Part shown: in pieces, positions 1 through 64,000 of the stretch
Layout: every line of letters starts with the position of its first letter
Position numbering within the stretch: position 1 is the first letter of the stretch
Assembly (NCBI GenBank): GCA_902806085.1
Contig: CADCVH010000022.1
Span: 1-64,000, forward strand
Length of the DNA stretch: 64,000 nucleotides
From: an uncultured Rubrobacteraceae bacterium
GTDB taxonomy: Bacteria > Actinomycetota > Rubrobacteria > Rubrobacterales > Rubrobacteraceae
Reading direction: 5' to 3'
Translations under genes and position numbers: made by a program
Notes under the pieces: generated by a model
Seen by the model: the letters and a program-made list of their open reading frames with translations, nothing else
Told to the model about the DNA's origin: nothing
The model's database searches: none

Positions 1-165
1 GGGGACGGCCTCCAGCGCCTCGCTGTAGAGCTTGCCGAGCACGCCCGCGGAGTGGACCGCCAGGGCGAGCGTGCCTGGGAACGGGCCGAGGCCGAGGGCG
101 ACGACGAAGACCAGCGCCCAGAGGATGCCGGCGTCGTTGGTATAGAGGGATCCGTCCAGATCCAT
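1..165 (-). pseudogene. 5'-truncated PhnE-type phosphonate/phosphate ABC permease (runs off window start)
   Basis: The minus-strand frame from an ATG at 165 reads WALVFVVALGLGPFPG and then LAVHSAGVLGKLYSEALE. This is the conserved inner-membrane loop region of PhnE permeases, which import phosphonates as part of PhnCDE. In the family roughly 100 or more residues with several membrane helices precede this motif. Here only about a dozen residues do, and the next gene's stop lies only 119 bp upstream, so a normal N-terminus does not fit. A GGGGGT six bases before the ATG could act as a ribosome binding site. I read it as a remnant; a short functional gene is less likely. The rest lies outside the window. 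Confidence 0.5.
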
Positions 166-283
166 GAGTAGACCCCCGACTCGCACGCGCCAATAATGTG
201 GGGACCTCCTTGGCGCTCCGCGCGGTGGAGGCCTCCGACGACTCACGCCCCCCGAAGCGGGCGCACCCCGGCTGGACGGCGGG

Positions 284-1234
284 TCAACGTGCCTTGGCGC
301 GCAACTGCTCTCTCCAGAGAAGCACGAGTCCTATAAGGGTCACGGAGCCTAGTAGGGAGAGCTGGGCCGCGACGGAGACGGCAAGCGCCGTCTCCCGCGA
401 GACGGCGAAGGAGCCCAATGAGAGAACGAAAGCGTACTGGAAGGGCCCCACGAAACCCGGCCCCGACGGGAGGGTGGTGCTCAACGCGACCAGGGCGAAG
501 ACCAGCACGTACCCGACCGGTGGCAAGGTCACCCCAAAAGAGGTCACCACCAGGGCCACGGCGCCCGCGTCGAGCACCCAGGCGAGGACCGTGTACGCGC
601 CGGCCTCCATGAGTTCTCTCGCCGTGGAGATGCCCCGGATACCCCGCAGGAAAGAGCCCAGGCGGCCAACCAGGCGCTCGTGGAGGGCCCTGGGCAGCCT
701 TTCGAGCCCGCGCTCGATGGCCCGACGGGCCGGATCCGCCTTGATGCTGTAGAGGAGGATGCCGGCCGCCAGGGCCAGGAAGATCAGGCCCGTACCGAGG
801 GCCGTGGCGCCGAGGTAGTCCTCCTTCGGGAACGCGACGAAGACGAACAGGATCACGCAGGCCAGCATCAGGCCGTCGAGGGTCCGCTCTACCACGATGC
901 TGGCCGCCACGCCGCTTCTGCTGATCCCGGCGCGCCGCCCCAGGAAGTGGGCCCGGTAGACCTCACCGGCCCGCGCGGGAAGTACGTTGTTGGCCATGTA
1001 TCCGACAAAGACCGCGGATATCAACTCCCCCAGCGGGAGCGTTTTTTGCACCCTTAGTATGAGCCGCCAGCGCAGCGCCCGGACGGGGAAGCTCGAGAGG
1101 TAAACCAGCGTCGCGGCCACCAGCCAACCCGGTCGGACGGTCCCCAGCGCGCGCAGGGACTCCGAAACATCTACCTGCCGCACGGCCAGGTAAACGAAAA
1201 AGACGCTGACGAGGATCCCGGCGAATCTGTACAA
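284..1234 (-). CDS. Lysylphosphatidylglycerol synthase TM-region / flippase-like membrane protein
   Basis: Protein of 316 residues with about 7-8 hydrophobic segments and the family signatures NNVLPARAGE (residues 82-91) and VERTLDG (115-121). These mark the LPG_synthase_TM (UPF0104, PF03706) family, integral membrane proteins related to the flippase half of MprF. The catalytic transferase half of MprF is absent, so this is a stand-alone membrane unit and its lipid substrate is unknown. The TTG at 1234 is used as start. An in-frame CTG four codons upstream follows directly on a stop codon, and no strong ribosome binding site is seen for either. It points toward the phnE remnant. Confidence 0.82.
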   Translation of the reverse strand: MYRFAGILVSVFFVYLAVRQVDVSESLRALGTVRPGWLVAATLVYLSSFPVRALRWRLILRVQKTLPLGELISAVFVGYMANNVLPARAGEVYRAHFLGRRAGISRSGVAASIVVERTLDGLMLACVILFVFVAFPKEDYLGATALGTGLIFLALAAGILLYSIKADPARRAIERGLERLPRALHERLVGRLGSFLRGIRGISTARELMEAGAYTVLAWVLDAGAVALVVTSFGVTLPPVGYVLVFALVALSTTLPSGPGFVGPFQYAFVLSLGSFAVSRETALAVSVAAQLSLLGSVTLIGLVLLWREQLRAKAR

Positions 1235-1627
1235 CCAGGGTCTCAGTTAACTCTCCCGCCCTCGAAGGGATACTCCTAGCCGGTCCCCGCGGCCTTCCCT
1301 AACCTCCGCGAACACCCTGACAGCGTCCCACTCTTCGGTCAATAGGCGCATCACCTGTCCTCTCCCCTTGGCGGGCGGGCGCAGGTGGGTGGGGTCTCGA
1401 GCCCGACCGCGTCGAACGCGGCTTCGACCCACGTGAGGTTATTACGCAACCCTTGCCGATTCTTTATGGATCTTTATGAATCTCCCGGACCGCGCCGCTG
1501 CGGGCGTCGACGCTTCTCCGGCACCTTCCAGGCGATGGTGTTCTCCAGGATGCGCTTACAAGACCCTGAACAGCCGAAGGAGCCCTTCGTAGCCCGCCGG
1601 TCCCTCGCACCGGAGGTGTAGACTCGC
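1235..1627. other. Divergent intergenic region, no firm gene
   Basis: This 393-bp stretch separates the flippase-like gene (leftward) from the MmpL gene (rightward), so it should hold promoters for both. One minus-strand frame (1351 to 1247) would encode 34 residues, MRLLTEEWDAVRVF and onward. It has a GAGAGG ribosome-binding-like site and a stop next to the following gene. It could be a leader peptide, but nothing else supports it. No RNA gene or repeat was seen. A GGAGGT at about 1612 serves the MmpL start. Confidence 0.35.
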
Positions 1628-3787
1628 GTGATGCGTCCTAGAGGCTTCTTCGGTGTGCTCGGATGGCTCCTGGTCAGGCTCCGCTTTGCGGTGGTGCTTT
1701 TTTGGTTGGTGGTGGCGCTGGCCGCTTACCTGTACCTGCCGGCGCTCGGCGACAGCACGAGCAGCAGCCTCTCGGACGTGGTGCCGGAGTCGGCCCCGGC
1801 GGCCAAGGCGGAGGCCCAGGCCGGAGGCTTGTCGGGGTCGGTCGAGGCGCCGGCCATACTCGTCTACTCGAACCCCGGGGGCTTTACCGGGGCGGACCTG
1901 GAAGGGATGAGGGGCGGGGTCCAACGTCTGAACGAGGGGTCCGGCCGGTCTTACGGCCTGCTGCGGGCGGTCCCGCTCGCCGCCCAGAACACCTCGAGCC
2001 CCACGCGGGTGGGACGGGGGCTGCTGGGCAACAAGGCGCTGCCGGTCCTGCTCTACTTCGAGGGGGGGACGCGGCTTACGGAGGTCGCGGATAGTGTTCG
2101 GGAGATCCGGGAAGACCTGGATGCCCCCGGCCCGCTGCGGACCTCGGTCACGGGCATCAAGCCGGTCCAGTACGACACCAAAGTCGCCATCGAGGGAAAC
2201 CTGGGCCTCGTCACGGTCGTCACGACGCTCGCCATCTTCCTGGTCGTCGCCCTCACCTACCGCTCGCCCGTAGCGCCCTTGGTTCCGCTGGCCAGCATCG
2301 GGCTCGCGACGTTCTTGACGCTCCGCGTCCTGGGCTGGATAGCGTCCGAGCAGGGGACGAACGTGCCGGCGCAGATCGAGCCGATAATCGTCGTCCTGCT
2401 CTTCGGCGTCGGGACGGACTACGCCCTGTTCTTGCTCTCGAGGACCCGCCAAGCGTTGGAAGAGGGGGCCGGGCGCGTCGAAGCCGCCCGGGTCGGGGTC
2501 GAGAAGGTCGGGGGAATACTCCTCTCCTCGGCGGCGGTCTTGATCGCCGCTTTTGTCTTGCTGGTCCTGGCGGAGCTGGGCATCTACAGGGTCCTGGGAC
2601 CGGGCCTGGCCCTCGCCCTGTGCATAGTCTTCGTCGTCACCCTGACGCTCGTCCCCGCCCTCCTGGCCATCCTCGGCCCGGCGGCATTCGGTAGGAGAAG
2701 CCCGGCCCGGCGGCCGGACGCGTCACAGCCCGCGATCCTGCGGCGTCCCGGTTTGATAGTGGTCGTGATCGTCGCGGGCCTGGTCTTCGCCTCGGCGGGC
2801 AACCTCGGCCTGAGGGTCGGCTTCGACCAGCTTGCGAACCTGCCTGGGGCGGCCACCTCCGTGCGCGGCTACGAAGAGTTGACCGGGGAGTACCCCGGGG
2901 GCGTCCTGGCGCCGGTCAACGTGCTCGTGCGGGGCGAGAACCTGGACGAGAAGAACGAGGAATTGCTGCGGTTGCAGGGCGGGCTGCAGGCGGAGCTTTT
3001 GGACGCCGGCGGGTCCGCGCTGACCTTCGGGCCGCAGTACGCAGGAAGCGTCCCCGAGATAGATTTTGTGGCCCCGGACGGCTCGGCGGCCCGCGTGCTG
3101 CTGGTCTTCGACGGCCCCCCCTTCTCTCCCGGGGCGCTGGACCAGGCGCGGCTCCTGCAGGAGAGGTTGCCGACGCTGCTGGAGGAGGCCGGGCTCGAGG
3201 ACGCGACGGGGGTGGTAGGGGGGCAGACGGCCCTCTCCGCCGCGGCCAGGGACACCTCGGCGGCGGACCTCGAGAGGGTGGCGCCGCTGCTCTTCGCCGT
3301 CTCGTTCGTCGTGCTCGCCCTGCTCCTTCGGACCCCCGTCGCCCCGACCTACCTCGTGGTCTCGACGGCCCTGAGCTTCGCCGCCACCATGGGCGTCTGC
3401 ACGGTGCTCTTCCAGAACGTCCTCGGGCAGGACGGGGTCGTCTACTACGTGCCCTTCACCCTGTTCCTGCTCCTGGTCGCCCTCGGGAGCGACTACAACA
3501 TCTTTATCATGGCCGCCGTCAAGGAGGAGGCCGAAGGGAGGCCCCTGAAGGAGGCCGTGCCCGCGGCCCTGGCGCGGACCGGTCCCACCATCAACGCCGC
3601 CGGGCTCACGCTCGCGGCCTCCTTCTTCGCGCTGACCCTCATCCCCTTGCAAGACTTTTTCCAGGTCGGGACGGCGGTGGCCCTCGGCGTGCTGCTGGAC
3701 GCCTTCGTGATCCGAACGCTCCTCATCCCCGCCCTGGTGCTCCTCGTCGGGCCCGTAGGCTTCTGGCCGGCGAAGGTGCGTCCGTGA
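1628..3787 (+). CDS. MMPL/RND family transporter
   Basis: Protein of 719 residues with the duplicated RND layout. Each half has one N-terminal helix, an outer domain and a block of about five helices. The two Asp-Tyr pairs that carry proton relay in MmpL proteins are present at D264-Y265 (FGVGTDYALFLL) and D622-Y623 (ALGSDYNIFIM). The family exports lipids, glycolipids or hydrophobic compounds using the proton gradient. A GGAGGT ten bases before GTG 1628 supports this start; ATG 1631 is the alternative. The stop overlaps the next gene by 4 bp, so the two are co-translated and probably functionally linked. The substrate is not deducible. Confidence 0.88.
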   Translation: MMRPRGFFGVLGWLLVRLRFAVVLFWLVVALAAYLYLPALGDSTSSSLSDVVPESAPAAKAEAQAGGLSGSVEAPAILVYSNPGGFTGADLEGMRGGVQRLNEGSGRSYGLLRAVPLAAQNTSSPTRVGRGLLGNKALPVLLYFEGGTRLTEVADSVREIREDLDAPGPLRTSVTGIKPVQYDTKVAIEGNLGLVTVVTTLAIFLVVALTYRSPVAPLVPLASIGLATFLTLRVLGWIASEQGTNVPAQIEPIIVVLLFGVGTDYALFLLSRTRQALEEGAGRVEAARVGVEKVGGILLSSAAVLIAAFVLLVLAELGIYRVLGPGLALALCIVFVVTLTLVPALLAILGPAAFGRRSPARRPDASQPAILRRPGLIVVVIVAGLVFASAGNLGLRVGFDQLANLPGAATSVRGYEELTGEYPGGVLAPVNVLVRGENLDEKNEELLRLQGGLQAELLDAGGSALTFGPQYAGSVPEIDFVAPDGSAARVLLVFDGPPFSPGALDQARLLQERLPTLLEEAGLEDATGVVGGQTALSAAARDTSAADLERVAPLLFAVSFVVLALLLRTPVAPTYLVVSTALSFAATMGVCTVLFQNVLGQDGVVYYVPFTLFLLLVALGSDYNIFIMAAVKEEAEGRPLKEAVPAALARTGPTINAAGLTLAASFFALTLIPLQDFFQVGTAVALGVLLDAFVIRTLLIPALVLLVGPVGFWPAKVRP

Positions 3788-5079
3788 ACATTTCCAGGCG
3801 CGGGCTACTGGCGGGGGCGGGGGCGGCGGTCGTCGCTGCCGCCGTGCCCGGTTGGCTGCTCTCGCGGCGCCCGGAGGCCGGACCCTCGGCCGGACGCCCG
3901 GAGCACGTGATCCTGGTGGACTGGGACGGCTTCGACCCCGATTACCTCGGCCTGGCGTCGACCCCCAACATCGACTCTCTGGCGGAGCGCGGCAGCCTCT
4001 CCGTGGCCGAGGGCGTCTACCCCACCATCTCCAACCCCGCGCGGGCCTCCATGTCCACCGGCGCCTACCCGGAGACGCACGGCAACGCCGCCTACTACTT
4101 CGACGGTGAGGCCGGCGAGGCCGTCGGAGAGACCCGGTTCCTGGACGCCGAGACCATCGTCCAGGCGCTGGCCGCCGGGGGCCGGACGACCGCGGCGGTG
4201 CAGTGGTACATGGTGCAGGACCACGGCGCCTCCTACGGCGACCCCGAGCACCTCTACGTCCGGCCCGGCGGTCTCTTCGAGCAGCGGGTGGACGCTGCCG
4301 TCGAGATCCTCAACCGGAGGCCCGTGGACTCCGGCGGCGGGATGGTAACCGTGCCGAAGATCCCGGCCTTCCTCGCCGTCTACGGCCCCGACCTCGACGC
4401 CTTCGGCCACCTGGAGGGCGCCGAGAGCCCGAACATCGGTTCGCTGCTCGCCGGGCTCGACCGGCAGCTCGGCCGGATCGTCCAGGCGGCGAGAGAGGTG
4501 GGCATCTACGAGCGGACGGCCTTCGTCCTCACCGCCGATCACGGCACGACCTCCTGGGAGCGCTCTTTCGTGGAGGGGCTCGCCGCGACGCCCGACCTCG
4601 GGCGGGGCGTGGAGATCGTGCCCCCGGGACGCGCGCCAAGCCCCGACACCGAGGTCGTCATCGTCAAGAGCGCGGGCCGGATAATGGACGTGACCCTGCG
4701 CGGCCGGTCTGCGACGCCCGGGAGGCGGGCGGAGGTCCGGAGGGTCCTCGAAGGGCTGCCCCAGATCTCCCGGGTACTCGACGCGGCGGACCTCCAAACC
4801 TTGCGGGCCGGCGACAAGCCCGGCGACTTCGTCGTCGAGGCCAGGGCGCCTTGGGGCTTCGGGCTCGCGGAGCCGGAAGAAGGAGCCTCGCGGGGCGGTC
4901 ACGGGAGCACTCAGGAGATGCGGGTGCCGCTCCTGATCTCTGGGGCCGGCGTCAAGACGGGCGCCGCCCCCAAAGATGCCCGCCTCGTCGACGTGGCGCC
5001 GACCATAGCCGCCCTGCTGGGCGTCCGCCCGCCGGCCGACGCGCAAGGCAGGGTCCTGGACGAGTTGCTGTACGGGTGA
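3784..5079 (+). CDS. Exported type I phosphodiesterase / alkaline-phosphatase superfamily protein
   Basis: Protein of 431 residues. The N-terminus MNISRRGLLAGAGAAVVAAA is a twin-arginine (Tat) signal, so the enzyme should fold with metal and act outside the membrane. The rest matches the nucleotide pyrophosphatase/phosphodiesterase family (PF01663): metal ligand in VDWDGFD (about residue 46-51), catalytic Thr81 in YPTISNPAR, a second metal site in DLDAFGHLEG and TADHGTTSW, and a terminal GGHGS. The GTG start overlaps the MmpL stop by 4 bp. An exporter and an extracytoplasmic phosphodiesterase translated together suggest handling of a phosphorylated lipid or envelope polymer. That role is inference. 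Confidence 0.82.
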   Translation: MNISRRGLLAGAGAAVVAAAVPGWLLSRRPEAGPSAGRPEHVILVDWDGFDPDYLGLASTPNIDSLAERGSLSVAEGVYPTISNPARASMSTGAYPETHGNAAYYFDGEAGEAVGETRFLDAETIVQALAAGGRTTAAVQWYMVQDHGASYGDPEHLYVRPGGLFEQRVDAAVEILNRRPVDSGGGMVTVPKIPAFLAVYGPDLDAFGHLEGAESPNIGSLLAGLDRQLGRIVQAAREVGIYERTAFVLTADHGTTSWERSFVEGLAATPDLGRGVEIVPPGRAPSPDTEVVIVKSAGRIMDVTLRGRSATPGRRAEVRRVLEGLPQISRVLDAADLQTLRAGDKPGDFVVEARAPWGFGLAEPEEGASRGGHGSTQEMRVPLLISGAGVKTGAAPKDARLVDVAPTIAALLGVRPPADAQGRVLDELLYG

Positions 5080-5244
5080 TCCGGCCCGCGATGGAGACCC
5101 GGGCCACCGCGGCCGTGGATGGGGGGGCTTGGCGGAAGGCTCGCGGCGGCCATGCCGCTGTCTGGGCGGCTATGGTCGGCGCGTCTCGGAAAACCGGCGC
5201 GTTTCCGCGTCGTTTGAAGCATCCGGCCGGCCTTCGGGGACGCG

Positions 5245-5979
5245 CTACTCCTTGGTCCGGTTCCTCCTCCGGACCCAACCGGGGATCAGGGAGACGGCGA
5301 CGAAGAAGACCGCGGCTATACCGAGGTAGACGAAGGTTCGGGTCAGGTCCTGCCGGGCGCTCGCCAGCGAACCGCCGGCGAAGGTGTAAACGGCGGCCCC
5401 GGGGATGATGCAGGTGGCGGTGAGCAGCACGTAGGTGCCGAGTCCTATCTTCGTGATCCCGTACGCGTAGTTCTGCAGGTTGAATGGGAACACCGGCACG
5501 AGCCGGGTGAGGAGCAGCATCCGCCAGCCCTGCCTCTCGACCCCCTCGTCGAGCTCCTTGAGGCGCGGATTGTTTGCCGCCCAGCCCTCGACGAGCCCCC
5601 GGGCCGCGTACCGGCCGACCAGGAACGACATCGTGGCCCCGATGGTGGCCCCGATCACGGCCCACACGGTCCCGAGCACCGGCCCGAAGACGAGGCCCGC
5701 CAGCAGCGAGAGCGGCGTACCCGGCAGGAAAGCCACGGTCGCCACGGCGTAGATCGCGATAAACACGATGGGCGCCGCGCTGCCGAACCCGTCGATCCAG
5801 CCCCGCAGGCGGTCCAACCCGTCCAGGCCGATATGCTCGGAGGCCCCGGTCAACCGGGCGACCACCACGACGGCCGCCAGCGCGAGCCCGATGCCGACGA
5901 GCTTGCCCACGCCCCTCTTGTTCGGGGGCCGGGCGGCCTCTCCTCCCCGGGGCTTCTCTGCTTCGTGTCTCCCGGGCAA
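5245..5979 (-). CDS. TVP38/TMEM64 (VTT-domain) membrane protein
   Basis: Protein of 244 residues with about six hydrophobic segments and the VTT/SNARE-associated signature FLPGTPLSLLAG, followed by VFGPVLGT, ATIGATMSFLVGRY and LLLTRLVPVFPFNLQNYAYG. The family is DedA-related; members are implicated in lipid scrambling or membrane homeostasis. TTG 5979 is chosen because AGGAAGG stands just before it and it follows the upstream oxidoreductase stop by 8 bp. A GTG at 5910 would also keep all the helices. It is co-transcribed with the flavin disulfide reductase, an association also known as a fusion in other bacteria. Confidence 0.85.
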   Translation of the reverse strand: MPGRHEAEKPRGGEAARPPNKRGVGKLVGIGLALAAVVVVARLTGASEHIGLDGLDRLRGWIDGFGSAAPIVFIAIYAVATVAFLPGTPLSLLAGLVFGPVLGTVWAVIGATIGATMSFLVGRYAARGLVEGWAANNPRLKELDEGVERQGWRMLLLTRLVPVFPFNLQNYAYGITKIGLGTYVLLTATCIIPGAAVYTFAGGSLASARQDLTRTFVYLGIAAVFFVAVSLIPGWVRRRNRTKE

Positions 5980-5987
5980 AGACCTTC

Positions 5988-7451
5988 CTACTTCCGGGAG
6001 ACGAGGGGCTTGACGCCGTCCAGCAGGCGCCGCGCCCCGAAGAAGGCCGAGAAGAGCTTCTGGTTGCGGGCATTGAAGAGCTTCTCGCGGTAGTAGTTGT
6101 CCGCGGCCCGCTGGTTGGCCTGGGCGAGCGTGGGGTAGACGTGGATGGTCGTCGAGAGGGTCCCTATGGGGATGTTCTTCTGCATGGCGAGGACTATCTC
6201 GTGGATCAGGTTCCCCGCGTCCGGCCCTATGATGTGGCCGCCCAGGATCTTGCCCCGCCTGCCGGTGACGATCTTGACGAGCCCGGTCGTCTCCCCGTCG
6301 GTGATCGCCCGGTCCACCCCGCTGAACGGCTGGCGAAAGACCTTGACGCCCTCGTGCTCCCGGCGGGCCTGCTCCTCGGTCAGGCCGACCCTGGCGACCT
6401 CGGGGTCCGTGAAGGTCGTCCACGGCACGACGCGGTGGTCGGCCTTCGCCTTTACGGGAAAGAGCGCGTTACGCAAGGCGTTGCGGCCCTGGTACTCGGC
6501 GACGTGGGTGAAGAGGTACTTGCCGGTGATGTCCCCGGCCGCGTAGACGTTCGGCGCGGTGGTGCGGAGGTGCTCGTCCACCTTGAGGCCCTTCCCCTGG
6601 AGCTCGATCCCGGCGTTCTCGAGCCCCAGGTTCCCGGCCGTCGGGGCGCGGCCCGCGGCTACCAGGATCTCCTCGCCCCGCACCTCCACCTCGTGGCCCG
6701 CATCGCTCCTGGCGGTCATCACCTTCTCGCCGTTCTCCACCCGTACCCTCTCGGCCTTGTAGCCGGCGTGGAACGCCACGCCGTCGGCCAGGAGGACCTG
6801 TCTCAGGATCTCGCCGATCTCCGGGTCCTCCTTGGGCAGCGGCAGGGGAGAGGTCGAGACGAGGTTCACCTCCGAGCCGAAGCGGGCGAAGATCTGGGCG
6901 AACTCGCTGCCGATGGGCCCCGAGCCGACGATGATCATCGAGCGCGGCAGCCGCCTGAGCTCCAGCGCCCCGACGTTTGTGAGGTAGCCGGCCTCTTCGA
7001 GCCCCTCCACCGGCGGCGCGGTGGGGTGGGAGCCCGTGGCGACGATGGCGCTGCGGGCCTTCAGGCGGCTGCCGTCGACGGAGAGAAGGTCCGGCGCCTC
7101 GAAGCGGGCCTCGTCGAGAAACACGTCCACCCCGAGACCGCGGAACCGCTCGGGGCTGTCGTGCTCGCCGGCGCGGTCTATAACGCGTTGCATCCGGTCC
7201 ATGACGGCCGGGAAGTCCACCTCTGCACCGCCGCTCCTGACGCCGTACTCTTCGGAGTGCCTGACGAGGTGGGCCACGCGGGCGCTCTTGACGAGCGTCT
7301 TGGTCGGGACGCAGCCGCGGAACAGGCAGTCGCCGCCGAGTTTGTCCCGCTCGACGAGGGCGACGCGCGCGCCGAGCGAGGCCGCCCCCGCGGCCGAGAC
7401 CAGCCCCGCGGTCCCGCCGCCTACCACGACCAGATCGTAGTTCGTCGCCAA
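5988..7451 (-). CDS. FAD-dependent pyridine nucleotide-disulfide oxidoreductase (mercuric reductase-like)
   Basis: Protein of 487 residues. Domains in order: FAD-binding GGGTAG (11-16), redox-active disulfide GGDCLFRGCVPTK (C42, C47), NAD(P)-binding GSGPIGSEFA, AAGDITG flavin site, and a dimerisation domain ending in HVYPTLAQANQRAADNYY with the catalytic His-Pro area. This is the lipoamide dehydrogenase/MerA class. It lacks the N-terminal heavy-metal domain and the C-terminal vicinal cysteines of true mercuric reductases, so mercury reduction is unlikely; a quinone, sulfur or lipoamide substrate is possible. TTG 7451 is preceded by AAGGAGG at good distance. It forms an operon with the TVP38 protein and diverges from trpF. 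Confidence 0.85.
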   Translation of the reverse strand: MATNYDLVVVGGGTAGLVSAAGAASLGARVALVERDKLGGDCLFRGCVPTKTLVKSARVAHLVRHSEEYGVRSGGAEVDFPAVMDRMQRVIDRAGEHDSPERFRGLGVDVFLDEARFEAPDLLSVDGSRLKARSAIVATGSHPTAPPVEGLEEAGYLTNVGALELRRLPRSMIIVGSGPIGSEFAQIFARFGSEVNLVSTSPLPLPKEDPEIGEILRQVLLADGVAFHAGYKAERVRVENGEKVMTARSDAGHEVEVRGEEILVAAGRAPTAGNLGLENAGIELQGKGLKVDEHLRTTAPNVYAAGDITGKYLFTHVAEYQGRNALRNALFPVKAKADHRVVPWTTFTDPEVARVGLTEEQARREHEGVKVFRQPFSGVDRAITDGETTGLVKIVTGRRGKILGGHIIGPDAGNLIHEIVLAMQKNIPIGTLSTTIHVYPTLAQANQRAADNYYREKLFNARNQKLFSAFFGARRLLDGVKPLVSRK

Positions 7452-7598
7452 AGCTTCGCCTCCTTCTGTTGTGTCTGCGGCCCCCAGTTTAAGCGGTGGG
7501 GCTTGCGCGGGTGTTGCCTCTCTCTTGCGAAACGCCCGGCGGGCGCCGGTCACACCTTGCCGACCGGCGCGATGGCCCCCGCTTCAAGGGGTAAACTC

Positions 7599-8202
7599 AT
7601 GCCCATGACGATGGTAAAGGTATGCGGGATGACCAACGTGGCCGACGCCCGCGTGGCCGCCGAGGCCGGGGCGGACGCGGTCGGCTTCATCTTCGCGGAC
7701 AGCCCGCGGAGGGTCGGCGCCGAAGAGGCGCGCAGGATCTCCATCGCCCTCCCCGAGAACGTCCTGAAGGTCGGCGTCTTCGTGAACGCGCCGCCGGAAG
7801 AGGTGCTGAGGGTGGCCTCCGAGGCGGGCCTGGACATGGCGCAACTCCACGGCGACGAGACGCCGGAGACGGTTGCCGCCGTCCGGGCCGGCGGCCTCCC
7901 GGTGATGAAGGCCCTGCGGGTCCGTAACGCGGAGGCGCTCGCGGACGTCGAAAGGTTTGACGCCGACCTGCTCTTGCTGGACGCGTACAGCGAGAGGGCG
8001 CGCGGCGGGACGGGAGAGAGGTTCGATTGGGGGGCGGCGAAATCGCTCAAAGGCCGTGGTAACATCGTCGTTTCGGGGGGGCTTGCACCGGAGAACGTGC
8101 GGGAGGCCGTAGACTTTTTCGAGCCCTACGGCGTGGACGCCTCCTCATCCTTAGAAGACGCGCCCGGAAAGAAGAACGAAGAGTCCGTTCGGAGGTTCAT
8201 CG

Positions 8203-8219
<17 letters not shown>
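7599..8219 (+). CDS. trpF: Phosphoribosylanthranilate isomerase
   Basis: Protein of 206 residues. TrpF converts N-(5-phosphoribosyl)anthranilate to CdRP in tryptophan synthesis, in the cytosol. Signatures: KVCGMTN at the N-terminus with the catalytic Cys, [17 protein letters not shown], catalytic Asp in LLLDAYS, and SGGLAPENV phosphate loop. Of three nearby in-frame ATGs, the first (7599) is best because AAGGGG lies 7 bases upstream. The end overlaps trpB by 17 bp. trpE, trpG, trpC and trpD are not in this window, so the pathway is split in this genome. Confidence 0.95.
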
Positions 8220-9419
<1,200 letters not shown>

Positions 9420-9423
<4 letters not shown>

Positions 9424-10229
9424 GGGGCGCTGAGAGGCTGAGGGGGGCTTTCCCCGAGGGCAGGACGGCCCTCGTACCGTACCTGACCGCGGGCTACCCG
9501 ACGCTCGAGGGGGCGGCCGAGGTGGGGGAGGCGTTCGTTGCTGCCGGGGCGGACGTGCTGGAGATAGGCGTCCCGTTCTCCGACCCGCTCGCGGACGGGC
9601 CGACGATCCAGGACACGACGACGAAGGCCATCGAGAACGGTGCGGATCTGCGCTACTGCTTCGGCCTCGCCTCCCGCTTCGCGGACCGGGTGCCCGTAAT
9701 CTTCTTGCTCTACTACAACAACATCTTCGCCAGGGGTGCCGGGCGTTTCCTCGACGAGGCGGCGGAGGCCGGGGTTTCCGGTCTCGTGATACCTGACCTC
9801 CCCGTGGACGAGGCGGCCTCCTTCGTCGAGGCGTGCGCCGAGCGCGGCGTCGGCTTCTGCCCGCTCGTGGCGCCCACCTCTTCCGAAGAGCGGGTCGGGG
9901 AGGCCGCCGCGCTCGCGACGGGTTTCGTCTACTGCGTCTCGGTCGCGGGCGTAACGGGGGTACGGGAGGGCTTGCCCCCGAAGGCCGCGGAGCTTCTGCG
10001 GCGGATCCGGGCGAAGACCGACGTGCCGGTGGCGCTCGGGTTCGGTATCGGGTCCCCGGAGGACGCCGCCGAGGCCGCGGCGGAGGCGGACGGGGTCATC
10101 ATCGGCAGCAAGCTCATGCGGCTCGTGGCCGAGGGCGGGGCCGAAGGGGCCGGGGAGTGGCTGCGCGGGGTGCGCCGGGCGCTCTCCGGGGTCGAGAAGG
10201 CGGGGGACACGAATCAGAAACTGGCTTAG
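9420..10229 (+). CDS. trpA: Tryptophan synthase alpha chain
   Basis: Protein of 269 residues. TrpA cleaves indole-3-glycerol phosphate and channels indole to TrpB. Catalytic Glu48 and Asp59 are in the conserved stretch [17 protein letters not shown]; the later [17 protein letters not shown] and [10 protein letters not shown] segments are typical TIM-barrel loops. The GTG start overlaps the trpB stop. The 3' end appears to overlap the true beginning of accD by 17 bp, the same overlap as trpF/trpB (see accD). Confidence 0.96.
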
Positions 10230-10275
10230 CAAGCGCAGGGAGTACTCCCGGACCGCTCCCGAGACCGAGAGCGGG

Positions 10276-11055
10276 GTGGGGCCCATGGACGCGGTCTTCA
10301 CCAAGTGCGAGCGGTGCGGGCAGCCCATCTACGAGAAGGACCTCGGGGCGCGGTTCAACGTGTGCCCGCACTGCGAGTTCCACTACCCGCTCTCCGCGCC
10401 CGCCCGCATAAGGCTCCTGCTCGACCGCGGCTCCTTCGAGGAGCGCGACGTCGGCCTGCTCGCGGGCGACCCTCTGGGCTTCGAGGGCTACGAGGAGAGG
10501 CTCGCGAAAGCGCGCCGCAGGACCGGCCTCGACGACGCGGTGGTGAGCGGGGTTGGGTCTTTGGGCGGGCGGCGGGTCGCGCTCGCGGTGATGGACTTCC
10601 GGTTCATCGGGGGGTCGATGGGGAGCGTGGTCGGGGAGAAGGTGGCCCGGACCGTGGAGCACGCCTACGCGGAGGAGTTGCCGCTCGTGATCGTCTCCGC
10701 CTCCGGCGGGGCGCGGATGTTCGAGGGCGTCTACTCGCTCATGCAGCTCGCCAAGACCAGCGTCGCGCTCTCCAGGTACGTCGAGGGATCGTGGCCTTAC
10801 GTCTCCGTTTTGACCGATCCCACCTTCGGCGGGGTGACCGCCTCGTTCGCGACGGCGGCCGACGTGGTGATAGCCGAGCCCGGGGCCAGGATCGGGTTCG
10901 CCGGGGCCCGCGTCATAGAACAGACCACCAGGGAGAGGCTGCCTGAGGGCTTCCAGACGGCCGAGTTCCAGAGGGACCACGGGATGGTAGACCGCATCGT
11001 GCACCGGCTCGCCTTGAGGGGGGACATAGAGCGGTTGCTGGGGTTCGTGGCGTGA
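10276..11055 (+). CDS. accD: Acetyl-CoA carboxylase carboxyltransferase subunit beta (5' end probably further upstream)
   Basis: AccD, with AccA, moves the carboxyl group from carboxybiotin to acetyl-CoA to make malonyl-CoA. The four zinc cysteines are C11, C14, C30 and C33 (CERCG, CPHCEF). The carboxyltransferase core shows DFRFIGGSMGSVVGEK, SGGARM and GARIGFAGARVIEQTT. Coordinates use the first conventional start, GTG 10276. However, the frame is open and protein-like upstream, reading [17 protein letters not shown], the usual AccD N-terminus. It contains no ATG, GTG, TTG or CTG; the only plausible start there is ATC at 10213, behind GGGGGA. The end overlaps accA by 4 bp. Confidence 0.94.
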   Translation: MGPMDAVFTKCERCGQPIYEKDLGARFNVCPHCEFHYPLSAPARIRLLLDRGSFEERDVGLLAGDPLGFEGYEERLAKARRRTGLDDAVVSGVGSLGGRRVALAVMDFRFIGGSMGSVVGEKVARTVEHAYAEELPLVIVSASGGARMFEGVYSLMQLAKTSVALSRYVEGSWPYVSVLTDPTFGGVTASFATAADVVIAEPGARIGFAGARVIEQTTRERLPEGFQTAEFQRDHGMVDRIVHRLALRGDIERLLGFVA

Positions 11056-12023
11056 TACTCGAGTTCGAGCGGCCGATCAAGGAGCTAGAGGAGCGGATCT
11101 CGGGCCTGCACCGGCTCGCGGGCGGGAGCGAGGGCCTGCAGGCGGAGATCTCGCGCCTGGAAGACGCCCTTGACGCCGCCAAGCGCCGCGTCTACTCGAA
11201 CCTCTCCCCTTACCAGCGCGTCCAGGTCGCCCGCCACCCGGACCGGCCGAACTTCCGCGCCTACCGCGACGCCCTCACGGAGGACTTCTACGAGCTCTCC
11301 GGCGACAGGCTGCACGGCGACGACGCGGCGGTGCGCGGCGGGTTCGCCCGCCTAAAACCCGAGCTCGGCGGCCACCCGGTCGTCCTCGTCGGGCACGACA
11401 AGGGCGCGGACGTGAAGGCCCGGGTGGCGGGAAACTTCGGGATGGCCCACCCCGAGGGCTACCGCAAGGTCGGAAGGTTCTACGAACTGGCCGTCCGCTT
11501 CGGGCTCCCGATAGTATTGCTCGTGGACACGCCGGGGGCGTTTGCCGGGCGGCAGGCCGAAGAGCGGGGGCAGGCGTGGGCCATCTCGGCCGACCTCATG
11601 GCGCTCTCGCGGGCGCCGGTGCCGGTCGTCTCGTTCGTGATCGGGGAGGGCGGCTCGGGCGGCGCCCTGGCCATGTGCCTCGCAGACTACGTCGGAATGC
11701 TCGAAAACTCCTACCTCTCCGTCATAGCCCCCGAATCCTGCGCCTCCATCATCTTCCGCGACCCCGGCCGGGCCGCCGAGGCCGCCGAGGCACTCAAGCT
11801 GACCGCCCGCGACCTCAAGGAACACGGCATAGTGGACGAGGTGCTACCCGAACCCCTGGGCGGCGCCCACAACGAGCCCGAAGACGCAATCGACACCGTC
11901 GGGGGCGCCCTCGGCCGCGTGGTCTCGGGCCTCTCGGAGGCCGACCCCGAAGCCCTCGTCGCCGCCCGCCACGACCGCTACCGCCGCATCGGCGAACGCG
12001 CCATGCAAGACGGGACCGGCTGA
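11052..12023 (+). CDS. accA: Acetyl-CoA carboxylase carboxyltransferase subunit alpha
   Basis: Protein of 323 residues, typical for AccA. The opening LEFERPIKELEERISGL and the core DRPNFRAYRD, GHDKGAD, RNFGMAHPEGYRK-like segment (here GNFGMAHPEGYRKV), DTPGAFAG and GEGGSGGALA are the family's CoA and oxyanion sites. It pairs with AccD as an alpha2beta2 enzyme. GTG 11052 overlaps the accD stop. The trp-acc operon ends here; the next gene is on the other strand and convergent. Biotin carboxylase and BCCP are not in the window. Confidence 0.96.
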   Translation: MILEFERPIKELEERISGLHRLAGGSEGLQAEISRLEDALDAAKRRVYSNLSPYQRVQVARHPDRPNFRAYRDALTEDFYELSGDRLHGDDAAVRGGFARLKPELGGHPVVLVGHDKGADVKARVAGNFGMAHPEGYRKVGRFYELAVRFGLPIVLLVDTPGAFAGRQAEERGQAWAISADLMALSRAPVPVVSFVIGEGGSGGALAMCLADYVGMLENSYLSVIAPESCASIIFRDPGRAAEAAEALKLTARDLKEHGIVDEVLPEPLGGAHNEPEDAIDTVGGALGRVVSGLSEADPEALVAARHDRYRRIGERAMQDGTG

Positions 12024-12054
12024 GGACGACCCCTCGTCCGGGGCCTGGTGCCCC

Positions 12055-12198
12055 CTACCGACGCAGGGTTAGGTAGACGGAGACCAGGGCCGCGACGAGC
12101 GCCGGCACGGTGAAGAAGAGGGCGGCCCCCGCGCCGACGTAGACCACGGTGACGTAGCCCGCGCCGAGGAGCACGAGGACCGCCGCGTAGGCGACCAT
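12055..12198 (-). CDS. Small two-helix membrane protein
   Basis: A 47-residue frame, MVAYAAVLVLLGAGYVTVVY followed by a second hydrophobic run ending in ALVSVYLTLRR. Two transmembrane segments with a short turn and a basic tail are clear. It lies 37 bp downstream of pfkA on the same strand, so it is probably on the pfkA transcript. An in-frame TTG at 12216 would add six residues (RPPAW before the Met). No strong ribosome binding site is visible. Function unknown; codon use looks coding and the stop falls neatly in the convergent gap before accA. Confidence 0.5.
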   Translation of the reverse strand: MVAYAAVLVLLGAGYVTVVYVGAGAALFFTVPALVAALVSVYLTLRR

Positions 12199-12235
12199 CC
12201 AGGCCGGCGGGCGCAACCGGTGGCCCGGGGCCGTC

Positions 12236-13285
12236 TTACCCGAAGAAGGTCTCCGCGGCCTTGTAGAGGTCGGGCGGGACGGTCTTCGTCTCGTCGGTGG
12301 CCTCCGAGAGGTCCACGGTGACGATCTCGTTGCCGCGGAGGGCTACCATCTTGCCCCACTCGCCGTTCTTGACGGCCTCGGCGGCGCGCAGGCCGTAGCG
12401 GGTCGAGAGGATGCGGTCGTAGGCCGTCGGGGTGCCGCCGCGCTGCAGGTGGCCGAGCACGACGTGGCGGGTCTCGATGCCGGTGCGGGATTCGATCTCC
12501 TTGGCGAGCGTCTCCGCGATGCCGCCGAGCCGGACGTGGCCGAACTCGTCCGTCTCGGTGTTCTGGGTCATGAACTCCTCCGAGAGGGTCACGCCCTCGG
12601 AGACGGCCACGAGGCCCCACTTCTCGCCATTGGCGGCTCGCTTCTCGAAGATGGAGGCGATCTCGTCGAGGTCCGGTTCCACCTCCGGGATGAGGGTGAC
12701 GTTGGCGGCGCTCGCGAGGCCGGCGCCCCAGGTGATCCAACCGGCGTGACGCCCCATCACCTCGACGACCACGACCCGCTCGTGGCTCTTGGCGGTGGTG
12801 CGCAGCTTGTCTATGGCGTCGGTCGCGATGGAGACGGCCGTGTCGTAGCCGAAGGTTGTGTCCGTGGCCGACAGGTCGTTGTCTATGGTCTTCGGGCAGC
12901 CGATGACCTGCGTCCCGAAGTCGTCGTGCAACCTCTTGGCGACGCCCAAAGTGTCGTCCCCGCCGATGGCGACGAGGGCGTCCACGCCGAACTCTTCCAG
13001 CTGCTTCACCACCTTCTCGGGGTCGCCCTCCTGCTTGTACGGGTTGGTGCGGGAGGAGCCGAGGATGGTCCCGCCCTCCTGCAGGATGTAGCGGACGTCG
13101 CCCGTGCCCAGCTCCATCACGGTGTCGGACTCGGGGGAGAGCAGGCTCTTCCAGCCGCGCTTGAGGCCGACGACCTCGTAGCCGTATTCCTCGACGCATC
13201 TCATCGTGACGGCCCTTATGACGCCGTTCAGGCCAGGCGCGTCGCCGCCGCCGGTGAGCATCCCGACCCTCTTTACCTCGGCCAT
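12236..13285 (-). CDS. Phosphofructokinase with pyrophosphate-type active site
   Basis: Protein of 349 residues of the PfkA family, phosphorylating fructose 6-phosphate. Motifs: GGGDAPGLNGVIR (12-24), GGDDT (108-112), PKTIDND (131-137), MGRHAGWI, and HLQRGG. ATP-dependent enzymes of this family carry Gly at the position of D111; Asp there together with Lys in PKTIDND is the accepted signature of pyrophosphate-dependent PFK. The enzyme is therefore likely PPi-dependent and reversible, usable in both glycolysis and gluconeogenesis. AAGGAGG stands six bases before the ATG. A monocistronic or two-gene unit with the small membrane protein. Confidence 0.9.
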   Translation of the reverse strand: MAEVKRVGMLTGGGDAPGLNGVIRAVTMRCVEEYGYEVVGLKRGWKSLLSPESDTVMELGTGDVRYILQEGGTILGSSRTNPYKQEGDPEKVVKQLEEFGVDALVAIGGDDTLGVAKRLHDDFGTQVIGCPKTIDNDLSATDTTFGYDTAVSIATDAIDKLRTTAKSHERVVVVEVMGRHAGWITWGAGLASAANVTLIPEVEPDLDEIASIFEKRAANGEKWGLVAVSEGVTLSEEFMTQNTETDEFGHVRLGGIAETLAKEIESRTGIETRHVVLGHLQRGGTPTAYDRILSTRYGLRAAEAVKNGEWGKMVALRGNEIVTVDLSEATDETKTVPPDLYKAAETFFG

Positions 13286-13390
13286 ACCGCTCCTCCTTGT
13301 GGGATCTCGTTAGAGAGGCCAGTCTAGCCTCTCGGACGCCGGGTTGCATCGGCCCAGACCGTCCGCCCGGTTTGCCCTAGAATCCGGTCC

Positions 13391-13873
13391 ATGGTCCGCG
13401 TGCTCTTCGTCTGCATGGGAAACATTTGCCGCAGCCCGGTCGCCCGGGGCATCTTCGAGGAGGTGCTGCGGCGCGAGGGATTGGACGGAGAGGTCGAGGC
13501 CGACTCCGCGGGAACCCACGGCCACTACCACGCCGGCGAAGCGCCCGACCCGCGGGCGCAGGAGAGCGTGCTCGCCCGCGGAATAGACATCTCAGGCCAG
13601 CGCGCCCGCCTCCTCGCGCCCGACGACTGCCGCGCGTTCGACTACGTCCTCACGATGGACGTGGAGAACTACCGCAAGGTCTCCGAGCTTTGCCGGGGGA
13701 GCGCCGTCGTGCGACCCTTCCTGGACTTCGTGCCCGACGCGCCGGAGCGGGAGGTCCCCGACCCGTACTTCGGCGGCCCGGACGGCTTCGAGCGCGTCCT
13801 CGGCCTCGTGACAGAGGCGTCCGAAGGGCTCATCTCGGACATCCGGGCCCGGCACCTCGACGGCCGTGGCTGA
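13391..13873 (+). CDS. Low-molecular-weight phosphotyrosine phosphatase family protein
   Basis: Protein of 160 residues with the complete active site: nucleophile C8 and R14 in CMGNICRSP and general acid D124 in DPYFGG. Residue 11 is Ile, as in tyrosine-type enzymes, whereas the protein-arginine phosphatase YwlE has Thr there. The gene overlaps the downstream fructosamine-kinase homologue by 8 bp. In other bacteria and eukaryotes this pair has been linked to protein deglycation, where the phosphatase acts on sugar 5-phosphates bound to amines before the kinase acts. That role fits the context better than signalling, but it is inference. Confidence 0.9.
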   Translation: MVRVLFVCMGNICRSPVARGIFEEVLRREGLDGEVEADSAGTHGHYHAGEAPDPRAQESVLARGIDISGQRARLLAPDDCRAFDYVLTMDVENYRKVSELCRGSAVVRPFLDFVPDAPEREVPDPYFGGPDGFERVLGLVTEASEGLISDIRARHLDGRG

Positions 13874-14726
13874 GGGGATCGTCGCCGGGGGCGTAGAGGC
13901 CCACCTCGGTGGGCGCCTCAGGAGCGCCCGGCCCTTGGGCGGCGGCTGCATCGGCGAGGTCTACAAAGTGGAGCTGGAGGACGGAAGCCCCCTCGTCGCC
14001 AAGGTCGATCGGGAGGGTGGATCGAACCTGGACCGCGAGGCGTACATGCTCCGCTACTTGCGCGAGAAGAGCGACCTGCCCGTCCCTGAGGTCCTCCACG
14101 GCTCCCCGGAGCTGCTGCTCATGCCGTTCGTCGAGGGCAATAGCCGGTTTTCGGGAGGGGCCGAGCGCCACGCCGCGGAGCTTTTGGCCGCCCTCCACGG
14201 CACTACCGCAGGGGCCTACGGGCACGAACGCGATACGCTGATCGGCAGCCTGGGCCAGCCGAACCCGTGGACGGAGAGCTGGGCGGATTTCTTCCGCGAC
14301 AGACGACTGCTCTACGCGGCGCGGGTGGCGCACGGGGCCCGCCGGCTGCCCGACGAGGATCTCCGGCGGGTGGAGCGGTTGGCGGATAAGTTGGGCGACC
14401 TCATCGGCGAGCCCAACCCGCCGGCCCTGATCCACGGCGACGTGTGGGGCGCGAACGTGCTGGCGAGCGGCGACAGGATAACGGCCTTTTTGGACCCGGC
14501 CATCTACCATGCCGACCCGGAGATAGAGCTGGCCTACATCTCCCTCTTCGACTCGTTCGGCGACGAGTTCATGCGACGCTACGCCGAGGTGCGCCCCATT
14601 CGGGATGGGTTCTTCGAGGGGCGCCGGGATCTCTACAGCCTGTACCCGCTGCTGGTCCACACGTATTACTTCGGCGGCGGGTACCTGGGCTCTGTGCAGC
14701 GTACCCTGGCGCGGTTCGGGGTTTAG
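13866..14726 (+). CDS. Fructosamine/ribulosamine 3-kinase family protein
   Basis: Protein of 286 residues of the Fructosamin_kin family (PF03881, protein-kinase-like fold). Visible sites: Gly-rich loop PLGGGCIGEVYKV (23-35), ATP lysine in LVAKVDRE, catalytic LIHGDVWGANVL, metal Asp in FLDPAIYHADPE, and the family's C-terminal HTYYFGGGYLGSV. These enzymes phosphorylate the third carbon of ketoamines formed when sugars react with lysines, making the adduct unstable and so repairing protein. It starts with GTG inside the phosphatase gene, which ties the two functions together. Confidence 0.9.
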   Translation: MAEGIVAGGVEAHLGGRLRSARPLGGGCIGEVYKVELEDGSPLVAKVDREGGSNLDREAYMLRYLREKSDLPVPEVLHGSPELLLMPFVEGNSRFSGGAERHAAELLAALHGTTAGAYGHERDTLIGSLGQPNPWTESWADFFRDRRLLYAARVAHGARRLPDEDLRRVERLADKLGDLIGEPNPPALIHGDVWGANVLASGDRITAFLDPAIYHADPEIELAYISLFDSFGDEFMRRYAEVRPIRDGFFEGRRDLYSLYPLLVHTYYFGGGYLGSVQRTLARFGV

Positions 14727-14815
14727 GGGCCGCCCGCGTCAGGTGCGCGCCTCCCCCCGGTCTACAGAGACCCTCTCACAACGCACCACCCATAACGCGC
14801 TCGTGTGGGTGGGCC

Positions 14816-15616
14816 CTACCCCTTGCGGGCGACGTAGAGGCTCGTCTGGTAACCCTTGACGATGCGGCCGCCGAACCCGTCGCGGATCAGGCGCCCGATG
14901 CCCCGGAAGAGCCGCCCGCGCGTCTCGTCGTCGAGGTTCCTGTGGCCGGAGTAGGTGTCGAGGACCCGGACGTATTCCGCGGCGTCGTAGGCTTGATCCC
15001 ACCTGTACCGCCGCCGGATGGGTGGTCCGAAGGAGCCGGAGGCCTCGATCTCCGCGGTCCTGTCCGGCACTTCCTCGGGCCGGGGAGGTCCACCGTAGTT
15101 GCCGTCGAAGATCTCGGGCGCCTGCCGCGCGTAGACTGCCTGCGCGGCTTCGAAGAAGGCTTCGTCCCCCTCGCTGCGGACGTGCTCGTTCCAGAACAGC
15201 GCGACGCTACCGCCGGGCCGCAGCACCCGCGCCACTTTCGGATAGGCGACCCCCGGATCGAGCCAGTGAAACGCCGTTGCCGAGACCGCGAGGTCGAAGA
15301 TCCCATCCCCGATCTGATACTCCTCGAAGGCCCCGACGCGCACCTCGACGCCGGGGTAAGCGGCGAGGTTGCGCCGGGCGACCGCGGCGAGGTTCTCCCC
15401 AAGCTCGACGCAGAGAACCTCGTACCCGCGCCGCACCAGGGGCACGGTCGCCTGCCCGGTGCCACACCCGATCTCTAGTATCCGCACCCCGGGGGGTATG
15501 CCCGAGAGCGAGACGACGTCCTCGAAGAGCGCCTCCGGGTAGCCTGGCCGCACCGCGTCGTAGAGCAGGGCCGCCCCGTCGAACGTGGATCTCAGCTGGT
15601 CTCTGCCGCCCGTCAA
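14816..15616 (-). CDS. Class I SAM-dependent methyltransferase
   Basis: Protein of 266 residues. The SAM-binding motif is ILEIGCGTGQAT (about 45-56), followed by the acidic loop VLCVELGENLA and the motif II/III segment FDLAVSATAFHWLDP, typical of the Methyltransf_11 group related to trans-aconitate and UbiE-like enzymes. The C-terminal part has an R/Y-rich segment (IRRRYRWDQAYDAAEYV) seen in this group. The substrate cannot be assigned. TTG 15616 follows GGGGGGA by a short spacer. It is convergent with the kinase gene and separated from the next upstream gene by 46 bp. Confidence 0.85.
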   Translation of the reverse strand: MTGGRDQLRSTFDGAALLYDAVRPGYPEALFEDVVSLSGIPPGVRILEIGCGTGQATVPLVRRGYEVLCVELGENLAAVARRNLAAYPGVEVRVGAFEEYQIGDGIFDLAVSATAFHWLDPGVAYPKVARVLRPGGSVALFWNEHVRSEGDEAFFEAAQAVYARQAPEIFDGNYGGPPRPEEVPDRTAEIEASGSFGPPIRRRYRWDQAYDAAEYVRVLDTYSGHRNLDDETRGRLFRGIGRLIRDGFGGRIVKGYQTSLYVARKG

Positions 15617-15662
15617 GCGTCCCCCCTACCCGTTGGGCTCTTTCCGGGGCTGCCCGGACCCG

Positions 15663-16184
15663 CTACCGGCCGCCCACGCGTTCGCCCCGAACCAACCGGA
15701 TCCCGCCGAAGAGGACGACCGCGTCCTCGATAAGGCCGAAGACCGGGTCGGGCAGGCCGAGGCCCTGCGTGGTCGCCGAGCGCAGACGGTCGGCCGCGTA
15801 GACGCCGGCGAGGGCCGAGAGCGCGCCGAGCAGCGCCCCCGGGACGCCCGGGCGCCGGCGGGAGACGTAGAGCGCGGACCCCACGAGGGCGCCGGAGAGA
15901 GCGCGCGCGAAGAGGGGCCCCGCGGAGGTGCGTGCCGGCACTAGGGAAGTCTTGTCCCCGACCATCTCTCCCAGCATCAACGCCTGGAGCAGGGCCGAGA
16001 CGCCGCCGGAGCCCAGCGCGGCGAACCGCGTGCCCCGCAGGCCCGCGAACTCCCCGCGCGCGGCGGCGCGGGCCAGCAGCGCCGGGGCCGCCATCGAGCG
16101 CACGCCGGAGGTGGCGGCCAGGGCCGCGGTCCTCAGGGCGTCGGGCGAGACCTGTATGACGAGGTCGTTCTCGTGCTTAGGCAA
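15663..16184 (-). CDS. DUF4126-like membrane protein
   Basis: Protein of 173 residues with three to four weakly hydrophobic helices and the segment SGVRSMAAPALLARAAARGE near the N-terminus, the hallmark of DUF4126-type small membrane proteins. Pro-Ala and Gly-rich helices and LIEDAVVLFGGIRLV near the end support this. Function unknown. The TTG start lies inside the last codons of the upstream dehydrogenase gene (8-bp overlap) with GGAGCG just before it, so translation is probably coupled. Confidence 0.7.
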   Translation of the reverse strand: MPKHENDLVIQVSPDALRTAALAATSGVRSMAAPALLARAAARGEFAGLRGTRFAALGSGGVSALLQALMLGEMVGDKTSLVPARTSAGPLFARALSGALVGSALYVSRRRPGVPGALLGALSALAGVYAADRLRSATTQGLGLPDPVFGLIEDAVVLFGGIRLVRGERVGGR

Positions 16185-17253
16185 GGGCGCTCCAGACCTC
16201 CAGCTTCGTCTTGACGTGCCTGATGACCTCGTCGGTGAACTCCGTGGTGCCCGTCGGGCCGCCGAGGTCTGCCGTGCGGACGCCGTCGAGGATGGACTCG
16301 AAGGTCGCCTCGTAGATGGCCCTGGAGGCGCGGGAGGCGTCCTCGTCGTGGAAGAAGGTGAGCAGCGCCGCGCCGGCCAGGATCATGGCCATGGGGTTCG
16401 CCACGTTCTTGCCTTCGAGCGAGGGCGCGGTGCCGTGGGGGGCCTCGGCCATCACCGTCTCCGGGTTCTCGTCTTCGTCGAGCGAGATCAGGAGCGATTC
16501 CGCCCCGGCGATGGAGCCGAACATCTGCATGACGAGGTCCGAGATGCAGTCCCCGTCCCTGTTGAGCGTCGGGATGACGAGCGGCTCGCCGAAGGTGGTG
16601 AGGAGCAGGGCGTAGGTCGCGTCGATGAGCTGCGGGTCGTAGCGGACGTCGCGGCTGTTCTCCGCGGCCCGGTCCATCTCCTCCTTGAGCATGCCCTCGT
16701 AGACGGGGGAGACGGTGTACTTCGGCCCGCCGAAGACCTTCGCCCGCATCTTGCGCGCCTGGATAAAGGCGAACTCGGATACGCCGCGGCAGACCCTACG
16801 CGAGATCTTCTCCGTCCTGTAGGCGACCTCGTCGAGCCCCTCGCCCTCGCGCCACTCCTCGGCCCCGTAGGCGTCGTCCACGGCCATCCTTATGACCGAC
16901 ACCGGCGAGTGGACGCCCGTCACCGGGTTCACGCCGGGGATGCGCCGACCCGTGCGCACGATCACGGTCCCGTCTATGCCTTTTCGCAGGATCGCGTTCG
17001 GCGAGCCTACGTCCCCGGGCGTCTCGGGTGTCACGGTCGCGGCCTTTATGCCGAAGCCGCACCCTTTCATCGCCGCCGCGGCCTCGTGCACGACCGCGTT
17101 GTCCGTCGCCCGGCGGTTCTCCAGCGAGAGGTCGTACCGCTGGAACTCCACGTCCACCCCGGTTACGGCCGGGTCGAGCACCCTGAGGGCCTCCTCCAGA
17201 AGCTCCTGGCCGGTCTGGTCGCCCTCCATCACCACGATCGTCTTTCGATCCAC
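16177..17253 (-). CDS. Isocitrate/isopropylmalate dehydrogenase family enzyme
   Basis: Protein of 358 residues, a beta-decarboxylating dehydrogenase. It has the substrate-Arg region VRTGRRIPGVNPVTG, catalytic Tyr/Lys regions (YRTEKISRR), the metal Asp cluster LNRDGDCISDLV, and a nucleotide-binding stretch EAPHGTAPSLEGKNVANPMA. The HGTAP plus NPMA context is typical of isocitrate or homoisocitrate-type members. With glyoxylate-shunt genes 4 kb away, isocitrate dehydrogenase is the best guess, but the cofactor cannot be fixed by eye. GTG 17253 is chosen because GCGAGG lies eight bases upstream; longer frames upstream lack similarity. Confidence 0.85.
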   Translation of the reverse strand: MDRKTIVVMEGDQTGQELLEEALRVLDPAVTGVDVEFQRYDLSLENRRATDNAVVHEAAAAMKGCGFGIKAATVTPETPGDVGSPNAILRKGIDGTVIVRTGRRIPGVNPVTGVHSPVSVIRMAVDDAYGAEEWREGEGLDEVAYRTEKISRRVCRGVSEFAFIQARKMRAKVFGGPKYTVSPVYEGMLKEEMDRAAENSRDVRYDPQLIDATYALLLTTFGEPLVIPTLNRDGDCISDLVMQMFGSIAGAESLLISLDEDENPETVMAEAPHGTAPSLEGKNVANPMAMILAGAALLTFFHDEDASRASRAIYEATFESILDGVRTADLGGPTGTTEFTDEVIRHVKTKLEVWSALA

Positions 17254-17404
17254 TAACAGCACCTCGCAACTAGTTCTATGAGCTTTCAACCTAGTATACG
17301 ATCCTCGCGCGAACCTACCGGAGAACGCCAGGGTTGTAACCACTGTACGCATACGGGTACACTTAACATCGCATCCTGGTGACGTCCAGAGAGAGGATCG
17401 TGCC

Positions 17405-17689
17405 GTGGAACTGTTCTTGGTCTTCGCATTCGTTATAGCGATCGGGGTGGTCTTCGGCCTCGTGGCGGACTTTTTCCGCCGCCGGGGCGAACGACGCCGC
17501 AGAAGGGCCGGGGCCAACGCGGGCGCGGGCGCGGGTTACTACGGGTTCTTCGGCGGAGGCGGCCACGGCGGCGGGGACCACGGGAACGACGGCGGTGGTG
17601 GCGGCTGGTTCGATGGCGGCGGTGGCGGCTGGGGTGACGGCGGCGGAGGTGGGGGAGGAGACGGCGGTGGTGGTGGCGGGGGGTTCTAG
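17405..17689 (+). CDS. Membrane-anchored glycine-rich protein
   Basis: Protein of 94 residues. Residues 1-25 form one hydrophobic helix (MELFLVFAFVIAIGVVFGLV), then a very basic stretch (RRRGERRRRR), then about 50 residues almost only of Gly with scattered Asp, His, Trp and Phe. The arrangement is one helix with a flexible cytoplasmic or exposed tail. GTG 17405 has GAGAGG upstream. No family recognised. The G-rich DNA of the tail is made of GGC/GGT repeats and is prone to length change. Confidence 0.6.
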   Translation: MELFLVFAFVIAIGVVFGLVADFFRRRGERRRRRAGANAGAGAGYYGFFGGGGHGGGDHGNDGGGGGWFDGGGGGWGDGGGGGGGDGGGGGGGF

Positions 17690-17734
17690 GGAACTTCCGG
17701 TAGTCCCAATGGGTCAACGCGCCACCGGGTGAGC

Positions 17735-17937
17735 CTACGCTAGCTCAGGTGCTGGCTCGTCGGATGGCGCGGCGAGGTTCTGGGGCACGCCTTTGCACGT
17801 CAGCTCTTCGGCGATGTCGCGCGTGTCAGGCAGCGACCGTGCGAGGCGGTCGAGTTTGGTTACCGCGAGCGTGTCCTGCCCGGCAGGCGCCGGCGCTTCT
17901 CTAAGGCCTGCCGGGCGCGGTTGGCGCCGTACCGGTC
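17735..17937 (-). pseudogene. Decayed serine recombinase (resolvase/invertase) fragment
   Basis: On the minus strand one frame gives DRYGANRARQALEK, the segment just before the resolvase core. A second frame gives AGQDTLAVTKLDRLARSLPD followed by TRDIAEELTCKGV, the classic Tn3/Hin-type resolvase catalytic-domain stretch. The two frames are offset, so a frameshift splits them, and both the N-terminal active-site serine and the C-terminal helix-turn-helix are missing. It is a fossil of a mobile element next to ridA/tetR. Confidence 0.75.
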
Positions 17938-17960
17938 AGGGCCGCCTCATCGCCTTGCGT

Positions 17961-18368
17961 TCAGTCGATGACCGCGGTGGCCTCGACCTCGACCAGGTGA
18001 TCGGGTACGTCGAGCGTGCTGATGCCCAGCAGCGTCGCCGGCGGGGCCGGGGCAATATCCAGCTTTCCATAAGCCCGGGCGATTCCGTCCATCAGCAGGG
18101 GCATCTTGTCGGGAGTCCAGTCGACGGCGTAGATGGTCAGCTTCGCCACGTCGTCGAAGGAGCCGCCGACCCCGGCAAGGGCGGCGGCGACGTTGAGGAA
18201 GCACTGCTCGACCTGGGCGGCGAGGTCGCCCTCGCCGACCGTGGCCCCCTCGGCATCCCAGGCGACCTGGCCCGCAATGAACACTTGCTTGGACCCGGTG
18301 GCGACCGACACCTGTCGGTACGCCTCGATCTTCGGCAATCCTTCAGGATCTACCAGGGTGACGGCCAT
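17961..18368 (-). CDS. RidA/YjgF/UK114 family protein
   Basis: Protein of 135 residues of the Rid family, trimeric enzymes that hydrolyse reactive imine/enamine intermediates. Seen: YRQVSVATGSKQVFIAGQVA, LAAQVEQCFLNVAAALAGVG, TIYAVDW and EVEATAVID. The usual RidA catalytic Arg in the IPArs/APARs position is replaced here by a PPATLLG context, so it belongs to one of the Rid subgroups without proven imine deaminase activity. ATG has GAGGAGG upstream. Divergent from a TetR gene with a shared operator, so it is probably the regulated target. Confidence 0.85.
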   Translation of the reverse strand: MAVTLVDPEGLPKIEAYRQVSVATGSKQVFIAGQVAWDAEGATVGEGDLAAQVEQCFLNVAAALAGVGGSFDDVAKLTIYAVDWTPDKMPLLMDGIARAYGKLDIAPAPPATLLGISTLDVPDHLVEVEATAVID

Positions 18369-18407
18369 GCTGCCTCCTCGTCGTGGGAGCCCGTGGGCTC
18401 GCGTCCC

Positions 18408-18437
18408 TTAAACTATAGCACAGCAATGCTATATAAT
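18408..18437 (+). promoter_or_regulatory. Shared ridA/tetR operator overlapping a leaderless tetR promoter
   Basis: Perfect inverted repeat TATAGCA-N6-TGCTATA at 18414-18433. It overlaps a consensus -10 hexamer TATAAT (18432-18437), with TTAAAC 18 bases upstream as a weak -35. The -10 lies only eight bases before the tetR ATG, so transcription should begin at or next to the start codon (leaderless mRNA); no ribosome binding site is present. A TetR dimer on the palindrome would block its own promoter and the divergent ridA one. Confidence 0.7.
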
Positions 18438-18445
18438 CGGGCGGC

Positions 18446-19084
18446 ATGGCGAGGACGAAGGATCCGGCGGTCCGCACCCTGCTCGTCGAGCGGGCCGCGC
18501 ACATGCTCCGCACCCGCGAGCCCATCACCCTGCGCTCGCTGGTGGCCGGGACCGGCGTATCGACGATGGCCGTCTACACCTACTTCGGCGGTATGGACGG
18601 CGTGTGGAAGGCCCTGCGTCAGGAGGGCTTCACCCGCCTGGGGGCCAGGCTCGCGACGGTGACGATGTCCACGGACCCGGTGCGGGACCTGACTGCCCTG
18701 GTCGTCGCCTACGTCGGCAACGCCCTGGACCACACCGACCTGTACCGGGTCATGTTCGACGCGAACTTCGACCTCGAAGACGCCCAGGCCGCGGACGACA
18801 CTCTAGAGTACCTGGTCCGGGCCGCCGAACGAGGCAGGAGGGCCGGCCGCTTCCGCGCCGACATCGACCCGCTGGAACTGGCCATCCAGAGCTGGGCCAT
18901 CGGTCATGGGCTGGTTTCCCTGGTCGCTACCGGCCCCCTGCCGCGCCGGACGCTCGGCCACGGCGCCCCCATGCTGACCGCGCTGTTCATCAGCGCAGGA
19001 GATCGGTCCGACGGATGTCGCACCTCGGTCGAGCAGGGCTGGAAGCAGTTGACCCCACCCGGCGAGGAGCCCGGGGCCGAGTAG
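18446..19084 (+). CDS. TetR family transcriptional regulator
   Basis: Protein of 212 residues. The N-terminal DNA-binding domain (about 10-55) shows ITLRSLVAGTGVSTMAVYTY and FGGMDGVWKAL, the TetR recognition helix pattern. The C-terminal ligand domain has LYRVMFDANFDLED and a WAIGHGLVSLV helix typical of TetR_C_33-like dimerisation regions. It faces ridA across a 77-bp region with a 20-bp palindrome and probably represses both genes. Together with the adjacent resolvase fossil the pair may have been acquired. Confidence 0.88.
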   Translation: MARTKDPAVRTLLVERAAHMLRTREPITLRSLVAGTGVSTMAVYTYFGGMDGVWKALRQEGFTRLGARLATVTMSTDPVRDLTALVVAYVGNALDHTDLYRVMFDANFDLEDAQAADDTLEYLVRAAERGRRAGRFRADIDPLELAIQSWAIGHGLVSLVATGPLPRRTLGHGAPMLTALFISAGDRSDGCRTSVEQGWKQLTPPGEEPGAE

Positions 19085-19514
19085 GAACGCCATGGCGACT
19101 CCCCCGACGACCCTTGGGGAGGATCGCACCGGATCCCATGCCGACGTTCCTCCCCGCATCGGTCGGCGTCCGGTGAAGAAACCCGCGGACCTCTCAGCGT
19201 GGCACACCGCCCCCATCATGTTCGCCACCCGCCGGACCAGATCCATCCCTTGCTCCTTTCCCCTCGCGTTGATAAAGACGATCGATCGCCAAGACGTTCG
19301 GCTGAAGCGTTGATCGGCCCCATCCGGAACGAGATCCGGGAGGTTCTCGCCTTCGCGGCGGCACTTGCGGCAGGTGGGTGGGGAGGGTGTGAAGCCGACG
19401 CGGTCGGGGCGACGATACCCGCCACCGCCTAAAAAGGCTGAAGGCCCCCGGAGGGGAGGTGCCGACAGGGCGCGAAGCGCCGTGCTGAAAGCCGAGCCCG
19501 AAGGGCGCAGCGCG
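19085..19514. other. Intergenic region without a convincing gene
   Basis: About 430 bp between the convergent tetR and lysR genes. A minus-strand frame from ATG 19246 begins MDLVRRVANMMGAVCHAERS and has AAAGGAG six bases upstream, a well-formed start. It then runs antisense into tetR without recognisable content, so it may be the remnant of a gene's 5' end. Near 19440-19510 the sequence is rich in short GC stems (for example around GGCGCGAAGCGCC). No tRNA or mobile element ends were identified. Confidence 0.35.
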
Positions 19515-20474
19515 CTAAGTAAACAGGTCTATGAGCTGGAGGTTCTCGAAGTCTGCGGCGAGGGTGGGGGAGAGCTTTGTCCGGTCCTCCCGCTCGGCCA
19601 GGTCGCCAGCCACCTCCAGGAAGGCGGCGACGGGACCGCTGGCCGGGGTGTCGCGGCGGCGGAGGGCGACGATGGAGCGGCTCATCTCCGGGTTCTCCTG
19701 CACGGAGATAAGGGAGAGGTTACCCGAGGAGACGGACCTCACCACGGCTGTCCTCGGCAGGAACGCGACCCCGAGGCGGTGCTCGACCATCCTCTTGGCC
19801 GCCTCGATGTTGTCAACCTCCATCGTCCTTAGCTCCCGGATGCCGGCGTTCCTCAGCAACGCGTGCGTCTGCTCGAAGTAGCTGGAGGACTGGTCGAAGA
19901 AGATCAACTGCTCCTCTCCGATCTCCGCCAGGCTCGCCATCCCTCTCTGCGTGAACCTGTGCCCCGGGTCCACCACGAGCACCAGCTCGTCCTCGTACAG
20001 GTGCAAGCTCTCTATCTCCGGGTGCCGCATCGAGCGGGTCAACCCGAGCTGCACCTCCTCCTTGAGGGTCATCTCCAGGATCTCCTCTGAATGCCCCGTC
20101 CTGACCGAGATGGAAACCCCCGGGTACGCCGCCACGAACCTCTCCAGCAGCCCAGGCAAAGCGTAAGTCCCCACCCCCGGCGAGGCCCCGATCAAAAGCC
20201 GCCCCCCCGTGGCCCCCCGCAACTCCTCCAGCCTCCGCCGCCCCTCCTCGAACCCCCCAACCACCCTCTCCGCGTACGGCACGAACTCCCGCCCCGCGTC
20301 CGTCAGCCGCATCCCGCGGCTCGTCCGAACAAACAACTCGTCCCCGACGCCCTCTTCCAGCGCCTTCAACCGCGCCGTCAAGGTAGGCTGCGTCAGAAAC
20401 ATCTCCTCCGCCGCCCGGCTCAAGTTCCCGAGCCGCGCCACCGCCAGAAAACACTCCAGTTGGCGGAACAGCAA
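19515..20474 (-). CDS. LysR family transcriptional regulator
   Basis: Protein of 319 residues. N-terminal winged helix: RQLECFLAVARLGNLSRAAE with the following MFLTQPTLTARLKALEE, the standard LysR helix-turn-helix. C-terminal periplasmic-binding-like effector domain begins near LLIGASPGVGTYALP. TTG 20474 is the start, with AAGGGAG five bases away. The 18 bases before the start codon are identical to those before the gene starting at 27553. It is divergent from the small gene at 20746 and the glyoxylate genes; regulation of aceB/aceA is possible but unproven. Confidence 0.9.
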   Translation of the reverse strand: MLFRQLECFLAVARLGNLSRAAEEMFLTQPTLTARLKALEEGVGDELFVRTSRGMRLTDAGREFVPYAERVVGGFEEGRRRLEELRGATGGRLLIGASPGVGTYALPGLLERFVAAYPGVSISVRTGHSEEILEMTLKEEVQLGLTRSMRHPEIESLHLYEDELVLVVDPGHRFTQRGMASLAEIGEEQLIFFDQSSSYFEQTHALLRNAGIRELRTMEVDNIEAAKRMVEHRLGVAFLPRTAVVRSVSSGNLSLISVQENPEMSRSIVALRRRDTPASGPVAAFLEVAGDLAEREDRTKLSPTLAADFENLQLIDLFT

Positions 20475-20491
20475 GGTCGCTCCCTTCGGTC

Positions 20492-20645
20492 GCTTTGAGG
20501 TTCTGGGTTTTGAGGTTTTGCGGAAGGGACGCGACCGCGGCCACGCCGCCATCCTCCAACACCCGGCCGCGACGCCGGGCCAAGGCCACGCACCATACCC
20601 CTAATGCCTCAGAACCTCAAAGCCTCAAAGCCTCAGAACCTTTTT
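20492..20645. repeat. Intergenic inverted-array element, copy A
   Basis: Left arm (20492-20520) is built of TTTGAGG and TTCTGGG-like words; right arm (20607-20645) is the complementary run of AGAACCTC and AAAGCCTC octamers. Between them lie about 85 unique GC-rich bases. The arms can pair imperfectly into a long hairpin. It sits between the lysR start and the small gene at 20746. The 18-mer GTCGCTCCCTTCGGTCGC touches its left edge and also occurs next to copy B. Confidence 0.75.
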
Positions 20646-20745
20646 CATCATTTTCTTCTATATCTGCGATACGTGCAAACGATTGGACTTATGGCAGGGG
20701 GGCGTTTAACGTGTGATACACGGTAGGCAGGCGAGAGGAGCAGGG

Positions 20746-20949
20746 ATGATTCCGGTTCAGTACAGGGACCCGCAGACGGAGGAGATCCTGGAGCGGCGCT
20801 ACGAGGACGGGGCGCCGGGGATCGGGACGCGGGTGAAGATCGGGTTCGGCGAGTTCGAGGTTCTCTACAGGTGGCGTTGCGTGCCGACCTCTTGCATCGT
20901 CTACGTGCGGCGGGCCCCGGCGACGCGGCGGGAGCGGGTTGCCGCTTAG
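20746..20949 (+). CDS. Small conserved-looking protein of unknown function
   Basis: Protein of 67 residues, MIPVQYRDPQTEEILERRYE and onward, ending basic (RRERVAA). It contains two cysteines in WRCVPTSCIVYVRR and a predicted mostly beta pattern. No family recognised. ATG 20746 has AGGAG five bases upstream, better than the in-frame ATG at 20713. It stands 89 bp before aceB on the same strand and may be co-transcribed with it. Confidence 0.55.
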   Translation: MIPVQYRDPQTEEILERRYEDGAPGIGTRVKIGFGEFEVLYRWRCVPTSCIVYVRRAPATRRERVAA

Positions 20950-21037
20950 GGGCGCCCGCGGGCTTCGAGCGTGGGGTCATTGCGCTTGCTAGAGTTGCCT
21001 TGCTCTGGCAAACGTTAGGGAGGAGCCCGAACCGGCT

Positions 21038-22639
21038 ATGGTCGAGAACAGCGCGTACGGAGAAGGCGTAGAGGTCACAAAAGAGGTCCCCGATGAGTTT
21101 CGTGGGATCCTGAGCCCCGAGGCGGTCGCCTTCGTGGCGAAGCTCGCCAGGGAGTTCACGCCGCGGGTCGAGGAGCGGCTCCAGGCCCGCCAGGAGAGGC
21201 AGGACCGGATCAACGCCGGCGAGATGCCGGACTTCTTGCCGGAGACCAAGGACATCAGGGAGGGGGACTGGACCATCGCCCCGATCCCCGCCGACCTGCA
21301 GGACCGTCGCGTCGAGCTCACCGGCCCCCCGGACCGGAAGATGACCATAAACGCGCTCAACTCGGGGGCGAGCTGCTGGATGGCCGACCTCGAGGATGCC
21401 AACTGCCCGACCTGGTTCAACATGCTGGAGAGCCAGTTCAACCTCAAAGAGGCGAACGAGCGGACCATCACCTTCGACGACCCGAACAGCGGCAAGCACT
21501 ACGAGCTGAACGACGAGGTCGCCGTAATCCTGGCCCGCCCCCGCGGCTGGCACCTCTGGGAGAAGCACATGCTCGTCGACGGCAAGCAGGTCCCCGGCGG
21601 CCTCTTCGACTTCGGCCTCTACTTCTTCCACAACGCCCAAACCTTGATAGACAGCGGCTCCGGGCCGTACTTCTACCTGCCCAAGATGGAGAGCCATCTG
21701 GAGGCGAGGCTGTGGAACGACGTCTTCAACCTGGCCCAGGACGAGCTTGGCATCCCGCGCGGCACCATCAAGGCGACGTGCCTCGTCGAGACGATCCTGG
21801 CGACGTTCGAGATGCACGAGTTCCTGTACGAGCTGCGCGAGCACTCGGCTGGCCTGAACTGCGGCCGGTGGGACTACATCTTCTCCTACATAAAGAAGTT
21901 CCGCGAGAAGGACATGCTGCTGCCCGACCGCAACGAGGTCACGATGACCGTGCCGTTCATGCGGGCGTACTCGCTGCTCACCATCAAGACGTGCCACCAG
22001 CGCGGCGCCCACGCGATGGGGGGGATGGCGGCCCAGATCCCGCGCTCCGACGACCCCGAGTGGACGGAGTTCGCCTTCAACAAGGTGCGCGAGGACAAGG
22101 AGCGCGAGGCAAACGACGGCCACGACGGCACCTGGGTCGCGCATCCGGGCATGGTCCCCCTCGCCAAGGAGGCTTTTGATACGCACATGCCGCAGCCCAA
22201 CCAGATCGACAAGATCCCCGACGCCAACCCCACGGCCGCCGACCTTCTCGAGAAGCCGGAGGGGCCCATCACGATGGACGGTTTCCGCAACAACATCTCC
22301 GTCGGCGTGCAGTACCTCGGCGCCTGGCTCGCAGGACGCGGCGCCGTCCCCGTCTACAACCTCATGGAGGACGCCGCGACCGCGGAGATAAGCCGCGCGC
22401 AGGTGTGGCAGTGGATCCACCACGACCAGGGCATCCTCGAAGACGGCACCGAGGTCACAACCGAGCTCTTCCGCAAGACCCTGGACGAGGAGCTGGACAA
22501 GATCAAAAACGAGATCGTCGGCCCCGAGCGCTGGGAGAAGGACGAGTTCGGAACCGCCGCCGAACTCTTCGACCGCATCTCCACCCAGGACGAGTTCGTC
22601 GAGTTCCTGACCCTCCCCGGCTACGAGTACCTGGACTAG
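21038..22639 (+). CDS. aceB: Malate synthase (class A)
   Basis: Protein of 533 residues. Condenses glyoxylate with acetyl-CoA to malate, the second step of the glyoxylate shunt. Segments: MADLEDANCPTWFN (metal/substrate site), RPRGWHLWEKH, LPKMESHLEARLWNDVF, IKATCLVETILATFEMHEFL, and the signature KTCHQRGAHAMGGMAAQIP with DGTWVAHPG. Length fits class A (about 530), not class G (about 720). ATG 21038 has GGGAGG upstream. It precedes aceA by about 210 bp. Confidence 0.96.
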   Translation: MVENSAYGEGVEVTKEVPDEFRGILSPEAVAFVAKLAREFTPRVEERLQARQERQDRINAGEMPDFLPETKDIREGDWTIAPIPADLQDRRVELTGPPDRKMTINALNSGASCWMADLEDANCPTWFNMLESQFNLKEANERTITFDDPNSGKHYELNDEVAVILARPRGWHLWEKHMLVDGKQVPGGLFDFGLYFFHNAQTLIDSGSGPYFYLPKMESHLEARLWNDVFNLAQDELGIPRGTIKATCLVETILATFEMHEFLYELREHSAGLNCGRWDYIFSYIKKFREKDMLLPDRNEVTMTVPFMRAYSLLTIKTCHQRGAHAMGGMAAQIPRSDDPEWTEFAFNKVREDKEREANDGHDGTWVAHPGMVPLAKEAFDTHMPQPNQIDKIPDANPTAADLLEKPEGPITMDGFRNNISVGVQYLGAWLAGRGAVPVYNLMEDAATAEISRAQVWQWIHHDQGILEDGTEVTTELFRKTLDEELDKIKNEIVGPERWEKDEFGTAAELFDRISTQDEFVEFLTLPGYEYLD

Positions 22640-22678
22640 AGGGGGCGAGTATCAACAGAGACGACATCAAGGGATGCC

Positions 22679-22807
22679 GGGCGGAGGGCGTGGCCTTCCG
22701 CCCGCCCCCGGTCCTCCTCCCCCGGTGCGTCGGGCACGTACCCACGCACGCGGGCGGCGGGCGACTACCGCGCCCGCGTCGCACATATATGCGCACATAA
22801 GTGCGTA
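22679..22807 (+). promoter_or_regulatory. aceB-aceA intergenic hairpin and inverted repeat
   Basis: A GC hairpin GGGCGGA / TCCGCCC (22679-22703, with a G-G/C-C extension and one bulge) follows aceB. It lacks a T tract, so it may limit read-through or stabilise mRNA ends. Closer to aceA, TGCGCAC-ATAA-GTGCGTA (22790-22807) is an inverted repeat with one mismatch, suitable as a regulator site. This suggests aceA has its own control in addition to read-through from aceB. Confidence 0.4.
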
Positions 22808-22851
22808 CCGAAGCCTGTAGGGACTGGAAGCGGAGAGCACAGGAGGACAAG

Positions 22852-24189
22852 GTGGAGAACGGGAAGAACGGGACGACGAAGATAGCGCAGGAGTGGGAGG
22901 GCGAGCGCTGGGCCGGGGTCGAGCGGCCGTACTCCGCCGACGACGTGGCGCGGTTGCGGGGTTCTGTGGTGGTCGAGCAGACGCTGGCGCGCATGGGTGC
23001 GGAGCGGTTGTGGGACCTCATGCATACGGAGGACTACGTGAACGCGCTCGGGGCCTTGACGGGCAACCAGGCGGTGCAGCAGGTCAAGGCCGGGCTCAAG
23101 GCGATCTACCTCTCCGGGTGGCAGGTCGCGGCGGACGCCAACCTGGCGGGGCAGATGTACCCGGACCAGAGCCTGTACCCGGCCAACAGCGTGCCGCACG
23201 TCGTCAAGAGGATCAACCAGGCCTTGCAGCGCGCGGACCAGATCCACCACGCCGAGGGCCGGAACGGCGTCAACTGGTTCGCGCCCATCGTCGCTGACGC
23301 CGAGGCCGGTTTCGGGGGCGCCTTGAACGTCTTCGAGTTGATGAAGGGCATGATCGAGGCTGGCGCCGCGGGCGTCCACTTCGAGGACCAGCTCGCCTCG
23401 GAGAAGAAGTGCGGGCACATGGGCGGCAAGGTGCTCATCCCGACCGGCCAGGCCGTCCGCAACCTCATCTCCGCCAGGCTCGCCGCCGACGTCATGGGCG
23501 TCCCGACCGTCATCGTGGCGAGAACAGACGCAGACGGGGCCAACCTCGTCACCTCGGACATAGATCCGGCAGATCAGAGGTTCCTGACCGGGGAGCGGAC
23601 GATGGAGGGCTTTTACAGGGTCAACGCAGGCATCGACCAGGCCATAGCCCGCGGCCTCGCCTACGCGCCATACGCCGACGTCGTGTGGTGCGAGACGTCC
23701 ACGCCCGACCTCGACCAGGCCCGCACCTTCGCCGAGGCCATCCACGCCGAGTTCCCTGGCAAGATGCTCGCCTACAACTGCTCGCCTTCGTTCAACTGGA
23801 AGGCCAAGCTCTCTGACGAGGAGATCGCGACCTTCCAGCGTCAGCTCGGGGAGATGGGCTACAAGTTCCAGTTCATCACGCTCGCCGGCTTCCACGCGCT
23901 CAACTTCTCGATGTTCGAGCTCGCCCGCGACTACAAGGAGCGCGGCATGGCCGCCTACTCGGAGCTGCAGCAGAGGGAGTTCGACGCCGAGAAGCACGGC
24001 TACACCGCCACCAAGCACCAGCGCGAGGTCGGGGCCGGCTACTTCGACGAGGTCGCCCAGGTCGTCGCCGGCGGCGCCGCCTCCACCACGGCCCTCACCG
24101 GCTCGACCGAGGAGGCGCAGTTCGACACGCCCGAGGACCCGAACACGACGCTTCCGGGCTCCACGGAGGACGAGCAGTTCGTCAGGTAG
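22852..24189 (+). CDS. aceA: Isocitrate lyase
   Basis: Protein of 445 residues. Splits isocitrate to glyoxylate and succinate. Active-site loop [11 protein letters not shown] with catalytic C187; metal site [10 protein letters not shown] and [32 protein letters not shown]. The C-terminus has extra acidic, Thr/Ser-rich residues ([23 protein letters not shown]) in which a [18 protein letters not shown] motif is repeated. GTG 22852 has AGGAGG at five bases; the earlier in-frame GTG at 22801 lies in an inverted repeat and has none. Confidence 0.96.
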
Positions 24190-24253
24190 GTTTCAGGTTT
24201 CGGGAGGGAGTCGGGCTTTTCGGCTCCCTCTCCGCAACGGGAAGGGGTACTGG

Positions 24254-24427
24254 ATGAAGAAGGAGCATCGAAAAGACGGGGAAGAACCGCGCGATCTAGA
24301 TCGAGTACGGGAGGAAGAGGGGCTCGGGACGGGTTCGGACGACGAGGACAGGAAGGTAGAGCACGATTGGGCCGCTTCGGGGACGGAAGACCCGGCCTTC
24401 TTCATCAAGCCTTCCAACGGTAAGTAG
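24254..24427 (+). CDS. Small acidic hydrophilic protein
   Basis: A 57-residue frame starting MKKEHRKDGEEPRDLDRVRE and ending DPAFFIKPSNGK. It is highly charged, has no hydrophobic segment, and looks disordered. AAGGGG sits six bases before the ATG, and codon choice resembles neighbouring genes. It lies 64 bp after aceA. No family recognised; it could be a stress-type or small regulatory protein. Confidence 0.5.
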   Translation: MKKEHRKDGEEPRDLDRVREEEGLGTGSDDEDRKVEHDWAASGTEDPAFFIKPSNGK

Positions 24428-24613
24428 CCACCCCCACCCGTCGGCAGGAGGTCAAGATTACTCGTCGGGTTCCGGGCCCGGGTCTGTCCAGGCCGTTGCC
24501 GACGCGGGCAGCGAGCCGAGCAGAAACATGTGGGGCTTGAAAGGGTGATTGAGGTTCCGGCGCGGGGGAACAATCGTCTCTGGCGATGAGGAGACCGTTT
24601 TCTGGAGGCAGAC

Positions 24614-24814
24614 GTGGACTTCGACCCTAACGACGCGCCCCGGTATCTGGAGGGCGTAGAGTACCCGGCGAGCAAGGAGGATCTCTCGACGGCAGCCGAA
24701 GAGAACGGCGCGCCGGAGGAGTTGCTGCAAAGGATCGGGACGCTCGGGCGGCCGAGCTTCGACAGCGCGGACGAGGTCGTGGCGGAGCTCGAAGCCTCGC
24801 CGACCTCCGGGTGA
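24614..24814 (+). CDS. DUF2795 domain protein
   Basis: Protein of 66 residues containing the DUF2795 pattern: YLEGVEYPASKEDLSTAAEE then APEELLQRIGTL and SFDSADEVVAELE. These small helical proteins are common in actinobacteria and cyanobacteria; the function is unknown. GTG 24614 has TGGAGG five bases upstream. It ends 4 bp before the metallo-hydrolase gene and probably shares its transcript. A second, frameshifted DUF2795 gene lies at 55168. Confidence 0.8.
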   Translation: MDFDPNDAPRYLEGVEYPASKEDLSTAAEENGAPEELLQRIGTLGRPSFDSADEVVAELEASPTSG

Positions 24815-24818
24815 CGCC

Positions 24819-25673
24819 GTGACGGGCAGAGAGGCGCTCGTTCTGCCGCGCAGGAACGAGGACGCGGATTTCGGCAGCGGGTCGGTGTTCTTCGTGGGCA
24901 ATGCGACCGTCGTCGTCCGGTACGCCGGGTTCACCATCCTTACCGACCCGAATTTTCTGCACGCCGGCGACCACGTGCACCTCGGCTACGGGCTTACGGC
25001 GAAGCGGCTAAAGGACCCGGCCGTAGAGATAGAGGACCTCCCGCCGCTGGACTTCGTCCTGCTCTCGCACCTGCACGGCGACCACTTCGACCGCGTGGCC
25101 GAGCGCAAGCTGAACAAGGCGACCCCCATAATCTCCACCCGCCACGCGACCTCCTACCTGGAGAAGGTCGGCTTCACGAAGACGCACTCGCTCAAGATCT
25201 GGGAACCGATCGACGTGGAGAAGGGCGAGGCGAAGCTACGGGTGACCGCCTTGCCGGGGACGCACGGCCCCGGCCCGCTCGGCGCGGTGCTGCCGCCGGT
25301 GATGGGCAGCATGCTCGAGTTCGGACGGATGGGGGAGGAGGCCAGGATGCGGATGTACATCAGCGGGGATACGCTCGTTCACGACCGCCTGAGGGAGATA
25401 CCGCGCCGCTTCCCCGACATAGACCTGGCGATGTTGCACCTCGGCGGTACGAGGGTGCTGGGTATCTTCGTCACGATGGATGCCGGGCAGGGGCTGGAGG
25501 CAATGAGGATCATGGACGCCCGCACCACCATCCCGATCCACTACAACGACTACACGAGGTTCGAGTCGCCGCTGGAGGACTTCAAGCGGGCCGTCGCGAA
25601 CGCCGGCCTCGACGACCGCGTTCACTACCTGAGCCACGGCGACACCTACGGGTTCGAGGTGCCCGCCCGGTAG
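24819..25673 (+). CDS. Metallo-beta-lactamase-fold hydrolase (UPF0173/NAPE-PLD-like)
   Basis: Protein of 284 residues. The metal motif is SHLHGDHFD, followed by a GTHGPGP loop, SGDT (metal Asp), and HYNDY and SHGDTYG near the end. Together with [22 protein letters not shown] this places it among the lactamase_B_2/YtkL-type enzymes related to phosphodiesterases. The substrate is unknown. GTG start 4 bp after the DUF2795 stop; convergent with the GNAT gene, whose stop is 2 bp away. Confidence 0.82.
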
Positions 25674-25674
25674 G

Positions 25675-26122
25675 CTAGGTCAGCGCTTTTTTGGGGACGT
25701 GGTAGGTGTGGCCGATGGGGTAGTCCGGCACGTCCGCGATGACCTCGCACCCGAGGCGCTCGTAGAAGGGGCGTGCTTGGAAGCTGAACGTGGATAGGAA
25801 GACGCCCCTGCAACCCTGGGATCTTGCCTCGTCTTCCGCCGCCTCCAGGAGCTTCCTGCCTTGGCCCTTTCCGCGCACCGGCTCCGCGACCCAGAGCAGG
25901 GAGAGATCCAACCATCCCCCAGGCGTGACCGTACGCGCCGCCCAGGATCGCGTCGCGCTCGTCCTTCAGAAAGATCGCGAGCGGGCTGTAGTAGGAGTCC
26001 CCGGTGGCCGCCACGTTGAAGAGCGATAGCCCCTCGCGGACAAAGTCGACGTCTCCGGAACTCGCCCGGGGGTTCGAGACGACCCTGATGTCCTCCACGC
26101 GGGCCTCCTCGGGCGCAATCAA
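25675..26122 (-). pseudogene. GNAT acetyltransferase gene with a one-base frameshift
   Basis: The first frame reads from the TTG at 26122: NPRASSGDVDFVREGLSLFN through DAILGGAYGHAWG. The second half continues in another frame: WLDLSLLWVAEPVRGKGQGR, the acetyl-CoA site, then FSFQARPFYERLGCEV and PIGHTYHVPKKALT. The break is at a run of five G on the gene strand (25916-25920). Removing one G restores HAWGWLDLSLLWV, the expected family sequence. So it is either a recent inactivation or a homopolymer error. The start overlaps the ASCH gene stop by 4 bp. Confidence 0.8.
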
Positions 26123-26529
26123 GCGTCAACCACCTCTACGAGCTCGAACTCCTCGACCACCAGAACCGTGTCGTCGGAGAGCGGGTTGCCCTCCTCTTCC
26201 ATCTCCTCAGCCCAGGCCTCGCGGTGGTCCCGCCTGAACGCCTCGGCGTCGTCCCCGAAGCCCTCGCCCCGGACGACGCCGGGGGCCGGGAGGCCGAAGG
26301 TCGTCTCGTAGACGGCGAGCATTCGGACGCGGCAGCGCGGGTTGTCGTTTTCGTCCACGACGTCCACGGTCTGCCCCTGGCTCGACACGACCTCCGCGAG
26401 CTCTTCTTCGGTGTAGTCGGAGCGGGGGGCGCAGGTGGCGGTTTTCTCGCCGTCGATGACCTCCCGGATCAGGCGCTCCCCGAGCCCTCCGTCTCCGGGC
26501 CAGCCGAACTCGAGCCTGTAGTCCGTCAC
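26119..26529 (-). CDS. ASCH domain protein
   Basis: Protein of 136 residues with the ASCH (PUA-like, RNA-binding or nucleoside-modifying) layout: RLEFGWPGDGGLGERLIREV, then GEKTATCAPRSDY, VVDENDNPRCRVRMLAVYET, FGDDAEAFRRDHREAWAEE, and DDTVLVVEEFELVEVV at the end. GTG 26529 is chosen since homology begins there and it lies 7 bp after the MDR gene stop. It forms an operon with the MDR enzyme and the broken GNAT gene. Confidence 0.78.
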   Translation of the reverse strand: MTDYRLEFGWPGDGGLGERLIREVIDGEKTATCAPRSDYTEEELAEVVSSQGQTVDVVDENDNPRCRVRMLAVYETTFGLPAPGVVRGEGFGDDAEAFRRDHREAWAEEMEEEGNPLSDDTVLVVEEFELVEVVDA

Positions 26530-26536
26530 GGGCGCC

Positions 26537-27553
26537 TCACGCGGGCACGTCGAGGACGATCTTGCCGACGCCGGAGCCCTCTTCCATGAGCCCCATCGCC
26601 GCCGGGGCCTCTTCGAGCGGGAAGGTCTCGTTGACGGCCGGGCGCAGGCCGCGCTCGGCGTAGAGGTCAAGCATCGCGCCGAACTCCTCGGGCGTACCCA
26701 TCGCGGTGCCGAGGACCGTAACGTGCTTCAAGAAGATTTTGGGCAACACCAGCTTCTCGACCGGCCCGGCGGTCGCCCCGAAAGAGACGATGCGACCCCC
26801 CGGCTTCGCCAGCGAGAGCAGCGCGTCGAAGGTCGAACCCCCGACCGAATCCACCGACAAGTCAACGGCCCCGGCCATGCCCTTGAGCTCCTTGGACCAG
26901 CCCTCGGAGTTGTAGTTCACGCCGCCCTCGGCGCCGAGCTCCTTCGCGGCCTCGATCTTCTCGTCGTCCCCGCTCGTCACGAAGACCCTCGCCCCGAGCG
27001 CCGACGCGATCTGGACCAGAAAGGTCGCCACCCCGCCCCCAACACCCGGGACCACCACCGTTTCGCCCTCCAGGACCCCTCCGCGCGTAACAAGCGCCCG
27101 GTACGCCGTCAGCCCCGCGAGTGGCACCGCAGCCGCCTCCTCGTGCGAGAGGTGGGAGGGCTTTGGGAAGACGTGATCCGCCGGAACCTTCACGAGCTGC
27201 GCGAAAGTCCCCTCGTCCGGCAACCCCAGGATACGGTACTCCTTCCCCGGCACCGCCGGGTCGTTTCCCCAGAACAGCGCCGGGTTGATGACGACCTCGG
27301 TCCCCTCGTCGGGCCCGTCTGCCCCCTCACCGCGCGACACGACCTCCCCCGAGCCGTCCGACCCGAGCGTGGCGGGCAGCGCCTCGGGCTTCGCCCCGGG
27401 GTACATCCCGCGCGTCACGAACGCGTCCCGCCGGTTGAGCGCCGCCGCGTGGACCTTGACGACGACCTCTCCGGAACCGGGTTCGGGGTCGGGCACGTCT
27501 TCGTAGACGAGGTTCTCCGGACCGCCAAGTTCGTGCAGTCGAATGGCTTTCAA
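26537..27553 (-). CDS. Medium-chain dehydrogenase/reductase (zinc-free quinone-oxidoreductase type)
   Basis: Protein of 338 residues of the MDR family. It has an N-terminal GroES-like domain (HAAALNRRDAFVTRG, LPATLGSDGSGEVV) and a Rossmann domain with VVVPGVGGGVATFLVQIA (the usual nucleotide loop). The zinc-ligand cysteine cluster of alcohol dehydrogenases is absent, so it probably reduces a quinone or enone with NADPH. The TTG start is one base from an 18-bp leader identical to that of the LysR gene. First gene of an MDR-ASCH-GNAT operon. Confidence 0.85.
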   Translation of the reverse strand: MKAIRLHELGGPENLVYEDVPDPEPGSGEVVVKVHAAALNRRDAFVTRGMYPGAKPEALPATLGSDGSGEVVSRGEGADGPDEGTEVVINPALFWGNDPAVPGKEYRILGLPDEGTFAQLVKVPADHVFPKPSHLSHEEAAAVPLAGLTAYRALVTRGGVLEGETVVVPGVGGGVATFLVQIASALGARVFVTSGDDEKIEAAKELGAEGGVNYNSEGWSKELKGMAGAVDLSVDSVGGSTFDALLSLAKPGGRIVSFGATAGPVEKLVLPKIFLKHVTVLGTAMGTPEEFGAMLDLYAERGLRPAVNETFPLEEAPAAMGLMEEGSGVGKIVLDVPA

Positions 27554-27574
27554 TGTCGCTCCCTTCGGTCGCCA

Positions 27575-27749
27575 AAAGGTTTTGAGGCTTTAGGCATTAG
27601 GTTTTGAGGTACCAGCTTAGTACGGATACTCGCCTCGCGCTTCCGGGCAAACAGAGGCGGCCCGCCGCGCCCGGCAACGAACCGGCGCGGCGGGCCGCCT
27701 CCAAAGACCCCTACCTGATGCCTTGAAACCTAGAACCTCAGAGCCTTAG
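27575..27749. repeat. Intergenic inverted-array element, copy B
   Basis: Left arm 27575-27615 has AGGTTTTGAGG, CTTTAGGCATTAGG and GTTTTGAGGTACC words. Right arm 27711-27749 has CTACCTGATGCCTTGAAACC and TAGAACCTCAGAGCC. Both flank a strong GC hairpin listed separately. The right arm starts directly at the acyl-CoA dehydrogenase stop codon, and the left arm ends beside the 18-base leader of the MDR gene. Confidence 0.75.
27654..27701 (-). terminator. Strong 18-bp stem hairpin
   Basis: Perfect stem of 18 bp, GAGGCGGCCCGCCGCGCC with its complement, and a 12-base loop. It stands 45 bp beyond the acyl-CoA dehydrogenase stop on the minus strand. Only a short TGTTTG follows in that direction, so termination may be partial. 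It occupies the unique centre of repeat copy B. Confidence 0.7.
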
Positions 27750-28945
27750 ACGAAGGCGCTTATCCCCGTCACGTCGCGCCCGACTATGAGGCTCTGGATC
27801 GTGTCGGTGCCCTCGTACGTGTACACGATCTCCATGTCGGAGAGGTGCCTGGCTACGTGGTACTCGAGCAGGACGCCGTTGCCGCCCATGATGTCGCGGG
27901 CGGCGGCGCAGACCTCCCTGGCCTTTTTGGCGTTGTTCATCTTGGCGAGGGAGGCCATGGGGCCGGTCATCTTGCCCTGCTCCTGGAGCTGGGAGAGCCG
28001 GTAGACCATGAGCTGCATGTTCGTGATCTCAGCTAACATGTTGGCGAGCTTGCTCTGGATGAGCTGGAAGCTCGCTATGGGCTTGCCGAACTGCACCCGC
28101 TCCTTGGCGTACTGGAGCGCGGCCTCGTAGGAGGCGATGGCGTGCCCTATGGCCTCCCACGCGACCCCGCCCCTCGTCGCCGTGAGCACCTTGTTGGTGT
28201 CCTTGAAGGAGTTGGCGCCCTCCAGCTTGTTGGCGGCAGGGACGCGCACGTCTTCGAGGTAGATGTCCGGCTGCCACACGGCCCGCTTGCCCATCTTGCC
28301 CTTTATGAGCTCCGTGGTGTACCCGGGGTGGTGCTCCCCGTTCTCGTCCTTTTCGAGGACGAAGCCCTTTACCTGGCCGTCCTCGACGTCGCGCGCCCAG
28401 ATGACGACGATGTCCGCGAAGGTGGCGTTGCCGATCCAACGCTTCTTGCCGTTGAGGACCCACCCATCGCCCTCGCGCCTGGCCGTCGTCTCCAGCATGA
28501 CGGAGTCCGAGCCGTGGTCGGGCTCGGTGAGGCCCCAGGCCCCGATCTTCTCCATCCGCGCCATCGCCGGCAGCCAGCGCTCCCTCTGCTCCTCGCTGCC
28601 GCAGATGTCTATGGTCCCCATCGCCAGCCCCGAATGCACGCCGAAGAACGTGTTGAGGCTGCCGTCCCCCCGCGACATCTCAATAGCTACGAGCCCGGCC
28701 GCCACGTGGCTCATCCCCGGGCAGCCGTGACCCCGTATCGACCCGCCCGCGATGTTCAACCCCGCGACCTTAGGCACCAGCTCGAACGGGAACTCGGCCT
28801 TCTCCCAGTACCCGTTTATGATCGGGATGACCTCTGCGTCCGCGAACGCCCGAACCTTGTCCCTTACCTCGCGCTCCTCGTCCGTGAAAAGGTCGTCCAG
28901 AACGTAGTAGTCGGTCCCCAAAGACCGGGTCACGTCTGCGATCAC
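27746..28945 (-). CDS. Acyl-CoA dehydrogenase (glutaryl-CoA dehydrogenase-like)
   Basis: Protein of 399 residues. FAD enzyme that introduces the alpha-beta double bond in acyl-CoA. Seen: GAWGLTEPDHGSDS (substrate/FAD region), KRWIGNATFADIVVIWAR (FAD-binding), ATRGGVAWEAIGHAIASYE, ERVQFGKPIASFQLIQSKLA, and the catalytic-base region TYEGTDTIQSLIVGRD. The TRGGVAW and YTYEGT context resembles glutaryl-CoA dehydrogenases, though the substrate remains open. GTG 28945 has AAGGAGG eight bases upstream. Divergent from a PadR regulator that probably controls it. Confidence 0.88.
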   Translation of the reverse strand: MIADVTRSLGTDYYVLDDLFTDEEREVRDKVRAFADAEVIPIINGYWEKAEFPFELVPKVAGLNIAGGSIRGHGCPGMSHVAAGLVAIEMSRGDGSLNTFFGVHSGLAMGTIDICGSEEQRERWLPAMARMEKIGAWGLTEPDHGSDSVMLETTARREGDGWVLNGKKRWIGNATFADIVVIWARDVEDGQVKGFVLEKDENGEHHPGYTTELIKGKMGKRAVWQPDIYLEDVRVPAANKLEGANSFKDTNKVLTATRGGVAWEAIGHAIASYEAALQYAKERVQFGKPIASFQLIQSKLANMLAEITNMQLMVYRLSQLQEQGKMTGPMASLAKMNNAKKAREVCAAARDIMGGNGVLLEYHVARHLSDMEIVYTYEGTDTIQSLIVGRDVTGISAFV

Positions 28946-29009
28946 TGCCAGCTCCTCCTTCTCCGTTCCCCAAAGACGCGGGGAGACCCTTGCCGCTCCC
29001 TGCCGGCCC

Positions 29010-29038
29010 ATTATCCGTGCTATTATCAAAATTGACAA
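29010..29038 (-). promoter_or_regulatory. Acyl-CoA dehydrogenase promoter with PadR-type operator
   Basis: On the minus strand TTGTCA-N17-GATAAT is a good vegetative promoter (29038 to 29010). Its -35 lies inside an inverted repeat, TTATCAA-AA-TTGACAA (29023-29038, one mismatch), a fitting site for the divergently encoded PadR protein. The same region contains TATTAT (29021-29026), a possible -10 for padR on the plus strand. Confidence 0.6.
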
Positions 29039-29059
29039 GCTGGTGCGGAAAGGGTCAAG

Positions 29060-29464
29060 ATGCAGCGGGCCGGGGAGAAGATTATCGGGGGGGCGGGGCC
29101 TCAGGCTACGCCGCACGACGTCTTTCTGGGGGAGGTCAAGTCCAGGACGGTGTTTCCGCTTCTGATCCTGCACCTCGTCCGCGAGAAGCCGCAGTACGGC
29201 AACAGCCTCATTGGCCAGATCAAGGACATTTCGGCCGGGGTGATGAGCGTCTCCCCGAACACGGTCTACCCGCTGCTGCGCCGTCTTGAGGAGAAGGGGT
29301 ACGTGGTCGGCGAGTGGGAGCGGCCGGACACCAGGAGCCGGCGTTTCTACAAGATCACGCCGAGCGGCGAGGAGAAGTACGCCGAGATAAAGGCGAACAT
29401 GGAGGAGCACCTCTTGCGGGTAAAGAGGGCTATAGAGTCCCTACACGAGGAGATCTACGGTTAA
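29060..29464 (+). CDS. PadR family transcriptional regulator
   Basis: Protein of 134 residues: a winged helix (about 28-105) with TVFPLLILHLVREKPQYGNSL-type helix (LILHLVREKPQYGNSL), GVMSVSPNTVYPLLRRLEE recognition helix, and YVVGEWERPDTRSRRFYKIT wing. A short C-terminal coiled helix (MEEHLLRVKRAIESLHEE) should give the dimer. GGAAAGGG stands before the ATG. It sits between the divergent acyl-CoA dehydrogenase and the co-directional beta-oxidation fusion gene (13 bp ahead), so it likely senses an acyl or aromatic CoA and controls both. Confidence 0.9.
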   Translation: MQRAGEKIIGGAGPQATPHDVFLGEVKSRTVFPLLILHLVREKPQYGNSLIGQIKDISAGVMSVSPNTVYPLLRRLEEKGYVVGEWERPDTRSRRFYKITPSGEEKYAEIKANMEEHLLRVKRAIESLHEEIYG

Positions 29465-29476
29465 AGGGGGAAGAGA

Positions 29477-31856
<2,380 letters not shown>

Positions 31857-31858
<2 letters not shown>

Positions 31859-31950
31859 GTTTTAGGTTCGAGGTTTTAAGGTTCTAGGTATTGGGTGGCT
31901 GAGACAGCGCGGTCAAGCTACAAGCACTTACCTCAAAGCCTAAAACCTTC
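31857..31950. repeat. Intergenic inverted-array element, copy C
   Basis: Left arm 31857-31895 (AGGTTTTAGGTTCGAGG, TTTTAAGGTTCTAGGTATT) begins within the fadN-type stop codon. Right arm 31929-31950 (ACCTCAAAGCCTAAAACC) ends just before the thiolase ribosome binding site. The centre is about 33 bases. A polycistronic transcript would fold this between the two coding regions. Confidence 0.75.
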
Positions 31951-31965
31951 ACGAAGGGAGAATTG

Positions 31966-33144
31966 ATGAACGAAGCGGTTATCGTATCCGGAGCCAGGAC
32001 CGCCGTCGGGCGGGCGCCGCGGGGGACGCTGCGCGGGGTGCATCCGGTCGACCTCGGGGCCTCGGCGATCAGGGAGGCCGTGGGTCGGGCGGAGGGGTTG
32101 GATCCTTCCGACGTCGAGGACGTGATCATGGGGTGCGCGATGCCGGAGGGGACGCAAGGGTACAACATGGCCCGGCTCTCCTCGGTGCGGGCCGGGATGC
32201 CGGATACGGTGCCGGCGCAAACGGTGAACAGGTTCTGCTCCTCTGGGCTTCAGACCATTGCCATGGCGGCGGAGAGGATCATGGTCGGCCACGCGAGCAC
32301 CATAGTCGCGGGCGGCACGGAGCACATGTCCTCGACGCTGCAGATGCCCAACTTCGCGCCCGACCCGGGGCTCGTCGAGACGAACCCGGCGGTGTACATG
32401 GGGATGGGCTTCACCGCCGAGCAGGTCGCCAGGGAGTTCGACGTCTCGCGCGAGGACCAGGACGAGTTCGCCCTGCGCAGCCACACGCGGGCGAAAGAGG
32501 CCGTCGAGTCGGGCAGGTTCGACGGCCAGATCGTGCCTTTGGACGTCGCCTACGACTTCGTGGACGACGACGGACGTCCGCAGCACTTCGAGACGACCTT
32601 CGGGCGCGACGAGGGGCCGCGGGACACCTCCGCCGAGCAACTGGCGAAGCTGAAGCCCGCCTTCCAGCAGGGCGGCACGGTCACGGCCGGGAACGCCTCC
32701 CAGCGGAGCGACGGGGCGGCGGCGGTCGTCGTCATGGAGCGGGGGGAGGCCGAGCGGCGGGGGCTCGCGCCGATGGCGCGGTTCCTCGGGTTCGCGGTAG
32801 GGGGGGTGAGGCCCGAGGTCATGGGGATCGGGCCTAGCGTCGCCATACCCAAGGTGCTGGAGCAGACCGGGCTCTCGCTCGAGGACATAGACCTCATCGA
32901 GTTCAACGAGGCCTTCGCGGCGCAGGTGCTGGCCGTCGTCCGGGAGGTCGGGCTCGACTTGGAGAAGATGAACGTTAACGGCGGGGCCATCGCCCTCGGC
33001 CACCCGATGGGTGCTACGGGCACGAAGCTCACCGTCCAGATCCTGAACGAAATGCAGCGCCGCGGCTCGAAGTACGGCATGGTGACCATGTGCATCGGCG
33101 GCGGGATGGGCGCGGCGGGCATCTTCGAGAACCTGCAGAACTAG
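31966..33144 (+). CDS. Acetyl-CoA acyltransferase (thiolase)
   Basis: Protein of 392 residues. Thiolytic cleavage of 3-ketoacyl-CoA, last step of beta-oxidation. Acyl-carrying Cys in VNRFCSSGLQTIA (about 89), GGTEHMSS, His in NGGAIALGHPMGATG, and catalytic Cys in MVTMCIGGGMGAAGIF. GAAGGGAG stands five bases before ATG 31966; the preceding in-frame TTG is too close. Co-directional with the FadN-type gene, separated by repeat copy C. Confidence 0.94.
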   Translation: MNEAVIVSGARTAVGRAPRGTLRGVHPVDLGASAIREAVGRAEGLDPSDVEDVIMGCAMPEGTQGYNMARLSSVRAGMPDTVPAQTVNRFCSSGLQTIAMAAERIMVGHASTIVAGGTEHMSSTLQMPNFAPDPGLVETNPAVYMGMGFTAEQVAREFDVSREDQDEFALRSHTRAKEAVESGRFDGQIVPLDVAYDFVDDDGRPQHFETTFGRDEGPRDTSAEQLAKLKPAFQQGGTVTAGNASQRSDGAAAVVVMERGEAERRGLAPMARFLGFAVGGVRPEVMGIGPSVAIPKVLEQTGLSLEDIDLIEFNEAFAAQVLAVVREVGLDLEKMNVNGGAIALGHPMGATGTKLTVQILNEMQRRGSKYGMVTMCIGGGMGAAGIFENLQN

Positions 33145-33163
33145 CCGGCCTGGGGAGGGCGTA

Positions 33164-34051
33164 GTGAGCGATAGTGGGTGGAACCACGAGTACCTGGACG
33201 CCAACGGTATCCGGGTCCACTACGTCCGCCACGGCGCCGGGTTCCCGCTCGTCCTGCTGCACGGGTGGCCCGAGTTCTGGTACGTGTACCGCAAGAACGT
33301 GCCGGTCCTCTCGGAGGAGGGCTTCGACGTCGTGGCGCCGGACCTTCGGGGCTTCGGGGAGACGGAGAAGCCGCCTTTGCCGGGGCCATCGTCGGGTTTG
33401 CTCAAAGAGCTCGTCGAGGATCTGCGCGGGCTCGCGGACGCTCTGGGCTTCGAGCGGTTCGGGGTCGTCAGCCACGACGTGGGCGCGTACGTGGCCCAGG
33501 GCTTCGCGCGCCGGTACCCGGAGAGGCTGGCTGGGCTGTTCTTCTTCGATTGCCCCTACCCCGGGATCGGCGGCCGGTGGGTCGAGCCGGACTCGGTGAA
33601 CGAGATCTGGTACCAGTCCTTCCACCAGCGGCCGTGGGCAGCCTCCCTCGTCGGCGAGAACAGGAGGACCTGCGAGACCTACTTCCGCCACTTCCTCGAC
33701 CACTGGGCGCACGAGCCCGGTGTGTTCGACGAGGACCTGGAGGCCTGGGTGGACAACTTCATGAAGCCGGGAAACCTGCAGGGCGGCTTCAACTGGTACG
33801 TCGCCACCAACGAATCCCGCATACGGCTCATCCGCGACGGCGCGCCCGAGATGCCGAAGATAGAGGCGCCGGCCCGTTTCCTGTGGGGGGAGAGCGATCC
33901 CATCATCAAGGCCCGGTGGGCCGACAGGCTCGGGGACTACTTCGCGAACTACTCGTTCGAGACGGCGAGAGGCGCGGGGCACTACGTCCACTACGAGAAG
34001 CCGGATCTCGCCAACCGCGAGATCTCCGCCTTCTTCGGGCCGCTGCGTTGA
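33164..34051 (+). CDS. Alpha/beta hydrolase, epoxide hydrolase-like
   Basis: Protein of 295 residues. Oxyanion motif HGWPEFWYVY, nucleophile-elbow VSHDVGAYVAQ where Asp is the nucleophile (as in epoxide hydrolases and haloalkane dehalogenases, not Ser), acid site near WGESDPIIKARWA, and catalytic His in GAGHYVHYEKP. The cap contains paired tryptophans and tyrosines. Epoxide hydrolase is the more likely role; dehalogenase and fluoroacetate dehalogenase are alternatives. GTG start 19 bp after the thiolase; overlaps the next gene by 4 bp. Confidence 0.83.
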   Translation: MSDSGWNHEYLDANGIRVHYVRHGAGFPLVLLHGWPEFWYVYRKNVPVLSEEGFDVVAPDLRGFGETEKPPLPGPSSGLLKELVEDLRGLADALGFERFGVVSHDVGAYVAQGFARRYPERLAGLFFFDCPYPGIGGRWVEPDSVNEIWYQSFHQRPWAASLVGENRRTCETYFRHFLDHWAHEPGVFDEDLEAWVDNFMKPGNLQGGFNWYVATNESRIRLIRDGAPEMPKIEAPARFLWGESDPIIKARWADRLGDYFANYSFETARGAGHYVHYEKPDLANREISAFFGPLR

Positions 34052-35043
34052 GCGTGGCCCCCTCGACGCTGGGCGCCCAGCCGGTCGGCGGGGCGGCGCG
34101 GGTCGCGGAGGGGGTGTGGCAGGTCAAGCTGCCCGTGCCCTTCCCGCTCGGCTTCGTGTCCGTCTACCTCGTCGCGGGCGACGACGGGTGGACCGTGATC
34201 GACGCGGGGTACGATTACCCTCCCGCCCGCGAGGCGTGGGAGGCCGGGGCGCGCGCGGCCGGGTGCGACCTCTCGCGGGACGTGTCGAAGGTCGTGGTGA
34301 CGCACTTCCATCCCGACCACATCGGCGCGGCGCGGTGGCTGCAAGAGGTGTCCGCGGCGCCGGTCTTTATGATGGAACAGGAGATACCCTTCGCCCGCGG
34401 GCTCTGGGGTTCGCCGGACGCCGAGCCTTTCGTCGCGATGCTCGTCCGCCACGGGATGCCCCGGGATATGGCGGAGGACGCGGCCGGCGTGATGAGGGCG
34501 GGGCTGCCGCTGGCGGAGGAGATCTCACCCTTGAGCCCCGGGGAGAAGGTGCCGATGGGGGAGGGGGCCGCGCGGGTGGTCCACGCGCCGGGGCACGCCG
34601 ACCACCAGCTCGTCCTGCACGACGAGGCGCGCGGGATCCTCTACGCCGCGGACCACCTGATGCTCGGGATCACGCCGAACGTGGGCGTCTGGCCGGAGTC
34701 GGAGCCCCACCCGCTGTCCCGCTACCTGGGCTCTTTGCACGAGATGCGCGACCTTAGGGCCGACCTCGTGCTCCCGGGGCACGGCCCCGTCTTCCACGAC
34801 CTCGCCGGCCGGGCGGCGGAGATCACGGCCCACCACGCCGAAAGGCTCGGGGCGATGCGCGCCGCCGTAGAGGCGGAACCGAGGACGGCCTACGAGGTCT
34901 CCCGGATGCTCTTCCGCGGGGCGCTTACGCGCCAGCAGCGTTCCTTCGCCCTCGCCGAGACGCTCGCCCACCTGGACCAACTCGTTCTCGAAGGCCGGGT
35001 GGGGGCCAGGGAGGGCGGGGTAGTCACCTACGAGGCCGCGTAG
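34048..35043 (+). CDS. Metallo-beta-lactamase-fold hydrolase with C-terminal winged-helix-like tail
   Basis: Protein of 331 residues. Metal motif THFHPDHIG, later HAPGHADHQLV, AADHLMLG and LPGHGPVF, as in glyoxalase II-like and LACTB2-like enzymes. The last ~70 residues (TAYEVSRMLFRGALTRQQRS, AETLAHLDQLVLEGRV) are the BLACT winged helix of LACTB2 proteins. The start is TTG 34048, overlapping the hydrolase stop, or GTG 34054; no clear ribosome binding site distinguishes them. Role open: thioester hydrolysis or RNA cleavage are both known in the group. Confidence 0.82.
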   Translation: MSVAPSTLGAQPVGGAARVAEGVWQVKLPVPFPLGFVSVYLVAGDDGWTVIDAGYDYPPAREAWEAGARAAGCDLSRDVSKVVVTHFHPDHIGAARWLQEVSAAPVFMMEQEIPFARGLWGSPDAEPFVAMLVRHGMPRDMAEDAAGVMRAGLPLAEEISPLSPGEKVPMGEGAARVVHAPGHADHQLVLHDEARGILYAADHLMLGITPNVGVWPESEPHPLSRYLGSLHEMRDLRADLVLPGHGPVFHDLAGRAAEITAHHAERLGAMRAAVEAEPRTAYEVSRMLFRGALTRQQRSFALAETLAHLDQLVLEGRVGAREGGVVTYEAA

Positions 35044-35050
35044 GGCCCGG

Positions 35051-35692
35051 TTGGAGGCGCGTTACACGGGCAGGGAGGAGGCCGCCAACGTCGCGACCCA
35101 CGCCGTCGGGTTGCTGGCGAGCGTGGTAGGCTTCTCGGTTCTCGTGTACCTCGGGGTGGTCCGGGAGGAGACGCTGCACGTCGCGAGCGCCGGGGTCTAC
35201 GGCGCGACGCTCGTGGCGCTCTACGCCGCGTCGACGCTGTACCACGCGTTCCGGAGGCCGGGGGTGAAGCGGGTGTTGCGGGTGCTCGACCACTGCGCCA
35301 TATACCTCCTGATCGCGGGCACCTACACGCCCTTCGTCCTGGTCGGCCTCGGCGGGGGGCTGGGGTGGACCCTGTTCGGGGTCGTGTGGGCCCTGGCCGC
35401 CGCTGGCATCGTCTTCAAGGCCCTCGCCACGGGACGCTTCGCCGTCGTCTCCACGGTGGCCTACGTCGCGATGGGCTGGCTCGGCGTGGTGGCGCTCAAG
35501 CCCCTGATCGAAGCCCTCCACCCGAGCGCCCTCGTCTGGCTGCTCCTGGGCGGCATCTCCTACACCGCCGGCACCCTCTTCTACCACCGCAAAATACCTT
35601 ACTCGCACGCCCTCTGGCACGTTTTCGTCCTGTTCGGCAGCGTCTGCCACTTCGTCGCCATCGCCCTGTACGTGCTGGTTCCCGGGACATAG
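35051..35692 (+). CDS. Hemolysin III / TrhA (PAQR-like) family membrane protein
   Basis: Protein of 213 residues with seven hydrophobic helices. Conserved sites: EEAANVATHAVGLL, STLYHAF, VLDHCAIYLLIAGTYTPF, and a final HALWHVFVLFGSVCHF with the metal-binding histidines of PAQR proteins. Bacterial members are implicated in membrane-fluidity homeostasis; the hemolysin name is historical. TTG start 7 bp after the preceding gene, so it ends that four-gene run. Confidence 0.88.
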   Translation: MEARYTGREEAANVATHAVGLLASVVGFSVLVYLGVVREETLHVASAGVYGATLVALYAASTLYHAFRRPGVKRVLRVLDHCAIYLLIAGTYTPFVLVGLGGGLGWTLFGVVWALAAAGIVFKALATGRFAVVSTVAYVAMGWLGVVALKPLIEALHPSALVWLLLGGISYTAGTLFYHRKIPYSHALWHVFVLFGSVCHFVAIALYVLVPGT

Positions 35693-35835
35693 CGGTAGGG
35701 ACGAACGGGCTCGCGTGGTCTCTCTCGAATGCCGCGCCCTCCCGGTGGCGCGACCGGTGCTTCAGGGGCAGTTCCTGACGGACCCCTCCGTGGTGTCCCT
35801 GGCGCAGGTGTCCGTGCCTGATGCGCGCGGGATCC

Positions 35836-37068
35836 CTACAAGAGCAAGAAGGTGAGGAGGCCCAGGTACAGGGCGGCGGCGAGCATGACGGCGAGGCCGA
35901 AACGCCAGTTCCTCTTCGGGCCGATCTCCAGGGGATGCAGGCCCGTGAGGCGGGAGAGCATGGTGATGGCGCTCGAGAAGGGGGTCAGGAGGATGGTGGA
36001 CTGGGCGCCGAGGAGGATGGCGACGGCCCACAGGACCGGGGCCGGGCCGGCGTCGAGCGGGAAGGCCGCGTCCAGGAGCAATATCATCGGGATGACGTGT
36101 ATGCCCGCGACGAAGCCCGTCGCCATAATGACCAGGAGCGCCGGCGCGACGAGGGCGGTGGGCAGGGCGGAGAGGAGGTCGCCAAGCGGCGCGAGCGCGC
36201 CCAGGGCCTGGAGGGAGATCACGAGTATCCCCGCCGAGCCGAAGAGGGCGAACTCGGAGTGGGAGGAGGAGAGCGAGCCGCGCGTCTCGTCCGCGAGACG
36301 GACGAGGGGCGACGTCCTGCGGGTGAGGACGGTCGCGAGGACGGCGATGAGGAGCACTATGACGGCGACCGTGACCGCGATGGCGGCCGTGAGCGCGAGA
36401 CGGGGGAACAGCAAGTTCACCAGGGCCACCGCGGCGACGAGCAGGACGGGGTAGAAGAGGACCGCGGCCGCCCCACGGTCGAGCGGGGCCCCGGGTATGT
36501 CCGTTGTGTCGCCCTCTTCGCGCTGGGCGGCGAGTAGCGTTCCGGCGAGGCCGAGGAGGATGAAGGGCACGGTGGCGGCAAGCAGGCTCGGGTATGAGAC
36601 GCCGGTCAAAACTATGGTGGTGGCGGTGAAGACGTTGAGGTTAGTCCAGAGGGGGGCGAAGGAGAAGGCGCGGCCGGCCCACTTCAGGGCGTCCAGGCGC
36701 GACTTGGGGGCGGCCCGGCCCGTGATCACGTCTATGAGGACGAACGCCCCGACGTCTAACACCGCGCCCAGGACGTGGCCCAGCACCCCGCTCGTCGCCT
36801 CCACCCTGACGCCGCGACGGGTGAGCGCCGCGACGAGCGCCCGGATCTGCGTCCCGTAGCGCGCCGCCCGGATCGGGTACCCCGCGATGCTGAGGACGAG
36901 CAAGACCGCCACGATTCCGAAGTACGTCGGCATCCCGTCGAGAAAGTCCCCGACGGCGAACCGGCCCGTGAGGACCGCCGCGGCGAGCGCGACGAAGGCG
37001 ACCACCGCGAACACCCGATGAAAAGAGCTCGACCAGGGCACGGAGATCGCGAACAGCACCGCCCCCAC
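35836..37068 (-). CDS. Polytopic membrane protein, transporter-like, function unassigned (start uncertain)
   Basis: From the first conventional start (GTG 37068) it has 410 residues and about 11 hydrophobic segments, with a central basic linker (LTRRTSPLVRLADETRG). The pattern HVIPMILLLDAAFP then QSTILLTPFSSAITMLSR near the C-terminus resembles secondary ion or anion transporters, but I cannot name the family. Protein-like sequence continues upstream in frame (LRALLDGRRPLLGAVFLGG, then YAWSTFAPGSFGTALFLG), back to about 37218. There GTA (SDNAEKSPARGG) follows AGAGAGG; CTG near 37164 is another choice. The true N-terminus is therefore probably longer. Confidence 0.72.
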   Translation of the reverse strand: MGAVLFAISVPWSSSFHRVFAVVAFVALAAAVLTGRFAVGDFLDGMPTYFGIVAVLLVLSIAGYPIRAARYGTQIRALVAALTRRGVRVEATSGVLGHVLGAVLDVGAFVLIDVITGRAAPKSRLDALKWAGRAFSFAPLWTNLNVFTATTIVLTGVSYPSLLAATVPFILLGLAGTLLAAQREEGDTTDIPGAPLDRGAAAVLFYPVLLVAAVALVNLLFPRLALTAAIAVTVAVIVLLIAVLATVLTRRTSPLVRLADETRGSLSSSHSEFALFGSAGILVISLQALGALAPLGDLLSALPTALVAPALLVIMATGFVAGIHVIPMILLLDAAFPLDAGPAPVLWAVAILLGAQSTILLTPFSSAITMLSRLTGLHPLEIGPKRNWRFGLAVMLAAALYLGLLTFLLL

Positions 37069-37326
37069 CCCCAGAAAGAGCGCCGTCCCGAAGGAGCCTG
37101 GCGCGAAGGTCGACCAGGCGTACCCCCCCAGGAAGACGGCGCCAAGCAGCGGTCGACGCCCGTCGAGCAGCGCCCTCAGGCCGCCGCGGGCCGGGGATTT
37201 CTCTGCGTTGTCGCTTACGGGTGCCGCCTCTCTGTTCGCCCCGACCCCGTGATTCTAGAGCACGAGCGCGGCGATACCCGGACCCGTCGCGGTATGCCCG
37301 CGGAAGAAGTATAAAGAGCGGGAACT

Positions 37327-38223
37327 ATGCCGAAAAACGAAACCCAGGCCGCCGGCACGCTGGTCCTCGGGGGCGACCTCGCCGTCGGGCGGCTGGGCTT
37401 CGGGGCGATGCGGCTCTGCGGGCCGGGCGTGTGGGGCGAGCCCCGGGACCCGGACGAAGCGGAGCGCGTGCTGCGCCGGGTGCTGGATCTCGGCCTAAAC
37501 TTTATAGACACCGCGGACGCCTACGGACCCGGCGTTAGCGAGCGCCTCATCTCCTCCGCCCTCCACCCCTACCCCGAGGGACTCGTGATCGCCACGAAGG
37601 GCGGCTACACCCGGCAGGGCCCGGGCCGCTGGAGGACCAACGGCCGCCCGAAGCGCCTGCGCGAGGCCTGCGAGGGCAGCCTCCGCCGCCTGAAGCTCGA
37701 CCGGATAGACATCTACCAGCTCCACCGCCCGGACAGGAGCATCCCGCTCGAGAGGTCCATAGAAGCCCTCGCCCAACTGCGCGAGGAAGGCAAGATCCGC
37801 CACGTCGGCCTCTCCAACGTCAACGTCGGGGAGCTGGAGAGGGCGGCGGAGATCGTGCCCGTCGTCTCCGTCCAGAACCGCTACAACCTGAACGACCGCC
37901 GCTCCGAGCCCGTCCTGCGGGCCTGCGAGCGCGCGGGCATCGCCTTTCTCCCCTGGCTGCCGCTCGGGACCGGAAAGCTGGCGCGTCGCGGCGGCCCCTT
38001 GCGCGAGATAGCCTCCCGCCACGGGGCGAGCTTCCCGCAGGTCGCCCTCGCGTGGCTGCTGGCGAAGTCTCCCGTCATGCTCCCGATACCGGGCACCTCC
38101 TCTGTCGAGCACCTCGAAGAGGACGTCGCCGCCGCCAGGCTCCGCCTCACCCGCGAGGATGTGTCGACGCTCACCTCTCTGAAGGCCTGTTTTGCAGACT
38201 TGAAGGTCGGGCCAGTTGAATGA
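37327..38223 (+). CDS. Aldo/keto reductase
   Basis: Protein of 298 residues, NAD(P)H-dependent carbonyl reductase with TIM-barrel fold. Catalytic tetrad: Asp and Tyr in FIDTADAYG, Lys in VIATKGGY, His in YQLHRPD. VGLSNVNVGEL and the C-terminal PIPGTSSVEHLEED nucleotide site are typical. A TATAAA at 37310 lies 12 bases before the ATG, so the leader is very short; GAGCGGGAA is the ribosome binding site. The substrate is unknown. Confidence 0.9.
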   Translation: MPKNETQAAGTLVLGGDLAVGRLGFGAMRLCGPGVWGEPRDPDEAERVLRRVLDLGLNFIDTADAYGPGVSERLISSALHPYPEGLVIATKGGYTRQGPGRWRTNGRPKRLREACEGSLRRLKLDRIDIYQLHRPDRSIPLERSIEALAQLREEGKIRHVGLSNVNVGELERAAEIVPVVSVQNRYNLNDRRSEPVLRACERAGIAFLPWLPLGTGKLARRGGPLREIASRHGASFPQVALAWLLAKSPVMLPIPGTSSVEHLEEDVAAARLRLTREDVSTLTSLKACFADLKVGPVE

Positions 38224-38302
38224 GCATCAAAACGCGCCCACGGGCTTAGCATGTTGTCCGGAAACGCAAGTTTGTGGGTCTTGGGAGGCTGGATTCGTGG
38301 AT

Positions 38303-38331
38303 TTGACAAACGCCTGTCCATATGTCAGCAT
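38303..38331 (+). promoter_or_regulatory. marR promoter with inverted repeat
   Basis: A perfect -35, TTGACA (38303-38308), then 17 bases and CAGCAT as a weak -10. TGACA and TGTCA form an inverted repeat (38304-38308 and 38323-38327) around the spacer, suited to autoregulation. The expected transcription start is near 38338, next to ATG 38340. No ribosome binding site is present, so a leaderless message is likely. Confidence 0.5.
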
Positions 38332-38339
38332 TCTGTCTT

Positions 38340-38831
38340 ATGGATGAGCCGACCACCGCCGCTGATGCTTTTGGCGAGATAATTCTAGAGGTCTTCCGGC
38401 TCAACGGGCGCTTGATCGACGCGGGGGACAGCATAGCGGCTCCCGTGGGTCAGACCAGCGCACGCTGGCAGGTTTTGGGGGTGGTTGCCGGAGGACCCGC
38501 TTCGGTCGCCCAGGTCGCCCGCACCATGGGGCTCACCCGTCAGAGCGTCCAGAGGACCGCCGACCTCCTGGCCGCCGACGGGCTGGTGCGATACGCCGAC
38601 AACCCCCACCATCGCCGCGCCAAGCTCATGACGATGACCCCCGAAGGTCAACGAGCACTCGACTACATACAGCAAGGGCAGGCCCGATGGGCAAACCGGA
38701 TCGGAGAACAACATGACCTGGAGCAGATGCGGACGGCCGCGACGGTGCTGCGCCAGCTAAGAGAGATACTCGAACAAGACGAGCAAGGCAGGGGCTCGTC
38801 GGCAGGTTCTGACGCAAGTTCCGACGTTTAA
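38340..38831 (+). CDS. MarR family transcriptional regulator
   Basis: Protein of 163 residues from ATG 38340 (an in-frame ATG at 38322 lies within the promoter and is less likely). Winged helix: VAQVARTMGLTRQSVQRTAD recognition region and YADNPHHRRAKLMTMTPEG wing, the standard MarR DxRxxR-like loop. N- and C-terminal helices give the dimer. It is followed after 57 bp by a VOC-family gene and may regulate it. Confidence 0.88.
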   Translation: MDEPTTAADAFGEIILEVFRLNGRLIDAGDSIAAPVGQTSARWQVLGVVAGGPASVAQVARTMGLTRQSVQRTADLLAADGLVRYADNPHHRRAKLMTMTPEGQRALDYIQQGQARWANRIGEQHDLEQMRTAATVLRQLREILEQDEQGRGSSAGSDASSDV

Positions 38832-38888
38832 TCGATCACCCATCTATTACCTCCGCAGTGGAGGTGCCAGAGGAGGCAAAAGACCAGC

Positions 38889-39260
38889 ATGAAACTGAAC
38901 CATCTGAACCTCACGGTCACCGACGTCGGGGAGGCCCGGGAGTTCTTGGAGAGATACTTCGGGCTACGGTGCGCGGCCACGCGCGGCGACTCCTTCGCCG
39001 CGCTGTCCGACGATGACGGGCTGTTCCTCACCCTGATGGGAGGCAAAAAGGTCGAATATCCGGGGACCTTCCACATCGGCTTCGCGCAGGAGAGCGAAGA
39101 GAAGGTCGATGAGATCAATCAGCGACTGAAGGACGACGGATTCGAGGTAAAGTCTCCCGGCAGATTCCATGGCGCCTGGACGTTCTACCTTGACGCCCCC
39201 GGCGGGTTCACCATCGAAGTTCTCGGCGCGGATGATCCCCAGTTTCCGGTCGGCGGATGA
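38889..39260 (+). CDS. VOC (glyoxalase/bleomycin resistance) family protein
   Basis: Protein of 123 residues with the paired beta-alpha-beta-beta-beta VOC fold. LNHLNLTVTDV supplies the first metal His, FHIGFA the second, and FTIEVLG the Glu ligand. Such single-domain members are glyoxalase I, fosfomycin or other resistance enzymes, or dioxygenases. The AGGAGG upstream (GCCAGAGGAGGCAAA) supports the ATG. Downstream of marR. Confidence 0.85.
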   Translation: MKLNHLNLTVTDVGEAREFLERYFGLRCAATRGDSFAALSDDDGLFLTLMGGKKVEYPGTFHIGFAQESEEKVDEINQRLKDDGFEVKSPGRFHGAWTFYLDAPGGFTIEVLGADDPQFPVGG

Positions 39261-39370
39261 TGCCCGGTCGGCGCAGCCGGAGTAGAGAATTCGACTGTAG
39301 CCGATTGACGGGAGCATCGTCAGACTCCTATCGCTAGCCAACTAAAGGATGCTCCGTGCAGGTCACCGCC

Positions 39371-39541
39371 TCAGAGCTTTTTTCGTAAGGGTCGAACCTG
39401 CCCCACCAGCCGTCGCAGTATGAGGCGGATCATCGCCACCTCTATGAGCGTCTCGCTGGTCTGGACCTTGCGCCCGTAGTCCTTGGCTAGACGACGGTTC
39501 ATGCCGAGCCAGCCGAAGGTCCGCTCGACGACGCAATATAA
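39371..39541 (-). pseudogene. IS5-family transposase C-terminal fossil
   Basis: The minus strand reads [20 protein letters not shown] then [19 protein letters not shown] and a stop. This is the last third of an IS5/IS4-type DDE transposase, with the catalytic Glu in VVERTF. The frame meets a stop just upstream and the N-terminal two thirds are absent. The fragment lies immediately 5' of the sugar dehydrogenase gene; a TATAAT at 39537 within its edge could serve that gene. Confidence 0.8.
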
Positions 39542-39572
39542 TCCCGTCTATCCTACTGGTAGAAGAGGTTCG

Positions 39573-40787
39573 ATGCGCGATACCGGGTACACGGGCACTA
39601 TTTGGGTCAAGGCGCTGCTGTTCGTGGCGTTCTTGGCGATGGTCTGCGCCGGGTGCGGCAACCCGACCGGAGGGTCCGGGTCGGAGGGGGAGAATCCCCG
39701 GCCGATCGACGCGGGAGCGGCGGAGGATACCCCGAACGCGGCTTCCGATACCGGGGAGACCACCGGCCCCGGGACGGCCGCGGAAGAGCGGCCTTCTTCA
39801 ACGAGGGTCGAGGTGAGCACTCTGGCGACGGACCTTCGGGTGCCGTGGTCCTTCGCGTTTCTGCCCGGCGGCGACGCCCTCGTCACCGAGCGGGACTCCG
39901 GGCGGATTCTAAAGGTGAGCCCGTCGGGGGAGGCGCGCGAGGTCCAGACCTTGCCCGAGGGAGGGGCCGGGGAGGGGGGCCTGTTGGGTGTTGCGGTCTC
40001 GCCTGAGTACGAGAGGGACCGCTACGTCTACGCTTACACGACCACCGAGACGGACAACCGGGTGGTGCGGTTCAGGATCGGGGACGAGCCCGAGGCCGTC
40101 CTCACCGGCATCCCCGTCAATTCGTACCACAACGGCGGCAGGATAGGGTTCGGCCCAGACGGGATGCTCTACGTGACCACCGGCGACGCGGGCGACACCT
40201 CCAATTCGCAAGACCGAAGTTCCCTCGGGGGCAAGATCCTGCGCGTTGCCCCGGACGGTTCCGTCCCCGAAGACAACCCGTTCCCGGACAGCCCCGTCTA
40301 CTCCTACGGGCACCGCAACGTTCAGGGCCTCGCCTGGGACGCCGAGGGGCAACTGTTCGCGAGCGAGTTCGGGCAGGACACGTGGGACGAGGCGAACCGC
40401 ATCGAGGCGGGGGAGAACTACGGGTGGCCTGAGGTCGAGGGGGAGGGCGGCGAGGAGCGGGGTTTTGTCGACCCGATCACGGTATGGCCCACAAGCGAAG
40501 CCTCGCCCAGCGGCGCCGAGATCCTGGTGGGCGGCGCGATCCCGCAGTGGGAAGGCGACCTCTTCGTAACCGCCCTCCGCGGCGAGAGCCTCTGGCGCCT
40601 GGAGCTCGACGACCGGGGCGACGTTACGGGCCGCGAACGCCTGCTCGACGGCGAGGTCGGACGCGTCAGGGACGTCGCCCAGGCCCCCGACGGCTCGCTC
40701 TGGGTCTCGACCAGCAACCAGGACGGACGCGGGACGCCCGCCGGAAACGACGACCGCATCTTCCGGCTCGCGCCGGCCGGCTCTTAA
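39573..40787 (+). CDS. PQQ-type glucose/sorbosone dehydrogenase-like lipoprotein
   Basis: Protein of 404 residues. Residues 12-33 are a signal peptide ending in a lipobox-like MVCAGC, so it is probably an exported lipoprotein, followed by a Ser/Glu/Pro-rich linker. The beta-propeller GSDH domain begins near LRVPWSFAFLPGGDALVTER and includes LGVAVSPEYERDRYVY, YHNGGRIGFGPDGMLYVTTG, SYGHRNVQGLAWD and EFGQDTWDE, which hold the catalytic His and Ca/PQQ sites. It should oxidise an aldose outside the membrane. AGAAGAGG precedes the ATG; the longer upstream frame overlaps the transposase fossil and is rejected. Confidence 0.88.
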   Translation: MRDTGYTGTIWVKALLFVAFLAMVCAGCGNPTGGSGSEGENPRPIDAGAAEDTPNAASDTGETTGPGTAAEERPSSTRVEVSTLATDLRVPWSFAFLPGGDALVTERDSGRILKVSPSGEAREVQTLPEGGAGEGGLLGVAVSPEYERDRYVYAYTTTETDNRVVRFRIGDEPEAVLTGIPVNSYHNGGRIGFGPDGMLYVTTGDAGDTSNSQDRSSLGGKILRVAPDGSVPEDNPFPDSPVYSYGHRNVQGLAWDAEGQLFASEFGQDTWDEANRIEAGENYGWPEVEGEGGEERGFVDPITVWPTSEASPSGAEILVGGAIPQWEGDLFVTALRGESLWRLELDDRGDVTGRERLLDGEVGRVRDVAQAPDGSLWVSTSNQDGRGTPAGNDDRIFRLAPAGS

Positions 40788-40789
40788 AG

Positions 40790-41107
40790 TCAGGCGCCCG
40801 CGGGCTCTACCGTCGCGGACATGGAGCCTTTGCTGCGCGGGATCAGGGGGTCGGGCCCGAAGGCGTGGACCTGGTCGCGCTTGAGCTCGGCCTCTTCGAG
40901 GTGGGTGGTGAGGACGACGACGCGCCCCTTGGTGTCCACCTCGACCGCCATCTCGTAGCCCCGCTTGACCGGGTGGCCGAAGACCTTTTTGAGCATCAGG
41001 ATCACGTACTCGTAGCTGTGGTCCTCGTCGTCCAGCAACACGACGTTGTAGGGCGGCATCCCCTCCGTCTTCTGCTCCTGCCGGGGACGCGCTACGGTCT
41101 CGGTCAT
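40790..41107 (-). CDS. ClpS family protease adaptor
   Basis: Protein of 105 residues. ClpS brings N-degron substrates to ClpAP/ClpCP. The core PPYNVVLLDDEDHSYEYVIL corresponds to the NDD-containing N-terminal strand, followed by VFGHPVKRGYEMAVEVDTKG and THLEEAELKRDQVHAFG. The N-end pocket residues differ from E. coli (LDDEDHS instead of NDDYTPM) and there is an extra C-terminal PLIPRSKGSMSATVEPAGA tail, so it is a variant subgroup with uncertain specificity. It stands 3 bp from the sugar dehydrogenase stop, convergent. Confidence 0.8.
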   Translation of the reverse strand: MTETVARPRQEQKTEGMPPYNVVLLDDEDHSYEYVILMLKKVFGHPVKRGYEMAVEVDTKGRVVVLTTHLEEAELKRDQVHAFGPDPLIPRSKGSMSATVEPAGA

Positions 41108-41114
41108 GGCCGGA

Positions 41115-41906
41115 CTAGCGACCCTTCCAATCGGGCCGGCGCTTCTCTAAGAACGCGCTCATGCCCTCCTGGGCGTCGGCGAAGGTCGCGTTTGAGGACA
41201 TCACTTCCTTCGTGTAGGCGTAGGCCTGTTCGGTCGGCATCTCCAGCTGGCGGTAGAATGCCTGCTTGCCGACGCCGACGACGAGCGGGCTGGCCTCGGA
41301 GATCTTGCCCGCCAGGGAGCGCGTCTCGCGTTCGAGCTCCGCGGTCGCGACCACCCTGTTTACGAGGCCCTCCCTCCGGGCCTCTTCGGCGGAGATGAAG
41401 TCCCCGGTCAGGAGCATCTCCATGCTCTTTTTCTGGCCGACGGCGCGGCTTAGGGCGACCATCGGGGTGGAGCAGAAGAGCCCGATCCTGACGCCCGGCG
41501 TCGCGAACCGCGCCTCTTCCGAGGCCACCACGAGGTCGCAGGTCGCGACGAGCTGGCAGCCGGCCGCGGTCGCCACGCCGTGCACCTGCGCCACGACGGG
41601 CTGGGGTATGGCCTGGATGGCCTCCATGAGCCTGCAACACACGTCGAAGAGGCCCCGGTAGAAGTCCGGGTCGCGGCCGACCATCTCCGAGAGGTCGTGC
41701 CCGGCGCAGAACGCGGGCCCCTCGCCGCGGAGCACGACCACCGAAGCCTCCCTGGCCCTGCCGATGGCCTCGAAGCAGTCGATAAGCTCCAGCATGTGGT
41801 CCAGGGAGAGCGCGTTGCGCTTCTTGGGCCGGTTCATCGTCACGTAGGCGACCGGGCCGTCCGCCTCCTCCAGCACGTGCTCGTAGGTCTTCTCGGCTTC
41901 CAGCAT
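41115..41906 (-). CDS. Enoyl-CoA hydratase/isomerase family protein
   Basis: Protein of 263 residues, crotonase fold. Oxyanion-hole segments GEGPAFCAGHDLSEM and VHGVATAAGCQLVATCDLVV, with RIGLFCSTPMVALSRAVG where hydratases carry a catalytic Glu, so the classical second Glu is missing. It resembles ECHDC3-type proteins. ATG 41906 has GAGGAGG five bases upstream. The gene ends 8 bp before clpS on the same strand and is likely co-transcribed with it. Confidence 0.87.
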   Translation of the reverse strand: MLEAEKTYEHVLEEADGPVAYVTMNRPKKRNALSLDHMLELIDCFEAIGRAREASVVVLRGEGPAFCAGHDLSEMVGRDPDFYRGLFDVCCRLMEAIQAIPQPVVAQVHGVATAAGCQLVATCDLVVASEEARFATPGVRIGLFCSTPMVALSRAVGQKKSMEMLLTGDFISAEEARREGLVNRVVATAELERETRSLAGKISEASPLVVGVGKQAFYRQLEMPTEQAYAYTKEVMSSNATFADAQEGMSAFLEKRRPDWKGR

Positions 41907-41947
41907 GTGATCCTCCTCGGCATCTCGCCTCCGAACCCATGATACAC

Positions 41948-42163
41948 AAGGCTTTGAGGTTCTAGGTTCTAGGTTTTGAGGTTTTTGCTGCCGCCTGAAG
42001 CCTGACACCCGTCTGCAAGCCGCTTTGGGGCACTGGGGTTTTGAGGTGTGTCGGAGCGACGCCGGCGCGGTCACGCCGCTCCGCTTGTACCCGGGTGGCG
42101 ATTTCGGAGGCCGGATGGCGCGCCGCACACCTAATACCTAGAACCTCAATGCCTCAAAGCCTC
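41948..42163. repeat. Intergenic inverted-array element, copy D (largest)
   Basis: Left arm 41948-41987 (AAGGCTTTGAGGTTCTAGG, TTCTAGGTTTTGAGG). A second G-rich piece, GGGGTTTTGAGGTG, lies at 42035-42048. Right arm 42127-42163 (ACACCTAATACCTAGAACC, TCAATGCCTCAAAGCCTC). The centre contains GGAGCG/CGCTCC stems. The right arm overlaps the last codons of pnkp and supplies its TGA stop. Confidence 0.75.
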
Positions 42164-44712
42164 GGGTCCACGGGCTCGCTCTCCAGGGCGAGCACGCCGA
42201 AGACGCACTCGTGCACGCGGTAGAGCGGCTCGCGGCCTACGAAGCGGTCAAGGGCCTCGGCGCCGAGGGCGAACTCGCGCAGGGCGAGCGAGCGCTTGGT
42301 GGAGAGGTTGCGTTGGCGGAGCCTGTTCAGGTTCTCCGGGGCGGTGTACTCGGGGCCGTAGACGACGCGCAGGTACTCCCGCCCGCGACACTTGACCCCG
42401 GGCTGCGCGATGCCGCGCCGTCCCCGCGCCACGAACTCCAGCGGCTTGACGACCATGCCCTCCCCGCCGCGGGAGGACCCCGTCAACTCCTCCCACCAGC
42501 GGACGACCTTTTGCTCGTCTCCGGGGTCCCCGGTTTCGGCCGTCAGGTGGGAGGTCTCCAGCAGGACGCCGTCGTCCTCCCGGCAGAGCCTCCCGACCGC
42601 CTCCAGGTGCCATTCGTGGTCCCTGTCCAGGTGGACCCTGCCCTCCGAGGCGAGCAGGTGGAACGGGGCTAGCCTCACGTCTTCCACGGAGCGGACCGGC
42701 CAGGAGTAGCGCCTGTAGGCCTCGACGTAGCGCCCCGCCGCGTCCAGGCGTCCGCGCTGGTGCTCCGCGAGGCCGGCGAGGTCCAGGCCCCGCCCGGCCG
42801 CCGCTTCGAGGGACGTTACGGTCTCGGCGAGGGAGGCTCGGGCGGCGGCCCCGACGGCGGCGTACTGGTTCCGGATGAGCCCACCGGCCTTGACGGACCA
42901 GGGCATGACCTCGCTATCCAGGCAGAACCAGTCGGTCCCGAACTCTTCCCACATGCCCGCGGCGGAGAGCGCCCGGCGCAACCTGCCCAGGAGGGCGTCC
43001 TCCAGGGACCGGTCGTCGAAGAAGCGCCTCCCGGTGCGGGTGTAGACGATGCCGGCGCCGTCGATCGTGCCGAAGCGGCGGGTGGCGGCTTCCTCGTCGC
43101 GGCAGACGACGGCTATCGCGCGTGACCCCATGTGCTTCTCCTCGCAGATTACGCGCGACACCCCCTCGCGGCGGTAGTAGGCGAGGGCTTCGGCCGGGTG
43201 CTCCAGCAGGTCTTCCCTGTTGCTCGTGTCGGAGGGGGACATGGTCGGCGGCAGGTAGACGAGCCAGCGCGGGTCGGCCGCGTGGCGGCCCATCACCTCA
43301 AGGGCCGCCGCGGCGTTCTCCTCCCTGATGGTCACGTTGCGCTGGAGTTTCGTGGTGACGATCCGCTTGCCGAGGACGTCCTCGATGTCCAGCAGGTCGT
43401 CGTAGGGGCGCGGCGTGGCGGCCCCGTTTTCGTCGGGAAGGAACGGCCTCGCGGGCTCGTAGTAGGTCCGGCGGGCGGGGACGGAGACGAGATTCCTCTC
43501 CGGGTAGCGCAGGGCGGTCAGGCCGCCGCCGAAGGCGCAGCCGGTGTCTATGTTGACGGTGCGGTTTACCCACTCGGGCCCGGGGACGGGGGTGTGGCCG
43601 TAGACGACGGCGGCGTCCCCCCGGTACCCGGAGGCCCAGTCGAAGCGGACCGGCAGGCCGAACTCGTCCGTCTCGCCCGTGGTCTCGCCGAAGAGGGCGA
43701 AGTCCCTGACCCGTCCGGAGGCCCGGCCCTGAAACTTCTCTTTCAGCCCGGCGTGGGCGACCACGAGTTTGCCGCCGTCGAGGACGTAGTGGCTGACGAG
43801 CCCGTCGAGAAAGGAGGCGACGTCCTCGACGAACTCCGGCGGCTCGTCTTCGAGTTGGGCCAGGGTCTCGGCGAGGCCGTACTTCAGTTGGACGTTGTTG
43901 CCCCGGAGGGCGCGGACGAGCTTCGCGTCGTGGTTACCTGGGACGCAGAGTGCCGTGCCGGATCTCACCATGCCCATCACCAGCCGCAGTACGTCCGGAG
44001 ACCTCGGGCCGCGGTCCACGAGGTCTCCGAGGAAGATCGCGCGCCGCCCCTCGGGCGCCCCGACCTCGAACTCGCCTTCGCGCCCCTGGACCCCGTACCC
44101 GAGCTTTTCCAGCAGCTCGACGAGCTCGTCGGCGCACCCGTGGACGTCGCCGACGATGTCGAAGGGGCCCGTCTCGTCCCTGCGGTCGGTCCACAGCCGC
44201 CGGCGCCCGACGGTGGCCGCCGCGACCTCCTCCGGCGAGGAGAGGACGGCGACGTGGCGGAAGCCCTCGCGCTTGAGGCCCTTGAGGGAGCGGCGGAGCT
44301 GCTTGGCCTGGTTGCGCACGACGTGCGGGCCGAAGTCCCTGTCCGGCCTGGAACGGTTTCGCTCGTGGCAGAGCCTCTCGGGCAGGTCGAGCACGACGGC
44401 GACGGGCAGGACGTCGTGCTCGCGGGCGAGCGCCACGAGGGGTTTGCGGGCCGCCTTCTGGACGTTGGTTGCGTCCACGACGACCAGTTTTCCCGCGGCC
44501 AGGCGTTTCGCGGCGATAAAGTGCAGCACCTCGAAGGCGTCTTTGGTGACCGTCTGGTCGTTCTCGTCGTCGGAGACCAGGCCGCGGCAGAAGTCCGAGG
44601 AGAGGACCTCCGTGGGCCTGAAGTGCTCCCTGGCGAAGCCCGACTTGCCCGAGCCCGAGGCGCCCACGAGGACGACGAGGCAGAGCTCCGGGATGGAGAT
44701 CTTCTCAGGCAA
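42154..44712 (-). CDS. pnkp: Polynucleotide kinase-phosphatase-ligase of the bacterial RNA-repair system
   Basis: Protein of 852 residues with three catalytic modules. Kinase: P-loop GASGSGKS (17-24) and SSDFCR (D38). 2',3'-phosphatase of the calcineurin type: GDVHG (D189, H191), GDLVDRGP (D230, D233), PGNHD (N260, H261). C-terminal ligase-like adenylyltransferase: nucleotidyl Lys in EEKHMGSRA (K526), with later MVVKPLE. This matches Pnkp, which heals and, with Hen1, seals ribotoxin-cut RNA. TTG 44712 overlaps the hen1 stop by 8 bp. The length agrees with characterised Pnkp (about 870). Confidence 0.96.
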   Translation of the reverse strand: MPEKISIPELCLVVLVGASGSGKSGFAREHFRPTEVLSSDFCRGLVSDDENDQTVTKDAFEVLHFIAAKRLAAGKLVVVDATNVQKAARKPLVALAREHDVLPVAVVLDLPERLCHERNRSRPDRDFGPHVVRNQAKQLRRSLKGLKREGFRHVAVLSSPEEVAAATVGRRRLWTDRRDETGPFDIVGDVHGCADELVELLEKLGYGVQGREGEFEVGAPEGRRAIFLGDLVDRGPRSPDVLRLVMGMVRSGTALCVPGNHDAKLVRALRGNNVQLKYGLAETLAQLEDEPPEFVEDVASFLDGLVSHYVLDGGKLVVAHAGLKEKFQGRASGRVRDFALFGETTGETDEFGLPVRFDWASGYRGDAAVVYGHTPVPGPEWVNRTVNIDTGCAFGGGLTALRYPERNLVSVPARRTYYEPARPFLPDENGAATPRPYDDLLDIEDVLGKRIVTTKLQRNVTIREENAAAALEVMGRHAADPRWLVYLPPTMSPSDTSNREDLLEHPAEALAYYRREGVSRVICEEKHMGSRAIAVVCRDEEAATRRFGTIDGAGIVYTRTGRRFFDDRSLEDALLGRLRRALSAAGMWEEFGTDWFCLDSEVMPWSVKAGGLIRNQYAAVGAAARASLAETVTSLEAAAGRGLDLAGLAEHQRGRLDAAGRYVEAYRRYSWPVRSVEDVRLAPFHLLASEGRVHLDRDHEWHLEAVGRLCREDDGVLLETSHLTAETGDPGDEQKVVRWWEELTGSSRGGEGMVVKPLEFVARGRRGIAQPGVKCRGREYLRVVYGPEYTAPENLNRLRQRNLSTKRSLALREFALGAEALDRFVGREPLYRVHECVFGVLALESEPVDPRL

Positions 44713-46078
44713 GCTCGAAGACCCCCATCTGCGTCGGCGGACCGACCGCGTCGTCTTCCGCCCCGACGGGCACGAACCTGACCCCGTACCCGTGGCGCCC
44801 GCCCACGCCTTCGGCCCAGGCGCGGAACTCCTCGCGGGTCCACTCGAAGCGGTGGTCCGCGTGGCGGAACTCGCCGGGCGGGAGCCCCCCGAAGAGGGGG
44901 TTGTACTCCGCGTTCGGCGTCGTGAGGAGCACCGTGCGCGGGCGGGCGAACTCGAAGACGACCCGCTCGAAGGCGGCGAGCCGGTAGGGGTCGAGGTGTT
45001 CTGCGACCTCCACGACGGCGGCGGCGTCAAAGCCAGCCAGGCGCGCGTCCCGGTAGGTGAGGGAGCCCTGGAGGAGCCGGATCCTACCCCTCTGGTTCTC
45101 CGGCAACCCGTCCAGGCGCAGCCTGCGGTGGGCCACCTCCAGCAACCGGTGCGAGACGTCCAGGCCCGCGATCTCCTCGAAGAACCTGTCCCCCAAGAGC
45201 GCCCGCAAAAGCTTGCCCTCCCCGCACCCGAGGTCGAGCACCCGCCGCGCCCCGGCCTCCCTGAGCGCGGCCAACACCGCCCCGATGCGAAGCTCGGGGA
45301 GCCGCACCTTCGTTTCGACGGCCTCCTCTTCGCGGTCTTGCTCCTCCGGATCCTCCCCGTCCTCCTCCACGAGCCGCTCAAGCGCGTCGCGGGCCAGGCT
45401 CCGCTGGTGCTTGAGGTAGCGCTCTGTGATGGCGGTCCTCTCCGGGTGGCCCGACAGCCACCCCTCGCCGCGGCGCAGGAGCTTCTCGACCTCGTCGTCG
45501 CCCACCCAGTAGTGCTTGTCGTCGTCCAGCACGGGCACCAGCACGTAAAGGTGGTTCAGGAGATCCCGCAACCTGACCTCGGCCGAGAGCTCGACCGTAA
45601 AGTACGGGCTCTCTCCCCACTCGGGAAACGACTCGTCCAAAGGGTATGCCCCAACCGACACCGAGTAACCTAGCGGCTCGAACAGCCGCCTCAAAAACCC
45701 TTCACCGCCCCTGCACGGCACGACGGCGAGCCTGGCCCGCAGGGGCAACTCCGTCTCCGCCGCCTCCGGACGGTCCCGGCTCTTGCCGGAGAGCGCCGAT
45801 CCGAAAACCCTGGAGATCGCGACGCTCAAAAACGATGAAGCCGCGTAGGGCCGGTCGTTGACGTACTGACCCAGAGCCCGCCCCCGCCCGCGCACGAGCC
45901 CCACCGGGTCCACCTCTAGCAGCAAGGCCGCCGTGCAACGTTCCGGGGAGCTCTCCGGGTAAAAGACGTGCGCCTTACCGAAAGGCAGATCGAACGCCTG
46001 CGCCCGCCCCGGGTTCTTGTGCAGCAGGTAGCCGAGGTCCGTTGCGGGCGTCCCCTCGTTGGTGATGGTCAGCAGCAC
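44705..46078 (-). CDS. hen1: 3'-terminal RNA ribose 2'-O-methyltransferase Hen1
   Basis: Protein of 457 residues. N-terminal half is the Hen1-specific domain that activates the Pnkp ligase; an acidic linker (EEDGEDPEEQDREEE, about 238-252) leads to a C-terminal methyltransferase: SAM site VLDLGCGEGKLL (280-291) and metal residues E357, E360, H361 in EVAEHLD and H409 in FRHADHRFEW. It marks the repaired 3' end so the same ribotoxin cannot cut again. GTG start with GAGGGG five bases upstream. First gene of the operon with pnkp; no Rnl third gene is seen. Confidence 0.96.
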   Translation of the reverse strand: MLLTITNEGTPATDLGYLLHKNPGRAQAFDLPFGKAHVFYPESSPERCTAALLLEVDPVGLVRGRGRALGQYVNDRPYAASSFLSVAISRVFGSALSGKSRDRPEAAETELPLRARLAVVPCRGGEGFLRRLFEPLGYSVSVGAYPLDESFPEWGESPYFTVELSAEVRLRDLLNHLYVLVPVLDDDKHYWVGDDEVEKLLRRGEGWLSGHPERTAITERYLKHQRSLARDALERLVEEDGEDPEEQDREEEAVETKVRLPELRIGAVLAALREAGARRVLDLGCGEGKLLRALLGDRFFEEIAGLDVSHRLLEVAHRRLRLDGLPENQRGRIRLLQGSLTYRDARLAGFDAAAVVEVAEHLDPYRLAAFERVVFEFARPRTVLLTTPNAEYNPLFGGLPPGEFRHADHRFEWTREEFRAWAEGVGGRHGYGVRFVPVGAEDDAVGPPTQMGVFELA

Positions 46079-46089
46079 AGAATCCCCTC

Positions 46090-46195
46090 AAAGGTTCGAG
46101 GCACGAGGTTCTGAGGTGTTGAGGTACGTAAGGACCAGCCCAATACCTAGACCCTAATACCTGGACCCTAATACCTAAAACCTCAAAACCTCTAA
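46090..46195. repeat. Intergenic inverted-array element, copy E
   Basis: Left arm 46090-46127 (AAAGGTTCGAGGCACGAGG, TTCTGAGGTGTTGAGG). Right arm 46141-46195 is the longest C-rich array: CAATACCTAGACCC, TAATACCTGGACCC, TAATACCTAAAACC, TCAAAACCTC, that is, four near-tandem units. The right arm abuts the acyl-CoA synthetase stop codon, and the left arm ends beside the hen1 ribosome binding site. Centre only about 13 bases. Confidence 0.75.
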
Positions 46196-47760
46196 TTCAC
46201 CTTCTTCTCGCTGCCCGCCCACTCCTTGTCGCGCAGGACGAACTTCTGGACCTTGCCGGTAGAGGTCTTTGGCAGTTCGGTGAACTCGACGGCGGCGGGG
46301 GCCTTGAAGCGGGCGATGTGCTCCTTGCAGAAGTCTATGATCTCCTGCTCGGTGGCCTCCTGGCCCTTCTTCAAGGTAACGAACGCCTTGGGGCGCTCGC
46401 CCCACTTCTCGTCCGGTATCGCGATGACGGCGGCCTCCATCACGGCCGGGTGCTGGTCGACCACCTGCTCGACCTCGATGGTAGAGATGTTCTCGCCGCC
46501 GGAGATGATGATGTCCTTGTTGCGGTCCCGGATCTCGACGTAGCCGTCGGGGTGCCAGACGGCCATGTCGCCGGAGTGGTACCAGCCGCCCTCGAAGGCC
46601 TCTTGGGTGGCCTCTTCGTTCTCGAAGTAGCCCTTGGCGACCATGTTGCCGTGCATCGCGATCTCGCCCATAGTCTCCCCGTCGCGCGGCACGTCGTTCA
46701 TGTTCTCGTCCACGACCCGCACGAGGTCCGAGGTGACGTAGCCCTGGCCCTGGCGCGCCATGAGCCGCGCCCGCTCCTCCATGTCCAGGTCCTCCCACTC
46801 CGGATGGACCCCGCTCGTGGTCAGCGGGCCGTAGGTCTCGGTGAGGCCGTAGATGTGCATGGGGTTTATGTTCAGGCCCAACAGGCCGCCGAGCAGGGTG
46901 GGGGAGGGCGGGGCGCCCGCTATGGCCGCCGTGACCGGGGTGTCCAGAGGATGGGCCGCCTCGTCGTTGACGATGCCGATCTGGACCGTCGGGGCGGCGC
47001 AGTAGTGGGTGACGCGCTCCTTCTCGAAGAGTTCCCAGATCCTGGGCGGCTCGACCTTTCTCAGGCAGACGTGCGTCGCGGCTGCGGCCGTGACCGCCCA
47101 CGGGTAGGTCCAGCCGTTGCAGTGGAACATCGGCAGGGTCCACAGGTACCTCGTCCCGTAGCCCATCCCCGTCTCGATGACGTTCCCAAGGGCGCTCAGG
47201 TACGCGCCGCGGTGGGTGTACATGACGCCCTTGGGCTTGCCGGTGGTGCCGGAGGTGTAGTTTATGGAGATGGTCTCTTCCTCGTCCTCGGGCGCGCTCT
47301 CGACCCGCTCCGGCGAGCCTTCGGCGAGAAAGTCCTCGTAGGGGTCGCCGGCTTCTCCCGTATCGTCTATGCGGATCGTCTCGACCTCGACGTCCGCGAG
47401 AAGCGCCTCGAGCTCGGCGTCCGCGAAGACCATCCTTGCCCCGGAATGCTCGACGATGTAGGTGACCTCGTCTTTGCCGAGGCGCGTGTTTATGGCCACG
47501 AGCACGAGGCCGGCGGCGGGGGCGGCGAAGTGAGCCTCCAGCATCGGCGGCGTGTTGGGGCAGAGGAAGGCGACGCGGTCGCCCTTCTCGAGGCCCGAGC
47601 CGCGCAGCCGCGAGGCCAGGCGGTCCACCCTCTCTTCGAGCTCCCGGTACGTGTAGCGGCGGTCGCCGTAGACTACCGCCTCTTTCTCCGGGAACATGTA
47701 CGCGCTGCGCCTCAGGAAGCTGATGGGCGTAAGCTCGCTACGGTAAACCTTCTTGGCCAT
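46192..47760 (-). CDS. Acyl-CoA synthetase / AMP-dependent ligase
   Basis: Protein of 522 residues of the ANL superfamily. P-loop YTSGTTGKPKGVMYTHRG, acyl-pocket region MFHCNGWTYPW, adenylate motif HIYGLTETYGPLTTS, hinge region GWYHSGDMAV and IRDRNKDIIISGGENIS, and catalytic Lys in LPKTSTGKVQKF. The MFHCNGW and YGLTE pattern is common in medium-chain or acyl-activating enzymes. It would feed fatty acids into the beta-oxidation genes elsewhere in the window. ATG with AAAGGAG upstream. Confidence 0.92.
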   Translation of the reverse strand: MAKKVYRSELTPISFLRRSAYMFPEKEAVVYGDRRYTYRELEERVDRLASRLRGSGLEKGDRVAFLCPNTPPMLEAHFAAPAAGLVLVAINTRLGKDEVTYIVEHSGARMVFADAELEALLADVEVETIRIDDTGEAGDPYEDFLAEGSPERVESAPEDEEETISINYTSGTTGKPKGVMYTHRGAYLSALGNVIETGMGYGTRYLWTLPMFHCNGWTYPWAVTAAAATHVCLRKVEPPRIWELFEKERVTHYCAAPTVQIGIVNDEAAHPLDTPVTAAIAGAPPSPTLLGGLLGLNINPMHIYGLTETYGPLTTSGVHPEWEDLDMEERARLMARQGQGYVTSDLVRVVDENMNDVPRDGETMGEIAMHGNMVAKGYFENEEATQEAFEGGWYHSGDMAVWHPDGYVEIRDRNKDIIISGGENISTIEVEQVVDQHPAVMEAAVIAIPDEKWGERPKAFVTLKKGQEATEQEIIDFCKEHIARFKAPAAVEFTELPKTSTGKVQKFVLRDKEWAGSEKKVN

Positions 47761-47991
47761 GCGGCTCCTTTCGGTTTTCCCCTAGGGCGGAAGTATATAG
47801 CCCGCCCGGGAGGCTTCGCCAGATGCTCTGCGGTTCGTGATGCGAAAGCGCGTGCGCGGCCGGGGCGCGGCTGGGGCCTGCCTCGGGCGGCCGCGGGGGA
47901 GTCGCGTGCGTGTAATGGTATGCTTCTGCGGGACTGTAGGGGATTCGGGAGCCCGCGGTCGGGGTCCGTTCGGCCGCTAGAAAGAGGTCAG

Positions 47992-50900
47992 GTGAACGAC
48001 AGGGACGCGCGGCGCCTGGATCGCCACAGGCGGCGCATCGAGGATCTCGTGCTCTGGCGCAACGCGCGGGAGAGCCACGTCGAGTCGTGGCGCTTTCGGG
48101 CGGAGAACGGCGAGGCGCGCAAGCTGGGCCTCGGGGACTTCTGGCCTGAGCCTGCGTTGCCGGCCCACCTCTCCGCGGAGGCAAGGGTCCCCGACGGCTG
48201 GGCCGGCTCCCCCGTCGAGCTGGAGCTGTGGCTGGGCGGCGAGGGGTTCGTGCGGCTCTCCACGGGCCTCAACGGCGGCCTGAACCCGTACCACAAGAGC
48301 TTCCCGGTTACGAAGAGGGCGAGGGGCGGGGAGGTCATCGGGGTGGAGGCCGAGGTGGTCCCGCGCGGGCCCTTCGGCACCAACGTCGCCGAGCCGCGCC
48401 TGCGGCGGGCGGCGCTCGTCGTGCCGGAGGCGGGGGTGCGGGGGCTGGAGAGGGACCTGGCCCTGATCTCGGGCGTCTGCGAGAGGCTCGGCGACCACGA
48501 GGCGGTGCCGCACCTGCTCGACGTCATGGACGACGCCTTCTCCGGCCTCTTCGCCCACTGGCCCTCCGGCAGCGAGGTGGCCCTGACGCGCTACCTGCAG
48601 ACCTTCGCGGAGTCCGCCGACGGCGGCCCGTGGAGCCTGCCGCCCGCCCCCCGCGAGGTCGAGCCGCTCCCCGACGAGACGCGGCGGGCCGTCGCGGAGG
48701 TGCGGGCCATGATCTCCTCCCGGTTGGAGAAGCTGAAAGAGAGCTACCCGCCGGCCGGAAGCCTCGCCCTCACCGGCCACGCCCACCTCGACCTCGCCTG
48801 GCTCTGGCCCGTCTCGGAGACCAGGCGCAAGGGGCGCAGGACCTTCGCGAGCGTGCTCTCCCTGATGGACCGCTACGAGGACTTCGTCTTCAACCAGTCC
48901 TCGGCCCAGCTCTACGCCTGGATCGAGGAGGAGGACCCGGGGATCTTCGAGGGGGTACGAAAGCGCGTCGAAGAGGGGCGCTGGGAGCCGGTCGGCGGGA
49001 TGTGGGTCGAGCCGGACTGCCAGATCCCCTCCGGCGAGTCCATCGTCCGCCAACTCCTCTACGGCCAGAGATACTTCCAGGAGAAGTTCGGGCGGCGCTC
49101 GAAGGTCGCGTGGCTCCCCGACACCTTCGGCTTCTCGCCCGCCGTGCCGCAGCTCTTGCGCGGCGCCGGGATCGGGGGTTTCTTTACCTACAAGCTCAAC
49201 TGGAGCGAGGCGAACCGCTTCCCGCACGACCTCTACGAGTGGGAGGGCCTGGACGGGTCCGTCGTGACCGCCCACGACTTCGAGAACCCGGGCCAGGACT
49301 ACAACGGCAACATCAGGCCGACGGACGTCCTCGGCACCTGGCACAACTTCGAGGGCAAGCGCCGCCACCCAGAGAGCCTGTTCTCCTTCGGCTGGGGCGA
49401 CGGCGGCGGCGGGCCGACGGAGCAGATGCTCGAAAACTACGCCCGCCTGAAGAGCTTCCCCGCCATGCCCCGCCTGCGCATGGCCCGCGTGGACGACTTC
49501 TTCGACGGCCTGCCCAAAGAGGGCCTGCCGAGGTGGACCGGCGAGCTCTTCCTGGAGCTCCACCGCGGCACCCTCACGACCCAGGCCAGGGTCAAGAAGC
49601 TCAACCGCGAGGCCGAGCACCGCCTGCTCGAGGCCGAGGCCCTGCTCTCGCTCGCCACCCTCCACGGCGGCGAGTACCCTGCCCGGGAGCTCGAAGCCAC
49701 CTGGAAGGCCCTCCTCCTCAACCAGTTCCACGACATCCTGCCGGGAACCTCGATCCCCGAGGTCTACGAGGTCACCCACCGCGAGCTCGAAGACGCCGTA
49801 GAGACCGCGGAGGACCTGCGCGACGGATCCTTCTCCCCGGCGGGCACGGGCAACCCGGCTCTGCTCCTCGCCAACGCCTCCCTGAACGGGCGCCCGCTCT
49901 CGGTGCTGCTCACCGCCGATAGGCGGCCCGGCGCCGCGGGCATGGCCGACGCCGACGGAAACCCCCTGCCGACCCAGGAGGCGGAGGGCGGCGCCCTGCT
50001 GGTCCACGCCCCCGACCGCGAGGTCCCCCCGCTCGGATGGACCGCCCTGCAACCGGGCGACGGGGGAGGACCCGAAGACGGGCCCGGCGTCCGGGTCGAG
50101 GTCGCGGACGGGCGCACCGTGATGGAGAACGACCTGTTGCGCGTGGAGATCGGGGACGACGGCACGCTCCACCGCGTCCACGACGGGGAGGTCGGGCGCG
50201 AGGTCCTCGACGGCCGCGCCAACCAGCTCTGGGCCTACTCGGACAGGCCCCGCAACTGGGAGGCCTGGGACGTGGACGAGGGCTACGAGCAGCAGGGGGA
50301 GGAGATCTCCTCGGTCGAGAGCATCGAGGTCGTCGAGCGGGGACCATTGCGGGCGTCCGTGCGCGTGCGGCGCCGGTGGCGCGGCTCCGCCATCTCCCAG
50401 ACCTACCGCCTCCTCTCCGGCTCCCGGCGCCTCGACGTGGAGACGCACGTGGACTGGCACGAGCGGAGGGTCCTGCTCCGGACGCTCTTCCCGCTGAACG
50501 TCCGGTCCCACGAGGTCACGTGCGAGACGATGTTCGGGGCCCAGCGGCGCCCGACGCACGGGAACACCGAGTGGGACGCCGCGCGCTTCGAGGCCTCGGC
50601 CCACCGCTTCTGCGACCTCTCAGAGCCGGGATACGGCGTCGCCCTGATGAACGACGGCAAGTACGGCCACAGCGCCAGGGGCAACGTGCTCGGCATCAGC
50701 CTCGTCCGGGGCCCGCTCTACCCCGACCCTCTAGCCGATGAGGGCGGGCACCGCTTCACCTACTCCCTCTACCCGCACCCCGGCGACTGGACCGCGGCGG
50801 GCGTCGCGCGCGAAGCCCTCGCCCTCAACAGCCCCCTCGTTCCGGTCGAGGCCGGCGGCGAAGGGTTGCCGCGGGAGTTCTCGTTCGTGAGGCCCGAGGG

Positions 50901-51150
50901 CGTGGAGCTCGCGCTCGGGGGGCTCAAGGCGGCCGAGGACGGGCGGGGCCACATCCTGCGCCTCTACGAGCCCCACGGCGCGCGCGGCCGGTGCCGCCTG
51001 ACGTTCCCGGGCGGCCTCCGGGGCGTCGAGAGGATTAACCTTCTGGAAGATTCGGGGTACGGAAACCCTGAGGTGAGCGGGGACGACGTGCTCCTGGACG
51101 TCGGTCCCTTCGAGGTGGTGACGCTGCGTGTAACGGCCGAAACCGGGTAA
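47992..51150 (+). CDS. Alpha-mannosidase (glycoside hydrolase family 38)
   Basis: Protein of 1052 residues, normal for GH38. Domains: N-terminal beta region; catalytic domain with zinc ligands in GHAHLDLAWLWP (H263, H265-D267 region), GGMWVEPDCQIPSGES, nucleophile D377 in WLPDTFGFSPAVPQL, FSFGWGDGGGGPT; mid-domain LLLNQFHDILPGTSI; and C-terminal beta-sandwiches. No signal peptide, so it is cytoplasmic and probably trims imported mannosides. GTG 47992 has AAAGAGG upstream; the frame stays open far upstream only as antisense of the synthetase gene. Followed by two aldo/keto reductases. Confidence 0.94.
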   Translation: MNDRDARRLDRHRRRIEDLVLWRNARESHVESWRFRAENGEARKLGLGDFWPEPALPAHLSAEARVPDGWAGSPVELELWLGGEGFVRLSTGLNGGLNPYHKSFPVTKRARGGEVIGVEAEVVPRGPFGTNVAEPRLRRAALVVPEAGVRGLERDLALISGVCERLGDHEAVPHLLDVMDDAFSGLFAHWPSGSEVALTRYLQTFAESADGGPWSLPPAPREVEPLPDETRRAVAEVRAMISSRLEKLKESYPPAGSLALTGHAHLDLAWLWPVSETRRKGRRTFASVLSLMDRYEDFVFNQSSAQLYAWIEEEDPGIFEGVRKRVEEGRWEPVGGMWVEPDCQIPSGESIVRQLLYGQRYFQEKFGRRSKVAWLPDTFGFSPAVPQLLRGAGIGGFFTYKLNWSEANRFPHDLYEWEGLDGSVVTAHDFENPGQDYNGNIRPTDVLGTWHNFEGKRRHPESLFSFGWGDGGGGPTEQMLENYARLKSFPAMPRLRMARVDDFFDGLPKEGLPRWTGELFLELHRGTLTTQARVKKLNREAEHRLLEAEALLSLATLHGGEYPARELEATWKALLLNQFHDILPGTSIPEVYEVTHRELEDAVETAEDLRDGSFSPAGTGNPALLLANASLNGRPLSVLLTADRRPGAAGMADADGNPLPTQEAEGGALLVHAPDREVPPLGWTALQPGDGGGPEDGPGVRVEVADGRTVMENDLLRVEIGDDGTLHRVHDGEVGREVLDGRANQLWAYSDRPRNWEAWDVDEGYEQQGEEISSVESIEVVERGPLRASVRVRRRWRGSAISQTYRLLSGSRRLDVETHVDWHERRVLLRTLFPLNVRSHEVTCETMFGAQRRPTHGNTEWDAARFEASAHRFCDLSEPGYGVALMNDGKYGHSARGNVLGISLVRGPLYPDPLADEGGHRFTYSLYPHPGDWTAAGVAREALALNSPLVPVEAGGEGLPREFSFVRPEGVELALGGLKAAEDGRGHILRLYEPHGARGRCRLTFPGGLRGVERINLLEDSGYGNPEVSGDDVLLDVGPFEVVTLRVTAETG

Positions 51151-51184
51151 CATGGGGCCGGAGAGCTAGAGAAGGGACGAAGGC

Positions 51185-52060
51185 ATGGAACATCGGCGTT
51201 TGGGGCGTCTGGGTAGGGAGAACTCGGTTCTCATCTTCGGGGGGGCCGCGCTTGGGGAGGCGGGCGCGGAGGCCGCGGACCGGGCCATCCGGCAGGCGCT
51301 CGACGCCGGGGTGGACCACTTCGACACGGCCGCGGACTACGGCGACTCCGAGCTCCACTACGGGCGCTGGATGTCTGAGATGCGGGACGGGATCTTCCTC
51401 TCCACGAAGACCGGCGACCGCGAGGCGGCCGCCGCGCGGCGCTCCATAGAGAACTCCCTGCAGCGGCTGCGCGTCGACTCCGTGGACCTGATCCAGCTCC
51501 ACGCCATAGGCGACCTCGAAGACCTCGACCGCGCCACCGGTAGCGGGGGCTCGCTCGAGGCCGCGATCCAGGCGAAGGAAGAGGGCCTCGTGGACGCCAT
51601 CGGCATCACGGGCCACGGCCACGAAGCGCCCGCGACCCACCTCGAAGCCCTGAACCGCTACCCCTTCGACACCGTCCTGACCCCCTGGAACTACATCCTC
51701 TCAACCGACGACGACTACCGGCGGGACTTCGACGCCCTGGTCGCCGAGATAAAGCGCCAGGACGCCGGCCTCATGACCATAAAAACCATCTCCAAGCGCA
51801 ACTGGCCCCACGGCGACCCCACGGGCGACCAGAAGTACACCACCTGGTACGAGCCCTTCGACCTCCAGGAGCACATAGACGCCGCCGTCTCCTACGTCCT
51901 CTCCTACGAGGAGATCACCGGCATGGCCATGGTCGGCGACGTGACCCTGGTGCCGAGCATGCTGGAGGCCGACGGGCGCAGAATGCCGCGCGAAGAAGCC
52001 GAAAGGGTCCTCGCGAACGCCCCGGACTACTCCTCGCCGTTCATCACGGTGCCGTTTTAG
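51185..52060 (+). CDS. Aldo/keto reductase (atypical subgroup)
   Basis: Protein of 291 residues. Tetrad in [12 protein letters not shown] (Asp, Tyr), [10 protein letters not shown] (Lys) and [11 protein letters not shown] (His). [20 protein letters not shown] and [12 protein letters not shown] are typical of the subgroup annotated as putative aldo/keto reductases of actinobacteria and archaea. It starts 34 bp after the mannosidase stop and is presumably co-transcribed; it may act on the released sugar or an aldehyde from it. ATG with GAAGGGACGAAGGC upstream. Confidence 0.88.
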
Positions 52061-52197
52061 CTAGGTATTGGGGAGGCTTCGTGGCAATCACGAAACCTCC
52101 CCTTATTTGGAAGCTCTTTCGGGTTTGTTGGAAGCTCTTTCGGGTTTGGGGACCTGGCAGCCCGACGGGCAACCTGAAGCCTAGAACCTAAAACCTC
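52061..52197. repeat. Intergenic inverted-array element, copy F, with terminator and tandem duplication
   Basis: Left arm CTAGGTATTGGGGAGG (52061-52076) and right arm AACCTGAAGCCTAGAACC, TAAAACCTC (52171-52197). Inside: a hairpin GGGGAGG-c-TTCGTG / CACGAA-a-CCTCCCC (52070-52102) followed by TTATTT, a likely terminator for the upstream aldo/keto reductase. Next comes a perfect tandem pair of 21-bp units (52107-52127 and 52128-52148) with core GGAAGCTCTTTCGGG, then a short GCCCGACGGGC stem. Confidence 0.72.
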
Positions 52198-52215
52198 TAC
52201 TGAAAGGACCCACCT

Positions 52216-53169
52216 TTGCAGAAAGTCCGTTTCGGAAAGACAGATCTCGAGATAACCGCGGTAGGTTTCGGAGCCTGGGCGATAGGCGGGACCGGCTGGC
52301 ATGGCGCGTGGGGTTCGCAGGACGACGACGAGGCGGTCGGGGCCATTCGGCGTGCCGTCGAGCTCGGCGTCAACTGGGTGGACACGGCGGCCGTGTACGG
52401 CCTCGGGCACTCCGAGGAGCTCGTGGCTCGGGCGCTCAAGGGCGTCCCCGACGCCGATAGGCCTTACGTGTTCACCAAGTGCTCGCTCGTCTGGGACGGG
52501 GGCGGCGACGTCTCCAACGTCCTGAAGAAGGACTCCGTGAAAAGGGAGTGCGAGGACAGCCTGGGGCGCCTCCAGACGGACGTCATCGACCTGTACCAGA
52601 TCCACTGGCCCCGCCCCGACGAGGACATCGAGGAGGGCTGGCAGGCGCTGGCCGAGCTGAAGGAGGAGGGCAAGGTCCGCCACATCGGGGTCTCGAACTT
52701 CGACGCCGGCCAGATGGAGCGGGCCGACGGTATAGCACCCGTCGAGACGCTCCAGCCGCCCTACAACGCGCTCAGGCGCGACATAGAGGAAGAGATACTT
52801 CCCTATGCTCAAGAGAACGACATCGGGGTCATCGTCTACTCCCCGATGGCGAGCGGGTTGCTCTCGGGCAAGATGACCCGCGAGCGTGTCGAGAATATGC
52901 CCTCCGACGACTGGCGCCGTAACAACGAGCAGTTCAATGACCCGAAGCTCTCCCGTAACCTCGACCTCGTCGAGAAACTGCGCGAGATAGGCGAACGCCA
53001 CGACAAGTTCCCCGCCGAGGTCGCCATATCTTGGACGCTCCGGCACCCCGCGGTTTCGGCCGCCATCGTCGGTGGCCGCAGGCCGGATCAGGTAGACGGC
53101 ATCGTGGGCGCCGCGGACTTCCGCCTCTCCGACGATGAGGTAAAGGAGATAGAAGCCTCTATTCCCTAG
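52216..53169 (+). CDS. Aldo/keto reductase
   Basis: Protein of 317 residues. Tetrad Asp and Tyr in WVDTAAVYGLGHSE, Lys in VFTKCSLVW, His in YQIHWPRPDED. VRHIGVSNFDAGQM, VIVYSPMASGLLSGKMTRE and AIVGGRRPDQVDG (cofactor site) are typical of the AKR11/AKR13-like sugar-active group. TTG start with AAAGGACC upstream. The repeat element and terminator separate it from the previous reductase. Confidence 0.9.
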   Translation: MQKVRFGKTDLEITAVGFGAWAIGGTGWHGAWGSQDDDEAVGAIRRAVELGVNWVDTAAVYGLGHSEELVARALKGVPDADRPYVFTKCSLVWDGGGDVSNVLKKDSVKRECEDSLGRLQTDVIDLYQIHWPRPDEDIEEGWQALAELKEEGKVRHIGVSNFDAGQMERADGIAPVETLQPPYNALRRDIEEEILPYAQENDIGVIVYSPMASGLLSGKMTRERVENMPSDDWRRNNEQFNDPKLSRNLDLVEKLREIGERHDKFPAEVAISWTLRHPAVSAAIVGGRRPDQVDGIVGAADFRLSDDEVKEIEASIP

Positions 53170-53204
53170 GGCGCCGTCGAGGGGATCCGGTACCCCCGAG
53201 GACA

Positions 53205-53273
53205 GGTGATCCCCTGTGCAAGTCCCAGGGGATCACCTTCGAAACCAGAACGTCCGAGCCCCCGGACTCGGAC
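53205..53273 (+). terminator. Two adjacent hairpins after the aldo/keto reductase
   Basis: First hairpin: perfect 12-bp stem GGTGATCCCCTG / CAGGGGATCACC (53205-53237) with a 9-base loop. Second: GTCCGAG / CTCGGAC (53252-53273) with an 8-base loop. No clear T tract follows. They lie 36-104 bp after the reductase stop and at the 5' edge of the truncated ROK gene. They may be terminators or scars of the event that removed the ROK N-terminus. Confidence 0.5.
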
Positions 53274-54112
53274 GCATAATCGGTACCCCAAACCTGCAAA
53301 AACGGCAGCGTGGTCGTATGGGCTCGCCCCGCCGATTCCGAGGAACCGGCCCCGCGGATTTCGCCGCCGGCAAGGCCGCCAGCCTGCCCATCGTGCCTGG
53401 CTGGGACAGCTTCTCCATACCGGATTACTTCAAGGAGCACTTCGGCGACGTGCCGGTCTTGGTGGAGAACGACGTCAACATCATGGCGTTCGGTGAGCAC
53501 AGGGTAAACTGGCCTGATTGCGAGCATTTCCTCTTCGTCAAGATCGGGACCGGGATCGGGTGCGGCATCGTGGTCGGGGGGGGCATCCGCCGGGGGGCGC
53601 GGGGCGCCGCCGGGGATATAGGTCACATCAGGATCAGCGGCCACGACGAGGCCGTCTGCCGGTGCGGGAACGTCGCGTGCGTCGAGGCGGTCGCGGGTGG
53701 TTGGGCCCTGGCGCGGCAGTTGACCAGCGCGGGCGTCCCCGCGGGCGACGCCAGGGACGTCGTGGCCCTCGTGCGGGCTGGCAACCCGGTGGCGTCTAGG
53801 CTCGTTCGGACTACCGGCGAGTTGGTCGGCGAGGTCCTTTCCGGCTCGGTGAACTTCTTTAACCCGGGCGTGATCATCATTGGGGGCGACCCGGCCCTGG
53901 CGCACGAACAACTCTTCGCCGGTATACGCTCGGTCGTCTACCAGCGCTCCCTGCCGCTCGCGACGCGCCACCTCCAACTCGTGCCGTCGGAGCTCGGCGA
54001 CCGGGCGGGTATCTTCGGGGCCGCGATGATGGTCGCGGAGCACGTCTTGCGCCCCGACACGATCGAGGCCATGGTCTCTGACGGCCGAAAGGGTCCGAGC
54101 CCCATCTCCTGA
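53216..54112 (+). pseudogene. N-terminally truncated ROK family protein (NagC/glucokinase type)
   Basis: Recognisable ROK sequence begins only near 53342 (FRGTGPADFAAGKAASLP). It then runs complete: VPVLVENDVNIMAFGEH, KIGTGIGCGIVVGGG with the catalytic region, AAGDIGHIRISGHD, zinc cluster CRCGNVACVEA, FFNPGVIIIGGDP, and a normal end. The first ATP/sugar-binding third (and any N-terminal winged helix) is missing, and the open frame back to GTG 53216 encodes unrelated sequence crossing a hairpin. ROK repressors often control sugar operons, so this was likely a sugar regulator that has been inactivated. Confidence 0.78.
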
Positions 54113-54420
54113 ACTCCCCACGGGGACGCCGTGACTCTTGCGTGAAGGCCCGAACTCGCGCGGCACGCTCCGCGGATTACAGGCCCCGAACTCGTCCGGG
54201 ACCTGTCGTTTTCTGTACGTCGCTCCGTCCTCTCCGCCCCGCCGGAACGAAGAGCCAGCCCCAGAAAGGAACGGGCAGGAGAGCCTCACCTACCCGCGCC
54301 GCCAACCGGGAGGGAAGTCCCGCAAACCGGCCGGGATCGCGCCCCGGCCAGAGGTCGTTTGCGGTCTGGACGGACGGGTAAAAGTATTTCGTTCTTCAAG
54401 CCAACGAAGAGGAGGCCCCT
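54113..54420. other. Intergenic region
   Basis: About 308 bp between the ROK fragment and the next small gene. A short duplicated word CCGAACTCG occurs at about 54151 and 54187. Otherwise nothing coding is recognised. The 3' end supplies GAGGAGG for the following GTG start, and AT-richer sequence near 54378 (TAAAAGTATTT) may be its promoter. Confidence 0.4.
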
Positions 54421-54672
54421 GTGTCCGAGCAGCACACGGAGCAGACGATAAAGGTACGGCAGGTCACCGACGTCCACGCCAACTGGAGCAACCAGGGGGA
54501 CCTTCAGAACGGCAAGTTCTCCTACCAGTTGATCCTGGACAACGGGGTCCAGGAGGCCCTCATCATGCCCACGCCCGACGACGGCAAGCTCTTGAGGGAC
54601 CTTATCCAGGACGCCGACACCCTCTACTGGGACACGGAGAAAGAGATCCTGATCTTCGGCAAGATCGACTAA
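54421..54672 (+). CDS. Small protein of unknown function
   Basis: Protein of 83 residues beginning MSEQHTEQTIKVRQVTDVHA and containing LILDNGVQEALIMPTPDDGK and LYWDTEKEILIFGKID. Acidic, soluble, alternating beta pattern; no family recognised. The GTG start has GAGGAGG five bases upstream, and a strong terminator follows the stop by 14 bp, so it is a well-formed single-gene unit. Confidence 0.65.
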   Translation: MSEQHTEQTIKVRQVTDVHANWSNQGDLQNGKFSYQLILDNGVQEALIMPTPDDGKLLRDLIQDADTLYWDTEKEILIFGKID

Positions 54673-54686
54673 CCCACCGGAGCCCG

Positions 54687-54725
54687 CCCCCGGAGAAGCC
54701 GCGGCTTCTCCGGGGGCATTCTTTT
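54687..54725 (+). terminator. Intrinsic terminator of the 83-residue gene
   Basis: Perfect 14-bp stem CCCCCGGAGAAGCC / GGCTTCTCCGGGGG around a GC dinucleotide, followed by CATTCTTTT. This is the clearest rho-independent terminator in the window. Confidence 0.88.
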
Positions 54726-55167
54726 AGGTCCCGAAGATCTCCGCTTCGTGGATACCGCAGGCGACGAAGCTCGAGCGCGCTTGCCACGACGGCGCGCGCA
54801 GGTCCATCAGGTTCGGATGGATCAACTTCCAGGCGGCCAACGAACTCCCTGACGCACTGGGAGTCGAAAAGGTGTCCCCCGAGAGGCCTACCACGAGCGG
54901 CTCGTCGGAGCGCGGCACGTCGCGCGGGGCGTCCCGGAGCGCCCCGAGATCCCGGAGATCCAATTCGCCCCCGGGCGCTACGCTTCTGCCCGCAACGCTT
55001 ACCAGCCCGGGTTCGGAACCGGGTTCGGCGGGCATGCGACTTCGGTCTCCTGGGCCCGCTTTGCTTTCTCTCGCAATCGGGTTTCGCCGCACGAATCCCC
55101 TCTAGGACTCTCCGAACCCGGGACGGGTACGCCCGGCGCGTTGGGGCCCGACGAGAAGGGACGGTTC
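54726..55167. other. Intergenic or decayed region
   Basis: About 440 bp with open frames on both strands but no recognisable protein. One minus-strand frame ends LMDLRAPSWQARSSFVACGI but has no family match I know. Its neighbours are a truncated ROK gene and a frameshifted DUF2795 gene, so it is probably eroded DNA. Confidence 0.35.
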
Positions 55168-55380
55168 ATGAATCCTGGCGGTCTCCGGAACGCGCGGCAG
55201 TATCCGGAGGGCACCGACTTCCCCGCGGACAAGGATGAGGTGGCCCCCGGTGTCGAGAGCAACGGAGCCCTGCGGGACTACTCTGTGAACGGCCGCGTAA
55301 CGTGGCCCAGGAACGCTTCGACGGCCCGCAAGAGGTCTTTGAGGTCTTTGAGGTCTTTGAGGTCTTTGAGGCAGTCGGGG
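55168..55380 (+). pseudogene. DUF2795 gene with one-base deletion and an internal triplet-repeat expansion
   Basis: From ATG 55168 (AAGGGAC upstream) the frame reads MNPGGLRNARQYPEGTDFPA then DKDEVAPGVESNGALRD, the front of a DUF2795 domain. The back half, LLCERPRNVAQERFDGPQEV, continues in another frame. Adding one base near 55278 would join them. The end is altered by four tandem GAGGTCTTT units, giving repeated Glu-Val-Phe. It is a paralogue of the intact gene at 24614. Confidence 0.72.
55332..55367 (+). repeat. Four perfect 9-bp tandem units (GAGGTCTTT)
   Basis: GAGGTCTTT occurs four times head to tail and is followed by GAGG. It lies in the 3' part of the broken DUF2795 gene and, being a multiple of three, keeps frame. 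The word resembles those in the intergenic inverted-array elements but is not inverted here. Slippage during replication is the likely origin. Confidence 0.9.
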
Positions 55381-55423
55381 GACAGAGTAGGGCGCACGGC
55401 TTCGGTTCTCGGCTCCAAAAGAC

Positions 55424-55456
55424 GAAGCGGCTCCCGGGACTCCCGGGAGCCGCTTC
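55424..55456 (-). terminator. Terminator between convergent genes
   Basis: Perfect 15-bp stem GAAGCGGCTCCCGGG with its complement and a 3-base loop. On the minus strand it is followed by GTCTTTTGG, so it best serves the aldo/keto reductase ending at 55481, 24 bp away; it can also stop transcription from the left. Confidence 0.85.
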
Positions 55457-55480
55457 AGTACAACTACCGGGGTTTGGGCC

Positions 55481-56491
55481 TCACCAACGGAAGGGGTGCG
55501 GGCCGAAGTCGGCGTCGTAGTAGGGGACGGCGGCGCGTCCGGGGGGTGCCGCGGCGTCGAGGCGGGCGTGGTCGTGCTCGCCTAGCGTGATCTCCGCGGC
55601 CCCCAGATTGTCCTCTAGCTGCTCCATGGTGCGGGGGCCTATGATGGGGCTCGTCACGCCCGGCTTGTCCTTGCACCAGGCGAGCGCGATCTGGCCCGGG
55701 GCGCAGCCCTTCTCCTGCGCGATGGCCTGCACGGTTTCAAGCACTTCGAAGGCGGCGTCGGTGAAGTGGTTGCGGCCCAGGCGCCGGGGTTCCAGGCCGT
55801 AGCGGCTGTCACCGGGGGACCGGCTCTCGTCGCGGCTGTACTTGCCGGTCAGGAAGCCGCCGGCGAGGGGTGACCACGGGATCAGGGCGACCCCGTAGGT
55901 CCGGGCGAACGGGACGAGCTCGCGCTCGATGCGGCGGTCGAGGAGGTGGTAAGGGGGCTGCTCGCAGACGAAGCGGTTCAGGCCGAGTTCTCTAGCGGCC
56001 CAGAGGGCCTCGACGAGTTGCCAGGCCGCGTAGGTGCTCGTGCCGACGCAGCGGACCTTGCCCGCGCGGATCAGGTCGTCCAGGGCGCGCAGGGTCTCGT
56101 CTATGGGCACCTGGGAGTCCGGGCGGTGGATCTGGTACAGGTCTATGTGGTCCACCTGCAACCTTCTCAGGCTCGCCTCGCACTGCTCGATTATGTGCCG
56201 GCGGTGGTTGCCCCTGGCGTTCGGGTCGTCCTCGTCCATCGGGCCGTGGACCTTGGTGGCGAGCACGATGGAGTCGCGTTTGCCGTTCCTCTTTAGCGCC
56301 TTGCCGACGACCTCCTCGCTCGCGCCCGTGCTGTAGACGTTGGCCGTGTCCAAAAAGTTGATACCGGCGTCTACGGCGCGGTCTATGATGGCGAAAGAGT
56401 CCTCCTCACCGGTCCGACCTCCGAACATCATGCAGCCCAGGCAGAGCTCGCTCACCCGCACGCCCGTCCTCCCGAGGCTCCGGTACTCCAC
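55481..56491 (-). CDS. Aldo/keto reductase
   Basis: Protein of 336 residues. Tetrad: Asp and Tyr in FLDTANVYSTGASEE, Lys in LATKVHGPMDEDD, His in YQIHRPDSQVP. VRCVGTSTYAAWQLVEALW and IIGPRTMEQLEDNL (NADP site) with an N-terminal MEYRSLGRTGVRVSELCLG place it in the AKR family related to YajO/Tas sugar-active reductases. GTG start with AAGGAGG five bases upstream. Divergent from the sugar operon to its right, with its own terminator. Confidence 0.92.
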   Translation of the reverse strand: MEYRSLGRTGVRVSELCLGCMMFGGRTGEEDSFAIIDRAVDAGINFLDTANVYSTGASEEVVGKALKRNGKRDSIVLATKVHGPMDEDDPNARGNHRRHIIEQCEASLRRLQVDHIDLYQIHRPDSQVPIDETLRALDDLIRAGKVRCVGTSTYAAWQLVEALWAARELGLNRFVCEQPPYHLLDRRIERELVPFARTYGVALIPWSPLAGGFLTGKYSRDESRSPGDSRYGLEPRRLGRNHFTDAAFEVLETVQAIAQEKGCAPGQIALAWCKDKPGVTSPIIGPRTMEQLEDNLGAAEITLGEHDHARLDAAAPPGRAAVPYYDADFGPHPFRW

Positions 56492-56562
56492 TCTTTCCTC
56501 CTTAAATTGATGGTCCCCGATCTATTCAACAGCGGGCGGTCCACCGACGCAAGCCCCCCCGT

Positions 56563-56641
56563 TTGACCAGGCGGGTCCGGGTGTGTAGCATCGGCGGCCT
56601 GTACCGCGAATCCCGGCGGGGGATTACCCGGCGGGGGATTA
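56563..56641 (+). promoter_or_regulatory. Promoter and duplicated 15-bp leader element of the Gfo/Idh gene
   Basis: TTGACC-N17-TAGCAT (56563-56591) is a plausible vegetative promoter reading right. Downstream of the expected start point are two adjacent perfect copies of CCCGGCGGGGGATTA (56612-56626 and 56627-56641), placed in the leader about 80-110 bases before the GTG start. A pair of direct repeats there could be an operator or a post-transcriptional element. Confidence 0.5.
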
Positions 56642-56722
56642 GAGAGGGGCGACCACGCCCGGCCGCAGACAGAGAGAGTTCGGGGAGGACCCGGCGCCGC
56701 AGCGCGCCCGCCGGGGTCGCCC

Positions 56723-57715
56723 GTGAGCCGGGTGCGCTGGGGGATACTCGGGGCTGGCAGCATCGCCGGCCGCTTCTCGGAGGCCCTCGTCGCCCTGCCC
56801 GAGGCCGAGACGTTCGCTGTCGGCTCCCGCTCCCAGGACTCAGCCGACCGCTTCGCCAAGGCACACGGCTTCTCCCGCGCCTACCCGGGCTACGAAAAAC
56901 TCGTCGCCGACCCGGACGTGGACGTGGTCTACGTCGCCACGCCCCACCCCTTCCACGCCGAAAACGTCGAGCTCTGCCTGCGCGCGGGCAAGGCCGTCGT
57001 CTGCGAGAAGCCTTTCACGATCAACGCCGACGAGGCGCGACGCCTCGTCGGGATCGCCCGCGAGCGCGACCTGTTCTTGATGGAGGGCATGTGGACCCGC
57101 TTCTTCCCCCTGATGGGCAGGCTGCGACGGCTGCTCTCAGACGGGGCCATAGGCGAGCCGAGGATGCTTGCGGTGGATTTCGGCTTCAGGGCGGAGCTCG
57201 ACCCGGCCTCCCGGCTCTTCGACCCGAAGCTTGGCGGCGGGGCGATGCTCGACGTGGGCGTCTACTGCGTCTCCCTCGCCTCGATGGTGCTCGGCGCGCC
57301 GGTTCGGGGAACGGGACACGCGCACCTCGGGGGGACCGGGGTGGACGAGCAGTTCGTCGCCGCGCTGGAGCACCAGGGCGGGCGGCTCTCCGCCATCACC
57401 GCCGGCACCCGCACCGCCACTCCGCAGGAGGCGACCGTTCTCTGTACGGAGGGGTACGCGAGGATACACAGCCCCTGGTGGAGGCCCGAGGCGATGACGA
57501 TCTCCAGGCCCGGCCAGGAGGACGAGGTCGTGAGAGAGCCTACGGAAGAGAACGGCTTCCGGTATGAGGCCGCCGAGGTGATGCGGTGCCTGAGGGCGGG
57601 GGAGATGGAGAGCGCCATCATGCCGCTCGACGAGACGGTCTCGGTGCTGGAGACGGTGGACGAGATCCGGAAGGCCTGGGGCCTTCGGTATCCTGGCGAG
57701 GACACCGCGTGGTGA
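56723..57715 (+). CDS. Gfo/Idh/MocA family oxidoreductase (dihydrodiol dehydrogenase-like)
   Basis: Protein of 330 residues. Rossmann domain with GILGAGSIAGRFSEAL (7-22) and the substrate-linked CEKPFTINADEA (Lys of the EKP motif). The C-terminal domain has GGGAMLDVGVYCVSLASMVLG, whose pattern with GMWTRFFPLM matches trans-dihydrodiol/D-xylose dehydrogenase-like members. NAD(P)-dependent oxidation of a sugar hydroxyl is expected. First gene of the rightward sugar region. GTG start overlaps nothing; ribosome binding site weak. Confidence 0.9.
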   Translation: MSRVRWGILGAGSIAGRFSEALVALPEAETFAVGSRSQDSADRFAKAHGFSRAYPGYEKLVADPDVDVVYVATPHPFHAENVELCLRAGKAVVCEKPFTINADEARRLVGIARERDLFLMEGMWTRFFPLMGRLRRLLSDGAIGEPRMLAVDFGFRAELDPASRLFDPKLGGGAMLDVGVYCVSLASMVLGAPVRGTGHAHLGGTGVDEQFVAALEHQGGRLSAITAGTRTATPQEATVLCTEGYARIHSPWWRPEAMTISRPGQEDEVVREPTEENGFRYEAAEVMRCLRAGEMESAIMPLDETVSVLETVDEIRKAWGLRYPGEDTAW

Positions 57716-57856
57716 TCCACGGTCGGGCGCCCGGGGCCGGGAAGCCGGTCGCCTGGTCCGGGGTACGGCCGTGAGCCGCTCGGCCGGGAAGGGGTTGGCC
57801 TCCGCCCTACGGAACGAAGTCTTCGGGCGGCTTCGCGGGCTGGGCGTGCGCCGAGG

Positions 57857-58927
57857 ATGGTGGCGGGCATCCTGCGCGTAGTGCAGGCAGGGCTCGGGAT
57901 CCGGGGCCGGAGTTGGGCCGGCGGGCTCCGCGACGCCCCGAACGTCGAGCTCGTCGCCGTCGCCGACCCGGACCCGGGGGCCAGGGAGGCCGTCGCCGGA
58001 ACGCCGGGCTACGGGTCCTTGAAGGAGGCGCTCGCGGGAGCGGCGTGCGACGCGGTCCTCGTCGCGACCCCGCCCGGCACGCACCACGCGGTCGCGAAGG
58101 CCGCGCTGGGGGCCGGCCGGCACGTCCTCATCGAGAAACCGCTCGCGACGGACCTCGCCGAGGCCCTCGACCTGGTCCGGGCGGCCGAGGGGGCCGGGCG
58201 CTTCCTGTTGGTAAGCCAGAACTACCGTTACAACGGGCCGTTTCGCGCGGTGCAGCGGGCCGCGGCGGAGGGCGGGATCGGGGACCTCGTCTCCCTGGAG
58301 ATAAGCTGCCGGCGCGACACGCGGGCGCTCTTCGGGACGGGGGACTCCCGGTACTCGATGCGCCACCCTTACGTGCTGGACATGTCAATCCACCACTTCG
58401 ACCTGATCCGGGCCGCCACCGGGCGAGACGTCCTCCGCGTCCACGCCCGCGGCCGGCGCGTCCCGGACAGCCCGTTCGCCCACCAGCCCGCCGTCTCGGC
58501 GCTGGTGGACCTGGAAGGCGGCGTCCCGGTCCTCTACGAGGGCGACTGGGCGACCCGCGGGCCCGAGACGGGCTGGAACGGGGAATGGGAGGTCGTGGGC
58601 GAGGAGGGGCGCCTGGGGTGGCGCGGGGACGAGGCCGACCGCGCCGTTGGCGAGGTCCTGCTGGAGCGGTGGGGCCAGGCGCCACGGTTGGTCGAGCAGC
58701 CCGAACTGGAGTTCACGGAGCGGGCGGCGACGCTGCGGGCGCTGCGGGCGCTGCGGGCAACGGTGGAGACCGGAGAGGCGCCCGAGACCGCCGCGGCGGA
58801 CAACGCGAGGAGTCTCGCGGTCGTGCCGGGTTGTTTACGGTCCGTGGAGAGCGGAAAGCCGCGGACGTCGGGGGGATGCTCGCCGCGGCGCGTCAAGAAG
58901 CGAGCCCGGCGGGGCGTTAAGCTGTGA
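57857..58927 (+). CDS. Gfo/Idh/MocA family oxidoreductase with frameshifted C-terminus
   Basis: Protein of 356 residues. Nucleotide loop [17 protein letters not shown] (11-27), [42 protein letters not shown] (catalytic Lys), [21 protein letters not shown]. Near the end, frame continues as [21 protein letters not shown]. The expected ending, [15 protein letters not shown] and a stop, is present in the next frame from about 58846. So a one-base loss has replaced the last ~20 residues. The enzyme is probably still active because the change follows the folded domain. Confidence 0.85.
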
Positions 58928-58983
58928 GGGATGGTCGCGGTCTCGCGGCCCGCGCGAGGATACGAGATGGAGGAGGGCGTGCT

Positions 58984-59985
58984 TTGGCAAGACCGGTAAC
59001 GCTGTTCACGGGGCAATGGGCGGATTTGCCGCTCGAAGAACTCGCGCGAAAATGCGGCGAGTGGGGCTTCGATGGGCTCGAGCTCGCCTGCTGGGGGGAC
59101 CACTTCGACGTCGACCGGGCGCTCTCCGAGAGCGGATACGTCGAGGGGAGGTGGGAGATCCTGCGCCGGAACAACCTGAACTGCTGGGCCATAAGCAACC
59201 ACCTCGTCGGCCAGGCCGTCTGCGACCCCATAGACGCCCGCCACCAGGCCACCGTCCCGCCCGACGTCTGGGGCGACGGGGACCCCGAGGGCGTCCGCGG
59301 GCGCGCCGCCGAGAAGATAAAGGACACGGCAAGGGCCGCCGCGAAGTTCGGGGTTACGCAGGTCAACGGTTTCACGGGGTCTTCGATCTGGGCCAAGCTC
59401 TACTCGTTCCCGCCCAACGACTTCGCCGACATAGAGCGCGGTTACGAGGACTTCGCCGAACGGTGGAACCCCATAATCGACGTCTTTGATCGGGAGGGCG
59501 TCGGGTGGGGCCTTGAGGTCCACCCGACGGAGATAGCCTACGACTTCGTGACGACGCGCCGGGCGCTTGAGGCTATCGGGTACCGGGAAGGCTTTGGCAT
59601 CAACTTCGACCCCAGCCACTTCGCCCACCAGTTCCTCGACTCGTCGCGGTTTATCGAGGAGTTTGCCGACAGGATCTACCACTTCCACGTCAAGGACTCC
59701 CGCAAGGCGCTCGACGGGCGGCGCTCCATACTCGCCTCGCACCTGGAGTTCGGGGAGGCCGAGCGCGGGTGGGACTTCGTCTCGCCGGGCCACGGCGACG
59801 TGGACTTCGAGTCCGTGGTCCGGGCGCTCAACCGCACGGGCTACGACGGCCCCCTCTCCATCGAGTGGGAGGACTCCGGCATGGACCGCGACTGGGGCGC
59901 CCCCGAGGCCCTCGCGTTTACCCGCCGCATAGACTTCGCGCCTTCCACCGTGGCCTTCGACGCCGCGTTCGCGAGGGAGGAGTAG
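58984..59985 (+). CDS. Sugar phosphate isomerase/epimerase (xylose isomerase-like TIM barrel)
   Basis: Protein of 333 residues of the AP_endonuc_2 (PF01261) superfamily. Barrel strands and metal ligands show in [60 protein letters not shown] and [11 protein letters not shown]. Such proteins isomerise or epimerise keto-sugars, or act on 3-keto-glycosides next to Gfo/Idh enzymes. TTG 58984 has GGAGGAGGG six bases upstream. Its stop overlaps the next GTG by one base. Confidence 0.9.
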
Positions 59986-61151
59986 TGGCGGAGATCGGGG
60001 TGGGCCTCGTCGGCTACAAGTTCATGGGCCGCGCCCACTCGAACGCCTACCGCCAGCTTCCCCGCTTCTTCGACGTGGACCCCGCGCCGAGGATGGTGGC
60101 GATAGCCGGCCGGGACGAGGCGGGCGTCAAGGAGGCCGCCGGCACCTTGGGCTGGGAATCGTACGAGACGGACTACCGCCGCCTCATAGCGCGGGACGAC
60201 GTGGGCCTCGTGGACGTGGTGACGCCCGGGAACACGCACCGCGAGATCGTGCTGGCAGCACTCGAGGCCGGCAAGCACGTCCTCTGCGAGAAGCCGCTCG
60301 CCAACACGCTCGCCGAGGCGAAGGATATGGTGGCGGCCGCCAGGGACGCCGGGACCGTCAACATGGTCTCCTTCAACTACCGCCGCGCGCCGGCGGTGCA
60401 GCTCGCGAAGAGGCTCATCGAGGAGGGGCGGCTCGGGACGATCCGCCACTGGCGGGCGACGTACCTGCAGGACTTCATCATGGACCCCCAGTTCCCCCTG
60501 ATCTGGCGCCTCAAGAAAGAGCTCGCAGGATCTGGCGCCCTGGGCGACATCGGGGCGCACATCGTCGACCTCTCGCAGTTCCTCGTCGGCGGCATCTCCG
60601 AGGTCGTCGGGATGACGGAGACGTTCGTCAAGGAGCGCCCGCTGGAGGAGGCGGGCGCGGGCGGCGGGCTCTCCGCCAGCGGGGGCGCCGAGACGGGCGA
60701 GGTGACGGTGGACGACGCGGTGGCGTTCCTCGCGCGCTTCCAGAACGGGGCGATGGGGACCTTCGAGGCGACGCGTTTCGCGGCGGGGCGGCGCAACAAG
60801 AACGCCTTCGAGATCAACGGCTCGAAGGGGAGCGTCGCCTTCAACCTCGAACGGATGAACGAGCTCGAGGTGTTCTTCGTGGACGACGAGGCGGACGTGC
60901 AGGGCTTCCGGACGGTCAACGTGACGGAGCCGGAGCACCCCTTCGCCGGGGCGTGGTGGCCGCCGGGGCACATCATCGGTTACGAGCACACGTTCGTGCA
61001 CACCATGAAGGACCTGATGGACGGCATAAGGACCGGAGAGAGCCCGGCGCCGACCTTCGAGGACGCCTACCGCGACCAGGCGGTCCTCGACGCCGTGGAG
61101 CGAAGCGCTGAGGGCGGCGGATGGACGAGACCGGAATACGGGGGGATCTAG
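59985..61151 (+). CDS. Gfo/Idh/MocA family oxidoreductase (ThuB-like position)
   Basis: Protein of 388 residues. VGLVGYKFMGRAHSNAYRQL (6-25) is the nucleotide loop with the KFMGRAHSNA variant typical of sugar dehydrogenases beside ThuA. CEKPLANTLAEAKDMV holds the catalytic Lys; NYRRAPAVQLAK and GSGALGDIGAHIVDLSQFLV shape the sugar site. GTG 59985 has GGGAGG four bases before it. Directly followed by a ThuA gene with zero spacing, as in thuB-thuA pairs for trehalose or maltitol use. Confidence 0.9.
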   Translation: MAEIGVGLVGYKFMGRAHSNAYRQLPRFFDVDPAPRMVAIAGRDEAGVKEAAGTLGWESYETDYRRLIARDDVGLVDVVTPGNTHREIVLAALEAGKHVLCEKPLANTLAEAKDMVAAARDAGTVNMVSFNYRRAPAVQLAKRLIEEGRLGTIRHWRATYLQDFIMDPQFPLIWRLKKELAGSGALGDIGAHIVDLSQFLVGGISEVVGMTETFVKERPLEEAGAGGGLSASGGAETGEVTVDDAVAFLARFQNGAMGTFEATRFAAGRRNKNAFEINGSKGSVAFNLERMNELEVFFVDDEADVQGFRTVNVTEPEHPFAGAWWPPGHIIGYEHTFVHTMKDLMDGIRTGESPAPTFEDAYRDQAVLDAVERSAEGGGWTRPEYGGI

Positions 61152-61871
61152 TTGGAGGGCAATTTGCGCGTCACGATCTGGAACGAGTTCAGGCACGAGA
61201 GGAACGATGAGGAGGTCGCGAAGATCTACCCGGAGGGCCTGCACGGGGCCCTCGCCAACGCCCTTAGAGGGAGCGGCTTCGACGTGAGAACGGCAACCCT
61301 CGACGAGCCCGAGCACGGGCTGACGGGGGAGGTCCTCGGTTCGACGGACGTGCTCTTGTGGTGGGGCCACATCGCCCACGACGAGGTCTCCGACGAGGTG
61401 GTGGACCGGGTACACGAGCGGGTCATGGGGGGGATGGGCCTGATCGTGCTCCACTCCGGGCACTTCTCCAAGATCTTCAAGCGGCTCATGGGCACCACCT
61501 GCGACCTGAAGTGGCGCCACGACGACACGGAGCGCCTGTGGGTGGTCGCCCCCGGCCACCCCATAGCCGAGGGCATCGGCGAGTATATAGAGCTCGAAGA
61601 GGAGATGTACGGGGAGCACTTCGACGTGCCCGAGCCCGACGAGCTGGTCTTCGTGAGCTGGTTCGGCGGGGGGGAGGTCTTCAGGAGCGGGCTCTGCTAC
61701 CGGCGCGGCTCCGGCCGGGTCTTCTACTTCCGCCCGGGCCACGAGGAGAACCCCTCGTACCACAACCCGGACGTGCTGCGCGTCATAGAGAACGCCGTGC
61801 GCTGGGCCGCCCCGACCCCGGGGGCCGTTCCCGTCTACGGCAACGCGGAGCCGCTGGAAAAGAGGTTCTAG
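61152..61871 (+). CDS. ThuA domain protein (trehalose-utilisation family)
   Basis: Protein of 239 residues, class I glutamine-amidotransferase-like fold. [20 protein letters not shown] at the start, [38 protein letters not shown] (elbow without the amidotransferase Cys), [17 protein letters not shown], and [18 protein letters not shown]. ThuA acts with ThuB in the 3-keto-disaccharide route; its exact reaction is unsettled. TTG start adjoining the previous stop. The stop codon forms part of repeat copy G. Confidence 0.9.
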
Positions 61872-61965
61872 GTTCAAGGTCGCCCGCTTCGCGGGCTTCG
61901 GGGTCCGAGGGGTGGGAAGTCGAGACCCCGTCCCGATGGGCACCCCTAGAACCTAGAGCCTAAAG
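61863..61965. repeat. Intergenic inverted-array element, copy G
   Basis: Left arm AGGTTCTAGGTTCAAGG (61863-61879) includes the ThuA stop codon; right arm CCTAGAACCTAGAGCC (61945-61960). The centre has a GCCCGC-ttc-GCGGGC hairpin (61882-61896). It lies inside the sugar operon, so it may act as an internal processing or termination point. Confidence 0.72.
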
Positions 61966-61979
61966 ACAGGGAGGATCGT

Positions 61980-63089
61980 TTGCAGAACTTGGATTCGAAG
62001 ACTTTGCGCGTCGGGGTTGTCGGCCTCGGCTACGCGGGCGAGCAGCACCTGAAGAACTTCGTGCGAGTGCCGAACGTGGAGGCGGTGGCGCTTGCGGGGC
62101 TGGAGGAGGGGCGGCTGCGGGAGCTCGGCGGGCGTTACGGGGTGCGGAACCTCTACAGGAGTTGGGAGGAGCTCGTCGCCCGCGACGATTTGGACGCGGT
62201 GAGCATCGGGGCGCCGAACCACCTGCACGCGCCCATAGCCATCGCTGCGCTGAAGGGCGGCAAGCACGTCCTCTGCGAGAAGCCGCTGGCGCGGACCGGG
62301 GCCGAGGCGGAGGGGATCGTGCGGGCGGCAAAGGAGGCCGACAGGGCGGTCCACATAGCCTTCACGCAGCGCGAGCGGGGGGACGTGCAGGCGCTCAAGC
62401 GGCACGTCGAGGAGGGGAACCTGGGCAGGATCTACCACGCCAAGGCGACCTGGATGCGCCGCAACGGCATCCCCGGGATGGGCGGCTGGTTCACCAGCAA
62501 GGAGATGGCCGGCGGCGGCCCGCTCATAGACCTCGGGGTGCACATGATCGACATGGCCCTCTACCTGATGGACGAGCCCGAGGTCGAAACCGTGAGCTGC
62601 GCCACCTACGCCGAGCTCGGCCCGCGAGGGCGCGGCGGCCGGACGGACTTCGGGCTCATGCAGGGCGACAGCCCCTACGAGGTCGAGGACCTCGCCACCG
62701 CGTTTATCCGCCTGGCCGGCGGCGCCACGCTCAACCTGGAGGCCGGCTGGGCCGTCTACCGCGAGTCCAGCGACGACTTCGGCGTGACCCTCTACGGCAC
62801 CGACGGCGGCGCGGAGATGAAGGTCAAGAACTACGGCACCCGCGACACCGTCCGCATCTACACCGACGTGGCGGGCGTCCCCGCCGTGGTCACGCCGGAG
62901 ATAGAGCCGCGCGAGGGGCACCTGGCCGTGGTCCGGCGCTTCGTCGAGACCATCCGCAGCGGCGACTGGGCCGGGCAGTTCGGGGAGGACGGCCTGCGCC
63001 GCGCCCGCATCATAGACGCCTGCTACGCCTCCGCGCTCGAGAACCGCGAGGTCTCCCTGACGGACGTCGCCGGCAGAGAAGCCGTGTGA
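61980..63089 (+). CDS. Gfo/Idh/MocA family oxidoreductase (second ThuB-like)
   Basis: Protein of 369 residues. [20 protein letters not shown] nucleotide loop, [20 protein letters not shown] then [70 protein letters not shown], typical of sugar-active members. TTG with GGGAGG five bases upstream. Followed by a ThuA-like gene overlapping by 4 bp, repeating the dehydrogenase-ThuA module of the preceding pair. Confidence 0.9.
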
Positions 63090-63730
63090 AAAGGGCGCTC
63101 TTTGTCTGCGGCGGCTGGGAGGGACACGAGCCAGAGAAGTGCGCGCGCATCTTCACGCCCTTCCTGGAAGACAACGGCTACGGGGCCGAGATCTCGACGA
63201 CCCTCGACTCTTACCTGGACGAGGAGAAGATGCGCGCCCTCGACCTGATAATCCCGATCTGGACGATGGGCACCATCACCGAGGAGCAGGAGGCCGGCCT
63301 CATCGGCGCCGTCGAGGGCGGCGTCGGCCTCGCCGGCTGGCACGGCGGCATGGCCGACTCGTTCCGCGAGAGCATCAACTACCAGTTCATGGTCGGCGGC
63401 CAGTGGGTGGCCCACCCCGGCAACATCATCGACTACGAGGTAAACGTCGTAGGCAACGACGACCCCATAACCGCGGGCCTGCAGGACTTCAAGATGCACT
63501 CCGAGCAGTACTACATGCACGTGGACCCGTCCAACGAGGTCCTGGCGACCACGACCTTCTCCGGCGAGCACGTCCCCTGGATAGAGGGGGCCGTGATCCC
63601 GGTCGTCTGGAAACGCCGGTGGGGCAGAGGCCGCGTCTTCTACTCCTCCCTCGGCCACGTGGCAAAGGACTTCGACGTGCCGGAGGCCAAGACGCTGGTC
63701 GAGCGCGGGATGCTGTGGGCGAGCAAGTAA
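63086..63730 (+). CDS. ThuA-like protein
   Basis: Protein of 214 residues of the ThuA (PF06283) family: [20 protein letters not shown] at the start, [88 protein letters not shown]. It differs clearly from the ThuA protein encoded at 61152, so the two are paralogues with probably different substrates. GTG overlaps the preceding stop. Confidence 0.9.
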
Positions 63731-63737
63731 TAAGCCT

Positions 63738-63830
63738 GTCAGCCGGTCAGTACGCTCCGGCCTTCGGCCCTCGTTCTCAGCTAGTCAGCAAAAAGGAAAA
63801 GCTGACGGGCTGAGATGCTGACCGGCTGAC
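63738..63830. repeat. Inverted-array element of the GTCAGC type
   Basis: Outer arms are a perfect 13-bp inverted repeat, GTCAGCCGGTCAG (63738-63750) and CTGACCGGCTGAC (63818-63830). Inside, CTCAGCTAGTCAGC (63777-63790) and GCTGACGGGCTGAG (63801-63814) pair with two mismatches around AAAAAGGAAAA. The design (short word repeated in one arm, complement in the other) is that of the AGG-type elements but with another word. Confidence 0.8.
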
Positions 63831-63852
63831 AAGCTAAAAAGGAGGTAGCGTC

Positions 63853-64000
63853 ATCGAAAACACGCCGACCAAAATCGGGGTCATGGGGGCGGGGAAGATC
63901 AGCGGTATTTACCTGGAGAACGGGGCGATCTTCGACGACGTGGAGATCGTGGCCTGCGCGGACCTGCTGGTGGAGCGGGCGGAGGAGCAGGCGCGGGCCT
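63853..64000 (+). CDS. Gfo/Idh/MocA family oxidoreductase, partial (runs off window), apparent ATC start
   Basis: The first 49 codons read IENTPTKIGVMGAGKISGIY and onward: beta strand plus GAGKIS nucleotide loop and VEIVACADLLVERAEEQA, a Gfo/Idh N-terminus. AAGGAGG lies seven bases before an ATC at 63853. No ATG, GTG, TTG or CTG occurs upstream in frame near it. The only ATG, inside GVMGAGK, would remove the first strand of the fold. ATC is therefore the best start, GTC at 63850 second. Fifth dehydrogenase of the sugar region. Confidence 0.82.
   Translation, partial: MENTPTKIGVMGAGKISGIYLENGAIFDDVEIVACADLLVERAEEQARA

Follow-up and report, generated by a model that had tools for sequence, protein, structure and literature searches.

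A TCAGC-word hairpin at a gene end of an uncultured Rubrobacteraceae bacterium belongs to a dispersed repeat family whose word differs among relatives at the same sites

The gap between a gene that we take, from its fold family, to be ThuA-domain-like and a Gfo/Idh-type gene of an uncultured Rubrobacteraceae bacterium carries one copy of a dispersed, hairpin-forming intergenic family that is spread across Rubrobacteraceae. The gap lies in a stretch of 64,000 nucleotides (contig CADCVH010000022.1, positions 1 to 64,000; hereafter the window) of a draft genome of 4.4 Mb and 68% GC. In each family member, NNTCAGC units form the left arm and complementary GCTGANN units the right arm, with a loop or short centre between them; one of the arms usually includes a GC-rich module. 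Site and architecture mostly persist between species, the word turns over in both arms, and some orthologous gaps are empty. Placement at gene ends, fixed polarity, retention of array sites from species to species, simultaneous word change in the two arms, and change in unit number were each observed.

The target element (63733–63837), located 3′ of the ThuA-like gene, is made up of 8-bp units, GCTGACNN in the right arm and NNGTCAGC in the left arm, which together form a nested inverted array. It begins 2 nt past the stop codon of this gene and ends right before the probable RBS of the Gfo/Idh-type gene, which is conserved in relatives (Table 1). The repeat unit is an octamer, the right arm reading GCTGACGG GCTGAGAT GCTGACCG GCTGACAA GCT, and the left arm is the inverse of the right, broken by the 23-nt non-word module TACGCTCCGGCCTTCGGCCCTCG. 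The original prediction placed nested inverted repeats of GTCAGC-type words with a perfect 13-bp outer stem at 63738–63830; the repeats are present there and form a strong, non-random fold (−62.4 kcal/mol for the target element; shuffled sequences average −31.2, giving z = −8.5, and none of 200 shuffles folded as well), and the length of the perfect stem was corrected to 14 bp, this being the core of outer arms that pair over 18 nt. The inner arms (63775–63789 and 63801–63815) are 87% complementary. The motif GCTGACNNGCTGA, allowing at most one mismatch, has 8 sites in the window, 7 of them inside the target element, against 1.5 expected; the TCAGC word also occurs elsewhere in the window genome. 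Intrinsic terminator calling returned none at the target element, and Rfam 15 gave no match above gathering score in the window or at the elements searched in G008, a genome of the same genus.

Table 1. Positions in the window of the target element's parts, its neighbouring features and the AGG-type arrays
Feature	Position	Strand	Basis
ThuA-domain-like gene (presumed), directly upstream of the target element	63086..63730	+	ORF; genus orthologues 80-90% identity
Left outer array AGCC TGTCAGCC GGTCAG, partner 63818-63835	63733..63750	+	Inverted repeat, 94% complementary; fold
GC-rich non-word module TACGCTCCGGCCTTCGGCCCTCG in left arm; own small hairpin; conserved in dispersed copies	63751..63773	+	Fold; nhmmer alignments to unlinked G008 copies; multiple alignment
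Left inner array TTCTCAGC TAGTCAGC	63774..63789	+	Inverted repeat
A-rich loop AAAAAGGAAAA	63790..63800	+	Fold; same loop type in dispersed copies
Right array GCTGACGG GCTGAGAT GCTGACCG GCTGACAA GCTAA, 8-bp period	63801..63837	+	Sequence; inverted repeats; word count
Probable RBS AGGAGGT of downstream Gfo/Idh-type gene, just past the target element	63840..63846	+	Sequence only; gene conserved in relatives
AGG-type octamer array TTYTGAGG / CCTCARAR	20485..20642	+	Inverted repeat
AGG-type arms around conserved core (TTAGTACGGAT...)	27579..27745	+	Orthologous arms: TCAGG or TCAGC in relatives
AGG-type inverted array	31857..31961	+	Relatives: 7-bp or 8-bp TCAGC arrays
AGG-type inverted array AGGTTCT / CCTAGAA, in the gap before that of the target	61863..61961	+	Inverted repeat; AGG homologue in G004

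With the target element alone as query, nhmmer returned full-length homologues at unlinked loci of G008, with alignments that span module, loop and arms (best E = 2e-10). An iterated search gave 101 loci in the sequence examined, only a few of them within the 461 kb of the window genome that its own statistics cover (those of G008 cover 0.4–1.2 Mb), and an alignment was built from 34 family loci. The original prediction had proposed a process within the locus rather than a single mobile sequence; a process confined to the locus is not supported, as the target is a full-length member of a family found at many unlinked loci, with module and loop in common. The triple-unit pattern GCTGAN{2,3}GCTGAN{2,3}GCTGA, for which reversed-pattern controls were near zero, occurred at 544 places in G008, 208 in G006, 190 in G001, 151 in G034, 35 in G007, and 4 in the window genome, with 0–69 in the remaining relatives. 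Pairs of GCTGA in G008 were spaced by 7 (93 pairs) or 8 (36 pairs), with about 1 at other spacings; among the multiples, 14 and 16 were present and 15 hardly at all, so the arrays are phase-pure. Members of a long-loop type, to which the G008 copy in the orthologous gap of the target belongs, have an 80-nt centre in common at about 20 loci.

This 80-nt centre is non-palindromic (AGTCGTCTG...GCGGCAAGAAG; ~20 unlinked G008 loci, e.g. L141:1366–1533, minus strand), and it matched nothing in Rfam and showed no clear fold in common; a common RNA fold for it was rejected, with weak consensus and little covariation. An element-wide consensus fold was uninformative because the alignment mixes 7- and 8-bp phases. 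A 12-bp tandem repeat, GCTGACGCGATT (L112:4683–4792), has a phase unrelated to that of the intergenic arrays.

All 81 array pieces in 400 kb of G008 are intergenic. Arrays were held by 19 of 42 convergent gaps, 30 of 159 co-directional gaps, and 2 of 45 divergent gaps, with genes called by a simple script and no standard gene finder. They typically lie 5–30 nt past a stop codon; where the flanking genes are co-directional, most are no more than 30 nt from the stop of the upstream gene. TCAGC stood on the left and GCTGA on the right in 78:0 cases over 1.2 Mb of G008, and the TCAGG word was likewise polarised (11:0); this polarity is not needed for a hairpin and may reflect sequence recognition or common descent. 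A run of four or more T followed 7 of the 268 G008 arrays, and without a U-tract the arrays are therefore not canonical intrinsic terminators.

Comparison of orthologous gaps revealed the same sites in different word states. The target gap contains 8-bp TCAGC arrays in the window genome, G006, G007, and G008, a GAGG/CCTC hairpin in G005, a GC-rich hairpin in G004, and a TCAGG hairpin in G014, which belongs to another genus. Within the genus, TCAGC is likely to have been the ancestral word at this gap, with moderate support from a tree of four neighbouring proteins in which G014 was assumed to be the outgroup. Among 22 gaps orthologous with G008, arrays were present in 8 in the window genome and 10 in G008, 7 of them shared (hypergeometric P = 0.005, uncorrected for gap orientation), and the word differed in 6 of the 7. 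The original prediction that the word changes and the architecture stays thus holds at other gaps, but the target gap keeps TCAGC in four genomes. Relatives with an unstructured gap or a standard terminator had been named as evidence against the prediction: a hairpin is present at the target gap in G004 to G008 and G014, but at the gap 61871/61980 the G006 and G007 orthologues carry no array and no notable structure. The AGG array of the window genome at that gap is shared with G004, whose right arm is expanded, and G008 has TCAGG there.

At the gap 27553/27746, arrays adjoin the conserved sequence TTAGTACGGAT at the same boundary in seven genomes. The word is AGG in the window genome, TCAGG in G004, mixed TCAGG and TCAGC in G008 and G002, and TCAGC in G006, G001, and G007, and the right arm holds matching complements. 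Both arms have switched together at a fixed boundary, with mixed arrays among the states, and the turnover of words within a locus that was originally proposed is borne out here; in almost every orthologue examined, the words of the two arms correspond. At 31858/31966, the word is AGG in the window genome, G005, and G004, TCAGC with 7-bp units in G008 and G002, and TCAGC with 8-bp units in G006 and G007. The gap 33144/33164 holds a one-armed array in G008 and G006 that is absent from the window genome, a possible insertion without clear target-site duplication. The original prediction called the target's word unrelated to the AGG words; it is a different word, but "unrelated" is too strong, since the TCAGG words of relatives differ from TCAGC by one base and are near the AGG words as well, and some arrays mix words.

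In each genome one or two words predominate across many loci as a genome-wide dialect. Triple units of TCAGC/AGGTT/TCAGG numbered 4/55/1 in the window genome, 1/44/38 in G004, 4/14/4 in G005, 208/0/9 in G006, 190/0/1 in G001, 544/5/29 in G008, and 69/13/126 in G011. The target element is a TCAGC relic within an AGG genome. It is very improbable, in our judgement, that such species dialects arise from a lineage-specific enzyme or word-recognising factor that rewrites arrays, in both arms and at many gene ends, into the current word of the genome.

The account that we regard as probable is a dispersed family maintained by in-place slippage and fold-back template switching, with rarer copying between loci. 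Replication slippage inside an arm would change the unit number and the word in place, fold-back template switching between the arms would keep them complementary, and the rarer copying between loci would spread elements together with whichever word is locally common. At gene ends, the cell would tolerate the hairpin or benefit from it as an mRNA 3′-end or gene-boundary structure other than a canonical U-tract terminator. Slippage, which the original prediction had offered as an example, is indicated by dimer-based expansions: a perfectly regular 30-unit array in G008 consists of the 14-bp dimer CTATCAGCGGTCAG repeated 15 times (G008:C1 about 762712–762923) and is probably a recent expansion, and an 8+7-bp dimer array in the window genome is a higher-order repeat of alternating AGGTTTTG-AGGTTCC (G000:C129:7470–7541). 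Identical units stand next to each other less often than chance would give (6 of 126 vs 20 expected), which simple monomer slippage does not predict. Coupling of the arms is evident from the joint word change, with modest added support from shuffled-spacer refolding. In this test the left-arm spacers of short-loop 7-mers fitted their right arms better than any of 60 shuffles did, and spacer complementarity was only modestly above that of shuffled arms, not significantly so in 2 of 4 classes. The refolding replaced a best-offset comparison of spacer lists between the arms, which was merely suggestive (65/1000 and 40/1000). Template switching is described as an established process that homogenises the arms of imperfect inverted repeats (PMC8604942; E. 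coli quasipalindromes, PMC7202029). The word may have travelled between loci by ectopic copying or by transposition.

Transposition of whole hairpins by a transposase, as non-autonomous REPIN- or MITE-like elements, would make each difference in word the replacement of one element by another. Dispersed full-length copies with common non-word parts, bursts of copy number specific to lineages, the fixed polarity, and the one-armed array at 33144/33164 are consistent with such movement. Replacement does not, however, predict what is seen at 27553/27746, where arrays with different words, mixed in two genomes, adjoin the same sequence in seven genomes, and neither a target-site duplication nor an empty site with one was found. 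Matches to Y1 transposase (PF01797) were obtained only in G001, G006, and G034, all among the four genomes with the most TCAGC arrays; the search gave none in the window genome or in G008, the genome of highest copy number, and none of the matches was flanked by arrays. We therefore consider movement of whole hairpins unlikely. A REP/REPIN system with RAYT was likewise rejected, as the Y1 loci are few and unlinked to arrays and at least one is of the IS200/IS605 type with TnpB. A TnpB-like ORF lies beside one Y1 locus, and TnpB-like sequence was seen by eye beside others.

Selection for structure only, with the arrays serving as terminators or mRNA 3′-end stabilisers and the word an accident of hairpin growth, would fit the placement at gene ends, the avoidance of divergent gaps, the strong folding, and the joint change of both arms with the structure kept. 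This seems to us rather unlikely because, besides the missing U-tract, structure alone leaves unexplained a fixed word at hundreds of loci, a fixed 7-/8-bp period and the 78:0 polarity; moreover, in some cases the arms enclose a conserved core that precedes a gene, and the G006 and G007 orthologues at 61871/61980 do without array or notable structure. The constant 5-nt core with variable spacers, the pure 7- or 8-bp phase, the fixed polarity, and the genome dialects would also suit arrays bound by a DNA- or RNA-binding protein that recognises the word and has a specificity varying by lineage. We regard this as quite improbable, given copy numbers from 0 to 544 among close relatives, which would be odd for a required regulatory site, and several words within one genome; no candidate protein was identified. 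Slippage and fold-back template switching within a dispersed family remain the reading that we prefer.

Cyanobacterial STRR are heptanucleotide repeats in intergenic DNA, and classical REPs prefer gene 3′ ends. The GGGNATC degenerate heptamer repeats of Xanthomonas and Nostoc, which among known repeats come nearest to the Rubrobacteraceae arrays, are dispersed arrays of a 7-nt word in which some positions are constant and others vary; they are nearly all intergenic, near the preceding stop codon and rare in divergent gaps, form about 70 convergent inverted pairs per genome, and occupy the same gaps in two species with varying length and sequence (Rehm et al. 2015, PMC4692102). The Rubrobacteraceae arrays resemble them as tandem arrays of 7- or 8-nt units, within the 6–9 nt of such repeats, that are intergenic, near a stop codon, and rare in divergent gaps. 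They differ in that the units are 8 bp in some arrays and 7 bp in others and not based on G runs, the two arms pair into a hairpin, one site can hold different words in different species, and a non-word module and centre are dispersed with them. Judged by the word GCTGACNN, whose core is without any run of three G, they are not members of the GGGNATC family itself, which would require a G-quadruplex-type G-tract word. The TAACTGA repeats of Beggiatoaceae run in direct orientation, in most cases shortly before a start codon, and single-base variants of their word seldom form arrays (MacGregor 2015, PMC4679880). Like these and STRR, the Rubrobacteraceae arrays are tandem arrays of a short word in intergenic DNA, but unlike TAACTGA they are inverted, lie at the 3′ ends of genes, and occur in several related words side by side.

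REP/BIME/REPIN sequences are dispersed intergenic palindromes (e.g. Bertels and Rainey 2011, PMC3116915). The Rubrobacteraceae elements are also dispersed intergenic palindromes at gene 3′ ends, but they are made of short tandem words, have no linked RAYT gene, and change their word in place. Template switching at quasipalindromes, an arm-matching process, fits the joint change of arms; such mutagenesis concerns single imperfect inverted repeats (PMC7202029, PMC8604942), whereas in Rubrobacteraceae it would form part of the turnover of array words. Our literature searches found no report of such repeats in Rubrobacter and no description of in-place two-armed word turnover or of dialects.

In Chloroflexi and other phyla, the gaps that follow ThuA genes contain 7- or 8-bp arrays of other words (AGTAGYC, GGTGAGKG, GAGACGGC, AAGGCGG, and AAGGTKGG), so this kind of short-word array is widespread. 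In Ktedonobacterales, very long near-perfect hairpins without word arrays lie directly 3′ of the same ThuA gene.

Short-word intergenic arrays thus occur in several phyla. The Rubrobacteraceae arrays constitute a lineage-specific repeat family, apparently not described before, whose copies at gene ends number in the hundreds, and as close relatives hold the same hairpin sites in different, even mixed, word states, the route by which one word spreads and displaces another becomes traceable.
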